From an uncultured Clostridia bacterium (lineage in GTDB: Bacteria; Bacillota; Clostridia; Oscillospirales; Acutalibacteraceae), in the NCBI GenBank assembly GCA_944380855.1, contig CALWIW010000015.1, positions 1-49,125 of the forward strand: a stretch of 49,125 nt of DNA, given 5' to 3'. Shown piece after piece: positions 1 through 49,125 of this stretch (position 1 is the first letter of the stretch; each line of letters begins with the position of its first letter). Both the position numbers and the translations under genes were made by a program. Under the pieces are notes generated by a model that saw nothing but the letters and a program-made list of their open reading frames with translations, ran no database searches and was not told the DNA's origin.

Positions 1-549
1 CATCTGTTTTTTCTGCATTGGGCTTACGCCGTCAACAGGATAGAAAACAATTATCTTTGTGTGGTCAACGTCCTTAAAGCCTTCCAAAGCAGCTTTTCCT
101 GTATCGCCGGAAGTAGCTACAAGGATAACCGCATCTTTTCCGTCCCCTGTTTTTTGCAAAGATTTTGTAAGAAGATGGGGCAAAATCTGCAATGCCATAT
201 CCTTAAAAGCAGATGTAGGACCGTGCCAAAGCTCCAAAATATTCATTTCCTTGCCGTCAAAGGTTTCGGCTTTGAGAGGAGCAGGATTGTCGCTTTCAAA
301 CTTTTCCGCAGTATAAGCACTGTCAACACACTGAGCTATTTCCTCGGCAGTAAAATCAGTGAGAAAGTCACCCAGTATTTTCTTTGCTCTGTCATTGTAA
401 CTCATTTTGCAAAGACTTTCAAAAACACCCTTGTCATAAACGGGAAAATCCTGAGGAACGAAAAGTCCGCCCTCGGAGGAAATACCCTGTGCAATGGCAC
501 GGGCAGCCGAAACGACTTCATTTTTATTTTCTGTGCTGTTATATAACAT
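1..549 (-). CDS. thrC: Threonine synthase, N-terminal part (cut by window edge)
   Basis: Pyridoxal-phosphate enzyme that converts O-phosphohomoserine to threonine, the last step of threonine synthesis. The visible 183 residues begin MLYNSTENKNEVVSAARAIA, then the threonine synthase N-terminal domain (QGISSEGGLFVPQ) and the PLP-lysine motif HGPTSAFKDMALQ with the Schiff-base Lys at residue 116, then ATSGDTGKAALEGF. The ATG at 549 is preceded by AAAGGATGG, a usable ribosome binding site. The 3' part lies beyond the left edge of the window, so the gene is partial because of the window and shows no damage. A gap of about 60 bp separates it from the dipeptidase gene upstream; it may be read from there or from its own promoter. 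Confidence 0.93.
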   Translation of the reverse strand, partial: MLYNSTENKNEVVSAARAIAQGISSEGGLFVPQDFPVYDKGVFESLCKMSYNDRAKKILGDFLTDFTAEEIAQCVDSAYTAEKFESDNPAPLKAETFDGKEMNILELWHGPTSAFKDMALQILPHLLTKSLQKTGDGKDAVILVATSGDTGKAALEGFKDVDHTKIIVFYPVDGVSPMQKKQM

Positions 550-612
550 AAAACCATCCTTTCGGGTTCTTTTACAATATCTATACAAGATAACATTTTA
601 CACCATAGAGTG

Positions 613-1602
613 CTAAATGTCAAAGTTTTCAAAAAAATTATAAGCATTTTTAAAGAAAAGCTTGTTAATCAGGCTTTCGCTGTAGTTATGCTTCAAAAAA
701 AGCTCAAAAAGATTCTCCATACTTTCTATTCCCGTAATGCCTTTAGGCATATCCGTTCCGTCAAAATCAGAACCGATACAAAGATGATTTTCTCCGCCCA
801 ATGAGAGAAAATGCTCGGCATGACGGAGAATATCTTCGGAAATCGCCTTTTGCGGTTCACTGTTCAAAAAGCTTCTGCAAAAATTAATACCCACAACGCC
901 GTCCTTTTGGCAGATTATTTTAAACTGCTCATCGGTAATGTTTCTTGGGTTGTTGGTCATACTGCGTGAATTGCTGTGACTTGCGGCAAAAGGAGCATCT
1001 GACAGCTGTGCAACCTCATAAAAAAGTTTCTCAGAGCCGTGGGAAACGTCTATTATTATTCCCTGTCGGTTCATTTCCATTACGGTTTTTCTGCCAAGCT
1101 CTGTAAGTCCTCTGTCCTCAGAAGCCTTTATACCGCTGCCCAAGGAATTTTCACCGTTCCATGTAAGAGTTATCATTTTAACTCCTGCTTTTTTAAGTCT
1201 TATCACATCTTCGCTTTTTTTAATAAGTCTTCCGTTTTCAAGGGTAAAAATCACACCATGTTTTTTATCTTTGTAAAGTTTCTCAATGTCCAAAAAACCG
1301 CTGCATAAAATCATGCTGTGCCTTTTACATTCCTCCGTAAGCTTCTTGCAGGCACTGCTGAAAAGCTTTTCTGCGTATTCGTCCGTAACATCGTCAGGAA
1401 TCCAAATTGCCATACATTGAATCCAAGGGGAATATTTTTTACCTCTGTCAAAGGACAGCTGATAAGGCGGAAGAAATTCACCCTCAAACAAAATGCCCTG
1501 AGCAAAAGTGTTTTTCTCCTTATTATAACAATTTTCGTTTAGCGTCTTATTTTCGGTGACTGCTCTGTAAAGAGTATCACAGTGCAAATCAAAAAACTGC
1601 AT
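613..1602 (-). CDS. Membrane dipeptidase family protein (peptidase M19)
   Basis: Zinc-dependent dipeptidase of the renal/membrane dipeptidase family (M19), which cleaves dipeptides including some with D-residues; likely cytoplasmic, as no signal peptide is seen. The protein (329 aa) starts MQFFDLHCDTLY, giving the metal-binding HxD pair at the N-terminus. Further family motifs are DVSHGSEKLFYEVA, FAASHSNSRSM and GVVGINFC, and IGSDFDGTDMPKGI near the C-terminus. I chose the ATG at 1602 because AGCAGG lies upstream and the HCDT motif normally sits at the very start; the longer frame begins with TTG at 1620. The start overlaps the end of yraN by 14 bp, so the two are translationally coupled. The exact substrate cannot be told from sequence. 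Confidence 0.88.
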   Translation of the reverse strand: MQFFDLHCDTLYRAVTENKTLNENCYNKEKNTFAQGILFEGEFLPPYQLSFDRGKKYSPWIQCMAIWIPDDVTDEYAEKLFSSACKKLTEECKRHSMILCSGFLDIEKLYKDKKHGVIFTLENGRLIKKSEDVIRLKKAGVKMITLTWNGENSLGSGIKASEDRGLTELGRKTVMEMNRQGIIIDVSHGSEKLFYEVAQLSDAPFAASHSNSRSMTNNPRNITDEQFKIICQKDGVVGINFCRSFLNSEPQKAISEDILRHAEHFLSLGGENHLCIGSDFDGTDMPKGITGIESMENLFELFLKHNYSESLINKLFFKNAYNFFENFDI

Positions 1603-1990
1603 ACACAGACCTGCTTTCAAAGGCGTTTTCTATATAAGTTATTGTAAAATCCTTCATTTTGTCATCGGCATAAACCTCTGCAATATCAAACCTGCACCGA
1701 GGTTTAATTTTTTCTTTTGCCATATAACAGCAAGCCGCCTTTATTATTTTCTGCTGTTTATAATAATTCACCGAGACACTGGCTGGAATTGATGTTCTGA
1801 GTTTTCGTGTTTTAACTTCAACAAAAACATATACTCCGTCCTTTTCGGCTATTATATCAATTTCCGCAAAAGAAGTTTTAAAATTCCTTTCAAGGATTTT
1901 ATACCCCTGTTTTTTTAAATACTTGCAGGCCTTATCCTCCCCAAAAGTACCTTTGTACAAATGATTTTTTTCTTTAAAAAACATTCTCAT
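1589..1990 (-). CDS. yraN: YraN/UPF0102 family endonuclease-like protein
   Basis: Small protein (133 aa) of the UPF0102/YraN family, which has a restriction-endonuclease-like fold related to Holliday junction resolvases. Seen here: GTFGEDKACKYLKKQGYKIL, then NFKTSFAEIDIIAEKDG and VFVEVKTRK, which match the E...D...ExK nuclease core of the fold. The enzymatic role of the family is not well established. It sits 13 bp after rnhB and overlaps the M19 gene, in the rplS-lepB-rbgA-rnhB-yraN gene order common in Firmicutes. There is no clear Shine-Dalgarno before the ATG at 1990; translation probably depends on coupling to rnhB. A second ATG two codons later is a possible start. Confidence 0.87.
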   Translation of the reverse strand: MRMFFKEKNHLYKGTFGEDKACKYLKKQGYKILERNFKTSFAEIDIIAEKDGVYVFVEVKTRKLRTSIPASVSVNYYKQQKIIKAACCYMAKEKIKPRCRFDIAEVYADDKMKDFTITYIENAFESRSVYAVF

Positions 1991-2003
1991 AATCGTGTTT
2001 AAT

Positions 2004-2603
2004 TTACTTTAAAATTTTCTTGAGAAAGCTTGGTCTGTGAACCTCACAGGGACCATACTTTTTTAGTGCCTCCACATGAAGCTTTGTACCGTAGCCCTTG
2101 TGCTTTTCAAAGCCGTACTGGGGATAGTCTATTGCATACTGACGTAAAATTCTGTCCCTTGAAACCTTTGCAAGTATTGAAGCGGCTGCAACTGACATGG
2201 ACTTTGCATCACCTTTTACCACCGCCTCGCAGTCTATATTCAACGATGGTTTTCTGTTTCCGTCGATAATTGCAAAATCTACAGGTATTTTTAACCCCTC
2301 TACCGCTCTTTTCATTGCAAGCATTGCGGCGTTTAAAATATTTATTTCTTCAATCTCCTCAACTGTCGCAAAACCTATTGACCAATCCTCCGCCTGCTCT
2401 GTAATAATATCAAAAAGAGCTTCTCTCTTTTTTTCACTGAGCTTTTTTGAATCGTTTACTCCCTCAAGAATAAGTCCTTTAGGCAAAAGAACGGCGGCGG
2501 CACATACAGGCCCTGCCAAAGGACCTCTTCCCGCTTCGTCTACTCCGCATACAGCATTGTAACCTCTTTCATAAGCTGAATTTTCATAAAAAAGCCAATC
2601 CAT
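2004..2603 (-). CDS. rnhB: Ribonuclease HII
   Basis: Endoribonuclease that cuts the RNA strand of RNA-DNA hybrids and single ribonucleotides in DNA. The protein has the RNase HII signature VCGVDEAGRGPLAGPV with two catalytic acids, then DFAIIDGNRKP, KGDAKSMSVAAASILAKVSR and GYGTKLHVEALKKYG. I take the ATG at 2603 (MDWLFYENSAYERG; 199 aa) because GAGG lies 9 nt upstream. A GTG at 2618 would add five residues and overlap the rbgA stop. It belongs to the compact rbgA-rnhB-yraN run and is probably co-transcribed. Confidence 0.95.
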   Translation of the reverse strand: MDWLFYENSAYERGYNAVCGVDEAGRGPLAGPVCAAAVLLPKGLILEGVNDSKKLSEKKREALFDIITEQAEDWSIGFATVEEIEEINILNAAMLAMKRAVEGLKIPVDFAIIDGNRKPSLNIDCEAVVKGDAKSMSVAAASILAKVSRDRILRQYAIDYPQYGFEKHKGYGTKLHVEALKKYGPCEVHRPSFLKKILK

Positions 2604-2614
2604 ATCTATATTCC

Positions 2615-3487
2615 TCACATATTTTCAGGAAATTCCAAAGTTAATCTGCCAAGCTTTGCTCCTCTGAATTCGTCCAAAACCATTGACGCCGCACGCTCTG
2701 TGTCGGCTTCTCCCCCTGAAATTAACATTCCTCTTTTTCTTGCAACGATTTCCAGCAGTTCATATCCCGGCAAGCCTTTATACTGAACATTGGAAAGCTT
2801 TAATCTTTCAACAAACTGCGGCGTACTTTTTTCCGAAAGAAATTCTAAAAGACGTGACGCCAGCTGTTCCGTATCAACAATTTCATCTTTAACAGAACCC
2901 ATAAAAGCCAGATGCTCACCCACAACCTTGTCGTCAAATTTCGGCCACAAAACACCGGGAGTATCCAAAAGCTCAAAGCCTTTTGCAACGGTGAACCACT
3001 GGTTGCCTCTGGTAACGCCTGGCCTGTCCTCAACCTTAGCTCTGTTTTGCTTTGCAATTCTGTTGATAAAAGATGACTTTCCCACATTTGGAACGCCCAC
3101 AACCATAACCCTTATGCTTCTGTTTACCATACCCTTGTTTTTCCATGCGGCTATTCTTTCCGCAAGCACCTCTTTTACCGCAGGTATAAACCTGTTCAGC
3201 CCTTTTCCTGTTTTGCAGTCAACCGGAATTGCCACAATATTTTGGGATTTATAGTATTCAATCCATTTAGAGGTAGCGTTTGGGTCTGCCATATCGCATT
3301 TATTCAAAAGAACTACCCGAGGTTTAGAACCTACAATCTCCCCTAAATCGGGATTTCTGCTGCTTATAGGAATACGTGCGTCGATAATCTCTGCCACGGC
3401 GTCAACCAGCTTAAGAGACGACTGGATTTTTCTTTTTGTTTTGGTCATATGACCCGGGAACCATTGAATATTTTGAATTTCGCTCAT
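2615..3487 (-). CDS. rbgA: Ribosome biogenesis GTPase RbgA (YlqF)
   Basis: Circularly permuted GTPase needed for late assembly of the 50S subunit. The protein (290 aa) opens with IQWFPGHMTKTKRKI, the RbgA hallmark. The G4 motif NKCD comes before the P-loop GVPNVGKSSFIN and the G3 motif LLDTPGVLWPKF, which is the permuted order. The C-terminal RNA-binding helical domain follows. Length is typical. The ATG at 3487 is preceded by AAAGGAAAA. Downstream it overlaps the possible GTG start of rnhB. The gene order with rplS, lepB and rnhB is the one seen in Bacillus and many clostridia. Confidence 0.96.
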   Translation of the reverse strand: MSEIQNIQWFPGHMTKTKRKIQSSLKLVDAVAEIIDARIPISSRNPDLGEIVGSKPRVVLLNKCDMADPNATSKWIEYYKSQNIVAIPVDCKTGKGLNRFIPAVKEVLAERIAAWKNKGMVNRSIRVMVVGVPNVGKSSFINRIAKQNRAKVEDRPGVTRGNQWFTVAKGFELLDTPGVLWPKFDDKVVGEHLAFMGSVKDEIVDTEQLASRLLEFLSEKSTPQFVERLKLSNVQYKGLPGYELLEIVARKRGMLISGGEADTERAASMVLDEFRGAKLGRLTLEFPENM

Positions 3488-3570
3488 AATTTTCCTTTCG
3501 ATTCATTTACATAAAATTTAAAACGGCTTTAAATTAATAAAACCGTTTTATTTTTAATCTCTGTTTAATT

Positions 3571-4209
3571 TTAACCTATATAGGATATTCTGTCAAAGGG
3601 ATAAACCAAAAACTGGGCTTTTCCGATTATATCATTCTCATGGATAAGACCAACAGCCTCATATCTGCTGTCAACAGATGTTTCTCTGTTATCACCCATA
3701 ACAAAAACATATCCGTCCGGAATGGTTGACGGTACGTCCCACTGAATACCCGTAGACGTTTCGCCTTTCAAATAAGGCTCGTCTATAATTTTGCCGTTAA
3801 CAAGCACCCTGTTTTTGTCTTCTTCTATCTCTATGCTCTGACCGCCAACCGCAATGACTCTCGCAATTAAAGCGGTGCTTTCCCCTGAATTTCCTTCCGA
3901 AATATCCGAGTTAATAACAACTATATCCCCCTGTTCAGGAGTATACAAAAAATTAGTCAGAATTATTGTATCATTCTCCGCCAAAGTATCTCCCATAGAA
4001 TCGCCGACTACGGTAACCGGGCGGAAAAAGAATACAAGCAATACAACAATCAAGACCACGCACACAACAAGACAGTGAATCCAGCCGAACAATCCGCTTA
4101 CAAAACCTCTTTTATGGGGAACAACAACTTCATAACTATCATTGTTATTTTCTGCTGAGTACGGCTTTGATGAATATTCAAAATTATCATCATATCTGTA
4201 TCTGCTCAT
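3571..4209 (-). CDS. lepB: Signal peptidase I-like protein lacking the catalytic lysine
   Basis: Type I signal peptidase homologue (212 aa) with a cytoplasmic N-terminus (about 45 residues), one membrane helix (CLVVCVVLIVVLLVFFF) and an outside catalytic domain. Box B (GDSMGDTLAEND) keeps the Ser nucleophile at residue 71 but has Asp where Pro is usual. Box D reads LIARVIAVGG: the general-base Lys expected just before Arg-Val is Ala116. Box C (QGDIVVI) and box E (VMGDNRETSVDSR) are intact. As read, the Ser-Lys dyad is incomplete, so normal peptidase activity is doubtful; it may act with or regulate its neighbour, or use another base. RBS AAGGAGGAG precedes the ATG. A promoter of its own lies at 4248-4276. 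Confidence 0.85.
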   Translation of the reverse strand: MSRYRYDDNFEYSSKPYSAENNNDSYEVVVPHKRGFVSGLFGWIHCLVVCVVLIVVLLVFFFRPVTVVGDSMGDTLAENDTIILTNFLYTPEQGDIVVINSDISEGNSGESTALIARVIAVGGQSIEIEEDKNRVLVNGKIIDEPYLKGETSTGIQWDVPSTIPDGYVFVMGDNRETSVDSRYEAVGLIHENDIIGKAQFLVYPFDRISYIG

Positions 4210-4228
4210 TAAATCTCCTCCTTATAAA

Positions 4229-4276
4229 TACTTAAAGGCTTTCACCTATTATAAAACAGATGAAAGCCCATTGCAA
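4229..4276 (-). promoter_or_regulatory. Promoter embedded in a hairpin upstream of lepB paralogue 1
   Basis: On the minus strand TTGCAA (4271-4276), a 17-bp spacer and TATAAT (4248-4253) form a good sigma-A promoter. The same stretch holds an inverted repeat GGCTTTCATC/GGTGAAAGCC (about 4237-4268) followed by TTTAAG, which could act as a weak terminator after the upstream lepB copy. Promoter and hairpin overlap, so read-through transcription from upstream and local initiation may compete. Inference from sequence only. Confidence 0.55.
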
Positions 4277-4291
4277 TAGTGTGAATATTAT

Positions 4292-4870
4292 TTAGTCAAT
4301 AAAACCGAATCTTTCAAAGGGAAACAGCACAAATGTGACCTTTCCCACAATGTCGTTGACATTTACAAGACCTATCTCATTATATCGGCTGTCCATAGAA
4401 ATATATCTGTTATCACCCATAACAAATACATAACCATCAGGGATTACCTCAGGTATTTCAGCAGTACCCGGAATAGTTTCACTCGACACATAAGGCTCAT
4501 CCAAAACCTTGCCGTCAACAATAACCTTTTGATTTTCAAAATCAATCTCAAGAGTTTGTCCCGGGGTAGCAATTACCCTCTTAACTATCGGCTTTGAATA
4601 TCCTTCTTCTGATTTCCCCACAACAACTACGTCCCCGTCCTTGGGAGTATAAGCCATTTTGGTTACTATGATTTTGTCGCCGCTTTCCAATGTATGCTGC
4701 ATTGAGTTTCCGTCAACTATAACCATTGTGAGAAGAAAAGTTATAATTAATATCAATACAGACGCAGAAACAAAGACAGAGCGAAGAATATCGTACACTC
4801 CGCAGACTCCTGCACTGCTGACAGGCTCTATACCGTAAATAATATTTTCATCATTATTCTTTTTCATCAT
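4292..4870 (-). CDS. lepB: Signal peptidase I
   Basis: Type I signal peptidase that removes signal peptides from exported proteins on the outer face of the membrane. The protein (192 aa from MMKKNNDENI) has one membrane helix (VSASVLILIITFLLTMVIV), the nucleophile Ser56 in GNSMQHTLESGD, the general-base Lys97 in PIVKRVIATPGQ, and box E VMGDNRYISMDSR. The Pro of the usual SMxPTL motif is His. Both dyad residues are present, unlike in the downstream paralogue. The start is uncertain: ATG at 4870 is chosen, while a GTG at 4882 would add four residues; neither has a strong Shine-Dalgarno. It lies between rplS and rbgA, the usual Firmicutes context. Confidence 0.92.
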   Translation of the reverse strand: MMKKNNDENIIYGIEPVSSAGVCGVYDILRSVFVSASVLILIITFLLTMVIVDGNSMQHTLESGDKIIVTKMAYTPKDGDVVVVGKSEEGYSKPIVKRVIATPGQTLEIDFENQKVIVDGKVLDEPYVSSETIPGTAEIPEVIPDGYVFVMGDNRYISMDSRYNEIGLVNVNDIVGKVTFVLFPFERFGFID

Positions 4871-4904
4871 TTCATTTACCACTTTTCTGAAACATTATAT
4901 GGAA

Positions 4905-4940
4905 CAAAGCAAAAAGGGACGGTAAGACCGCCCCTTTTAA
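4905..4940 (-). terminator. Intrinsic terminator after rplS
   Basis: Minus-strand RNA reads AAAAGGGGCGGT, loop CTT, ACCGTCCCTTTT and then further T. The 12-bp stem (4912-4923 with 4927-4938) has one G-U pair. It lies directly after the rplS stop, so rplS is probably mostly monocistronic with some read-through to lepB. Confidence 0.85.
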
Positions 4941-4947
4941 GTAGGTT

Positions 4948-5295
4948 TTACTTACGGATTTCTTCCTTAACCTTTGCAGCCTTACCAACTCTATCACGCA
5001 GATAGTACAGCTTGCTTCTTCTAACTTTACCGTGTCTTACAACCTGAATATCCTTAACATTCGGTGAATGAACAGGGAATACTCTCTCAACGCCAACGCC
5101 GTAGGAAACACGACGAACGGTAAATGTTTCAGCAACACCGCTGCCCTTTCTTGCGATAACAGTGCCTTCAAACATCTGAATTCTTTCTCTTTCGCCTTCA
5201 CGGATATTAACTGAAATTTTTACAGTATCACCGATAGAAAACTCAGGAATTTCACTTTTTACAGAACTTGCTGCAATTGTCTTTAATGCGTCCAT
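4948..5295 (-). CDS. rplS: 50S ribosomal protein L19
   Basis: Large-subunit protein at the interface with the 30S subunit. The protein has 115 aa from [19 protein letters not shown], with the L19 core [39 protein letters not shown] and [16 protein letters not shown]. The ATG at 5295 is preceded by AGGAGGATGTTT, a textbook site. The reading frame stays open to 5406, but that extension is the untranslated leader and does not resemble L19. A terminator follows at once. Confidence 0.97.
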
Positions 5296-5410
5296 AAACA
5301 TCCTCCTAAAATTTTCAGACATTCGTACCAATCGGCAGAGGACTGTCCGCTTCAAAATGACGGCTGTCGCCGTTATTTGAACCCCATCGCACAGCGACGG
5401 TTTCAAACGC
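5296..5410 (-). ncRNA. Putative L19 mRNA leader (structured 5' UTR)
   Basis: The roughly 115-nt leader between promoter and rplS start folds into several hairpins on the minus strand: TTTGAA/TTCAAA enclosing CCGTCGC-TGT-GCGATGG, then ACGGC/GCCGT, then a GGAC/GTCC stem before the ribosome binding site. An L19 leader is a known autoregulatory RNA class in low-GC Gram-positives. Position and compact stems agree, but I cannot check the covariance model here. Confidence 0.5.
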
Positions 5411-5416
5411 CTTAAA

Positions 5417-5445
5417 ATAATAACATATAACCGTTATTATTGCAA
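5417..5445 (-). promoter_or_regulatory. rplS promoter
   Basis: Minus strand TTGCAA (5440-5445), 17-bp spacer, TATTAT (5417-5422) with an upstream TG one base away (extended -10). Predicted start is near 5410, giving the structured rplS leader. The stretch 5446-5629 beyond it shows no gene or clear structure. Confidence 0.7.
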
Positions 5446-5612
5446 GTGTTTGCAGGATATTTTTTCATATATTTTTAAAATTCTAATTTCAATATCAAAT
5501 AATTCAGCAGAAAAGCAGTAAAACACAGAAGTAAGCAAAAACATTCTCGTCTCTGTTTTCTGTTTCTATACTTAAATACCCATTAAAAAATTATTTCGCT
5601 TTTGCTCAAAAC

Positions 5613-5660
5613 GTAAAAAACAAAAGTCAGGCAGCAGCGAAACTCTTATCGCTGCTGCCC
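5613..5660 (-). terminator. Intrinsic terminator of the minus-strand dockerin gene
   Basis: Minus-strand RNA: GGCAGCAGCGA, 8-nt loop, TCGCTGCTGCC (5649-5659 and 5630-5640), then TGACTTTTGTTTTTT. An 11-bp perfect stem with a T-rich tail, about 75 nt after the dockerin stop codon. Confidence 0.85.
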
Positions 5661-5734
5661 TTGATTATTGACCTATAAAATTATAAAAGAGATTTTAATA
5701 TACAGCATTTATAATTTTGGCTGCAATATTGGTT

Positions 5735-7753
5735 TTAACGATTTACAAGCTTGATCTGTATAAGGGTAGCGTCAAAAATACTTATTTTGCCATTTTCATT
5801 TACATCTGCGTACTTTTCGTCGAAAACAGCTCCTTCAGGCATATTTTTAACAAGATAACACTGTATCAGTGTAGCATCACTAATGCTTATAACTCCGTCA
5901 AGATTAACATCGCCCAACTCATAATCAGGAACCTGTCCTGAAGTAAAGTTAAATGTATATGTCTTTTCTGAAGCAACTGAACCGTCCTCAGCTATTACCT
6001 TTACAACCGTCTTACCCGGAACAGATGTTGCCGGGATAACTGTTACAGAAGCGTTGTTTGTAGCTTCAATTGTAACCTCAGGAGCTTTTCCTGATACTGA
6101 AATATTGTATTCTGTAACCGCCGGGTCAAATTCTGCAAAATCAACTCCGCCAACTTTTACGTTGGTAATTTCATATGCAGATTTTTCTACAACTTCCTTG
6201 CCGTAAAGCTCGATTTCAGTAACACCTATTGACTTGCTTGCCTTGCACTGCATATTTACCCTTACAATGCAGGTCTTAACAGGTTCAAAAGTGATTGTTG
6301 TCATTTCGCCTGACTTAGCTTCCGGCTTTCCGCCTGTGTAAGTTACTTCTGTCCAGTTAGCCTCATCGTTGAACGGATGGTCAGCAATGTTTGCTATGTG
6401 ACCTCTTGGGTTGTTCACACCGTTAGCAGTTTTGCCTGGAAGTTCAAAATCAAGAGGACCTGTGTAGTATTCAATCTTGTAAGACTCCGGAAGCTGAGTT
6501 GCTCCATTGTCGCCCTCTGTAAAGAATCCTACCTTCATTGTGTCAACATAGTTTTCTTTAACATCGCCTTCATGAGCCATTATTACGCCTACCCAGTCAC
6601 CGCTTCTTGCAGTTCTCTGCCAGTTACACCAGATGTTCTTGCCTTCATTATCTGATGTAGCAAAGGAAATGCTTCCGTCGTTGAGTTTTTCAACTCTGTC
6701 AGTTGAACCGGCTTCATCGTTTGTAAATGAAGCAACTGCGAAAGGAAGTTCATAACCGTTTCTTGTCTGATAGTAGTTAGCACTTTGAGTAAGGTCTGTT
6801 TCAGTAACTCTTACCTTTGCTGTAACAGCATATTCGGACTCGTTTATTGTTGCTCTACCTTCAACTGTTACAATTGTATTCTCCTCTGTGTTAAAGTCTT
6901 CAGAAGTATAGGAGTTCCAAGTAACATTTGCCTTAACACTTGTACCGTCGCTGTAATAAGCGGTTACAGTGCCGGGCAATTCAGGAACTACGCCCTTCTG
7001 TGTAGCAAGTGTCAATGTGTCAAAGGTTGTGATATCTTTTACGGTTACAACAGCCTCTGGACGAAGTGTCTGACCTTCAACTGTACCCTGTACCTTGAAT
7101 GTTCCGTAATCTGCGTAAAGTGACGGGTCTATTTCATCCCATGTAACCTTTACATTTCTTGGGAAACTGTCCTTTACGTTTGCAACAACATATTCAGGGA
7201 GAACAGGAGCCTGATTAAGCTTTGTTGTTACGTTTACAGGTTCATAAGATTCAACAACAACTTCTGTCTCGCTTTCTGTGATTGTGATTGTCACAGGGTC
7301 AGATTTAAGTATTGTGCCGTTGTTGTCATATTCAGCCTGAACAGTAACTGTGCCCTGTTTTACAGCATATATCTTGTTGTCTGCTGAGTTTATTGAAATT
7401 TCGCCGCCTTCTGCGGAAACTTCCTTAAGAACTGCCCCTACTGTGTTGCCGTCAACCTGAGAACCGTCCTCGTAAACAGCTTTAATTTCATAATCAATTA
7501 TAGCGTTTTCAGGGGCTGTTGTCGGTTCTGCGTTTAAGGTGAGATTAGTAATCTTTAGAGGTTCTTTTGTAAATGAGACATTATAAGTGTTAACTGTCTG
7601 ACCGTCCTCGGATACCACCTTAATAGCAGCGTTTTTATCTATTGACATAGGCGGAACAATAAATACACTTGCATTGTCGCCGGCAACTGCGGTGATTTCA
7701 GGAATATCATATGGATATCCATCGCTCACTGAATATTCAAAATACGGAGAAGT
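5735..7753 (-). CDS. Dockerin type I protein with Ig-like and carbohydrate-binding-like domains, 5'-truncated
   Basis: C-terminal part of a large secreted protein, probably a cellulosome- or amylosome-type carbohydrate-active enzyme or scaffold client. In order: a cadherin-like beta-sandwich repeat at the broken N-end (PYFEYSVSDGYPYDI, AVAGDNASVFIVPP), Big-type Ig-like repeats (LYADYGTFKVQGTVEGQ; GTVTAYYSDGTSVKANVTWN), a discoidin/CBM-like domain (ASFTNDEAGSTDRVEKLNDG through KIEYYTG to VTEIELYGKE), another cadherin-like domain and a type I dockerin with two calcium loops (GDVNLDGVISISDATLIQ, ADVNENGKISIFDATLIQ). No signal peptide, start codon with RBS, or promoter exists: the frame simply meets a stop at 7754. 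A GTG at 7729 is not credible. Any catalytic domain would have been upstream and is missing; the C-terminal set resembles tails of GH2-type enzymes, which is a guess. Confidence 0.8.
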   Translation of the reverse strand, partial: TSPYFEYSVSDGYPYDIPEITAVAGDNASVFIVPPMSIDKNAAIKVVSEDGQTVNTYNVSFTKEPLKITNLTLNAEPTTAPENAIIDYEIKAVYEDGSQVDGNTVGAVLKEVSAEGGEISINSADNKIYAVKQGTVTVQAEYDNNGTILKSDPVTITITESETEVVVESYEPVNVTTKLNQAPVLPEYVVANVKDSFPRNVKVTWDEIDPSLYADYGTFKVQGTVEGQTLRPEAVVTVKDITTFDTLTLATQKGVVPELPGTVTAYYSDGTSVKANVTWNSYTSEDFNTEENTIVTVEGRATINESEYAVTAKVRVTETDLTQSANYYQTRNGYELPFAVASFTNDEAGSTDRVEKLNDGSISFATSDNEGKNIWCNWQRTARSGDWVGVIMAHEGDVKENYVDTMKVGFFTEGDNGATQLPESYKIEYYTGPLDFELPGKTANGVNNPRGHIANIADHPFNDEANWTEVTYTGGKPEAKSGEMTTITFEPVKTCIVRVNMQCKASKSIGVTEIELYGKEVVEKSAYEITNVKVGGVDFAEFDPAVTEYNISVSGKAPEVTIEATNNASVTVIPATSVPGKTVVKVIAEDGSVASEKTYTFNFTSGQVPDYELGDVNLDGVISISDATLIQCYLVKNMPEGAVFDEKYADVNENGKISIFDATLIQIKLVNR

Positions 7754-8069
7754 TTATCAAAGTGCCTGTGAGTTGTTGGAAAACGGCGGTTCACAGCAGG
7801 ATTACGATTTAGCTGCTGAGGCTTTAACAGCCCTGAATGCAATTGTTATCCGCGGCGGAGATATAAATAATAACGGCAAACTTACAGTTTCTGACGCCAC
7901 ACTTATACAGCTTTCACTTGTCAATAGAATTACTGATGAAACTGTAAAAGCGGATATAGAAAAATACGGCGACATAGACTTCAGCGGACAAGTAAATATT
8001 TCCGATGCCACAGAGATACAGAAGATTATTACAGGTCATTTCGGTATTTTCGGTAATCCTACTGTATAA
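7731..8069 (+). CDS. Dockerin type I C-terminal fragment, 5'-truncated
   Basis: Plus-strand frame encoding about 112 residues: EYSKYGEVYQSACELLENG, then DYDLAAEALTALNAIVI (helical, FIVAR-like), then a complete type I dockerin with two calcium loops (GDINNNGKLTVSDATLIQ and GDIDFSGQVNISDATEIQ). It ends properly with a stop at 8069 and a terminator. At the 5' side there is no start codon with RBS, signal peptide or promoter; the frame runs straight into the antisense of the minus-strand dockerin gene at about 7735-7750. It is therefore the tail of a gene whose front is elsewhere or lost. The two dockerins differ in sequence, so this is no simple inverted duplication. Confidence 0.7.
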   Translation, partial: EYSKYGEVYQSACELLENGGSQQDYDLAAEALTALNAIVIRGGDINNNGKLTVSDATLIQLSLVNRITDETVKADIEKYGDIDFSGQVNISDATEIQKIITGHFGIFGNPTV

Positions 8070-8167
8070 TTTAATAGAAATTTTGAATAACAAATTTCTA
8101 AATCCTCAAATACCACTTGCGTGAAAACTATCAAACATAACAATAATTAACTGAAGATTTTATAAAA

Positions 8168-8214
8168 AAGGAGCTGCGGCGAAATTTCATCTCGCCACAA
8201 CTCCTTTTTATCTG
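8168..8214 (+). terminator. Intrinsic terminator after the plus-strand dockerin fragment
   Basis: AAAAAGGAG followed by an internal loop and GGCGA, loop AAATTTCATC, TCGCC, then ACTCCTTTTT and more T. A long A/T-flanked hairpin that ends the plus-strand fragment and shows that its 3' end is intact. Confidence 0.8.
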
Positions 8215-8244
8215 AACTAAAAATTCATAAAGGCTGTATGGCAA

Positions 8245-8390
8245 AAGTTTGGGGGAATTTTGGGATTCCAAAGGGACCACTGTCCCTTTGGCAGGTGGGT
8301 TGGAGGACAGCGTCCTCCAAGGTCTTAAAATGCTGAAAAAAACGCAGGAGTAAGCAAAAAACAGTCCGGTGAACTGTTTTTTGCTGTGAA
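8245..8390 (+). repeat. Structured dispersed repeat with three perfect hairpins (copy 1)
   Basis: Gene-free stretch with three consecutive perfect inverted repeats: CCAAAGGGAC/GTCCCTTTGG (8268-8291, 10-bp stem, 4-nt loop), TTGGAGGAC/GTCCTCCAA (8300-8320, 9-bp stem, 3-nt loop) and AGCAAAAAACAGT/ACTGTTTTTTGCT (8353-8385, 13-bp stem, 7-nt loop CCGGTGA). The last module and its left flank recur inverted at the right end of the window with the same loop. It may be a REP-like or small mobile element, or a structured RNA. Any short frames across it look like chance. Flanks 8070-8167 and 8391-8522 show nothing else. Confidence 0.75.
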
Positions 8391-8522
8391 CCCACGTCAG
8401 TGTTCCCCACTAACTTTTTATTTTTTCTAAATTCAATTTTCCCCCATCTATCGACTAAGAGCCTTTATAAAACACTTTACTGTATTTAGATTCAGTTAAT
8501 ATGTATTATAGATTAATTAAAA

Positions 8523-8735
8523 TCACTTTTTATCTCTGCGTTTTAAAATAACCATTAAAATTATAGCAATAAGAGCTACTGCAATTACGGCAATATAAAC
8601 GGCGTACATAGTCTGCTGTCCTGTGCTTAATTCAGCAGGTGTATAGGACTCTGCAAATGCTGTAAAGCAACAGCACAAGGCAACCGTTACCACAGTACAT
8701 AATAAAGCCAAAGAACTGCTCAAAAACCTTTTCAT
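8523..8735 (-). CDS. Small secreted/membrane protein, unknown function
   Basis: A 70-residue protein: signal peptide (MKRFLSSSLALLCTVVTVAL, cleavage likely after AFA), about 20 exposed residues (ESYTPAELSTGQQTMYAVY), one membrane helix (IAVIAVALIAIILMVIL) and a basic tail KRRDKK. The layout is that of a cell-wall-anchor-like module without a clear LPXTG. An AAAAAGGAGTTG site precedes the ATG. I do not recognise a family. It is separated from the radical SAM gene by about 85 bp. Confidence 0.6.
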   Translation of the reverse strand: MKRFLSSSLALLCTVVTVALCCCFTAFAESYTPAELSTGQQTMYAVYIAVIAVALIAIILMVILKRRDKK

Positions 8736-8822
8736 AAAAACAACTCCTTTTTATATAAAAAGCACAAATAATATTTTAATTCATTATATCAAGGCAGACA
8801 TACTTTGTCAAACAAGCACACT

Positions 8823-9731
8823 TTAAATATTAGCCTTTTTAATTCCCTGAATAATATTTTTTTCTGAAAAAGTCCTGTTCAAATAGTTTAAAACTGTTTT
8901 TTTATCACCGCTCCATAAAGGCTCCACTAAAAGTCTTTTATCTCCGTCACCGGTCATTCGGTGAATAACAACGTTTTCAGGAATTATTTCAATACAGCGG
9001 CACAAAAGCTCGGCGTACTCCTCCAGGGAAAAAATTCTGAAAGGCTCTTTTTTATACATCTCATAAAGTTTAGTATCTTTCAAAATATGAAGAAGCTGAA
9101 GCTTTATTCCGTCACTGACTTTGGAACTGTAATCAACTGTTTCCAGCATCTGTTCTTCGCTTTCTCCCGGCAGACCCAAAATAATATGTGTCACCACTTC
9201 CGCACCGATACTTTTAAGATTTTTTACACTTTCGTCATATACCTTTAAGGGATAACATCTGTTTATAAGCTTCGCTGTATTTTCGTGGATTGTCTGAAGT
9301 CCCAGTTCCACCCACAAGGGCTTAATTTTTGCAAGCTCCTCAAGCAGCTTTAAAACCTCATCACCCAGGCAGTCAGGTCTTGTACCGATTGACAATCCCA
9401 CAATATCGGGGTGATTTATTGCTTCAAAAAAAATTTTTCTCAGATAAGGCACAGCCGCATACGTATTCGTATGCGACTGAAAATATGCTATATATCCGCC
9501 CTCTTTGATTTTTCTGCTCAAGAGCTTTTTGCCTTCCTCTATCTGTTCGGTTATGCTTAATTCTGATGATGGACAAAAACTGCCGGAGCCGTTTCCACCG
9601 CAAAAAATACAGCCGCCGTAACCAACCTTACCGTCACGGTTGGGACAAGTCATTCCCCCGTCTATGGTCAGCTTATAAATTTTTCTGCCAAAACGCTCCT
9701 TTAAATAAGCATTAAGGGTGTTAATATACAT
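8823..9731 (-). CDS. TIGR01212-type radical SAM protein (YhcC-like)
   Basis: Radical SAM enzyme of the YhcC/TIGR01212 family (302 aa). The cluster motif is the family's own long-spaced form: LTIDGGMTCPNRDG, then GYGGCIFC. Later family motifs are IAYFQSHTNTYA, VGLSIGTRPDC, LWVELGLQTIHE, THIILGLPGES and VIHRMTGDG. The reaction of the family is not firmly known; a tRNA- or nucleotide-related role is sometimes proposed. I chose ATG 9731 since AGGTGA lies 5 nt upstream; a GTG at 9740 is too close to that site. It starts only 14 bp after agcS and is likely read from the same glycine-riboswitch-controlled transcript. Confidence 0.88.
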   Translation of the reverse strand: MYINTLNAYLKERFGRKIYKLTIDGGMTCPNRDGKVGYGGCIFCGGNGSGSFCPSSELSITEQIEEGKKLLSRKIKEGGYIAYFQSHTNTYAAVPYLRKIFFEAINHPDIVGLSIGTRPDCLGDEVLKLLEELAKIKPLWVELGLQTIHENTAKLINRCYPLKVYDESVKNLKSIGAEVVTHIILGLPGESEEQMLETVDYSSKVSDGIKLQLLHILKDTKLYEMYKKEPFRIFSLEEYAELLCRCIEIIPENVVIHRMTGDGDKRLLVEPLWSGDKKTVLNYLNRTFSEKNIIQGIKKANI

Positions 9732-9745
9732 CACATTCACCTGTA

Positions 9746-11143
9746 TTATTTCTTTGACTTGTTAGGAAGTCTGTGCTTGCTGTCATAGTCCTTTGCCACT
9801 TTAACAACAACACCGCTCAATGCAAGCAGACCTACGATATTCGGAAGAACCATAAGTCCGTTAAACATATCGGACATATTCCAAACAAGGTCAACTTTAA
9901 GTGTTGAGCCCAAGATGATAAATATAACAACTATAGCACCGTAAATCTTAACCGCCTTTTTACCGAAAAGGTACTTAACGTTTTGTTCGCCGAAGAAATA
10001 CCAGCCGATAATTGTTGAAAAAGCAAAGAACAGCATACAGATAGCAATAAATATGTTACCAAAACTTCCGAAAGTGCTGTTAAATGCTACCTGTGCAAGC
10101 TCCGCACCGTCAAAATCTTTCCAAGCACCGCTTGAAACACTTGTAGAAATAATAACCAATGCTGTCATTGTAAGAACAATAAATGTATCAATGAAAACTC
10201 CAAGCATAGCGATTATACCCTGGTCACCCGGGTGGTCAACCTTTGCAAGAGCGTGGGCATGAGGAGTAGAACCCATACCTGCTTCATTGGAGAAAAGACC
10301 TCTTGCAACACCCTTGCTCATAGCCATCTGTATTGTAATACCCAAAGCACCGCCGGCAACTGCCTGAGGATTAAAAGCTCCCACAAAAATCTGGCGGAAA
10401 GCTTCCCCTACAAAGGAAAAATTAATTCCGAGAATAATAAGACAGCCAACAACATAGAACAAAGCCATAATCGGTACAATCTTTTCTGTAATCCATGCAA
10501 TTCTCTTTGCACCGCCGATAAATATCAAAGCGGCAAAAACAGCAACTGCAATTCCCACCGCAATAGGTGGAACATTAAATGCATTCTGGAAAGAAGCACC
10601 TATTGAATTTGACTGAACCATATTTCCCATAAAGCCAAGAGCAAGGATAATTGCTACAGAGAAGAATCCTGCAAGGAACTTTCCAAATTTCCCGTGGAAT
10701 GCCGCTCTTATGTAGTAAACAGGTCCACCCGTTACCTCTCCGTCAGAATGTGTTGTCTTAAATTTTTGAGCCAGCGTTGCTTCGCTGTAAATTGTCGCCA
10801 TTCCCAAAAAAGCACTAAGCCACATCCAAAAAATTGCACCGGGACCGCCCGCATGAATAGCGGTAGCCGCACCTGCAATATTTCCTGTTCCAACCTGAGC
10901 GGCAATTGCAGTGGTCAGTGCCTGAAAAGAACTCATACCATCCTTGCCTGCTTTTTTGCCGTTAAGAGAAAAACTGCCGAAAAGCTTTTTTATACCTGTT
11001 TTGAATTTTCTTACCTGGACAAATTTAAGTCTTAAAGTAAAGAAAATACCTGCTCCGCACAAGATGTAGATAAGAGCATAATCCCACAAATAAGAATTTA
11101 TAATCTTAACCACATCATTCACATAATTCATTACTGCGTCCAA
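9746..11143 (-). CDS. agcS: Sodium:alanine/glycine symporter (AGCS family)
   Basis: Multi-pass inner-membrane symporter that imports alanine or glycine with Na+. The protein (465 aa) shows family motifs TTAIAAQVGTGNIAGAATAI, GGPGAIFWMWLSAFLGMATI, MAMSKGVARGLFSNEAGMGS and AFSTIIGWYFFGEQN. The frame is open to 11320, but that extension runs through the riboswitch terminator. The best start is a TTG at 11143 (MDAVMNYVNDVV) about 10 nt after GGAG; the ATG at 11131 is too far from that site. A tandem glycine riboswitch and terminator lie upstream, which points to glycine as a substrate. The radical SAM gene follows closely. Confidence 0.93.
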   Translation of the reverse strand: MDAVMNYVNDVVKIINSYLWDYALIYILCGAGIFFTLRLKFVQVRKFKTGIKKLFGSFSLNGKKAGKDGMSSFQALTTAIAAQVGTGNIAGAATAIHAGGPGAIFWMWLSAFLGMATIYSEATLAQKFKTTHSDGEVTGGPVYYIRAAFHGKFGKFLAGFFSVAIILALGFMGNMVQSNSIGASFQNAFNVPPIAVGIAVAVFAALIFIGGAKRIAWITEKIVPIMALFYVVGCLIILGINFSFVGEAFRQIFVGAFNPQAVAGGALGITIQMAMSKGVARGLFSNEAGMGSTPHAHALAKVDHPGDQGIIAMLGVFIDTFIVLTMTALVIISTSVSSGAWKDFDGAELAQVAFNSTFGSFGNIFIAICMLFFAFSTIIGWYFFGEQNVKYLFGKKAVKIYGAIVVIFIILGSTLKVDLVWNMSDMFNGLMVLPNIVGLLALSGVVVKVAKDYDSKHRLPNKSKK

Positions 11144-11185
11144 AAAAACCACTCCTAAATAAATGTAATCATGTAAAACAATATA

Positions 11186-11224
11186 TAAAAAATAAAAAGA
11201 GCCTAACTCAAACGAGTTAAGCTC
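11186..11224 (-). terminator. Expression-platform terminator of the glycine riboswitch
   Basis: Minus-strand RNA: GAGCTTAACTC, loop GTTT, GAGTTAGGCTC (11214-11224 with 11199-11209; 11 bp with one G-U), then TTTTTATTTTTT. It sits between the aptamers and the agcS start, so riboswitch folding can decide read-through. Confidence 0.85.
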
Positions 11225-11269
11225 CGGAAAACAAAATAAATAGAATAGCAAAGCGACACAAATATCGTT

Positions 11270-11429
11270 CTCTGTCCTTTTGCCTGAGAGATTCGGAAAA
11301 AATCCTTGCACCTTCGGCACCCTTTAAAAGAGATTCTCCAGAGTTTACTCGGTTTTCAGTCCTATTTCCTTTCGGAAACTCCTGAGAGCATTACTCCTTC
11401 GGCAAGCACAAGGCTACTTTTCTGAAAAC
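11270..11429 (-). ncRNA. Tandem glycine riboswitch upstream of agcS
   Basis: Two consecutive glycine aptamers on the minus strand. Aptamer 1 (11352-11429) is closed by GTTTTCAG/CTGAAAAC and contains GCCGAAGGAG, GCTCTCAGG and ATAGGACTGA. Aptamer 2 (11270-11343) is closed by CTCTG/CAGAG and contains GTGCCGAAGGTGCAA, TCTCTCAGGCAAAAGGACAG. A linker of about 8 nt joins them. These are the known conserved segments of the glycine class, and the gene controlled is a fitting transporter. The rest of 11430-11576 shows no gene. Confidence 0.95.
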
Positions 11430-11576
11430 TTCAACGCAATTTAAAATATCAAATCACGACAACGTCACTATGTTACCATATACATCGACAAACTTCAAGC
11501 AATAATCACAAATTACTTAATTTTTGTCAAAAATACACAAACAAGATACAGCGTATTTAGCAACAATACGCATAAA

Positions 11577-12515
11577 TTATTTTTTTGAAATAACTTCCTT
11601 AACAGCCTCAACGATATGCTTGTCTGTCATCTCGTATTCTTCCTGAAGGAAAGGAAGCTTTCCAACCTGGCCGAATCTGTCCTTAATTCCTATTCTCTTC
11701 ATAATTGTAGGACATTCCTCGCCCAATACCTCAGCAACAGCAGAACCAAGACCGCCGATAATGTTGTGGTTTTCTGCAACAACAACAGCTCTTGTCTTCT
11801 TTGCAGAAGCGATAACAGCTTCTCTGTCAATAGGCTTTATTGTATGGATATTGATAACTTCAGCGTCAATGCCAAGCTCTTCAAGAGTTTTCAAAGCCTT
11901 CATTGTTTCCTGAACCATAATACCTGTTGCAAAAATTGTAACGTCCTTACCCTCTTTAATTGTATCCGCCTTAAAGAGGTCGAATTTATAATCAGGAGCA
12001 GTAAATACATCGTCAATTGCCTTTCTGAACATTCTGATGTATACAGGACCGTCATAATTTATAATCTGAGGCATAGCCTGTCTGAACTGTTCTGCGTCAA
12101 CAGGCTCATATATTACAATATTGGGAATACTTCTTACAACGCCCACATCCTCAACACTCATGTGTGTTGCACCGTTAAGCTGTGCTGTAATTCCCGGGTC
12201 AGAACCTACAATCTTTACATTACATTTTGCAAGAGCAATAGAAACGGAGATCTGGTCGCAAATTCTTCTTGTTGCAAAAGGAGTAAAAGAGCTGATAAAA
12301 GGAATCATGCCGCAGGTTGCCATACCGGCAGCAATACCTGCCATGTTCTGCTCAGCAATACCAACGTCAAACGCTCTGTCAGGATAAATCTTGCGAAGTC
12401 CCATTGTACCGTTGCACTTTGCAAGGTCAGCGTCAATAACTACAATTCTTTTATCCTTTGCCATTTCTTCTGTAAGTACATCACAGAAAATTCCACGAAT
12501 TTCTTTACTTGCCAT
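11577..12515 (-). CDS. Transketolase, C-terminal subunit
   Basis: Second half of a split transketolase (312 aa), carrying the pyrimidine-binding domain and the transketolase C-terminal domain. It pairs with the adjacent N-terminal subunit to move two-carbon units between sugar phosphates in the non-oxidative pentose phosphate pathway. Seen: VVIDADLAKCNG, RAFDVGIAEQNMAGIAAGMA (with the Glu that activates thiamine diphosphate), PFISSFTPFATRRICDQI and a C-terminal domain beginning KEGKDVTIFATGIMVQ. RBS AAGGAGGTAG precedes the ATG at 12515. The gap to the N-subunit is 14 bp, so they form an operon. Split transketolases are common in clostridia. Confidence 0.93.
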   Translation of the reverse strand: MASKEIRGIFCDVLTEEMAKDKRIVVIDADLAKCNGTMGLRKIYPDRAFDVGIAEQNMAGIAAGMATCGMIPFISSFTPFATRRICDQISVSIALAKCNVKIVGSDPGITAQLNGATHMSVEDVGVVRSIPNIVIYEPVDAEQFRQAMPQIINYDGPVYIRMFRKAIDDVFTAPDYKFDLFKADTIKEGKDVTIFATGIMVQETMKALKTLEELGIDAEVINIHTIKPIDREAVIASAKKTRAVVVAENHNIIGGLGSAVAEVLGEECPTIMKRIGIKDRFGQVGKLPFLQEEYEMTDKHIVEAVKEVISKK

Positions 12516-12529
12516 CAGTAACTACCTCC

Positions 12530-13342
12530 TTATTTCAACTCTTCCAAAGCAGCTGCTTTCTGCTCTGCATTAAAGTTCATGCTGTGGCAGTCAACAAGTG
12601 CATTCTCAACAAAAGAAATGCCTTTACCCTTAACTGTGTTGAGAACAACCATTGTAGGCTTGTCCTTAACCTGCTTTGCTCCGTCGATAGAAGCAACAAT
12701 AGCATCTATATCATGTCCGTCAATTTCATAAACATTAAAACCGAAAGCCTTGAAACGCTCGGCAGGATTTGCAACAGACATAATTTCTTCAGTAGTTCCG
12801 TCAATCTGCATCTTATTGTAATCCATAAATACAATAAGGTTATCAAGCTTGAGCTGTACGGCAGACATACAAGCCTCCCATACCTGTCCTTCCTGACTTT
12901 CTCCGTCGCCGATAATGCAGTATACTCTTGCACCGTTATCAAGAATTTTAGAAGCCTTAGCCATACCTACAGCAGCGGATATACCCTGTCCGAGTGAACC
13001 TGCTGTCATATCAATTCCCGGTGTTAAAGTTCTGTCACAGTGGCTAGGAAGATTTGTTCCTTCAACATTAAGTGTTTTAAGCTCTTCCATTGGGAAATAA
13101 CCCTTTAAAGCCAAAGCGGCATAAACTGCAGGACCTGCGTGTCCCTTGGATACCACAAGTCTGTCACGGTTTTCCATATTTGGATTTTTAGGATCAACAT
13201 TCATTTCCTTAAAATAAAGTACCGCAAGCAAATCGGCAATTGACAAGCTTCCGCCGATATGGCCTACGCCGAGAGTTGCAATTTCGTCAGTAGTGTAATA
13301 ACGAATCTGCTTTGCTATATTACGCAATTCAGCTGTTCCCAT
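12530..13342 (-). CDS. Transketolase, N-terminal subunit
   Basis: Thiamine diphosphate-binding half of the split transketolase (270 aa). It shows GVGHIGGSLSIADLLAVLYF, DRLVVSKGHAGPAVYAALAL, and the thiamine diphosphate motif starting IGDGESQEGQVWEA and ending DYNKMQIDG. Transketolases of normal length carry this domain fused to the partner encoded just downstream. The upstream promoter is TTGAAC-N17-TATGAT at 13400-13428. Confidence 0.93.
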   Translation of the reverse strand: MGTAELRNIAKQIRYYTTDEIATLGVGHIGGSLSIADLLAVLYFKEMNVDPKNPNMENRDRLVVSKGHAGPAVYAALALKGYFPMEELKTLNVEGTNLPSHCDRTLTPGIDMTAGSLGQGISAAVGMAKASKILDNGARVYCIIGDGESQEGQVWEACMSAVQLKLDNLIVFMDYNKMQIDGTTEEIMSVANPAERFKAFGFNVYEIDGHDIDAIVASIDGAKQVKDKPTMVVLNTVKGKGISFVENALVDCHSMNFNAEQKAAALEELK

Positions 13343-13399
13343 AATACAATCCTCCAGTTAACAAATCGGAAAAGCAAAAATAGCTTTTCATGCTAAATT

Positions 13400-13428
13400 A
13401 TCATATCACAAATTTAATATAAGTTCAA
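13400..13428 (-). promoter_or_regulatory. Transketolase operon promoter
   Basis: Minus strand TTGAAC (13423-13428), 17-bp spacer, TATGAT (13400-13405). The rest of the 285-bp gap to dapL (13343-13627) shows no gene or strong hairpin. Confidence 0.6.
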
Positions 13429-13627
13429 TTAGATTTTGCTTTATTTATAACATTTTTGCATACTTCACTATTTATCTGCAAATTCAGACACTTTTTACAT
13501 TTATTTTTCCTAATTTTTCTTTAACTAACAAAACTTAATTCTGAACAAGTAAGTATTAATGACAAAACTCAAACTACAGAGGAAGCTAAACCCGTTATTT
13601 CACAATATATCATAAGAACAAAATCTA

Positions 13628-14824
13628 TTATTCAAAAGTCCCGGTACCGAAAATTTTTTCAAGTCTTTCCATTGCTTCTACAGTCGCTTCTCTTGTAGAG
13701 AAAGCAGTTAATCTGAAATATCCCTCTCCTGCGGTTCCAAAACCGCTTCCCGGAGTTCCCACAACTGCGGCTTCCGTTAGCAGCTTGTCAAAAAATTCCC
13801 ATGAAGTCATACCACCGGGACACTTAAGCCACACATAAGGAGAGTTTTCTCCTCCCACATATGCTATATTCAATTTATCCATGGTTTTTGTTATTATACC
13901 CGCATTGTCCATGTAATAGGAAATATTCTTCCTGCACTGCTCTATTCCCTCTTTTGAAAAAACAGCCTGTGCCGCTCTTTGAACAGGATAAGAAACTCCG
14001 TTGAATTTTGTTGTCTGTCGTCTCAGCCACATTTTTCTAAGGCTCATACCCTCAAAAACAAGTTCCTCGGGAACTACAGTGTATCCGCATCTTATTCCTG
14101 TAAAGCCGGCGGTTTTTGAAAGGGAGCAAAACTCTATTGCACACTTTCTTGCACCGTCAATCTGAAAAATACTTCTGGGAAGCTTTTCTTCCTGAACAAA
14201 AGCTTCATAAGCACTGTCGAAAAGAATAATGCTGTTATTTTTAAGTGCATAATTTACCCATACAGAAAGCTGTTCCTTAGTATAAACCGCACCGGTAGGA
14301 TTATTGGGCGAGCAAAGATAAATAATGTCAGCCTGCACCTCGTCTGAAGGCATTGGCAGAAAATTGTTATCTTTGTTTCCCTCGGCAAAAATAATTTTTC
14401 TGCCGTTCATTACGTTTGTATCAAAATAAACGGGATAAACAGGATTAGGAATAAGTACGGTATTCTCCTTATCAAAAAGGTCAAGGACATTTCCAATGTC
14501 ACTTTTTGCACCGTCGCTTACAAAAATCTCGTCCATATGGAGAGAAACACCAAAGGTATTATAATAATCTCTTATGGCTTCTCTTAAAAAGCCGTAGCCC
14601 TGTTCCGGGCCGTATCCGTGAAATGTTTCGGAAAAAGCCTGTTCTTCAAAGGCTTTCTTTCCTGCCTGAGCAACTGCCTGAGGCAAGGGCAGAGTAACAT
14701 CGCCGATTCCCATTCTGATTATTTTTTTATGGGGATTTTCATTTTTAAACTTTTCTACTCTTGCGGCGATTTCAGAAAAAAGATAGCTCTCTTTAAGATT
14801 TTTGTAGTTTTTATTTATATTCAT
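13628..14824 (-). CDS. dapL: LL-diaminopimelate aminotransferase
   Basis: PLP aminotransferase that makes LL-diaminopimelate directly from tetrahydrodipicolinate, bypassing the acylated intermediates of lysine and peptidoglycan precursor synthesis. The protein (398 aa) has MGIGDVTLPLPQAV, FHGYGPEQGYGFLREAI, YLCSPNNPTGAVY and the PLP-lysine site SLSKTAGFTGIRCGYT, all typical of DapL. Start choice: ATG at 14824 lies 7 nt after GGGAGGG; an ATG at 14830 overlaps the pyrG stop as ATGA but is nearly on top of that site. It is the last gene of carA-dapF-pyrG-dapL and works with DapF. Confidence 0.95.
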   Translation of the reverse strand: MNINKNYKNLKESYLFSEIAARVEKFKNENPHKKIIRMGIGDVTLPLPQAVAQAGKKAFEEQAFSETFHGYGPEQGYGFLREAIRDYYNTFGVSLHMDEIFVSDGAKSDIGNVLDLFDKENTVLIPNPVYPVYFDTNVMNGRKIIFAEGNKDNNFLPMPSDEVQADIIYLCSPNNPTGAVYTKEQLSVWVNYALKNNSIILFDSAYEAFVQEEKLPRSIFQIDGARKCAIEFCSLSKTAGFTGIRCGYTVVPEELVFEGMSLRKMWLRRQTTKFNGVSYPVQRAAQAVFSKEGIEQCRKNISYYMDNAGIITKTMDKLNIAYVGGENSPYVWLKCPGGMTSWEFFDKLLTEAAVVGTPGSGFGTAGEGYFRLTAFSTREATVEAMERLEKIFGTGTFE

Positions 14825-14826
14825 CT

Positions 14827-16446
14827 TCATTCCCTCCCATTTTCATAATTATATATCATCGCCGCCTTTATAAATCCCTTAAATATCGTGTGTGGCTTGT
14901 TCGGACGGCTCTTAAATTCAGGGTGATACTGAACGCCTACGAAGAAATTGTTCTTTGAATATTCCACAGCTTCAACCAGTCTGTTATCTGGCGATACTCC
15001 CGAGAAAATCATTCCGTTTTTCTCAAAAGCTTCTCTGTAGCCGTTATTAAACTCATAGCGGTGACGGTGACGTTCAGAGACATTCTGTTCCTGATACATT
15101 TCAAAAAGCTTTGAATCTTTTTTTACCTTACAAGGATAAGCACCAAGCCTCATTGTACCGCCCATCTCTTCAATGTATTTTTGGTCGTTCATAATATCAA
15201 TAACTTTGTTTTTGCTGTCCATGTCAAATTCCTTTGAATTTGCGTCCTCAAGTTTCAGAATATATCTCGCAAAAGCTATTGAGGCAATCTGCATACCAAG
15301 GCAAATACCGAAATAAGGAATATTATTTTTAAGTGCATATTTTGCCGCCGAAATCATTCCCTCAATTCCACGGCTTCCGAATCCTCCCGGTATAATAATA
15401 CCGTCGCATTTTTGAAGAACCTCACCTGCATTATCATCGGTAATTGACTCACTGTCTATCCACTTAATATTTACATTGGCACCGTTTGCCCAGCCTGCAT
15501 GACTTAAAGCCTCTGAAACGGATAAATAAGAATCATGAAGCTTTACATATTTTCCAACCAAAGCAATGTTTACAGACTTTTCGCACTGCTTAATTGAGGA
15601 TATCATGTTTTCCCATTCAGTAAAATCAAAATTCCTCTTATTCTCTAATGAAAGCTCTCTTAAAACCACCCTGTCAAGTCCCTGGTCTTTCAGCATTATA
15701 GGTGCTTCATAAAGAAGGGGAACGGTTCTGTTTTCAATAACACAGTCAGGAGAAACATTGCAGAACTTGGCAATCTTTGCAAATATAGATTTTTCCAAAG
15801 GTCTGTCGCATCTTGCAACAATTATATCCGGCATAATTCCAAAGGACTGCAATTCCTTTACGGAGTGCTGCGTGGGCTTTGACTTATGCTCTCCGGAAAA
15901 CTCAAGATACGGTATGAGGGTAACATGAATAAAAAGGCAGTTTTTTCTTCCCTGCTCGTTAGAAACCTGTCTTATCGCCTCAAGATATGGCTGGGACTCA
16001 ATGTCGCCGGTTGTTCCTCCGATTTCCGTTATAACAATATCAGCGTCGGTTTTCTCTCCCACCGAGTAAATAAAGCTTTTGATCTCATCGGTTACATGAG
16101 GAATTACCTGTACCGTTTCGCCCAAATATTCGCCCTTTCTCTCTTTTGTAAGCACATTCCAATACACTTTTCCCGTTGTTAGATTTGAGTATTTATTCAG
16201 GTTTTCATCTATAAATCTTTCATAATGTCCCAAGTCCAAATCGGTTTCCGCACCGTCTTCGGTTACATAAACCTCACCGTGCTGGTAAGGACTCATTGTA
16301 CCCGGGTCTATATTTATATATGGGTCAAGCTTTTGTGCGGCAACCTTAAAACCTCTTGCCTTCAAAAGTCTGCCTAAAGACGCCGCTGTTATTCCTTTTC
16401 CAAGTCCGGATACAACGCCTCCGGTTACAAAAATATACTTACTCAT
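14827..16446 (-). CDS. pyrG: CTP synthase
   Basis: Makes CTP from UTP, ATP and glutamine. The protein (539 aa) has the N-terminal synthetase domain ([51 protein letters not shown]) and a class I glutamine amidotransferase domain with the nucleophile in FGICLGMQ and the His/Glu of VQYHPEF. I take the ATG at 16446 ([10 protein letters not shown]), which overlaps the dapF stop by 8 bp; a slightly longer frame exists but lacks support. It is one of several glutamine-consuming enzymes downstream of the carA attenuator. Confidence 0.97.
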
Positions 16447-17296
16447 TAACTTCAACTTCTCCTTTAAATGCCGTTACGGCGGGACCGGTCATAAAAACTC
16501 TGTCCTCGGTATATTTTATTATAAGTTCTCCACCTTTAAGCTTTACTGTTATATCCTCGTCCTTTTTGCAATATCCGCAGGCAACCGCCGCCGCCACAGA
16601 AGCACAGGCTCCTGTTCCGCAGGCAAGAGTTTCTCCGCTGCCTCTCTCCCATACTCTCATTCTAAGAGTCTTATCATCTTCAACGGTTATAAACTCTGTG
16701 TTTACGCCCTCCGGGAAAATAGGATTTTTCTCAAATCTTTTTCCCTCTTTTTCAATATCTATAATGTCAGTATCATCGCAAAAAACTACGCAGTGGGGAT
16801 TTCCCATTGACACGCAGGTTATATTTTCAATGTTTCCGCAAATATCAACAGGTTTATTGATTGATGTTTCACCATCAAGCTTTACCGGTATATCTTTGTT
16901 TAAAAATGAAGATTTTCCCATATCAACGGTAACAAGCTTGGCTTTTCCCTTTTCATCGGGAATAATCTTCAGGGTTTTTATTCCGCTCAGAGTGTCAACA
17001 GTTACGGTATCACCATTCACCATGCCGTTGTCGTAAAGATATTTTCCAACACAGCGTATGCCGTTTCCGCACATTTTTCCCTCACTGCCGTCAAGATTAA
17101 AAATTCTCATCTTTGCTTCCGCTTTATCAGAAGGGCATATAAGTATAACTCCGTCGCCGCCTATGGAAAAATGCTGACGGGACAGATTTCTGCTCAATTC
17201 CTCGGGATTATCTATTTCCTGTTTAAAACAATCAATATATATATAATCGTTTCCGCAGCCGTGCATTTTTGTAAACTCAATAATTTTTCCGGACAT
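16439..17296 (-). CDS. dapF: Diaminopimelate epimerase
   Basis: Cofactor-independent racemase that turns LL- into meso-diaminopimelate. The protein (285 aa) has [15 protein letters not shown], the two catalytic cysteines in [13 protein letters not shown] and [15 protein letters not shown], and IGGDGVILI. Both active-site cysteines are present. It sits 45 bp after carA and overlaps pyrG, and shares an operon with dapL, the enzyme that supplies its substrate. Confidence 0.96.
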
Positions 17297-17341
17297 TTTT
17301 TCTCCCCCTTGCAGCCCTGTTTATTTATGCTGATTTATTTT

Positions 17342-18430
17342 TTATTTATTTTCTTCAATAAGCTTTACAAACTCATCAAACAGCCACATAGTATCCAAAG
17401 GACCTGCACAGGCTTCCGGGTGAAACTGAACGGAAAATGCAGGAAACTCAGTATATCTTACACCCTCGCAGGAACCGTCGTTCATATTTATAAAGCTCAG
17501 CTTTCCGTGTTCCGGCAAGCTGCTGTCAACAACAGCATATCCGTGGTTCTGTGCCGTTATATAAACTCTTCCGCAGCTTAAATCCTTAACCGGCTGGTTT
17601 GCACCTCTGTGACCGTATTTAAGCTTCTCTGTCACTGCACCCTGAGAAAGAGCCAAAAGCTGATGTCCAAGACATATGCCGAAAATTGGTATTTTATACT
17701 GACAAACCTTTTTAAGCTCTTCAATTACGCCTTTGTTTTCCTGCGGATCTCCCGGTCCGTTTGAAAGCATAATACCGTCCGGGTTCAGGCTTTTAATATC
17801 CTCCGCCCTTGTATCTGCCGGAACAACAGTTACATTACAGCCACGCTGATTAAGACATCTTATAATGTTCTCCTTTGTACCGAAGTCCCAAAGAACCACG
17901 TTATACTTTGGATTATCGCTTTCATAAAGCTTTTTCTCTTTTCGTGACACTTTATTAACAACACCGGCACAGGTATATTCCTTGATTTTTTGAAGCTCTT
18001 CACTGCTGTAAGGAGGAGCTTTTTTTGTGAGCATTCCGTTCATAACTCCGTTTTTTCTTATAATTCTTGTAAGCTTTCTCGTGTCAATACCGCTCATGGC
18101 AGGAAGCTTTTCTCTCTTAAAATATTCGTCAAGCCTCTGTGTGCTTCTGTAATTTGACGGAGTTTCACACCAATCTCTAACCACATAACCCGAAAGCCAT
18201 GGCTTTTCGCTTTCAAAATCCTCTGGAATTACACCGTAGTTTCCTATAAGAGGAAAGGTCTGAACAAGTATCTGACCGCAGTAGCTTGGGTCGGTTATGC
18301 TTTCCAAATATCCGGTTATTGAAGTATTAAAGACAACTTCACCGTAAACGGTTTCAAAATCTCCGCCAAAACTGTCGCCTGTAAAATATTCTCCGTTTTC
18401 AAGTACAAGATAAATCTTTTCTTTTTTCAT
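17342..18430 (-). CDS. carA: Carbamoyl-phosphate synthase, small (glutamine amidotransferase) subunit
   Basis: Hydrolyses glutamine to supply ammonia for carbamoyl phosphate, the precursor of arginine and pyrimidines. The protein (362 aa) has the CarA N-terminal domain (YLVLENGEYFTGDSFGG, GEVVFNTSITGYLESITDPS) and the amidotransferase domain with Cys in FGICLGHQLLALS and the FHPEA motif. Ribosome binding site GGGGGAA precedes the ATG. The large subunit gene carB is not adjacent: dapF follows. First gene of carA-dapF-pyrG-dapL, read from a consensus promoter through an attenuator hairpin. Confidence 0.96.
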   Translation of the reverse strand: MKKEKIYLVLENGEYFTGDSFGGDFETVYGEVVFNTSITGYLESITDPSYCGQILVQTFPLIGNYGVIPEDFESEKPWLSGYVVRDWCETPSNYRSTQRLDEYFKREKLPAMSGIDTRKLTRIIRKNGVMNGMLTKKAPPYSSEELQKIKEYTCAGVVNKVSRKEKKLYESDNPKYNVVLWDFGTKENIIRCLNQRGCNVTVVPADTRAEDIKSLNPDGIMLSNGPGDPQENKGVIEELKKVCQYKIPIFGICLGHQLLALSQGAVTEKLKYGHRGANQPVKDLSCGRVYITAQNHGYAVVDSSLPEHGKLSFINMNDGSCEGVRYTEFPAFSVQFHPEACAGPLDTMWLFDEFVKLIEENK

Positions 18431-18524
18431 TTTTATTCCCCCATAGATTCACAGTTTAAAATTCCTTGTCTGCTGTAATTATTTGCCTTTTTAGGTATTT
18501 ATTATTCCAATCTTTAAAAAATCC

Positions 18525-18607
18525 CGAAAAAAAGGCGTCTGCGACATAGTTCTCTGAGAAGAAAAGTCATTCTTTATCAGAAAACTAACTATATCGCAGA
18601 CGCCTTT
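18525..18607 (-). terminator. Promoter-proximal attenuator hairpin in the carA leader
   Basis: On the minus-strand RNA the 5' arm (18607-18587) starts AAAGGCGTCTGCGA and the 3' arm (18551-18531) ends GCAGACGCCTTT, a 21-bp stem with one G-U pair, followed by TTTT and CGGG. The 35-nt apical part holds a second stem (TCTGA/TCAGA) around AAGAATGACTTTTCTT. The hairpin base lies only about 7 nt after the predicted start site. Without an antitermination step most transcripts should stop here. The arm shares its AAAGGYGTY core with the asnA, glnA and gltB leaders. Confidence 0.85.
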
Positions 18608-18620
18608 GTCTGTTTGCATG

Positions 18621-18649
18621 ATTATATCACTTTGCAGGAAACTTGTCAA
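18621..18649 (-). promoter_or_regulatory. carA operon promoter (consensus)
   Basis: Minus strand TTGACA (18644-18649), 17-bp spacer, TATAAT (18621-18626): a perfect consensus match. Predicted start near 18614. The region between this and the asnA promoter (18650-18758) shows no gene. Confidence 0.88.
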
Positions 18650-18758
18650 TAAATTTCATACATAATCTTATTTTTTTATTTTTAATGAAAAAATAACCAT
18701 ATTTCCCCGATTATATATAGTTAATTGAAACAACAAATAAAAAACTTGCATTTTACTA

Positions 18759-18787
18759 TTGACAAACCAAAAGAGATGTATTATAAT
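18759..18787 (+). promoter_or_regulatory. asnA-glnN promoter (consensus)
   Basis: TTGACA (18759-18764), 17-bp spacer, TATAAT (18782-18787), again a perfect consensus match. Predicted start near 18794, about 10 nt before the attenuator hairpin. It diverges from the carA promoter. Confidence 0.88.
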
Positions 18788-18802
18788 TGCTCACGTAATC
18801 GG

Positions 18803-18837
18803 CGAAGGCGTCACAGAAATTCTGTGATGCCTTTTTC
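18803..18837 (+). terminator. Promoter-proximal attenuator hairpin in the asnA leader
   Basis: AAGGCGTCACAG, loop AAATT, CTGTGATGCCTT (18805-18833; 12 bp with one G-U), then TTTC. The stem starts about 10 nt after the predicted start, so a terminated transcript would be only about 40 nt. The 5' arm matches the AAAGGCGTC core of the carA hairpin. About 70 nt of leader remain before asnA. Confidence 0.85.
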
Positions 18838-18907
18838 TATTTTCATAACTATTTCAAGCACTCCTGCCTGAAAGCCGTTTACTAAAAAATCCGAAAGGCT
18901 GATTTTT

Positions 18908-19921
18908 ATGAGTAAAACAACATTTCCGACAAGTTACAGCACAAAAGAGCATCTGAGCGTTTTTGAAACACAGAAAGCAATTGAAGCAGTAAAAGATATT
19001 TTTTCAAATAAACTAAAAAACGCTTTAAATCTCACAAGAGTTTCCGCTCCGCTGTTTGTAGAACCGGAAACAGGACTTAACGACGACCTTAACGGAATTG
19101 AAAGACCTGTTGTATTCGATATTAAAGAAACCGGCAAGGACGCAGCCGTAGTTCATTCTCTTGCAAAATGGAAAAGATATGCCTTATATAAATACGGATT
19201 TGCACAGGGCAGCGGATTGTATACAGATATGAACGCCATAAGACGTGACGAGGAAATGGATAACCTACACTCCGTTTACGTTGACCAGTGGGACTGGGAA
19301 GCAATAATTCCTGACGGAAGACGTGACAAAGAATATTTAAAATCCACTGTTGAAAAAATAGTAAATGCAATCTGCGATACAGCCGATGAACTTCATAAAA
19401 TGTTCCCGGTGCTTACAGCTTCTTTCTCACATGATATAAGCTTTGTTACAACTCAAGAGCTTGAGGATATGTATCCCGACAAAACTCCCAGAGAAAGAGA
19501 AAACCTGTTTTTAAAAGAACACAAGACAGCTTTTATTATGGAAATCGGCGACCTTCTTAAATCCGGCGAAAAGCACGACGGCAGAGCTCCCGATTACGAC
19601 GACTGGAAATTAAACGGAGATATTTTCTTCTATAATGAAGTGCTTGACTGTGCTTTTGAGGTTTCAAGCATGGGCATAAGAGTTGACAGCAAATCCATGG
19701 ACGAACAGCTCACAAAAGCAGGCTGTGACGACAGAAGAGAGCTTCCGTTCCAAAAAATGGTTTTGGATAAAACTCTTCCTCTTACTATCGGCGGAGGTAT
19801 AGGACAGTCAAGATTGTGTATGCTACTGTTGGAAAAAGCTCACATCGGAGAGGTTCAGGTTTCCGTGTGGGACGAAGAAACAAAAAAAGCCGCCGAAAAA
19901 GCCGGTGCCATACTTTTATAA
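18908..19921 (+). CDS. asnA: Aspartate-ammonia ligase (asparagine synthetase A)
   Basis: Ammonia-dependent asparagine synthetase with a class II aminoacyl-tRNA-synthetase-like fold. The protein (337 aa) shows the AsnA pattern: ALNLTRVSAPLFVEPETGLN, AVVHSLAKWKRYALYKYGF, GLYTDMNAIRRDEEMDNLHS, VDQWDWE and the terminal GGGIGQSRLCMLLL. AAAGG lies upstream of the ATG; no T-box motif is visible in the leader. It is followed 70 bp later by glnN, so two ammonia-fixing ligases share one attenuated transcript. Confidence 0.97.
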   Translation: MSKTTFPTSYSTKEHLSVFETQKAIEAVKDIFSNKLKNALNLTRVSAPLFVEPETGLNDDLNGIERPVVFDIKETGKDAAVVHSLAKWKRYALYKYGFAQGSGLYTDMNAIRRDEEMDNLHSVYVDQWDWEAIIPDGRRDKEYLKSTVEKIVNAICDTADELHKMFPVLTASFSHDISFVTTQELEDMYPDKTPRERENLFLKEHKTAFIMEIGDLLKSGEKHDGRAPDYDDWKLNGDIFFYNEVLDCAFEVSSMGIRVDSKSMDEQLTKAGCDDRRELPFQKMVLDKTLPLTIGGGIGQSRLCMLLLEKAHIGEVQVSVWDEETKKAAEKAGAILL

Positions 19922-19991
19922 TATTTTTATTTACAAACAGAAATTTTTCTCACCGTTAAATACAGTCTACAATCTATAGGAGGAATTTGTC

Positions 19992-22109
19992 ATGAACAAT
20001 GTACCAAAGGAAAATAAAAGCGACTATATCCCGGAACTTTTCGGAAGTATGGTTTTTAATGATAAAGCAATGAAAGAAAGACTTCCGAAAGAAACATACA
20101 AGGCTCTGAAAAAAACCATGGAGCTTGGCAAGAGCCTTGACAGAACCATTGCCAATGTTGTAGCCAACGCCATGAAGGATTGGGCAGTGGAAAAGGGTGC
20201 AACACATTTTACACACTGGTTCCAGCCAATGACCGGTTACACCGCCGAAAAGCACGACAGTTTTATTACGCCGGAAAGCGACACTTCTGTTATTATGGAA
20301 TTCAGCGGAAAAGAGCTTGTAAAAGGCGAGCCTGACGCTTCCTCTTTCCCCTCCGGCGGTCTTCGTGCAACCTTTGAGGCAAGAGGCTATACCGCATGGG
20401 ACCCCTCAGCTTACGCCTTTATTAAGGACAATACCCTTTGTATCCCAACCGTTTTCTGCTCCTACGGCGGCGAAGCATTGGATAAAAAGACTCCGCTCCT
20501 CCGTTCAATGGAGGTTATAAACAAGCAGGCATTAAGAATTTTAAGACTTTTCGGAAACACAGATGCCACCCGTGTAATCACCACGGTAGGTCCGGAACAG
20601 GAGTATTTCCTTATAGACAAAGAATATTACTCAAAGCGTGAAGATTTAATGCTTTGCGGAAGAACTCTTTTCGGCGAGCGTCCTCCTAAGGGTCAGGAGC
20701 TTGAAGACCATTACTTCGGAACAATTAAGCCGAGAGTAAAAGCTTTCATGAAAGATTTGGATATAGAGCTTTGGAAGCTGGGTGTATTTGCTAAAACCGA
20801 GCATAACGAGGTAGCCCCGGCACAGCATGAGCTTGCACCTATTTTCACAAACACAAATATGGCAACCGACCAAAACCAGCTTACAATGGAAATTATTAAA
20901 AAAGTTGCTCAAAAGCACGGCCTTGTATGCCTGCTCCACGAAAAGCCCTTTGAGGGAATCAACGGAAGCGGCAAGCATAACAACTGGTCTTTGTCCACCA
21001 ATACAGGCGTAAACCTTTTAGAGCCGGGGGACTCACCTGCTGAAAACGCACAGTTTCTGCTTTTCCTTTCCTCAGTAATTAAAGCTGTTGACGAGTATCA
21101 GGATTTGCTGAGAGTTTCCGTAGCAAGTGCCGGAAACGACCACCGCCTGGGTGCCAACGAGGCTCCCCCTGCGATAGTTTCAATGTTTTTAGGAGATGAG
21201 CTTTCCGAGGTTCTCAATGCTATTGAAAACGACTGCGAATACAACGGCAAAGACAAGGTTGAAATGAAAGTAGGAGTTCATATTCTCCCGCGTTTTCCAA
21301 AGGACACCACAGACAGAAACAGAACCTCTCCCTTTGCATTTACGGGCAACAAATTTGAGTTCCGTATGCTGGGTTCAGGCGACTCAATCGCAGGTCCTAA
21401 TATCGTTCTCAATACAATTGTTGCCGAAGAGCTTTCCGGCTTTGCTGACAGACTTGAAAAGGCTGATGATTTCAACAGTGTTCTCCACGACATCATCAAA
21501 GAAGTAATGAAAGACCATAAGAGAATTATCTTCAACGGAAACAACTACTCTCAGGAATGGGTCGAAGAAGCCGAAAAAAGAGGCCTTCTCAATTTGAGAA
21601 CAACCGCAGACGCTCTTCCTACCTTTATCCAACAGAAAAACATTGACCTTTTCACAAAACACAAAATTTTCACTAAGGACGAGATGATTTCAAGGTACGA
21701 AATTCTTTCGGAGTTATATCAGAAGAAAATCACCATAGAAGCTTTAACCATGGGTGAAATGACAAGAAAAGAAATTATCCCTGCTGTTTTGGAGTATGTT
21801 GACTTCCTTGTAAAATCAGTTGCCGCTAAAAAAGCTCTGTATGCGGAACTGCCTGTTTCATCTGAAGAGGAAACAATAAAAGAGCTTTCCTCCTGTGTTG
21901 AAAGTATGTTTACACTTTCAAATCAGCTTGAAGAGGATTTGTCACAAAGCAAAAAAGAAACAGACGTTCAAGCTCTTTCACAGTTCTTTGCCTGCACAGT
22001 GCTTCCCCACATGGAACTGCTCAGAAAAAACGCAGACAAAGCAGAACATTTTATGCCTAAGAAATGCTGGCCTTTCCCCTCCTATGCAGAGCTTCTGAAT
22101 AAAATCTAA
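19992..22109 (+). CDS. glnN: Glutamine synthetase type III
   Basis: Large-subunit (705 aa) GSIII, an ATP-dependent ammonia-fixing enzyme found in Bacteroides, cyanobacteria and many clostridia. Seen: ELFGSMVFNDKAMKERLPKE, THWFQPMTGYTAEKHDSFI, SFPSGGLRATFEARGYTAWD, VGPEQEYFLID, EVAPAQHELAPIF and INGSGKHNNWS, all characteristic. The ATG at 19992 follows TAGGAGGAATTTGTC. No promoter or terminator is evident between asnA and glnN. A second, short type I enzyme lies at 39.6 kb, so the organism has at least two glutamine synthetases. Confidence 0.97.
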   Translation: MNNVPKENKSDYIPELFGSMVFNDKAMKERLPKETYKALKKTMELGKSLDRTIANVVANAMKDWAVEKGATHFTHWFQPMTGYTAEKHDSFITPESDTSVIMEFSGKELVKGEPDASSFPSGGLRATFEARGYTAWDPSAYAFIKDNTLCIPTVFCSYGGEALDKKTPLLRSMEVINKQALRILRLFGNTDATRVITTVGPEQEYFLIDKEYYSKREDLMLCGRTLFGERPPKGQELEDHYFGTIKPRVKAFMKDLDIELWKLGVFAKTEHNEVAPAQHELAPIFTNTNMATDQNQLTMEIIKKVAQKHGLVCLLHEKPFEGINGSGKHNNWSLSTNTGVNLLEPGDSPAENAQFLLFLSSVIKAVDEYQDLLRVSVASAGNDHRLGANEAPPAIVSMFLGDELSEVLNAIENDCEYNGKDKVEMKVGVHILPRFPKDTTDRNRTSPFAFTGNKFEFRMLGSGDSIAGPNIVLNTIVAEELSGFADRLEKADDFNSVLHDIIKEVMKDHKRIIFNGNNYSQEWVEEAEKRGLLNLRTTADALPTFIQQKNIDLFTKHKIFTKDEMISRYEILSELYQKKITIEALTMGEMTRKEIIPAVLEYVDFLVKSVAAKKALYAELPVSSEEETIKELSSCVESMFTLSNQLEEDLSQSKKETDVQALSQFFACTVLPHMELLRKNADKAEHFMPKKCWPFPSYAELLNKI

Positions 22110-22155
22110 TATTTAATCTGCTTACACCTAACATTTAGTATCCCTATAGATTCCA

Positions 22156-22198
22156 AAAAAACAGAGTGACCGCCTCTACCGCAGTCACTCTGTTTTTC
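22156..22198. terminator. Bidirectional terminator between glnN and the GH1 gene
   Basis: AACAGAGTGAC (22160-22170) and GTCACTCTGTT (22183-22193) form a perfect 11-bp stem with A-runs on the left and T-runs on the right, so it can stop transcription from both converging genes. Confidence 0.88.
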
Positions 22199-22227
22199 TA
22201 TTGCTTAATATCTGCTATCAAAGAAAT

Positions 22228-23457
22228 TCAGGACAATAAATCCAAAGATTTTTCAGCAATAATCTTTTTATAAAACTCAGCACTTTTCCTTACTGTCCGC
22301 TTTTGCGTGTCATAATCAACGTGAACAAGACCGAATCTGGCTTTTTCCCCCTCACGCCACTCAAAGTTATCAAGTAAAGACCAATGGTAATACCTTTTTA
22401 CAGGGGAACCGTCATAAACAACCGCCTTAATATGGTCTTTAATATACTGTTCTCTTAATGTGTCCTTTTCATCACATACACCGTTTTCGGTTATATATAC
22501 TTTAGTGCCGAACTTTTTATATAAATCTTCAGATATCAGCCTTATTCCCTCAGGATAAACGTCCCAGTTCAGATCGCTTTTCCTTTCCCCCTCATAATCG
22601 TTTATGGTAAAAAATCCAATAGCCCGCCTTGTATAGTAATTGATACCTATAAAATCGTAATACCGTCCTTTGGGCAATCTTTTTCCCATAAAAAGAGGGG
22701 TTTTTCCTATTAAAAAGCTGTTATTGATCATTGTGTGAAAAAGATATTCGTAGAACGAAGTACAAAACCTGTGCAGAATATTTTTTCTGTTCTTCGGAAC
22801 AAAATAAACCATATGGTTTGCGAAAGAAACTTCCGTATCACTGTACCCTTTTTCTGACCTCATTTTATGAATAAGATTATATGCGGCAATGTGGCACCTT
22901 GCCATATTTTTGCAAACTCTAAACCCTTTGATATAATTCCCTTTAAGGGGCGGCCAGTATGCAAGCATATACCCGTTTAAAATATATACATTCGGTTCAT
23001 TTATAGTTATATAATCGCTGACAATATCACCGATAGCTTCAATTACTTTTTTAACATACCGAGTAAATAACTCCACACTTTTTTTATTGTTGAAGCCTCC
23101 CATCTCCTCAAACCAAAGAGGATCGGAAAAATGATGAAGAGTTACCATAGGCTTTATCCCCTTTGAAATTATATATTCAAGTTCTTCTCTATAGTGGTTT
23201 AACGCTTTTTGGTCAAACACTCCCATTTCAGGTTCTATTCTGCTCCATTCTATGCTCATTCGGTAAAGCTCAACGCCCAGCGACGCCATAATGTCAGTAT
23301 CTTCTTTCCAGCGGTTGTAATGATCTGCCGCACGAAAGCAGTTTGTTCCGTCGTTGCACATTCCGGCCATAGAAAATTTATACCAGCTGTTATTTTTGTC
23401 GCCGCCCTCTATCTGCGTTGCCGAAGTAGCGACACCCATTAAAATATCCATTTTCAT
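22228..23457 (-). CDS. Glycoside hydrolase family 1 (beta-glucosidase-like)
   Basis: Intracellular retaining beta-glycosidase (409 aa), likely acting on cello-oligosaccharides or plant glucosides. Family motifs: GVATSATQIEGGD at the N-terminus, ELYRMSIEWSRIEP, the acid/base Glu in DYITINEPNV (about residue 154), the nucleophile Glu in VYITENGV (about residue 322) and the terminal YYHWSLLDNFEW. No signal peptide. It is shorter than the usual 440-480 aa through compact loops. The substrate could be beta-glucoside, galactoside or a phospho-sugar; no PTS gene is adjacent. A perfect dyad sits at its promoter. Confidence 0.93.
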   Translation of the reverse strand: MKMDILMGVATSATQIEGGDKNNSWYKFSMAGMCNDGTNCFRAADHYNRWKEDTDIMASLGVELYRMSIEWSRIEPEMGVFDQKALNHYREELEYIISKGIKPMVTLHHFSDPLWFEEMGGFNNKKSVELFTRYVKKVIEAIGDIVSDYITINEPNVYILNGYMLAYWPPLKGNYIKGFRVCKNMARCHIAAYNLIHKMRSEKGYSDTEVSFANHMVYFVPKNRKNILHRFCTSFYEYLFHTMINNSFLIGKTPLFMGKRLPKGRYYDFIGINYYTRRAIGFFTINDYEGERKSDLNWDVYPEGIRLISEDLYKKFGTKVYITENGVCDEKDTLREQYIKDHIKAVVYDGSPVKRYYHWSLLDNFEWREGEKARFGLVHVDYDTQKRTVRKSAEFYKKIIAEKSLDLLS

Positions 23458-23475
23458 ATAAACATATACCCCATT

Positions 23476-23499
23476 ACTATCAAATTAACTTTTGATAGT
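23476..23499 (-). promoter_or_regulatory. Operator-like dyad at the GH1 gene start site
   Basis: ACTATCAAA, 6 nt, TTTGATAGT: perfect 9-bp arms. It lies just downstream of an extended -10 (TGATATAAT on the minus strand, about 23511-23519) with TTGATT 17 bp upstream, so a protein bound here would block initiation or early elongation. No regulator gene lies next to it. Confidence 0.6.
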
Positions 23500-23664
23500 T
23501 ATATGTTGTATTATATCATTTTGTCACTGATAAATCAAATATTTTGAGTTTCCGGCAAAGATAACCTTAGAAAAATATATAATAAAAAATTTTTTTTAAA
23601 AACCGTAACCAAAACTGCTTTTCTGCAATAGTATGTAGTGTAAACAGAAAGGGGGAAAACAACA

Positions 23665-23793
23665 ATGTGTAACTGTTTTGGCAACGACAACTGCTCATGG
23701 GTAATTCTTCTCATAATCATCCTCATGTGCTGCTGCGGCGGCAATTCCGGTAAGGAAGGCAACGGCTGCGGTAATTCCTGCGGATGCTGCTAA
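23665..23793 (+). CDS. Small cysteine-rich protein (42 aa)
   Basis: Short frame reading MCNCFGNDNCSWVILLIIIL, then MCCCGG and GNGCGNSCGCC: 11 cysteines in 42 residues around one hydrophobic segment. GGGGG lies about 9 nt before the ATG, and a strong terminator follows, so this looks like a real one-gene unit. Similar small high-cysteine proteins with a WxxxLIIxxCCC core are widespread hypothetical genes in gut clostridia. Function unknown; the membrane helix and Cys clusters suggest a membrane-attached metal or redox role, which is a guess. Confidence 0.65.
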   Translation: MCNCFGNDNCSWVILLIIILMCCCGGNSGKEGNGCGNSCGCC

Positions 23794-23851
23794 GAATTAA
23801 CGGATATTCAAAATAACCTGTAAATAACAGGTTAAGCAGTAGATTAAATTA

Positions 23852-23898
23852 AAAAACAAACTGATTTCGATTTTTATCGGAGTCAGTTTGTTTTTTTA
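23852..23898. terminator. Bidirectional terminator between the Cys-rich gene and the DUF4091 gene
   Basis: AAACAAACTGA (23854-23864) pairs with TCAGTTTGTTT (23883-23893), with a small inner CGAT/ATCG stem; T-run to 23897 on the plus strand and A-run on the left serve both directions. Confidence 0.88.
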
Positions 23899-23940
23899 CG
23901 TATAATTTCCTGTTAAAAATACTTTTGGTTGGTTTTTATA

Positions 23941-25704
23941 TTACGGTATTTTCTTAATATGTACACACTCTTCAGACAACTCAACCACGGCGTTATGCAG
24001 CCGCAAAACCTCCTTTGCAAGCTCATCTTTTATTCTTTCTTCCGCCGTTCTGAACCCTGCGGTTCCGATTCCGTTACTGACGCCAAGGCCATAAAACTGC
24101 CTTACACTGTTTATAAGCTCTTCAACCTTTTCATAAAATTCTCCGTATTCTTTTTTAATTTGGCGGAGCTTTCTGATATCTTTAATTGTCTCTGACATTA
24201 TCTGAAATCTCGGCGATTTTCTCACCGCAGTCTTTATTCCGCTGTATTCTCCGGGATATACAAAAAACATATCCCCTGCCTCAAAATAAGGGTGAGCATT
24301 GTCTTCCAAAGGATTTTCACACCATGCGTCATATGCCCACTTTAGAAAACCGTCCGCTCCGCAAAATTCTGCGTACCAAATTATCCATGCGGTCTCTCCC
24401 TGATCGCTCATAGAAAAAATACCGGGATAATCCCCAATCATACTGTAAACGCTTGTAAGTTTTCCCTGTTTCCGTCTATTCTTTGCCTCTTGACGAAAAA
24501 CAGAGAGAGGAATATTGTCTTCATTTATATTGGAAATGTGCGGAGTTACTGTAAAGAGTCTGTCCCATATTTCCTTATTAAAACTTCCCACAGCACCGCC
24601 TGTTTTTAAGGATTTTCCGTTCTTATTTAAGATACTCTCTATGAGATTCAGTGCTGTTCTCATTTGTGCTTCCGGTCTCTCGTCCATGGCAAGTATTATA
24701 TGTTCAAACCAGCCCTTTTCGTCCAAATGCCCCACGAAATCCTTCAAAAAAGCAGACCATGCTTCTTCCCATATATCCTCTCCCGGTGCCGCCCTCTGCA
24801 TTTTCTGAATGCCGTCTTCTGTATACCGCAAAATATTCTCCCATGGTACAATAGAGTAACATTCTACATACGAAACCTTTACTTCATTAAGCAAAAAATC
24901 TGTCCAAATATCAAACTCTGTGTAGTCAAATTCCCATCTTCCGCTATTTTTTATCCATTTTATCATGGAAGGATAATCACACCACGTCTGATGATACCAA
25001 GGTTCCTCAACAATTGACGCAGTGCCTGTCTTTCCCCCTGCTTTTATATAAGGAAGCATTTGATTTTTCATAATTGCCAAATGCTCCTGAGAAAAAGCCT
25101 GAACCCCATAGTATGCCGCACTTGCATAAGGATACTGCCAAAGATTAAGATAATAGTCATCATCTTCCTTTAATTCCAAATCAAGTACCCTGATGTTCAA
25201 AATAAGCTCTGTTTTTTCTCCATCACCGAGAACTGTCTGAATTTTCCCCTTATAAAATCCCGGCACTGCATTTTTGGATACTGATACAGTAATCCACAAC
25301 GGCTGTATCAAATGACCATCGCTTTCTGTCATAAGCCTTTCTTCAATATCCGCACCCCATATAACATCTGCACTCAAGCTTCGATTGCCCACAGGCGGTT
25401 TGGGAGGCTGAAACGGCCTCGGTTCGGGTATCCAGTTGCTTCCGGTATATGTACTGGCAAACTTCTGAAACTCTGATTTTATAGTAATTTCTGATGTGGC
25501 TTTTCCTTTTTCATCAACAATTTCACCGGTCACTAAACAGGCATTTTTTATTCCCGGCTCTGCAATCAATACCGCCGCAGCATTTCCCTCGTCATTTTTC
25601 CACAATGATATAGAATTTTCAGTAAATTTATTTTCTGTATAAAGATAATATTGACCAAGATCTATTCTTCGTTCTTTAGAAACAAATGTACAATACGGCT
25701 TCAT
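23941..25704 (-). CDS. DUF4091 domain protein, GH123-like hydrolase
   Basis: Protein of 587 aa with a beta-sandwich N-terminal part (to about residue 170) and a barrel-type catalytic part. Family features: RPFQPPKPPVGNRSLSADVI, LWITVSVSKNAVPGFYKGKI (typical lead-in of these proteins), ILAMDERPEAQ with the adjacent Asp-Glu expected of GH123 enzymes, and the DUF4091 tail FLKWAYDAWCENPLED plus FFVYPGEYSG. GH123 members remove N-acetylgalactosamine by substrate-assisted catalysis; whether this protein has that specificity is uncertain. No signal peptide, so it may act on imported glycans. The promoter carries a dyad. Confidence 0.82.
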   Translation of the reverse strand: MKPYCTFVSKERRIDLGQYYLYTENKFTENSISLWKNDEGNAAAVLIAEPGIKNACLVTGEIVDEKGKATSEITIKSEFQKFASTYTGSNWIPEPRPFQPPKPPVGNRSLSADVIWGADIEERLMTESDGHLIQPLWITVSVSKNAVPGFYKGKIQTVLGDGEKTELILNIRVLDLELKEDDDYYLNLWQYPYASAAYYGVQAFSQEHLAIMKNQMLPYIKAGGKTGTASIVEEPWYHQTWCDYPSMIKWIKNSGRWEFDYTEFDIWTDFLLNEVKVSYVECYSIVPWENILRYTEDGIQKMQRAAPGEDIWEEAWSAFLKDFVGHLDEKGWFEHIILAMDERPEAQMRTALNLIESILNKNGKSLKTGGAVGSFNKEIWDRLFTVTPHISNINEDNIPLSVFRQEAKNRRKQGKLTSVYSMIGDYPGIFSMSDQGETAWIIWYAEFCGADGFLKWAYDAWCENPLEDNAHPYFEAGDMFFVYPGEYSGIKTAVRKSPRFQIMSETIKDIRKLRQIKKEYGEFYEKVEELINSVRQFYGLGVSNGIGTAGFRTAEERIKDELAKEVLRLHNAVVELSEECVHIKKIP

Positions 25705-25742
25705 ATCAAGTCCGCCTTTCTTTACTGATTACTGTCAGTTTT

Positions 25743-25771
25743 ATTATAGTTTACTTCCATAGAAAAGTAAA
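25743..25771 (-). promoter_or_regulatory. Promoter with overlapping dyad upstream of the DUF4091 gene
   Basis: Minus strand -10 TATAAT (25743-25748). The spacer and -35 region hold TTTACTT, 8 nt, AAGTAAA (25750-25771), perfect 7-bp arms. This is a good position for a repressor. Different sequence from the GH1 dyad, so probably a different regulator. Confidence 0.5.
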
Positions 25772-25904
25772 TCTAAATTTAAAGCAAAACATTTTGCCCA
25801 TTTTAACCAACAACAATATGATAACGGTATTAAACTAATATACTTTAAACTTTACTATTCATACAGATTGGCATAATATAATCACACAAACATCACATAT
25901 ATTT

Positions 25905-25926
25905 TGTAATATTTAAAAGTATTACA
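25905..25926 (+). promoter_or_regulatory. Dyad in the 5' leader of the P-type ATPase gene
   Basis: TGTAATA, 8 nt, TATTACA: perfect 7-bp arms, 22 bp in all, starting about 23 nt downstream of a TATAAT box (25877-25882) and 46 nt before the start codon. It could be an operator for a metal- or stress-responsive repressor. No matching -35 is obvious. Confidence 0.4.
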
Positions 25927-25971
25927 CCGTAATTTGTAATTATATATTTTGGAGATTGAGGGGTGTTATAA

Positions 25972-28317
25972 TTGGAGGTAAAACATAAGGGTCTTTCCTC
26001 ACAGGAGGTAGCCCAAAGAGAAGCTCAGGGTCTTGTTAATTACGACACTGATGTTAAAACCAAATCAATTAAAAGAATTGTGGCAGAAAACATATTTTCT
26101 CTTTTTAACATTGTAAACTTTATTCTTGCGGCGGCAGTGATAACAGTTGGTTCTTACAAAAACGTATTGTTTATGGGAATAGTTATCAGCAACACCCTAA
26201 TCGGTATAATTCAGGCAATACGTTCCAAAATTACAGTAGACAAGCTTTCCATAATGGTTTCAAATAAAGTAACTGTTGTAAGAAATTCAGAAGAAAACGA
26301 GATTGATATAAACCGCCTCGTAATTGATGATATAATTATCTTAAAAAGAGGAAATCAAATACCCTCAGACAGTATACTTTTAGAGGGCAGTGTGAGCATC
26401 AACGAAAGTCTTTTAACAGGTGAATCCGACTTGGTATTTAAGAAAAGCGGGGACACCCTTTTTTCCGGAAGCTTTGTATCCTCGGGAGAATGTGTAGCTA
26501 AGGTAGTTCATGTAGGAAAAGATAATTACGCTACAAAAATCAACAGCAGTGCCAAGTACATAAAAAAAGTAAAATCAGAAATAATGACCACACTTAACAA
26601 AATTATTAAGTTTGTTTCTTTTGTTATTTTCCCTGTTGGAGTTTTACTTTTTTGCAATCAATATTTTCGCGGAAACATTCCCTTTGACGACGCAATTGTA
26701 AGCACTGTTGCGGCTCTTATCGGAATGATACCTGAGGGATTGGTACTTCTCACCAGCACAGTTCTTGCAGTAGCGGTAATACGCCTTTCAAAATATAAGG
26801 TTTTGGTACAGGAGCTTTACTGTATCGAAAACCTTGCAAGGGTTGATGTTCTCTGCCTTGATAAAACAGGAACTATAACCAACGAAGAAATGGAAATAGA
26901 AAAGATACATATTTTAAATAACGCTTCACCTGAAAAGCTTGACTTTGCATTAAAATCAATATCGGAATACACCGACGACGACAACGCCACCATGACCGCT
27001 TTTATAAATTACTATAAAAGCAAAGATATTGACTGCGAAAAGCCTCAACGATTTATCAGCTTTTCATCGGAGAAAAAATGGTCGGGAGCCGTTCTTTCTG
27101 ACGGAACAGGCATAGTAATGGGAGCAGGAGAATTTATATTAAAAGACAGATACTCGCTGATTTCCAAAGAGATTGAAAAAATCGGGGGAATTTACCGTGT
27201 TCTCACTGTCGCTTCAGTAAAGGGCTTTGACGACAAAGAAAACATTATAGGAGAGCCCGAGCCGTTAGCTTTGGTTTTAATTATGGACAAAATAAGGCCG
27301 GAAGCACCTCAGACTATAAAATATTTCAACGAGCAAGGCGTAAGTTTAAAAGTCATTTCGGGAGACAATGTAAAAACCGTTTCCAACATTGCAAAAGCGG
27401 CGGGCATCTCAAATGCACATTTAGCGGTAGACGCAACTACATTAAATACAGAAGAAGAAATAAACGAAGCCGTGGAAAAATACGCCGTATTCGGCCGTGT
27501 CACACCTCAGCAAAAGCTTAAATTTGTAAAGGCACTTCAACGCAATAAACATACTGTTGCCATGACAGGCGACGGAGTAAACGATGTTTTGGCTTTAAAA
27601 GAAGCCGACTGCTCAGTGGCAATGGCTTCCGGAAGCGACGCCGCACGAAACGTGGCACAGCTTGTACTTATAAACAACGATTTTTCCGCAATGCCCCGTG
27701 TAGTTGCCGAGGGACGACGCTCCATAAACAATATACAAAGAAGTGCTTCCCTGTTTTTTGTAAAAACTCTGTTTTCCATGTTTTTAAGCATTATGTTTGT
27801 GTTTGTGAATATGAGATATCCCTTTGAACCCATACAGATGTCATTGTTCGGAGCTTTCGCAATAGGTATTCCGTCCTTTGTCCTTGCTTTAGAGCCTAAT
27901 AAAGAGAGAGTTACCGGAAATTTCCTGTTTAATATTCTTTCACGAGCCATACCAGGTGCGGCTACAATAGTTTTAAACATAATATTCATATGTGTAATGT
28001 CCGGTATTCTTCATATCAGCCAGGAACAAATTTCCACCATGGCAACTATGATAACATCGTTTACCGGAGTAATGCTTATAGTAAGAATTTGTATTCCCTT
28101 TAACCCCATACGTTCGGCACTTGTAATATTTATCGTCACCGGACTTGTATTGGGAATGTCAGTATTTTCAGAGCTTTTCAATATAGTTCCCTTTACATTC
28201 ACCACATTAATACTGACCGTTTCTATGTGTGCCGTATCATTCATAGTATTTAATGTGCTTTACAGCTTTGTGGGCAAGAAGTTAGATAAACGTCTTGAAA
28301 AGAAAAACAATAAATAA
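25972..28317 (+). CDS. Cation-translocating P-type ATPase (PEGL type)
   Basis: Membrane pump of 781 aa that couples ATP hydrolysis to cation transport. Domain order: N-terminal membrane helices, actuator domain with LLTGES (about residue 148), GMIPEGLVLLTS (about 252), phosphorylation site LDKTGTIT (about 297), nucleotide domain, hinge MTGDGVNDVLALKEAD (about 533) and C-terminal helices. No N-terminal metal-binding CxxC domain, and PEGL in place of the CPC of copper pumps, so a heavy-metal role is unlikely; Ca2+ or Mg2+-type transport is more plausible. The start is a TTG at 25972, 6 nt after GAGGGGTG. A terminator follows. Confidence 0.9.
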   Translation: MEVKHKGLSSQEVAQREAQGLVNYDTDVKTKSIKRIVAENIFSLFNIVNFILAAAVITVGSYKNVLFMGIVISNTLIGIIQAIRSKITVDKLSIMVSNKVTVVRNSEENEIDINRLVIDDIIILKRGNQIPSDSILLEGSVSINESLLTGESDLVFKKSGDTLFSGSFVSSGECVAKVVHVGKDNYATKINSSAKYIKKVKSEIMTTLNKIIKFVSFVIFPVGVLLFCNQYFRGNIPFDDAIVSTVAALIGMIPEGLVLLTSTVLAVAVIRLSKYKVLVQELYCIENLARVDVLCLDKTGTITNEEMEIEKIHILNNASPEKLDFALKSISEYTDDDNATMTAFINYYKSKDIDCEKPQRFISFSSEKKWSGAVLSDGTGIVMGAGEFILKDRYSLISKEIEKIGGIYRVLTVASVKGFDDKENIIGEPEPLALVLIMDKIRPEAPQTIKYFNEQGVSLKVISGDNVKTVSNIAKAAGISNAHLAVDATTLNTEEEINEAVEKYAVFGRVTPQQKLKFVKALQRNKHTVAMTGDGVNDVLALKEADCSVAMASGSDAARNVAQLVLINNDFSAMPRVVAEGRRSINNIQRSASLFFVKTLFSMFLSIMFVFVNMRYPFEPIQMSLFGAFAIGIPSFVLALEPNKERVTGNFLFNILSRAIPGAATIVLNIIFICVMSGILHISQEQISTMATMITSFTGVMLIVRICIPFNPIRSALVIFIVTGLVLGMSVFSELFNIVPFTFTTLILTVSMCAVSFIVFNVLYSFVGKKLDKRLEKKNNK

Positions 28318-28332
28318 TTACTTTAAAACTTT

Positions 28333-28366
28333 AATCCGTCCTGTCTAAAACAGGGCGGATTTTTTA
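28333..28366 (+). terminator. Terminator of the P-type ATPase gene
   Basis: AATCCGTCCTGT, 5-nt loop, ACAGGGCGGATT (12 bp with one G-T) followed by TTTT, 16 nt after the stop codon. Confidence 0.88.
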
Positions 28367-28435
28367 AGCATTTTAATATTTTTGAAAACTCTACCCTCAA
28401 ACCACCTGCCACTCCATAACATTTGCTGTAAAACC

Positions 28436-28472
28436 AAAAAACAGCACCAAAGCATTAAGCCTTGGTGCTGTT
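28436..28472 (-). terminator. Terminator of the tRNA-Ala gene
   Basis: Minus-strand RNA: AACAGCACCAAGGC, short loop, GCTTTGGTGCTGTT then TTTT. It lies 7 nt after the tRNA 3' end. Confidence 0.88.
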
Positions 28473-28478
28473 AAATTA

Positions 28479-28554
<76 letters not shown>

Positions 28555-28672
28555 GTAAGACGTTAGTTATTATATCACAGGATAATAAAAAAAGCAAGTT
28601 TTTTTACAATTAATTTTAATTTTTTTAACAGGGACACGGATATTCCGTGTCCCTGTTTATAGCTGAAAATTA

Positions 28673-30925
28673 TTACTTATAGAGTGTCAGATTTGTAAAA
28701 CCGTAAGTCGGAGTTGAAGAACCGCTTTCAGGAGAAAGCTCAAATTTTAAAGATGAGCCGTAATTCAGGCTTATCTCATAGGACTGTATTCCACCATCTC
28801 CGCTTATTCTCAAAGTATCCACCAGTTCTCCGTCAATATATACTTTAAGAATTCCGTTGACACTTTTTCCTCCGTCTACCTTTCCTGCATTAAATGTAAG
28901 TCTTGAATAAGAGCCTCCGATATTCATGTTGGCAATACCGTTTCCGCTTGCAAACCAACCGTTAGAGCTGTATAAAGTAAATCCCTCTCTGTAGGTTTTT
29001 CCGTCTATCTTAAAGCTGCTTGTAGAGCTGTTTGTAAACGTTTTCAGGTTTGTTCCGTCATACGGCGGACATTCCTCCATGAGACTTACAGGCATATTTG
29101 TTTCAATTTCCTGCTTTTTGTTTAAAAGCGTCTGGTTACCCGGCAAATCACTTAAAGCCTTGTTTATAACCTCAAGAGCTGTTTCGTAATTTCCCGCATT
29201 TACGAACTCGTCGGCACTTGAAACAGCAACATTAACATAAGTATTTATACATTCGTCCTTTGCAGCTGTAAGAGCTTCGTTATCGGGGAATTGGTCAAGC
29301 ATTGAGTTTATAAGTCCGATAGCCTCCATATATTCCTCTGACGCCAAAAGCTGACGTGCGTTTTCAATTGAAGAAGAAATATAGCTTTCGGTACATGTTG
29401 TTTTTAATTCAAGGAGCTTTTCATTTTCAGGATATTTTTCCAAGGTTTCATCAATCAAAGCTAAAGCCTCTTGATAACTTCCGCTGTTTACAAGCTCGTT
29501 AATACTGTCTACAGCCTGGGAAATTATTGCTTCTTCAAGATCCTTCTTATACCTGTCAAGCCTTGATTTAAGCTCGGTGTCGTTTGGCATATTTTTAACC
29601 GCTTCGTTGAGAAGCTCTATTGCAGCCGTATATTCCTCTACAGTTTCACAGCCGCTGGTGCGTGACATTATGTCCTCTTTGTATTTCTCATAAGAGCGGT
29701 CACGGGACGCCACTGCTTTACTGTAATCAGGGTCGCTTTCAATAACCTTGTCAAACTCCTTTGCAGCAGCAATATAATCTCCGCTGTTAAAGTACTTCTG
29801 ACCTGCAGAAAAAGCGGCTCTGGATACTTCCAAAGCGGCAACAGTTTCCAAAGCGTCCTTTGCTTTCTGTGAAAACCTGTCGTCGTCAAGAGCAATTACA
29901 CTGTTCAACGCTTTTTTCACGTCATCATAGGTTAAAACCTTATCCCTGTGGTCTTGAACAACGCTGTCAATATATTCGTTCATCTTTCCCTCAAACAGCC
30001 ACATCTGTATGGGAGAGTTTTTAACGTTTTCATTGTATATTTTTGCCGCTGTATCGTATTTCTGTTCCGTAAAAGCTTCAATGGCCTTGCTTGCCGAAGA
30101 ATTAATAACAAACTCTGATAAACCAAACAAGCCTGCCGCAGCAACAATAATCACAATTAACGGGATAACTATAAATTTCTTTTTAAACTTCTTTTTCGCC
30201 GGAGTCTCAGGAAATTCCTCTTCCTCATATTCCCCGTAATATTCATCGTCATTTGAGTCATCATTCTCAACAGAGTAACCGTTATCTACAAAGCCATCGG
30301 CATAATCAACATCAGCGTTCATTTCCTCCTCAGGCTCCGGTTCTTCCTCATAAACCTCGTTTACGGGAACATAGTTGCTGATAAACTCCTCTGTTTCGTC
30401 GATGTATTCCTGTTCCTCTTCCTGCTCGTCAGGAGCGTCTATAGTTTCAATTTCCTCAAATTCTCCGGAAACAGTTTCCTGCTGTTCAGCATTGATATTT
30501 TCCGTCAGCTCAACAGTTCCCTCAAACTCTGTTAATTCCTGTGTTTCCTCAGGTTCATTTTGAGGAATCATGCCCGCCTTTATTGCCGCCTTTTTCGGAA
30601 CATAAAACCCGTCGTTTTCCTGAAAAATATTTACAGTTTTTTCCTCATCTTCCTTTGGTTCAACGACATTTTCAGGTTCTTTTTTTTCATCAGCCACAGT
30701 ATCTTCTGTTTCAGTAATTTGTTCTTCCTCTGTATTTTCCGTCCCGTCATCATTATCAAGGGACTGTGTGGCAATGTCGCTGTCTTCATTTAGTTCCTCG
30801 CTGAGTCTTAAAATCTCACGCAATGAACTGTCGTCATCTTTTAAATATGCGGAAGTATCTGCATTACAAAAAGGACATCTCAAAACATCATCGCTGAGTT
30901 CTCTGCCGCACTTGTGACAAAACAT
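28673..30925 (-). CDS. Zinc-ribbon, TPR and NPCBM-like domain membrane protein
   Basis: A 750-aa protein of unknown role with an unusual layout. A cytoplasmic zinc ribbon opens it (FCHKCGRELSDDVLRCPFCN), followed by about 200 residues of acidic, Glu/Asp-rich disorder, a basic stretch and one membrane helix (FIVIPLIVIIVAAAGLFGLS). After that come about six TPR-like helical repeats (e.g. GSYQEALALIDETLEKYPEN, GNYETALEVINKALSDLPGN) and a C-terminal NPCBM-like beta-sandwich (TYREGFTLYSSNGWFASG to YGFTNLTLYK). The start is the ATG at 30925, 6 nt after GGAGGT. The outside domain could bind glycans at the wall while the zinc ribbon faces the cytoplasm. No operon partner is close. Confidence 0.8.
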   Translation of the reverse strand: MFCHKCGRELSDDVLRCPFCNADTSAYLKDDDSSLREILRLSEELNEDSDIATQSLDNDDGTENTEEEQITETEDTVADEKKEPENVVEPKEDEEKTVNIFQENDGFYVPKKAAIKAGMIPQNEPEETQELTEFEGTVELTENINAEQQETVSGEFEEIETIDAPDEQEEEQEYIDETEEFISNYVPVNEVYEEEPEPEEEMNADVDYADGFVDNGYSVENDDSNDDEYYGEYEEEEFPETPAKKKFKKKFIVIPLIVIIVAAAGLFGLSEFVINSSASKAIEAFTEQKYDTAAKIYNENVKNSPIQMWLFEGKMNEYIDSVVQDHRDKVLTYDDVKKALNSVIALDDDRFSQKAKDALETVAALEVSRAAFSAGQKYFNSGDYIAAAKEFDKVIESDPDYSKAVASRDRSYEKYKEDIMSRTSGCETVEEYTAAIELLNEAVKNMPNDTELKSRLDRYKKDLEEAIISQAVDSINELVNSGSYQEALALIDETLEKYPENEKLLELKTTCTESYISSSIENARQLLASEEYMEAIGLINSMLDQFPDNEALTAAKDECINTYVNVAVSSADEFVNAGNYETALEVINKALSDLPGNQTLLNKKQEIETNMPVSLMEECPPYDGTNLKTFTNSSTSSFKIDGKTYREGFTLYSSNGWFASGNGIANMNIGGSYSRLTFNAGKVDGGKSVNGILKVYIDGELVDTLRISGDGGIQSYEISLNYGSSLKFELSPESGSSTPTYGFTNLTLYK

Positions 30926-31158
30926 CGTCATACCTCCATTTCCTACCCTGTTCACTTAAAAAAGTATCAGATAATTATAATTACCTGCACTAACATATTA
31001 ACATTTCGACGGTTTTTTTTCAATTCTTTTTTTTTTTAATTGAAAATACGGTTATTTCACATATTTTGGTAAATAATCCTTTTCTTTTGCAATTTATTTT
31101 CACAGCAGCTACACACTTATTGCCGGAACAATACCAACAAGTTATAAATGGACATATT

Positions 31159-33060
31159 TCAGTCACTAAGCTCCGCCCATTGCTCGTAAAGCTGCTCCTG
31201 TTTTGCTTTAAGCTCATCAAGCTTTGCAGAAAGTTCAATAAGTCTTTGATAATCGCTTGTGACCTGCGGGTCGGAAAGCAGAGCGTTCACCTCTTCAATT
31301 TCAAACTCCACCGTCTCAATCTCCTGCTCCGTCTTTTTAAGCATTGAACGGCGTTTTCTCTCCTGAGCCTGCATTTCCTTTTTCATTTTATAATCAACAG
31401 CGGCAGCCGACTTTTTGTTTTCTTTGGTTTGGGAATACTGCTGTTCTGAGAAAGCTTCGTTCCTTTTTTCTATATAATAGTCATAGTTTCCCAAATACTC
31501 TTTCATTCCGCCGGGACTTAATTCCAAAATTCTGTCCGCAAGCTTGTTAATAAAATATCTGTCATGGCTTATTATAAGCATGGTTCCGGAATAGGACTTC
31601 AAAGACTCCTCCAGTGCTTCCCTTGAGGTTGTATCCAAATGGTTTGTAGGCTCGTCCAAAAGCAGGAAATTTCCTCCTCCAAGCATAAGCTTTAAAAGAG
31701 AAACCCTTGCTCTTTCTCCGCCGCTCATCTGATTAATAGGCTTAAACACCTCGTCACCCTTAAACAGAAAAGCTCCCAGGGCGGTTCTTACCTGTGTCTG
31801 AGTCATCTTAGGATACTCGTCCCAAATCTCGTCAATTGCTGTTTTTTCCATATTTAGGTTTTCCTGCATCTGGTCGAAATATTCCGTTTCCACCTTAGTG
31901 CCGAACTCTATTTCACCTTTGTCGGCAGGCACCGTTCCCATAATTATTCTGAAAAGAGTGGTTTTTCCGCAGCCGTTGCTTCCCACTATAAAAACCTTTT
32001 CGCCTTTTCTTATATGCATACTGACGTTTTCAAATATATTTTTTTCACCAAAAGATTTTGCAACCTCTGAACACATCAAAACATCGTTACCGCTTTCAGT
32101 CTTAGGCTCAAAGTTAAATTTTATATTTTCCAGTTCGCTTTCAGGCACAACAAGGTTTTCCTTTATGCGGTCTATTTCTTTCTGTTTGCTTTCGGCGGTT
32201 TTTATGTTTTTCTCACGGTTCCATCTTCTTTGCTGTTCGATGATACCCTCTATCCTTTTTATTTCCGCCATGTCTTTTTTATATTTATTTTCAGCCGCTT
32301 TTTTTGCCTCTTCCTTTTTTCGTATAAATTCGGTGTAGTTTCCCTTATACATCTGAAGTTTTTCATGCTCCAGCTCCATTGTCTTGTTTGTCACTGTATC
32401 AAGAAAATATCTGTCATGGCTTATTATAATCGCCGCACCTTTAAAATCCCTTATAAAGCTTTCAAGCCAGCTTACGGAATTTATATCCAAATGGTTTGTA
32501 GGCTCGTCAAGAAGTATAATATCCGAACCGGAAAGCAGAAGCTTTGCAAGGCTTAATTTTGAACGCTGTCCTCCGCTGAGTTTTTTAACAGGCATTGAAA
32601 AATCCTCCTGCTTAAATCCCAAGCCTGTGAGAGCTGATGCTGTTCGGCTTTTGTAAACAAGTCCGTCTTTTGCCGCAAACTCCTCCATAAGCTCAGTCTG
32701 ACGCATAATGGTTTTTTCGTCAGATCTGCCCATCTCCAAGTCAAGATTAAGCCTGTCTATTTCCTCTTCCATTCTTATAAGGTGAGAAAAAACGCCTAAA
32801 AGCTCGTCATAAACTGTATTTTCAGAATTTGAACAGGCGTGCTGTTCCATATATCCTATTTTAAGATTTTTAGCTGTAAAAAAATCACCGCTTGTCTGCT
32901 CTGTTTTGCCGCAAAGAATTTTAAACAGAGTGGTTTTTCCCACACCGTTGACTCCTATAAAACCTACCTTGTCAGAGGCTTCAATATCAAAACTAACCTG
33001 AGAAAACAGCACCCTTTCAGAGAAACTCATTTCCAGATTATGAACACTCAGTACAGCCAT
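31159..33060 (-). CDS. ABC-F family ATP-binding protein
   Basis: Soluble protein (633 aa) with two ABC ATPase domains and no membrane segments. Domain 1 has GVNGVGKTT, KLSGGQRSKLSLAKLL and LLDEPTNHLD; domain 2 has GSNGCGKTT, MSGGERARVSLLKLM and LLDEPTNHLD. A charged helical linker between them (KKEEAKKAAENKYKKDMAEI) and a C-terminal coiled coil are typical of YdiF/Uup-like ABC-F proteins, which act on the ribosome. No features allow it to be assigned as an antibiotic resistance factor. AAGGAG precedes the ATG. Confidence 0.92.
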   Translation of the reverse strand: MAVLSVHNLEMSFSERVLFSQVSFDIEASDKVGFIGVNGVGKTTLFKILCGKTEQTSGDFFTAKNLKIGYMEQHACSNSENTVYDELLGVFSHLIRMEEEIDRLNLDLEMGRSDEKTIMRQTELMEEFAAKDGLVYKSRTASALTGLGFKQEDFSMPVKKLSGGQRSKLSLAKLLLSGSDIILLDEPTNHLDINSVSWLESFIRDFKGAAIIISHDRYFLDTVTNKTMELEHEKLQMYKGNYTEFIRKKEEAKKAAENKYKKDMAEIKRIEGIIEQQRRWNREKNIKTAESKQKEIDRIKENLVVPESELENIKFNFEPKTESGNDVLMCSEVAKSFGEKNIFENVSMHIRKGEKVFIVGSNGCGKTTLFRIIMGTVPADKGEIEFGTKVETEYFDQMQENLNMEKTAIDEIWDEYPKMTQTQVRTALGAFLFKGDEVFKPINQMSGGERARVSLLKLMLGGGNFLLLDEPTNHLDTTSREALEESLKSYSGTMLIISHDRYFINKLADRILELSPGGMKEYLGNYDYYIEKRNEAFSEQQYSQTKENKKSAAAVDYKMKKEMQAQERKRRSMLKKTEQEIETVEFEIEEVNALLSDPQVTSDYQRLIELSAKLDELKAKQEQLYEQWAELSD

Positions 33061-33144
33061 GTCTGCGACTCCTTTTTCCTATTTTCATTATATTTTACAA
33101 TATATACAGGGAATTCGCAAGTTCTTTTCTCTTTAAAATGATAA

Positions 33145-33184
33145 CGCAAAAAATCGGATATTTTTCAATACCCGATTTTTTATC
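33145..33184. terminator. Terminator after gltD
   Basis: Minus-strand RNA AAAAAATCGGGTATT, loop GAAA, AATATCCGATTTTTT. The A/T-flanked stem lies 15 nt after the gltD stop and can act in both directions. Confidence 0.82.
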
Positions 33185-33198
33185 AATAATCTGTTTAA

Positions 33199-34686
33199 TT
33201 AAATCATATTGGAGTAACCCATAAGAAAACGGTCAACCTCTTTGGCACACTCTCTGCCCTCGGCTATCGCCCAAACTACAAGGGACTGCCCACGCCTTAT
33301 ATCGCCTGCGGCAAACACTTTCGGATTTTCTGTTCTGTATGAACCTTTTTCCGTTTTAATGCAGTTTCTTTCCGTTGTTTCAACTTCAAATTCTTTTGAA
33401 ACATAGTCCTCGCAGCCTGTAAAGCCTGCGGCAATTAAAAGCAAATCGCAGTCCAGAACTTTTTCACTGCCCTCGATTTCAACAGGTGAAAGTTTGCCTG
33501 TTTCGGGTTTTTTTTTCCATTTAAGCTCCAATGTAACAATCTGCTTTATATTGTTGCTTTCGTCGGCTATGATGTTTTTAACTGTGGTGCAGTAAACTCT
33601 CGGGTCACTTCCGAAAACCGCTATTGCTTCTTCCTGTCCGTAATCGGTTTTCAAAACCTTAGGCCACTGAGGCCATGGGTTATTTTTGCTTCTTGTTTTT
33701 GGAAGCGGCTCCATCATTTCAAGCTGTACAACACTGTTACAGCCCTGACGGATACAAGTACCGACACAGTCGTTGCCTGTGTCGCCGCCGCCTACAACCA
33801 CGACATTTTTGCCCGCCGCACTTACGCATTTTTTATCCTGCATATTTGAATTTAAAAAACTTTTTGTAACTGAGGTAAGAAAATCCACCGCAAAGTACAC
33901 GCCCTTTGCGTCCATTCCGGAAACATTAAGTGTTCTCGGCTGTTTTGCTCCGCAGCACAGCACCACTGCGTCGTAGTTATCCATAAGTTCCCTGACAGAA
34001 ATATCTCTGCCCACATCGGTATTTACAATAAATCTTATACCCTCATGAGCCATAAGTCTAACCTTTCGGTTTACAATCTTTTTGTCAAGCTTCATATTCG
34101 GGATACCGTACATCAGAAGTCCGCCCACTCTGTCCTCTTTTTCATATACTGTGACATTGTGACCTCTAAGGTTTAGCATATCCGCAACGGTAAGTCCCGC
34201 AGGGCCTGAACCTATAACAGCTACCCTTTTATCCGTTCTCACCTTTGGAATTCTCGGCTTGATATATCCCTGCTTGTAGCCGTTTTCAATAATCGCCAAT
34301 TCGTTTTCACGGATTGTTACAGGGTCGGAATCAAGTCCGCAGGTGCAGGCGGCTTCACAGAGAGCCGGACAAACTCTTCCGGTAAATTCCGGAAAATTGT
34401 TTGTCTTGAGCAATCTTGACAATGCGTTTTCCCAGTTGTGACTGTATATCTCGTCGTTCCACTCCGGTATAAGGTTGTGGAGCGGACAGCCTGTAAAACC
34501 GCTTTCCAGCATCATTCCCGATTGACAGAAGGGCACGCCGCAGTTCATACATCTGGCACCCTGCTGTTCTCTGTCCTCTTTTGCAAGCTGAGGATGGAAC
34601 TCGGAGAAATCCTTTATTCTCTCAAGGGGACTGCGTGTGGAATTATTCTTTCTTTCAAATTCTAAAAATCCTGTTGGCTTTCCCAT
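33199..34686 (-). CDS. gltD: Glutamate synthase, small subunit
   Basis: FAD/NAD(P)H-dependent subunit of glutamate synthase, which feeds electrons to GltB. The protein (495 aa) has an N-terminal double [4Fe-4S] ligand region (GARCMNCGVPFCQ, GCPLHNLIPEWND, CPALCEAACTCG), the FAD-binding VAVIGSGPAGLTVADML and the NADPH-binding VVVVGGGDTGNDCVG. The C-terminal AAGDIRRGQSLVVWAI is typical. The start is 11 bp after the gltB stop, with AGGAGGG as ribosome binding site, so gltBD is one operon. Confidence 0.96.
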   Translation of the reverse strand: MGKPTGFLEFERKNNSTRSPLERIKDFSEFHPQLAKEDREQQGARCMNCGVPFCQSGMMLESGFTGCPLHNLIPEWNDEIYSHNWENALSRLLKTNNFPEFTGRVCPALCEAACTCGLDSDPVTIRENELAIIENGYKQGYIKPRIPKVRTDKRVAVIGSGPAGLTVADMLNLRGHNVTVYEKEDRVGGLLMYGIPNMKLDKKIVNRKVRLMAHEGIRFIVNTDVGRDISVRELMDNYDAVVLCCGAKQPRTLNVSGMDAKGVYFAVDFLTSVTKSFLNSNMQDKKCVSAAGKNVVVVGGGDTGNDCVGTCIRQGCNSVVQLEMMEPLPKTRSKNNPWPQWPKVLKTDYGQEEAIAVFGSDPRVYCTTVKNIIADESNNIKQIVTLELKWKKKPETGKLSPVEIEGSEKVLDCDLLLIAAGFTGCEDYVSKEFEVETTERNCIKTEKGSYRTENPKVFAAGDIRRGQSLVVWAIAEGRECAKEVDRFLMGYSNMI

Positions 34687-34697
34687 AATATCCCTCC

Positions 34698-37600
34698 TCA
34701 GTTGTTTGCTATGGAATAGAATGCCTCGATCTCAGCCTGTTCTCTTGACATTCCCTTTTCTTCCATTTTTCCTATTGCTTTCATCATTTTACTGTAATCG
34801 TTTGGTATAATCTTTTTAAACTTAGGAAGGTATCCCTCGTAATCATTCAAAATCTTTTTGCCTATCTGTGAGCCTGTTTCCCTTACGTGATTTTCAATAA
34901 GATTTTTAAGCTCTGCAATATCGTGCTTTTCCTTAACGGCAGTCATTGAAACCATCTCTTTGTTAAGTTTGAGATAAAGTGAATGGTCTTCGTCAAGCAC
35001 ATAGGCAATACCGCCGCTCATACCTGCGGCAAAGTTTTTACCGGTTTTGCCCAAAATTACCGCTCTGCCGCCTGTCATATATTCACAGCCGTGGTCGCCC
35101 ACACCCTCGACAACCGCAAAAGCTCCCGAATTTCTTACGCAGAATCTTTCACCGGCTATACCGTTTATATATGCTTCTCCACTTGTTGCTCCGTAAAGGG
35201 CTACGTTTCCTATAATAATATTTTCCTCTGCCTTAAACTTACTCTCCTTAGGCGGCTTTACAACAAGCTTTCCGCCGGAAAGTCCTTTTCCGAAATAGTC
35301 GTTGCTGTCGCCCTCGAGAACCATTGTAAGTCCCTTTGGAATAAATGCTCCGAAAGACTGGCCTCCGCCGCCGTGACAGTTTACAACATATGTGTCGTCA
35401 GGCAATGTGTTCTTATATTTTTCTGTAATCTCAGAACCAAAGATACTTCCCAAGGTTCTGTTGATACTTGTTACCTTTATATCTATTTTATCGGGAGTTC
35501 CGTTTTTAATTGACCTTTTGAATTTCTTGCAAATAACGCTTTCGTCAATAGTTTCTTCAAGCTTAAAGTCGTAAACGTCCTCCGGGTTAAAATGCACGGC
35601 ATTTTCCTCGCCTTTGTAAAGAATTGCGGAAAGGTCAACCTTTCTGGATTTTTCACTGCTCATATTTTCTTTTAACTTTATAAGGTCTGTGCGTCCCACA
35701 AGATCTTCGACCTTTCTAATGCCCAGCTTTGCCATAAGCTCTCTCAGCTCTTCTGCGATAAATGTCATAAAGTTTACAACATATTCAGGCTTGCCGCAGA
35801 AACGCTTTCTAAGCTCCGGATTTTGTGTGGCAATTCCCACAGGACAGGTGTCTTTGTTGCAAACTCTCATCATAAGACAGCCCATTGTGATAAGCGGAGC
35901 TGTGGCAAAACCAAATTCCTCAGCACCCAAAATAGCGGCAATTGCCACATCTCTTCCGCTCATAAGCTTTCCGTCAGCTTCAAGGACAACCTTTGATCTC
36001 AAGCCGTTTTGAATAAGTGTCTGGTGAGCTTCCGCCAAACCAAGCTCCCAAGGCAAACCTGCGTTATGAATTGAAGTCTGTGGAGCGGCACCGGTTCCTC
36101 CGTCATATCCGGAGATAAGCACAACCTGTGCTCCTGCCTTTGCAACACCTGCGGCAATTGTTCCTACACCTGTTTCCGAAACAAGCTTTACAGAAATTCT
36201 CGCCTTTCTGTTTGCATTTTTAAGGTCATAAATAAGCTGAGCCAAATCCTCAATGGAATAAATATCGTGATGAGGAGGCGGTGAAATAAGTGACACACCC
36301 GGGGTTGAATATCTTGTCTTTGCAATCCACGGATAAACCTTTTTGCCCGGAAGATGTCCGCCCTCGCCCGGTTTTGCACCCTGTGCCATTTTAATCTGTA
36401 TTTCCTTTGCACTTACAAGGTACTCACTGGTAACTCCGAAACGTCCGGAAGCAACCTGCTTAATGGCACTTGAACGCTCGGTTCCAAGTCTTTCAGGTTC
36501 TTCGCCGCCCTCGCCGGAATTTGACTTTCCTTTCAGCATATTCATGGCGATTGCCATACACTCGTGGGCTTCTTTTGAAATAGAGCCGTAAGACATAGCA
36601 CCTGTTTTAAATCTCTTTACAATCTCCGAAACCGGCTCAACCTCATCTATTGAGATTTCTCCGTTTTCAGGGAAGTCAAACTCCATAAGACCTCTAAGGT
36701 TAAACGGTGTTTCAGTGTTGTCGATTTTATCTGTATAAACTTTGAACTTCTCGTAATTTCCTGTCATTGCGGCTTCTCTCAGGGCAATTATTGTTTCTGC
36801 ACTGTAGAGGTGTTCCTCTGTATCGCTGCCGCCTCTGAACTTGTGAAGTCCAAGACTGTCCAGTGTTGTGTCAACGCCAAGTCCCAAGGGGTCAAAGGCA
36901 TGGTTGTGTCTGTACTCCACATCGTCCTCTATATCTTTAAGACCGATACCGCCCACACGGCTTACTGTGTTGGTGAAGTACTTGTCAATAACGCTTTTTT
37001 CAATTCCCACAGCTTCAAAAATCTGTGAGGACTGGTAGGACTGCAAAGTGGAAATACCCATTTTTGCGGCAACCTTTACAACTCCGTGAAGCACTGCAAG
37101 GTTATAATCCCTTATAGCCGTATGATAATCCTTATCGAGCATTCCCTTTTCAATACATTCGGTAATGCTTTCATGGGCAAGGTATGGATTTATGGCTCTT
37201 GCACCGTAGCCTAACAAAGCGGCAAAGTGATGAACATTTCTCGGCTCTGCACTTTCAAGAATAATGGAGATTGCAGTTCTTTTCTTTGTTCTTACAAGAT
37301 ACTGTTCCATTGCGGATACAGCCAAAAGTGACGGTATAGCAACGTGATTTTCGTCAACTCCCCTGTCAGACAAAATCATAATGTTTGCACCGTTTTTATA
37401 AGCTCTGTCGCAGGTTATGAAAAGATGCTCTAAAGCCTTTTCAAGAGAGGTGTTTTTATAATAAAGCATGGATAAAGTAGCAACCTTAAAGCCCGGCTTG
37501 TTCATGCTTCTTATTTTCATAAGGTCAACGGCGGTAAGTATCGGGTTTTTAATGCTTACAACCGTACAGTTTTCCGGCTTTTCCTCCAAAAGGTTTCCGT

Positions 37601-39221
37601 CAGAACCCACGTAAACGGTGGTATCGGTTACTATTTCCTCTCTGATAGCGTCTATGGGCGGATTTGTAACCTGAGCGAAAAGCTGTTTAAAATAGTTAAA
37701 TAAAAGCTGGTGCTTATCGGAAAGTACAGCCAAAGGCGTGTCAATACCCATTGAAGATGTTGGCTCTATTCCGTCTTTAGCCATTGGAAGAACCATATTT
37801 TTTATATCCTCATAGGTATAACCGAAAGCCTTGTAAAGGCGGTCTCTCACCTGCTGGCTGTAGTTTTCAACCCTTTTATTTGGGATAGGCAAATCCTCAA
37901 GCTGAACCAAATGCATATCAATCCATTCGCCGTATGGGTTTCTTTGAGCGTAATACTCCTTGCACTCGTCGTCGGAAATAAGTCTGCCCTCTTTTGTATC
38001 AACCAAAAGCATTTTGCCCGGCTGTAAACGGGACTTCAAAAGGATTTTTTCCTCTGGAATATCAAGAACGCCAACCTCGGAAGCCAAAATAAGCTCGTCA
38101 TCCTCGGTAATATAATATCTTGAGGGTCTTAAACCGTTTCTGTCAAGGATTGCACCCACCTTTTCACCGTCAGAGAAGAGAATGGAAGCAGGGCCGTCCC
38201 ATGGCTCCATCATTGTTGAGTAGTAGCAGTACAAATCCCTTTTGCTTCTGCTCATCATCTGGTCTTTGCTCCAAGGCTCGGGAATTGTCATCATCATAGC
38301 CAGAGGAAGCTCAACGCCGTTCATTACAAGGAATTCTATTGTGTTGTCAAGCATTGCAGAGTCAGAACCGCAGGCGTTTACAACAGGGAAAATTTTGTCC
38401 ATGCCCTCTTCCGGCATAACCGGTGAAAACATTGTTTCCTCACGGGCCAGCATTCTATCCACGTTGCCCCTTATTGTATTGATTTCTCCGTTGTGGAGGA
38501 TAAATCTGTTTGGGTGTGCTCTCTCCCAGCTTGGGTTTGTGTTTGTGGAAAATCTTGAGTGAACCATTGCTATTGCGGATTGATATTCTTCCCTCTGTAA
38601 ATCAGGATAAAAAAGTCTTAATTGATTTACAAGGAACATTCCTTTATAGACCACTGTTCTTGAGGACAGTGAAACCACATATGTGTTGTCATTGCTCTGT
38701 TCAAAAACTCTTCTCACAATATAGAGCCTTCTGTCAAACTCAATACCTCTTTTGGTATTTTCCGGACGTTTGATAAAGCACTGCATGATAAAAGGCATAC
38801 AGTCCCTTGCTCTGTTTCCCAGAGTCTCGGGACATACCGGAACCTCTCTCCAGCCTAAAAACTCCAAGCCTTCCTTAACAGCGATAACTTCAAACATCTT
38901 TTTAGCCTGATTTCTCTCAAGCTTTTCCTGCGGAAAGAAAAACATTCCCACGCCGTAATCTCCCTTTTCCGGAAGATTGATTCCAAGGCTTTTACATTCA
39001 GGTTCAAAGAAACTATGGGAAACATTCACCATAATGCCCACGCCGTCTCCGGTTTCTCCTGAAGCGTCCTTGCCGGCTCTGTGTTCCAGTCTTTCAACAA
39101 TCTTTAAAGCGTCGTCAACTATTTTGTGTGACTCTTTTCCTTTTATATTTACAACCGCACCGATACCGCAGGCATCATGTTCAAAACGTGAGTCGTAAAG
39201 AGTCTGACCTGCTTTTGCCAT
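34698..39221 (-). CDS. gltB: Glutamate synthase, large subunit
   Basis: Converts glutamine plus 2-oxoglutarate to two glutamates. The protein (1507 aa) starts MAKAGQTLYDSRFEHDACGI, with the amidotransferase nucleophile Cys18 exposed after processing. The central and FMN domains include SGEGGEEPERLG, MAQGAKPGEGGHLPG and VLISGYDGGTGAAPQTS, and the [3Fe-4S] ligands lie in RVCNKDTCPVGIATQ. The GXGXG structural domain closes it. The ATG at 39221 lies 8 nt after GAGG; the frame is open to 39338, but that extension is the leader hairpin. Divergent from glnA, with attenuators on both sides. Confidence 0.97.
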   Translation of the reverse strand: MAKAGQTLYDSRFEHDACGIGAVVNIKGKESHKIVDDALKIVERLEHRAGKDASGETGDGVGIMVNVSHSFFEPECKSLGINLPEKGDYGVGMFFFPQEKLERNQAKKMFEVIAVKEGLEFLGWREVPVCPETLGNRARDCMPFIMQCFIKRPENTKRGIEFDRRLYIVRRVFEQSNDNTYVVSLSSRTVVYKGMFLVNQLRLFYPDLQREEYQSAIAMVHSRFSTNTNPSWERAHPNRFILHNGEINTIRGNVDRMLAREETMFSPVMPEEGMDKIFPVVNACGSDSAMLDNTIEFLVMNGVELPLAMMMTIPEPWSKDQMMSRSKRDLYCYYSTMMEPWDGPASILFSDGEKVGAILDRNGLRPSRYYITEDDELILASEVGVLDIPEEKILLKSRLQPGKMLLVDTKEGRLISDDECKEYYAQRNPYGEWIDMHLVQLEDLPIPNKRVENYSQQVRDRLYKAFGYTYEDIKNMVLPMAKDGIEPTSSMGIDTPLAVLSDKHQLLFNYFKQLFAQVTNPPIDAIREEIVTDTTVYVGSDGNLLEEKPENCTVVSIKNPILTAVDLMKIRSMNKPGFKVATLSMLYYKNTSLEKALEHLFITCDRAYKNGANIMILSDRGVDENHVAIPSLLAVSAMEQYLVRTKKRTAISIILESAEPRNVHHFAALLGYGARAINPYLAHESITECIEKGMLDKDYHTAIRDYNLAVLHGVVKVAAKMGISTLQSYQSSQIFEAVGIEKSVIDKYFTNTVSRVGGIGLKDIEDDVEYRHNHAFDPLGLGVDTTLDSLGLHKFRGGSDTEEHLYSAETIIALREAAMTGNYEKFKVYTDKIDNTETPFNLRGLMEFDFPENGEISIDEVEPVSEIVKRFKTGAMSYGSISKEAHECMAIAMNMLKGKSNSGEGGEEPERLGTERSSAIKQVASGRFGVTSEYLVSAKEIQIKMAQGAKPGEGGHLPGKKVYPWIAKTRYSTPGVSLISPPPHHDIYSIEDLAQLIYDLKNANRKARISVKLVSETGVGTIAAGVAKAGAQVVLISGYDGGTGAAPQTSIHNAGLPWELGLAEAHQTLIQNGLRSKVVLEADGKLMSGRDVAIAAILGAEEFGFATAPLITMGCLMMRVCNKDTCPVGIATQNPELRKRFCGKPEYVVNFMTFIAEELRELMAKLGIRKVEDLVGRTDLIKLKENMSSEKSRKVDLSAILYKGEENAVHFNPEDVYDFKLEETIDESVICKKFKRSIKNGTPDKIDIKVTSINRTLGSIFGSEITEKYKNTLPDDTYVVNCHGGGGQSFGAFIPKGLTMVLEGDSNDYFGKGLSGGKLVVKPPKESKFKAEENIIIGNVALYGATSGEAYINGIAGERFCVRNSGAFAVVEGVGDHGCEYMTGGRAVILGKTGKNFAAGMSGGIAYVLDEDHSLYLKLNKEMVSMTAVKEKHDIAELKNLIENHVRETGSQIGKKILNDYEGYLPKFKKIIPNDYSKMMKAIGKMEEKGMSREQAEIEAFYSIANN

Positions 39222-39269
39222 AATAACAACCTCATTTCTCGTGCATTTTCTAAAGAATTGTAATTTCAC

Positions 39270-39329
39270 TTTTAAAAACAAAAAACGGCAAAGGTATACA
39301 GATATTATCTGCGACACCTTTGCCGTTTT
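39270..39329 (-). terminator. Promoter-proximal attenuator hairpin in the gltB leader
   Basis: Minus-strand RNA: AAAACGGCAAAGGT (39329-39316) pairs perfectly with ACCTTTGCCGTTTT (39295-39282), 14 bp. Above an internal loop sits a CAGAT/ATCTG stem. T-tract TTTTTTGTTTTT follows. The base is about 3 nt after the predicted start. The 5' arm contains CAAAGGTGTCGCAGA, matching the AAAGGYGTY core of the carA, asnA and glnA hairpins. Confidence 0.85.
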
Positions 39330-39338
39330 ACTTTGCAT

Positions 39339-39367
39339 ATTTTACTCCATTATCCCCTGTTTGTCAA
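39339..39367 (-). promoter_or_regulatory. gltBD promoter
   Basis: Minus strand TTGACA (39362-39367), 17-bp spacer, TAAAAT (39339-39344). Predicted start near 39332, at the very base of the attenuator hairpin. It diverges from the glnA promoter 60 bp away. Confidence 0.85.
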
Positions 39368-39426
39368 TATAAAAATAAGAATTATGAATAATTTCATTTT
39401 TAATCCTGCATACAGCAGAATAATCC

Positions 39427-39454
39427 TTGACTTTTCCACTGCCCGATGTATAAT
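39427..39454 (+). promoter_or_regulatory. glnA operon promoter
   Basis: TTGACT (39427-39432), 16-bp spacer, TATAAT (39449-39454). Predicted start near 39461. The divergent spacer 39368-39426 holds CTGCATACAG but no clear operator. Confidence 0.82.
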
Positions 39455-39474
39455 AGTAATAATAGAAGTTGAGC

Positions 39475-39530
39475 AAAGGCGTTCATACAAAGGGGTTTTT
39501 ATGCCCTTTTTTATGAGCGTTTTCTTTTTA
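39475..39530 (+). terminator. Promoter-proximal attenuator hairpin in the glnA leader
   Basis: Outer stem AAGGCGTTCATA (39476-39487) with TATGAGCGTTTT (39512-39523), 12 bp with three G-U pairs; inner stem AAAGGG (39489-39494) with CCCTTT (39504-39509); then CTTTTT. The base lies about 14 nt after the predicted start. Shares the AAAGGCGTY core with the other three leaders. A further small hairpin GTTTGT/ACAAAC (39534-39552) follows before the glnA ribosome binding site. Confidence 0.75.
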
Positions 39531-39624
39531 CAGGTTTGTCGCTGATACAAACAATAATAATTGTATTGTTGACAGCAAAAAGAAAATTATTTACTTATTT
39601 TCCTTAAATACGGAGGTTTATGCA

Positions 39625-40830
39625 ATGTATTCATTAGAAGAAGTAAAAACATTTGTGCAGGAAGAGGATGTAAAGTTTATAAGACTGGCTTTTTGCGACA
39701 AAAACGGAGTTCAAAAAAATATAGCTATTATGCCAGATGAACTTGAAAGGGCTTTTTCTCACGGAATTTCTTTCGACGCCTCGGCAATTAAAGGCTTCGG
39801 CGATGAAGTAAAATCAGATTTGTTTCTTCACCCCGACCCGTCAACTCTTGCTATTCTGCCATGGCGTCCCCAAAGCGGCAGGGTTATCAGAATGTTCTGT
39901 GATATATCCTATCCCGACGGAACGCCTTTTGAAAAGGACAGCAGATTTATTTTAAAAAAAGCAATAAAAGACGCAAAGAAAATGGGTATCGAGTGCTATT
40001 TCGGGGCGGAATTTGAATTTTATCTTTTCCATACCGATGAAAAAGGAAATCCAACAGACACTCCTTTTGACAAAGCCGGATACATGGATATAGCTCCTCT
40101 GGACAAGGGCGAAAATGTGAGAAGAGAAATATGCTTTACTCTTTTAGATATGGGAATCATGCCGGAAAGCTCTCATCACGAGGAGGGTCCCGGTCAAAAT
40201 GAAATAGATTTTAGATACAGCGACGCTTTAACTGCCGCCGACAACGCAACCACATTTAAATCAGTGGTTGAGGCAATCGCCATGGGAAACGGTCTTTACG
40301 CCGACTTCTCACCAAAGCCCTTAAAAGACAAAAGCGGAAACGGTATGCATATAAATATGTCCATAAGAAACGAAAACAACAACGATTACTGGGAAAGCTT
40401 TATGGCCGGCGTTTTGGAGCACGTGGAAGAAATGACAGCATTTTTGAACCCCTGCAAGGATTCCTATCTCCGTTTAGGAGAGAAAAAGGCTCCCAAATAC
40501 ATCACATGGTCGCCTGAAAACCGTTCTCAGCTTATCAGAATTCCTGCGGCTCACGGCGAGTACAGAAGAATTGAGCTTCGTTCCCCCGATCCAATGACAA
40601 ATCCATATATAGCCTACACCCTTTTAATTAACGCAGGACTTGACGGAATAAGAAGAAATTTAAATCCCGGAATACCGGAAAATATAAACCTCTTTACTGC
40701 GGAAAAAGCGGTTACCGATAAGCTTAAAGCTTTGCCTTATTCTCTTGAGCAAGCGGTATCAATTGCCAAAAACAGCAGCTGGCTTAAAAGAATTCTGCCT
40801 CCCTGTTACTTTGAATTTGATAACAATTAA
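39625..40830 (+). CDS. glnA: Glutamine synthetase type I, short form
   Basis: ATP-dependent glutamine synthetase (401 aa). Active-site segments are present: FGAEFEFYLF, HHEEGPGQNEIDF, GNGMHINMS, ENRSQLIRIPA and RRIELRSPDPMTNPY. Typical bacterial type I enzymes have about 440-470 residues; this one stops soon after LPYSLEQAVSIA with a divergent end (SSWLKRILPPCYFEF), so the C-terminal helix that ends normal subunits is missing. There is no adenylylation loop, as expected for this group. RBS CGGAGG lies 10-15 nt upstream. An ANTAR gene follows after 40 bp. Catalysis is likely, but the short tail may change oligomer contacts or feedback control. Confidence 0.94.
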   Translation: MYSLEEVKTFVQEEDVKFIRLAFCDKNGVQKNIAIMPDELERAFSHGISFDASAIKGFGDEVKSDLFLHPDPSTLAILPWRPQSGRVIRMFCDISYPDGTPFEKDSRFILKKAIKDAKKMGIECYFGAEFEFYLFHTDEKGNPTDTPFDKAGYMDIAPLDKGENVRREICFTLLDMGIMPESSHHEEGPGQNEIDFRYSDALTAADNATTFKSVVEAIAMGNGLYADFSPKPLKDKSGNGMHINMSIRNENNNDYWESFMAGVLEHVEEMTAFLNPCKDSYLRLGEKKAPKYITWSPENRSQLIRIPAAHGEYRRIELRSPDPMTNPYIAYTLLINAGLDGIRRNLNPGIPENINLFTAEKAVTDKLKALPYSLEQAVSIAKNSSWLKRILPPCYFEFDNN

Positions 40831-40870
40831 AGTAGCAGTTCACATACAAAAATGAAGGGTGTGATAATTT

Positions 40871-41461
40871 GTGTTTGCCGGATCGGAATCTATGAGTGCA
40901 CTGGTGGTATCATCATCTCAAAAGACCTGCGAATCGATAAAATGTCTTCTTCAAAAAAATCGAATTTCACAAATATATACAGGTAACAGTGCCGGAGAAG
41001 CCAGAAGGCTGCTTTCTGATTTTCCCGTGGATATACTTTTAATAAATACACCTCTTTCCGATGAATATGGAACTCAGTTTGCTTTGGACGTAGCAAACAA
41101 CAGCGGCACAGTAGTTCTTTTGTTTGTAAAAAGTGAAAATTATGAAGCTGTTTCATATAAAGTTGAATCAGCGGGAGTATTAACTCTCCCCCGACCAGTT
41201 TCTCCCCAGTTTTTTTCGCAATCCTTAAAACTTGTTATTGCTACACGTGCAAAGGTTAAGAACCTATATGAGAAAAACTCCGACTTACAGGAAAAAATGA
41301 AAGAGGTAAGGATTTTAAACAGGGCAAAGTGGCTCTTGGTAGACAAAAAGAAAATGAGCGAACCTGACGCCCATAGATACATCGAAAAAAACGCAATGGA
41401 CAGATGTGTAAAGAAAAAGGTTATCGCTTTGGAAATAATAGACGCTTTAGACACGGAATAA
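40871..41461 (+). CDS. nitR: ANTAR-domain RNA-binding antiterminator with degenerate receiver (NitR-like)
   Basis: Protein of 196 aa with a CheY-like N-terminal domain, a coiled-coil linker (about 125-148, VKNLYEKNSDLQEKMKEVR) and a C-terminal ANTAR domain (about 150-196: RAKWLLVDKKKMSEPDAHRY, IEKNAMDRCVKKKVIA). ANTAR proteins bind paired RNA hairpins and prevent termination. The receiver lacks the phosphorylation set: the N-terminal acid pair is Ser-Ser (ALVVSSSQ), the acceptor Asp is Asn59 (ILLINTPLS) and the conserved Lys is Arg (LPRPVS), so it is probably not a phospho-switch. Start is GTG at 40871 after AAGGGTGTG. It lies between glnA and purF; a glnA-nitR-gltAB cluster with the same kind of protein is known in Clostridium saccharobutylicum. 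Confidence 0.88.
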   Translation: MFAGSESMSALVVSSSQKTCESIKCLLQKNRISQIYTGNSAGEARRLLSDFPVDILLINTPLSDEYGTQFALDVANNSGTVVLLFVKSENYEAVSYKVESAGVLTLPRPVSPQFFSQSLKLVIATRAKVKNLYEKNSDLQEKMKEVRILNRAKWLLVDKKKMSEPDAHRYIEKNAMDRCVKKKVIALEIIDALDTE

Positions 41462-41491
41462 CAACCTATTTTAAGGAGCTGAATACATACA

Positions 41492-42946
41492 ATGGATTTT
41501 ACTTCAAAAATACATGAGGAATGCGGTGTTTTTGCCGTTTTCTCCGGCAAAGTCTCTGCCGTGGCATCTACAGCTTATTACGGACTTTTTGCACTCCAGC
41601 ACAGAGGACAGGAAAGCTGCGGAATTGTTGTAAACGATGACGGGCTTTTCAAAACCTACAAGGACACAGGAATTGTAAACGACGTTTTCACGCCTCAGGT
41701 TTTACAGGACTTGGGCAGCGGAAACATGGCAATCGGTCATGTAAGGTACAGCACCACAGGAGAAAGCGACAGGATAAACGCACAACCAATAGTTGTAAAC
41801 CACATTAAAGGAAGACTTGCTCTGGCTCACAACGGAAATCTTGTAAACACATCGGTTTTAAAAGAAGAGCTGGAAATGAACGGAGCAATTTTCCATATGA
41901 CCAGCGACACTGAAGTAATCTCCTATCTTATCATAAAGGAACGGCTTACTGCACCATCTATAGAAGAAGCGGTAAACCGTGCCATGAACAGGCTTATCGG
42001 TGCTTATTCTTTGGTTATAATGTCACCATCAAAGCTTATAGCCGTAAGAGATCCAAAGGGATTCAGACCGCTTTGCTACGGAATAACCCCTGACGGAAGG
42101 TATATTGTGGCTTCCGAAAGCTGTGCTCTTGATGCAGTGGGAGCAAGACTTATCCGTGACATTGAGCCGGGTGAAATTCTTGTAATAGATAAAAGCGGTG
42201 TTTCCTCAATTAAAGACCACTGCGGCAAGGAAAAACATTCAAAATGTATTTTTGAATACATCTACTTTGCCAGACCGGATTCCGTTATCGACGGATATTC
42301 GGTACACGAGGCGAGAATACGTGCAGGAATTTTTCTTGCACTTGAACACAACGTAGACGCTGATATAGTAATAGGCGTTCCGGACTCGGGAATTGATGCC
42401 GCCATAGGTTATTCAAGACAATCGGGAATACCATACGGAATAGGACTTGTAAAAAATAAATACATCGGAAGAACATTTATTTCCCCGGGGCAGGAATCCC
42501 GTGAGGACAAGGTTCACATAAAATTAAACCCTATCCCCTCCGTGGTAAAAGGAAAAAGAGTTGTTCTTATAGACGACTCAATAGTCAGAGGTACAACCTC
42601 AAGGAGAATAGTCGAACTGTTAAGAGAAGCCGGAGCCTCTGAAATTCACATGAGAGTTTCCGCCCCTCCTTTTATTAATCCATGCTATTACGGAACAGAC
42701 GTGGACTCAAAGGAAAATCTTATCGCTAACCATCACACTGTCGAGGAAATCGCCAAAATGATCGGAGCGGACACTTTGGGATTTTTAAATCCCGAATATG
42801 TTACCTATCTTAACGGAAGCAAAAATACAAACTGCTACTGCACTGCCTGTTTCGGAGGAAAATATCCAACAAAAACAAAAGAAGAGTTTAAACCCTCCTT
42901 TGATTTTTCCAAAAAACTCAGTCAGCGTGAACAGGAAAAAGTATAA
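41492..42946 (+). CDS. purF: Amidophosphoribosyltransferase
   Basis: First committed enzyme of purine synthesis: transfers glutamine ammonia to PRPP. The protein (484 aa) has a short propeptide MDFTSKIHEE before the catalytic Cys11 (CGVFAVFSGK), the glutaminase motifs FALQHRGQESCGI and GHVRYSTTGES, the PRPP loop VVLIDDSIVRGTTSRR, and cysteines in SKCIFEYIYF, INPCYYG and NCYCTACFGG that fit the Bacillus-type [4Fe-4S] form. It starts 30 bp after the ANTAR gene, far from other purine genes, which suggests that it is placed here as a glutamine consumer under nitrogen control. Confidence 0.97.
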   Translation: MDFTSKIHEECGVFAVFSGKVSAVASTAYYGLFALQHRGQESCGIVVNDDGLFKTYKDTGIVNDVFTPQVLQDLGSGNMAIGHVRYSTTGESDRINAQPIVVNHIKGRLALAHNGNLVNTSVLKEELEMNGAIFHMTSDTEVISYLIIKERLTAPSIEEAVNRAMNRLIGAYSLVIMSPSKLIAVRDPKGFRPLCYGITPDGRYIVASESCALDAVGARLIRDIEPGEILVIDKSGVSSIKDHCGKEKHSKCIFEYIYFARPDSVIDGYSVHEARIRAGIFLALEHNVDADIVIGVPDSGIDAAIGYSRQSGIPYGIGLVKNKYIGRTFISPGQESREDKVHIKLNPIPSVVKGKRVVLIDDSIVRGTTSRRIVELLREAGASEIHMRVSAPPFINPCYYGTDVDSKENLIANHHTVEEIAKMIGADTLGFLNPEYVTYLNGSKNTNCYCTACFGGKYPTKTKEEFKPSFDFSKKLSQREQEKV

Positions 42947-42990
42947 ATCAAATTTTTATAACCAAATATAAAAAATAAAGGAGCGTTGTC

Positions 42991-43737
42991 ATGCGTAATT
43001 ACGAAGCAGAATTTAAAAACAGAGTAGAATTCATCAAGAATATTTTAGATAAAACAAAAGCACAGGGTATAGTTTTCGGAAACAGCGGAGGAAAGGACAG
43101 TGCGTTGGTGGGAATTCTCTGCAAAGCCGCCTGCGAAAATACAGTTGGAATTATCATGCCATGCTGTTCACAGAGAAACTTCGGCTCAGATATGAACGAC
43201 GGTGAAGAACTGAGCCGGCAGTTCAACATAGAAACAAGGGTTGTTGACCTTACCGAGGTTAAAAACAAAGAGCTTGAGGTTTTGGAAAATGTAACAGCCA
43301 TTACCGACGCCGCTTCCGCAAACATAGCTCCAAGGCTCAGAATGACCACCCTCTACACCATAGCCGCCTCAGAAAACCGCATGGTTGCAGGTACAGGCAA
43401 CAGAAGCGAAGCTTATATGGGATATTTTACAAAATGGGGCGACGGAGCATATGATTTTAACCCTATCGCCGATCTGACAGCAACAGAAGTTTTTGAATTT
43501 TTAAGATATCTAAACGCACCTGTTTCAATCATCGAGAAAGCACCGTCGGCAGGTCTTTTTGAGGGTCAGACCGACGAACAGGAAATGGGCGTAACTTATA
43601 AGGCAATCGACGGATATCTTCTTGAGGGAAAAGCCGAAGAAGATGATATGAAGATTATACAAAGATACCATATGAGAAACCTTCATAAAAGAAAAATGCC
43701 TGAGGTTTACGCCGTTTACGAAGAAGATTTAAAATAA
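42991..43737 (+). CDS. nadE: NAD(+) synthase, ammonia-dependent
   Basis: Last step of NAD synthesis, amidating nicotinate adenine dinucleotide with free ammonia. The protein (248 aa) has the ATP pyrophosphatase P-loop VFGNSGGKDSALVG, ANIAPRLRMTTLYTIA, VAGTGNRSEAYMGYFTKWGD and IEKAPSAGLFEGQTDEQEMG. No N-terminal nitrilase domain, so it must use ammonia directly. AAAGGAG precedes the ATG. It lies 44 bp after purF with no terminator between, so it is probably the last gene of the glnA operon. pncA/pncB for nicotinate salvage lie about 1 kb further on. Confidence 0.96.
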   Translation: MRNYEAEFKNRVEFIKNILDKTKAQGIVFGNSGGKDSALVGILCKAACENTVGIIMPCCSQRNFGSDMNDGEELSRQFNIETRVVDLTEVKNKELEVLENVTAITDAASANIAPRLRMTTLYTIAASENRMVAGTGNRSEAYMGYFTKWGDGAYDFNPIADLTATEVFEFLRYLNAPVSIIEKAPSAGLFEGQTDEQEMGVTYKAIDGYLLEGKAEEDDMKIIQRYHMRNLHKRKMPEVYAVYEEDLK

Positions 43738-43813
43738 TCAGAAAACTAAATAAATCTATAAAAATCTTCCAAAATTCCCCGATAAAACTTCACTAAAATA
43801 CACAAGACTCCCT

Positions 43814-43843
43814 TTGACTTTTTTCTTTAAAATATGTTAAAAT
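43814..43843 (+). promoter_or_regulatory. Promoter of the CarD-like gene
   Basis: TTGACT (43814-43819), 18-bp spacer, TAAAAT (43838-43843). It separates the CarD-like gene from the nadE operon. Confidence 0.55.
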
Positions 43844-43939
43844 ACAAATATAGAAACAAGAAATAACAATATTTGTAAAAATTATATTAATTTACGGAAA
43901 TATACCTCACAGACATGAAAGTAATCGGAGGCGACGGAA

Positions 43940-44446
43940 ATGTATAATGTGGGAGATATGATTGTTTACGGAATTAAGGGTGTTTGCCGTGTTGAAGATG
44001 TGGGACAAATTCTTATTGACGGTATGGCTAACGACAGAATCTATTACACTCTTGCTCCCGTATTCGGCAAATTAGGGGAAAAAATTTATTCTCCGGTGGA
44101 TACGTCAGTTTTGACAAGAGAACTGATATCGCCGGAAGAAATTGAAAGCTGTATAGCAGATGTATCCAATAAAAAAATAAACAGCATTAACTGCAGAAAC
44201 AAAAAAGAGCTTGCCGAAAAATACAAATCAATAATTAAATCCGCAAACTGCACCGATATTTTAACCCTTATAAAGGCAATAATCGAAAAATCCGAAAATG
44301 CTAAAGAGAATCATAAAAAGCCAAACCAAATGGATATGGATTTTCTTAGAAACGCAGAAAATATTGTCTACGGTGAATTTTCCGTTGTTTTGAATATACC
44401 TAAAGATGAAGTTAAAAAAAGGGTCGAAAGCCGTATTTTTGCCTGA
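43940..44446 (+). CDS. CarD/CdnL family transcription factor
   Basis: Protein of 168 aa with an N-terminal RNA-polymerase-interacting domain ([40 protein letters not shown]), as in CarD, CdnL and the transcription-repair coupling factor, and a helical C-terminal domain ([40 protein letters not shown]). CarD proteins bind RNA polymerase beta and stabilise open promoter complexes. RBS GGAGG precedes the ATG; a terminator follows. Confidence 0.9.
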
Positions 44447-44454
44447 TATTTCTA

Positions 44455-44495
44455 AACGCCGAAGTTTTAACCAACTTCGGCGTTTACTTTTTAAT
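44455..44495. terminator. Bidirectional terminator between CarD and PH-domain genes
   Basis: AACGCCGAAGTT (44455-44466) pairs with AACTTCGGCGTT (44473-44484), a perfect 12-bp stem, then TACTTTTTAATT. It serves both convergent genes. Confidence 0.88.
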
Positions 44496-44504
44496 TAAAT
44501 TTAA

Positions 44505-44879
44505 TTAAAGCAAATGTCTGCTGATCATTTGACCTATTTCCACAATATCAGAACCACCGGTAAACTGGAAAATCACTCTGCCTACTCCGCTGAAAAAGAG
44601 CTGAAGCTCGCTGTCCATATCAAACACACCAGAAGTTTCAATAGAAAATACGCTTATTTTGCTGTATGGCATTATTGTGTAATCTCTTTTCTTTCCCGTA
44701 ACTCCTTGTATATTTGCCGAAATAAATCTTCTGTTAGTAAACACAACATAATCCCGAACGCTCTTATATACACCGATTATTTCTTCCTTGGGAATAAGCA
44801 GTTCCAAAATATTGTTATCAACCTTTTCATCGTTTACTTTTTTTAGCTTAAAGACATCTCCGTTTTCAAAATCTATCAT
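44505..44879 (-). CDS. Bacterial PH domain protein
   Basis: Small cytoplasmic protein (124 aa) made of one bacterial pleckstrin-homology domain: IPKEEIIGVYKSVRDYVVFT, NRRFISANIQGVTGKKRDYT, MPYSKISVFSIETSGVFDMD and LQLFFSGVGRVIFQF. The pattern of an induced, freely oligomerising PH protein is well known in Firmicutes, but its role is unclear. AAGGAGG precedes the ATG. It lies 15 bp after pncB and is likely read with pncA-pncB. Confidence 0.85.
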   Translation of the reverse strand: MIDFENGDVFKLKKVNDEKVDNNILELLIPKEEIIGVYKSVRDYVVFTNRRFISANIQGVTGKKRDYTIMPYSKISVFSIETSGVFDMDSELQLFFSGVGRVIFQFTGGSDIVEIGQMISRHLL

Positions 44880-44894
44880 TTTTTTTACCTCCTT

Positions 44895-46361
44895 TTAAAT
44901 ATTTTTATCAGTTGAAAGATTTTTAAGAAGTTCATGCTTTATATTCCAAAGCGGCTGAGAAAGATCTACATAATATTCATGGGGATTTTCAAATCTCGTC
45001 ACTTCGTCCCAGAGGGTTTCAAGCTGCTGTTTACAATAGGCTCTTATCGCCTCCAGCCCAGGCATCTTAACGCAAAGCTTTCCATCCTTAAAATACTGAA
45101 CTCTTAGTTCCTTGGCATAGAAATTAGTTATCGTCTTTCTTTTCCATGTAGCGTTAGGGTCAAAAATTTCGTAAGGCATACTGTCGTCAATTTTCTCATC
45201 GAACAGGGTAAGAACATCGCCCAAGGCTTTTCCTGTATCTCTGTCGTAAAGTCTCCATAGGTTTTTACGGCAGGGATTTGTAATTTTCTCTACGTTTTCA
45301 CTTATTTTTATTTTTGGAGTCTCCGTGCCGTCGGGATTTTCAATAGCGGCAAGCTTATAAACTCCTCCGAACACCGGCTCTGAAGATGATGTAATAAGCC
45401 TTTCACCTACGCCGAACAAATCCACCTTTGCCCCCTGCAAAAGCATATCCCTTATTATATACTCGTCAAGGGAATTTGAAGCACAAATTTTACAGTCCGG
45501 ATATCCTGCATCATCAAGCATTTTTCTTGCCTTTTTTGAAAGATAGGTTATATCGCCGCTGTCAATTCTTATACCGGATGGCCTTACTCCCATGGGCTTT
45601 AAAATTCTGTCAAAGGTACTTATAGCATGGGGTACTCCTGACTTTAATGTGTTATAGGTGTCCACAAGTAAAGTACAGTTTGTGGGGTACTGTCTTGCAT
45701 AAGCGTCAAAAGCCTCCTGCTCAGAGGGGAACATCTGTATCCAGCTGTGTGCCATTGTTCCGAGGGCAGGAATACCGAAATCTCTGTCGGCACAGGTACA
45801 GGCTGTTCCCACAGCACCGCCGATATAAGCGGCTCTTGCACCGAAAATAGCTCCGTCATAGCTTTGGGCACGTCTTGACCCGAATTCCATAACAGCTCTT
45901 TCTCCTGCGGCTCTTACTATTCTGTTTGTTTTTGTGGCAATAAGCGTCTGATGATTTATTGACAGAAGTATCATTGTTTCCACAAACTGTGCCTGAATTA
46001 CAGGACCTCTCACCGTAACAATAGGCTCACCGGGAAAAATAGGCGTTCCCTCAGGCACTGCCCAAACATCGCACTTAAATTCAAAATCACGGAGATACTT
46101 TAAAAACTCCTCGGAAAACATATGCTTGTTCCTCAGATATTCTATATCTTCATCATCAAATTTTAAGTTTTCCAAATACTCCACTACCTGCTCAACGCCT
46201 GCCATAATGGCAAAACCGCCTCTGTCAGGATTTTTTCTGTAAAACATATCAAAATAAGCTATCCTGTCCCCTATGCCATTGTTAAAATATCCGTTTGCCA
46301 TAGTCAGCTCATAAAAATCCGTGAGCATTGTAAGGTTTCTCTGTTTATCAAGATTATACAT
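44895..46361 (-). CDS. pncB: Nicotinate phosphoribosyltransferase
   Basis: Joins nicotinate and PRPP to form nicotinate mononucleotide in NAD salvage. The protein (488 aa) has LTDFYELTMANGYF, FDMFYRKNPDRGGFAIMAG, FGSRRAQSYDGAIFGARAAY, GTMAHSWIQMFPSEQEAFDA, TYNTLKSGVPHAI and GIRIDSGDITYLSKKARKML. AAAGGAGAGAG lies 6 nt before the ATG. It follows the nicotinamidase-like gene by 19 bp; together they turn nicotinamide to nicotinate mononucleotide, which NadE finally amidates after adenylation. Confidence 0.96.
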   Translation of the reverse strand: MYNLDKQRNLTMLTDFYELTMANGYFNNGIGDRIAYFDMFYRKNPDRGGFAIMAGVEQVVEYLENLKFDDEDIEYLRNKHMFSEEFLKYLRDFEFKCDVWAVPEGTPIFPGEPIVTVRGPVIQAQFVETMILLSINHQTLIATKTNRIVRAAGERAVMEFGSRRAQSYDGAIFGARAAYIGGAVGTACTCADRDFGIPALGTMAHSWIQMFPSEQEAFDAYARQYPTNCTLLVDTYNTLKSGVPHAISTFDRILKPMGVRPSGIRIDSGDITYLSKKARKMLDDAGYPDCKICASNSLDEYIIRDMLLQGAKVDLFGVGERLITSSSEPVFGGVYKLAAIENPDGTETPKIKISENVEKITNPCRKNLWRLYDRDTGKALGDVLTLFDEKIDDSMPYEIFDPNATWKRKTITNFYAKELRVQYFKDGKLCVKMPGLEAIRAYCKQQLETLWDEVTRFENPHEYYVDLSQPLWNIKHELLKNLSTDKNI

Positions 46362-46380
46362 TGAAAGCTCTCTCCTTTAA

Positions 46381-47055
46381 TCAAAAAACAATATCAGCCG
46401 GCGTTTCAATTCCGTTGGTTTTCATATTATAAAAAGCAAATAAATTTGAAATATCTCCGCCGTGAGAACCGCCGTCGTAGGTTTCGCATAAACTTTGTAC
46501 TACAATTACACGCCTGTCAAGATTTCTTCTGTTAAACTCAGTTTTAATACTGAGAGCAAACTGAAGAACACAAAGGTCTGTGCAGCAGCCGCAAACAATA
46601 AAGTTATCAATATTCTTATGGCTTTCAAGCCAGCTTTGAAATTCAGGCTCGATAAATCCGTTGGTTGAATTTTTCTTTATAACAGTTCCCGAAAAGCTTT
46701 CCTTTATCTCGTCAGTTATCTCTTCCTCCCATGTATTGCAAGTACAGTGAGGGGGATAGTAAACAAATTCCTGACAATTCTGCTGATGGCTGTCGCAAAA
46801 CGCCAAGGTTTCAATTTTCCGATTATTGCAGGCATTTACCAATTTGGCGGTTTTATCATTTATGGAAAGAACTCTCGGACTTGATAAAGCCCCATCCTTT
46901 ACAAAACCGTTTACCATATCTATAACTATCAAAGCTGTTTTTTCACTGCTTAAGCTGTCCAAAAAAATTTCCTTTTGAGAGATTAATTCTTTTTCCATAT
47001 CCTGTATGGTTTTAAGTAAATTTTCTTTTATAAAACCTATTTGTTTTTCAGACAT
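46381..47055 (-). CDS. pncA: Isochorismatase-family cysteine hydrolase, probable nicotinamidase
   Basis: Protein of 224 aa with the catalytic triad of the family: Asp in TALIVIDMVNGFVKDG, Lys in FSGTVIKKNSTNGF and Cys in VCGCCTDLCVLQFAL. The segment FCDSHQQNCQEFVYYPPHC fits metal-binding residues of nicotinamidases. Adjacent pncB strongly supports nicotinamide hydrolysis. A helical N-terminal extension of about 45 residues precedes the core. The start at 47055 lies 5 nt after AAGGTGA. Release of ammonia from nicotinamide links it loosely to the nitrogen theme of the region. Confidence 0.85.
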   Translation of the reverse strand: MSEKQIGFIKENLLKTIQDMEKELISQKEIFLDSLSSEKTALIVIDMVNGFVKDGALSSPRVLSINDKTAKLVNACNNRKIETLAFCDSHQQNCQEFVYYPPHCTCNTWEEEITDEIKESFSGTVIKKNSTNGFIEPEFQSWLESHKNIDNFIVCGCCTDLCVLQFALSIKTEFNRRNLDRRVIVVQSLCETYDGGSHGGDISNLFAFYNMKTNGIETPADIVF

Positions 47056-47200
47056 AAAAATCACCTTAACCTATATTTATTATTAAATCTCCATATATAA
47101 AACATTTCAGTTGTAAATAAACCTAAATCAAACGAAATATCATAAAAAGATAAAAAAATTGTAACCTTTAAGAGAAAAGTGTATCACAATTTTAATTTTT

Positions 47201-47231
47201 TTATCGAAAAACCCTTGTTTTTTTTCGATAA
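47201..47231 (+). promoter_or_regulatory. Operator-like dyad over the XRE gene promoter
   Basis: TTATCGAAAAA (47201-47211), 9 nt, TTTTTCGATAA (47221-47231): perfect 11-bp arms that cover the -35 element TTGTTT (47215-47220); -10 TATAAT is at 47238-47243 after a 17-bp spacer. Well placed for autorepression by the encoded XRE protein. The whole pncA-xre gap (47056-47391) holds no other gene; a small GGATA/TATCC hairpin lies at about 47313-47335. Confidence 0.6.
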
Positions 47232-47391
47232 TAGTATTATAATGTATTTACTTGCTATTAATTTTCTTAGAAAGAACTATCATAATTTAACTTTGCAATA
47301 GCAAATTTCTGAGGATATCGGCTCACCGTATCCCTATTTTATTTCTTTACAAAAAATCAGGCAGTTTTTCTGCTTACAGGGAGTGCAAAAG

Positions 47392-47637
47392 ATGAGATTA
47401 AGGAAACAGTCTTTAGGAGACAGAAATCTTGTGGGAGCAAAGGTGGAGGCTGCCAGAAAGAAAAAGGGTATGAAACAAAAGGAGCTTTTGGCTCAGCTTC
47501 AGGTAAACGGTGTAGATATGAATGCGTCGGGTCTGTCTAAACTTGAAGGACAAATAAGATTTGTAACGGATATAGAGCTTGTGGCATTGGCAGATATACT
47601 TGAGGTTTCTGTGGACTATCTTTTAGGCAGAGAATAA
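47392..47637 (+). CDS. XRE-family helix-turn-helix regulator
   Basis: Small DNA-binding protein (81 aa) made of one HTH domain: LVGAKVEAARKKKGMKQKEL, LAQLQVNGVDMNASGLSKLE and a final ADILEVSVDYLLGRE, the usual XRE ending. No sensor domain. The ATG at 47392 lies 6 nt after GGGAGTG; a GTG nine bases earlier is less likely. A 31-bp dyad covers its promoter and a terminator follows, so it is its own unit. Targets unknown; pncA diverges from it. Confidence 0.88.
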   Translation: MRLRKQSLGDRNLVGAKVEAARKKKGMKQKELLAQLQVNGVDMNASGLSKLEGQIRFVTDIELVALADILEVSVDYLLGRE

Positions 47638-47679
47638 CATACACATCTTTATTTTTACCGGGATTAGCTTACACATTCG

Positions 47680-47710
47680 GCGGACACAAAAGTGTCCGCT
47701 TATATTTTTA
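47680..47710 (+). terminator. Terminator of the XRE gene
   Basis: GCGGACAC, loop AAAA, GTGTCCGC (perfect 8-bp stem), then TTATATTTTTA. Confidence 0.85.
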
Positions 47711-47724
47711 TTTCCAAATATTAT

Positions 47725-47753
47725 TTGACATGACAATGATAAAGTATTATAAT
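47725..47753 (+). promoter_or_regulatory. Malic enzyme promoter (consensus)
   Basis: TTGACA (47725-47730), 17-bp spacer, TATAAT (47748-47753). Predicted start near 47760; short leader without hairpin, unlike the nitrogen genes. Confidence 0.85.
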
Positions 47754-47791
47754 TTTTCGGGAAGAAATAATCAAAAATTGAGGTGTTAGGA

Positions 47792-48961
47792 ATGAATATC
47801 CGAGAAGAATCGTTAAAAAAACACTATGAATGGAACGGTAAAATTGAGGTTGTATCCCGTGTTCAGGTAAACACAAAAGAGGATCTCTCCCTTGCCTATA
47901 CCCCGGGCGTTGCCGAACCATGTCTTGAAATAAACAAAGATTACGAAAAATCCTTTGAACTTACAAGGAGAAATAATCTTGTGGCTGTAGTTACCGACGG
48001 TACTGCCGTACTTGGTCTTGGAGATATCGGCCCTGAGGCAGGTATGCCCGTAATGGAGGGTAAATGTGCTTTGTTCAAGGAATTTGCCGATGTAGACGCA
48101 TTCCCAATATGTGTACGCAGCAAAGACGTTGACGAAATTGTCCGCACCGTATATCTAATAAGCGGAAGCTTCGGAGGCATAAATCTTGAGGATATCTCCG
48201 CTCCGAGATGCTTTGAAATTGAGAGAAAGCTGAAAGAAATCTGCGATATACCTGTATTCCATGACGACCAGCACGGCACAGCTGTAGTCGTTGCCGCCGC
48301 ACTTATAAACGCTCTGAAGGTTGTTAATAAAAAAATTGAAAACATAAGAGTAGTTGTAAACGGTGCAGGTTCAGCAGGAATTGCCATAACAAAACACCTT
48401 TTAAACTTAGGCGTAAGGAATGTCATTATGGTGGACAGATTCGGCATAATTTGCGAGGGTATGGAGGAGCTTAACTCTGAGCAGGCTTATATGGCAACAC
48501 TCACCAACAAAGAACATATGAGAGGAACTCTTGCAGACGCAATGAAAGGAGCAGATATGTTCTTAGGAGTTTCCGCACCGAATATTGTCACAAAAGAAAT
48601 GGTAGCCTCTATGGCGGAAAAACCTATTGTTTTTGCAATGGCCAACCCCACGCCCGAAATTATGCCTGACCTTGCAAAAGAAGCAGGAGCAGCAGTTGTG
48701 GGAACTGGAAGAAGCGATTTTCCAAACCAGATTAACAATGTTTTGGCTTTCCCTGGAATATTCCGAGGAGCACTTGACTGCCGCGCAAAGGAAATAAACG
48801 AAGAAATGAAAATTGCCGCTTCCTACGCTATTGCTGACCTTGTAAGCGATAAGGAGCTTTCCGATGAATACATACTGCCCAATGCACTTGATAAAAGAAT
48901 AGGCAAAGCTGTAGCTCAGGCAGTTATGGAAGCCGCCAAAAAGTCAGGTGCAGCTAAATAA
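47792..48961 (+). CDS. NAD(P)-dependent malic enzyme
   Basis: Oxidative decarboxylation of malate to pyruvate with NAD(P)H formation. The protein (389 aa) is the short bacterial type without phosphotransacetylase domain: DLSLAYTPGVAEPCLEI, VVTDGTAVLGLGDIGPEAGM, the metal/substrate region LEDISAPRCFEIE and FHDDQHGTAVVVAAAL, the Rossmann motif VVVNGAGSAGIAITKHLL and VFAMANPTPEI. The ATG at 47792 lies 6 nt after GAGGTG. Cofactor preference cannot be read with confidence. Confidence 0.95.
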   Translation: MNIREESLKKHYEWNGKIEVVSRVQVNTKEDLSLAYTPGVAEPCLEINKDYEKSFELTRRNNLVAVVTDGTAVLGLGDIGPEAGMPVMEGKCALFKEFADVDAFPICVRSKDVDEIVRTVYLISGSFGGINLEDISAPRCFEIERKLKEICDIPVFHDDQHGTAVVVAAALINALKVVNKKIENIRVVVNGAGSAGIAITKHLLNLGVRNVIMVDRFGIICEGMEELNSEQAYMATLTNKEHMRGTLADAMKGADMFLGVSAPNIVTKEMVASMAEKPIVFAMANPTPEIMPDLAKEAGAAVVGTGRSDFPNQINNVLAFPGIFRGALDCRAKEINEEMKIAASYAIADLVSDKELSDEYILPNALDKRIGKAVAQAVMEAAKKSGAAK

Positions 48962-49039
48962 TTTTTAGGTTTAAAATCTGAATAAAAAGATCTTTTTGCA
49001 ATAGTTGTGTAAAGAGTAAAATTAACATAAATAAAGGGT

Positions 49040-49125
49040 TATTGGAGAACACTTATATAGGTTCTCCGGCAAAAAACAGTTCACCGGACTGTTTTTTGCT
49101 CACTCATGCGTTTTTAACACATTTC
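49040..49125 (-). repeat. Structured dispersed repeat (copy 2, inverted, cut by window edge)
   Basis: GCAAAAAACAGT (49069-49080), loop TCACCGG, ACTGTTTTTTGC (49088-49099): the same 12-13-bp stem and, in reverse complement, the same loop as copy 1 at 8353-8385. Flanking similarity continues through the AAACGCATGAGTGAGC side (copy 1: AAACGCAGGAGTAAGC), so most of about 55 nt is shared. The parts matching the first two hairpins of copy 1 would lie beyond the right edge. Next to it is a separate stem GGAGAAC/GTTCTCC (49044-49067) that may help end the malic enzyme transcript. Confidence 0.75.

Follow-up and report, generated by a model that had tools for sequence, protein, structure and literature searches.

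The leaders of four nitrogen-related operons in the DNA analysed here, a stretch of 49,125 nt from an uncultured Clostridia bacterium of the Acutalibacteraceae (hereafter the window), are probably transcription attenuators of one regulon governed by a NitR-like ANTAR protein, each with a single hexaloop hairpin at its 5' end. Computed support comes from the promoters, two mutually exclusive folds, a covarying stem, co-occurrence of leaders and ANTAR genes, the nature of the target genes and, in most leaders, the lack of a second hexaloop. Binding by the protein, antitermination, the signal and induction in nitrogen shortage are predicted from these sequence data.

In the proposed mechanism, RNA polymerase would start a few bases before the hexaloop. 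In unbound RNA, the loop and 3' half of the hexaloop would pair with RNA downstream, and the resulting terminator would stop transcription before the gene. An active ANTAR protein, likely the product of the gene behind glnA, would hold the hexaloop closed as it emerges, leaving the terminator without its 5' arm and allowing the operon to be read. The single 5'-end hexaloop would thus take the role of the published P2 hairpin (antiterminator), with no P1 hairpin (recruitment) upstream. Such a recruitment hairpin would not be needed because the target hairpin is the first thing that the polymerase makes. By a narrow preference, we extend this view to many Clostridia, in which nitrogen assimilation and much glutamine-dependent biosynthesis would be controlled by one-hexaloop, phosphorylation-independent, glnA-linked ANTAR antitermination devoid of a recruitment hairpin.

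Four leaders with two exclusive folds

The preliminary description of the region between the divergent gltB and glnA genes, drawn from the sequence alone, reported a sigma-A promoter, a hairpin close to the predicted start and a T tract on either side, and these elements are all present (Table 1). The two promoters lie back to back between the genes, each matching 11 of 12 consensus bases; over 3 kb, the promoter scan returned fewer sites (4) than expected from shuffled sequence (6.2). With the transcription start set 7 nt past the -10 element, the base of the terminator hairpin lies about 3 nt from the 5' end of the RNA in gltB and 14-15 nt from it in glnA, close to the 3 and 14 nt given earlier. 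The same layout of promoter, hairpin and terminator recurs between the divergent carA and asnA-glnN operons (18527-18836), and the leaders are about 60-100 nt long. Folding of the gltB, glnA, carA and asnA leaders, compared with 200 shuffles each, confirmed the hairpin followed by a T tract in every case: none of the 200 shuffles folded as well as the native sequence, and the four terminators are much stabler than shuffled sequence (z -4.9 to -9.4). At gltB and glnA the terminators rest on this folding, since the terminator scan was limited to loops of at most 8 nt and listed neither hairpin. The gltB frame remains open across its leader (34698-39338, minus strand), back to an ATG upstream of the predicted transcription start, which is probably a coincidence.

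Table 1. Positions of the promoters, hexaloops, terminators and genes discussed, numbered along the window.
Feature	Position	Strand	Support
gltB sigma-A-type promoter TTGACA-17-TAAAAT	39339..39367	-	11/12 consensus bases
gltB hexaloop hairpin CGGC[AAAGGT]GTCG	39312..39325	-	sequence; R2 28.0 bits (hold-out model)
gltB intrinsic terminator and T tract, bases shared with hexaloop	39274..39329	-	-29.4 kcal/mol, z -9.0
gltB, glutamate synthase large subunit (start predicted at 39221)	34698..39221	-	PF00310, PF01645, PF04898, PF01493
glnA sigma-A-type promoter TTGACT-16-TATAAT	39427..39454	+	11/12 consensus bases
glnA hexaloop hairpin TGAGC[AAAGGC]GTTCA	39470..39485	+	sequence; R2 22.6 bits
glnA intrinsic terminator and T tract, overlapping hexaloop	39476..39529	+	-24.3 kcal/mol, z -4.9
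glnA, glutamine synthetase	39625..40830	+	PF00120, PF03951
ANTAR protein (NitR-like), pseudo-receiver and ANTAR domain	40871..41461	+	Pfam, profile, model
carA hexaloop CAGAC[AAAGGC]GTCTG, loop 18602-18607	18592..18617	-	R2 24.4 bits
carA intrinsic terminator and T tract	18527..18607	-	-43.9 kcal/mol, z -9.4
carA, carbamoyl-phosphate synthase small chain; then dapF, pyrG	17342..18430	-	Pfam
asnA hexaloop variant GGC[GAAGGC]GTC, loop 18804-18809	18801..18812	+	R1 20.3 bits; R2 no match
asnA intrinsic terminator and T tract	18804..18836	+	-22.2 kcal/mol, z -5.2
asnA and glnN (type III glutamine synthetase)	18908..22109	+	PF03590, PF12437

The core shared by the leaders had been described as a common 5' arm, and its sequences stand as written (CAAAGGTGTCGCAG in gltB on the minus strand, CAAAGGCGTTCATA in glnA). 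It is better read as an ANTAR hexaloop, that is, a stem of 3-5 bp closing a loop of the form AANGGY, whose first base is A (A1) and whose fourth is G (G4). The 14 bases common to carA, glnA, gltB and asnA correspond to the six-base loop plus its 3' stem, and A1 and G4 are the published ANTAR signature in the accounts available (PMC3369931, PMC8934654). In gltB, glnA and carA the six-base loop has A1 and G4 and its stem measures 3 bp or more; the claim of one core in four leaders therefore holds exactly for these three, the asnA leader having the variant GAAGGC, with G1. This hexaloop nature had been overlooked in the preliminary description, as had the lack of a second hairpin and the ANTAR nitrogen regulons already published. 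The orthologous asnA leader of a genome from the same genus (G001) reads AAAGGC and preserves the terminator stem through one two-sided and two one-sided changes. With G where A is otherwise fixed, the asnA leader provides a natural experiment on the A1 rule.

Because the terminator takes its 5' arm from the loop and 3' half of the hexaloop, the two folds exclude each other, and this overlap is the one known from ANTAR targets. Calculated energies are -1.6 to -4.9 kcal/mol for the hexaloops and -22 to -44 kcal/mol for the terminators; read-through would thus require something to hold the hexaloop.

Two RNA models of the leader were used. R1, built from 19 sequences including the four of the window and two of G001, scores the four leaders at 20.3-27.8 bits, with the next match in the window at 12.3. 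R2 is a hold-out model made of 89 rows from relatives, the window and same-genus sequences being excluded; its training set left out 10 doubtful matches, the rows of G000 (the source genome) and G001 and one near-duplicate (89 of 90 rows used). R2, the fairer test of whether the shared core could be due to chance, ranks gltB, carA and glnA first in the window, at 22.6-28.0 bits against 12.7 for the next match. The R2 scan of the window did not recover the asnA leader, whose loop starts with G.

One hexaloop or two

Dual hexaloops define the ANTAR targets described so far. As presented in the published texts available, the dimer must contact both hexaloops in turn to prevent termination, a single hexaloop being the minimal binding site (PMC8934654), and in Enterococcus faecalis deletion of P1 or alteration of the linker harms induction (PMC3369931). 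Searches across relatives gave 151 distinct matches, 108 of them scored with a terminator; the other 43 were scored by the script as lacking one, including the glnA leader of G084 and a few other real leaders. All 108 have A1 and G4, having been selected by a model trained on such loops. Sixty-two of the 108 are promoter-linked (at least 10 of 12 consensus bases), and their loop starts 5-33 nt (median 10) past the predicted start. None of these 62 leaders, only 16 of which have room for a minimal hairpin there, has an upstream hexaloop inside the RNA, and a looser test, in which the stem may reach before the start, finds one in a single leader.

Downstream, 56 of the 62 promoter-linked leaders have no second hexaloop at a distance of 0-25 nt. 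The remaining six, with a second A1/G4 hexaloop, compare with 1.6 expected from simple shuffling; anywhere before the scored T tract, the count is 12 of 62 against 3.5 expected. This excess is real. The majority of these second loops depart from AANGGY, and several belong to the terminator stem or to the next tandem unit. Within 200 nt, a further hexaloop-like unit occurs in 21 of the 62 leaders (about 15 convincing by eye), so some leaders may act as widely spaced pairs. Both units are R1 matches in seven tandem pairs (G002, G032, G067, G099, L176, L179 and L197), the second unit always being terminator-scored and the first in five of the seven. Judging from these terminator scores, most tandem pairs look like attenuators in series, and two are possibly widely spaced pairs.

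These counts bear on the alternative that survives best, namely that the leaders are ordinary dual-hexaloop targets whose second hairpin is either weak or far, as with a unit 50-120 nt downstream or the AAAGGG loop of glnA. We consider this unlikely. It draws on the 21 leaders with a further unit, on the two tandem pairs whose first unit has no scored terminator of its own (G067 and the glnN leader of G099) and on the glnA leader of the window, which, as in the other genome of the genus, has a second A1/G4 loop, AAAGGG, 14 nt on, closed by about two pairs, which could be a weak second hairpin. However, linkers are described as 2-25 nt (PMC8164766) and a longer one as harmful to antitermination (PMC3369931, PMC8934654), whereas nine in ten of the promoter-linked leaders (the 56 above) have no second hexaloop in that range, a dual scan of the window finds none, including at gltB, carA and asnA, and both units carry scored terminators in most tandem pairs.

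Other scans point to P1 as the hairpin that the one-hexaloop leaders lack. A similar scanner with linkers of up to 14 nt found five dual motifs, counted by presence in the locus, in four of seven eut loci of the same class, against one in the reversed control; among the promoter-linked leaders it found a dual motif in 4 of 62. One eut example reads GTAC[AATGAA]GTAC ... AGGC[AAAGAA]GCC. In four of the five eut motifs the second hairpin, AGGC[AAxGxx]GC, resembles the nitrogen hexaloop, so the missing one is P1. The earlier dual scan yielded three motifs in 80 ANTAR loci and none in 102 kb around second, non-NitR ANTAR genes, which were replaced as a control by the eut loci. Searches of the open-access literature brought up no account of single-hexaloop ANTAR leaders.

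The ANTAR protein and its co-occurrence with leaders

The only ANTAR gene found in the genome by Pfam search lies directly behind glnA and encodes a protein with receiver-like and ANTAR domains (model pLDDT 91). Its profile matches the putative antiterminator 1s8n (E 5e-23) and 6wsh (E 2e-11), the latter presumably EutV. In the profile alignment, the phosphate-accepting D of the EutV motif LVLMDIQMP falls on the column of N59, which is N in 27 of 28 relatives and D in one. The receiver therefore lacks the aspartate of a phosphorylated EutV-type REC-ANTAR regulator, and activation is probably not by a kinase. The sequence would rather fit a phosphorylation-independent signal, possibly glutamine, 2-oxoglutarate or contact with glutamine synthetase, the last of these partners being guessed from the order of the genes. 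Among 64 genomes of the family with a close ANTAR homologue (E up to 3e-15), 50 have glnA upstream of it at a distance of no more than 2.5 kb. Nearly all named loci whose ANTAR proteins are closest bear labels such as Clostridia, Oscillospiraceae or Lachnospiraceae.

Adjacency to glnA, together with the glutamate synthase genes, makes the protein NitR-like. NitR of Clostridium saccharobutylicum is described as an antiterminator that induces the GS/GOGAT genes in nitrogen limitation (Stutz et al., 2007, cited in PMC6316151), and the likeness, an ANTAR protein at GS/GOGAT genes, is drawn from that description. The EutV/EutW system of the E. faecalis eut genes likewise combines an A1/G4 hexaloop on a short stem overlapping the 5' arm of the terminator with a C-terminal ANTAR domain on a receiver-like protein. 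As described, however, eut leaders need both P1 and P2 and a phosphorylated receiver (PMC3369931, PMC8934654), whereas here there is one 5'-end hexaloop and N in place of D.

Leaders and ANTAR genes occur together across genomes. In the family (120 genomes), 52 leaders remained after filters, in 32 genomes, 30 of which have an ANTAR gene, against 77 of 120 overall (Fisher p 2e-5). As to the two exceptions, a contig end cuts the ANTAR gene of G084, and in G005 only 51 bases separate the leader from the end of a contig, which hides its neighbour. The family count excludes 12 terminator-scored matches inside open frames without a promoter, of which five (G080:C134, G002:29720, G061, G003:66052 and G102:78368) seem genuine leaders judging from the genes downstream; it keeps three doubtful ones (G000:C32, G021 and G090), and without G021 and G090 it becomes 28 of 30 genomes.

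In the class (196 genomes), 23 of 25 genomes with strong R2 matches (E 5e-4 or better, unfiltered for terminators) have an ANTAR gene, compared with 105 of 196 overall (Fisher p 2e-5), four of the genomes counted (G067, G032, G102 and G122) having had rows in the R2 training set. Among the 24 of 41 listed class matches that were read, those of G263:C33, G214, G123, G182, G286 and G292 were not leader-like; without the genomes concerned (G263 being retained through another match), the count is 19 of 20. The class exceptions are G123, whose match looks like coding sequence, and G156. The latter genome, 97% complete and 6% contaminated, has tandem leaders (G156:C65, L258/L275) and no ANTAR match, owing either to assembly loss or to use of the leaders by another protein. 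The majority of genomes with an ANTAR gene, 47 of 77 in the family and 82 of 105 in the class, yielded no leader at these cut-offs, by which weak matches are lost. Leaders also occur in cultured relatives, for example Claveliimonas monacensis DSM 108991 (L195) and Aminicella lysinilytica DSM 28287 (L221). Three genomes of genus g147 (G276, G142 and G309; L263, L264 and L265) share a near-identical leader, AAGAC[AAAGGC]GTCTTAGAGA, with a weak T tract.

This co-occurrence speaks against a second alternative, which we regard as very improbable: a protein-free attenuator or riboswitch-like leader that responds to a metabolite such as glutamine or to polymerase speed, next to which the ANTAR gene would be incidental. 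The leaders are indeed short and close to their promoters, and the genes share glutamine chemistry, as such a leader might have it. However, the core spans only about 16 conserved nt and fits the known ANTAR loop rule, and no Rfam family was found at gathering score at any of the four leaders in a scan of the whole window, nor at E up to 1 at those of gltB and glnA.

Stem conservation, target genes and known systems

The reading of the core as a mere common terminator arm was rejected, as the upstream arm still pairs with the 3' half. In 29 of the 108 terminator-scored matches, the upstream stem arm contributes no more than one base to the scored terminator; pairing enters the score of the model that selected this set, and some of the folded stretches started inside the arm, which by itself depresses the count. 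Because of these two limits, a model-free stem test was run on 76 of 80 named relative loci, the four omitted being contigs already used. Where CAANGGYG occurs with a matching terminator (27 cases in 20 loci, not all independent because two locus pairs are nearly identical), pairs 3, 4 and 5 form in 96, 96 and 74%, against 76, 44 and 43% with shuffled arms; reversed sequence gave one such case against 27. In the 307 cases without a terminator there is little excess (47, 47 and 38% vs 42, 39 and 37% shuffled). The 89-row alignment has standard pairs in 97.3% of its pair cells and two-sided changes at three pairs, a result that leans towards the stem because the rows were picked with R1.

That the hairpins are plain strong terminators or products of chance, with no regulation, is hardly credible: intrinsic terminators are common and simple pattern matches do occur elsewhere in the window, but the leader hairpins each stand between a promoter and a start, at four operons with linked functions, are all retained in the same-genus genome G001, and have a stem that pairs around a conserved loop, for which a bare terminator has no need.

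Specificity requires more than the core. The simple pattern CAAAGGNGT is enriched in the window (8 sites vs 2.0 expected; none of 100 shuffles reaches 8) and yet unspecific, with four of the eight sites outside the leaders and two of the other four in glnA. In the source genome R1, which scored 150 of 813 first-look candidates, gave 23 matches at E up to 10, and of the 19 outside the four leaders none has promoter, hexaloop and terminator together, as judged by eye from -60 to +100 nt. Among these R1 matches, equally good ones at unrelated genes, which would have told against a regulon, are therefore absent as complete leaders; by score, however, one stands out (G000:C32:3968-3993, L065/L144), at 23.9 bits with R1 and 30.2 with R2, antisense within a long open frame. 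This frame reads like a V-type ATPase subunit. Given this match, model score alone was rejected as proof: the 26-base R2 model is unspecific by itself, and promoter and terminator were therefore also required. Another match (L084, G000:C17:16158) has a strong promoter, TTGACA...TATAAT, followed by GGCAAAGGC without a matching stem.

The genes behind the leaders are consistent with a regulon centred on nitrogen. In relatives, leaders precede genes similar to those of the window, namely glnA, glnN, gltB, pyrG and dapF-pyrG; carA lies behind a leader in G001 and behind pyrG in G102, and asnA behind a leader in G001, with a partial match in G056. Pfam scans of 10 and then 5 proteins, giving one to a few examples per gene, confirmed in the first set gdhA, a stand-alone glutamate synthase GATase domain, asnB, purC, a GatA-type amidase, amtB with a P-II domain, pyrG, purA, NAD synthase and an Fe-S oxidoreductase subunit upstream of a GltD-like gene. 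The second set added guaA (G126), a second purC (G232), a second amtB with P-II (L177), dapF and glnN. Other downstream genes were judged by similarity or by their first residues. Of the further members anticipated in the preliminary description, amtB, asnB and guaA thus stand behind leaders in relatives, but amtB was not found in the source genome itself, which is 86% complete.

Taken with their association with ANTAR genes, these targets support, with the caveats given, the earlier interpretation of an RNA-level nitrogen regulon under the ANTAR protein, an interpretation that published work had in large part anticipated. That ANTAR proteins control nitrogen operons, among them the GS/GOGAT genes through NitR, is already known (PMC3369931, PMC6316151), and ANTAR nitrogen regulons have been predicted in Desulfotomaculum reducens, D. 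acetoxidans and Pelobacter carbinolicus (Ramesh et al., 2012, PMC3369931). There, too, a single RNA motif recurs at numerous nitrogen operons, those for glutamate and glutamine synthesis among them, but the regulons were found, as described, with a two-hairpin model whose definition most leaders reported here would fail. Since most lack this one defining feature of the dual-hexaloop family (Ramesh et al., 2012; Mehta and Ramesh, 2021), we file them as a variant. Search models, insofar as they are described, assume two hexaloops, so such leaders would be missed.

Three points are new here: the lone hexaloop at the 5' end, the pseudo-receiver and the range of genes in the proposed regulon. Beyond the GS/GOGAT genes of NitR, this regulon would take in four operons in the window, among them carA and asnA-glnN, and relatives add genes for pyrimidines, purines, asparagine, NAD and ammonium transport. 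If one hexaloop suffices, the ANTAR mechanism will need revision and the ANTAR regulons of Clostridia would exceed the current catalogue. The second hairpin would then be an elaboration of systems of the eut, nas and ami type, not a general requirement, and a regulator could be named for the glutamine, asparagine, pyrimidine and purine genes of many uncultured Clostridia.

Pfam assignments in the window further include a GATase/phosphoribosyltransferase protein and a member of the NAD synthase family. Outside the ANTAR set, a glycine riboswitch (RF00504, 64.8 bits) lies at 11262-11351 on the minus strand and overlaps the 5' end of an open reading frame at 9746-11320 on the same strand.
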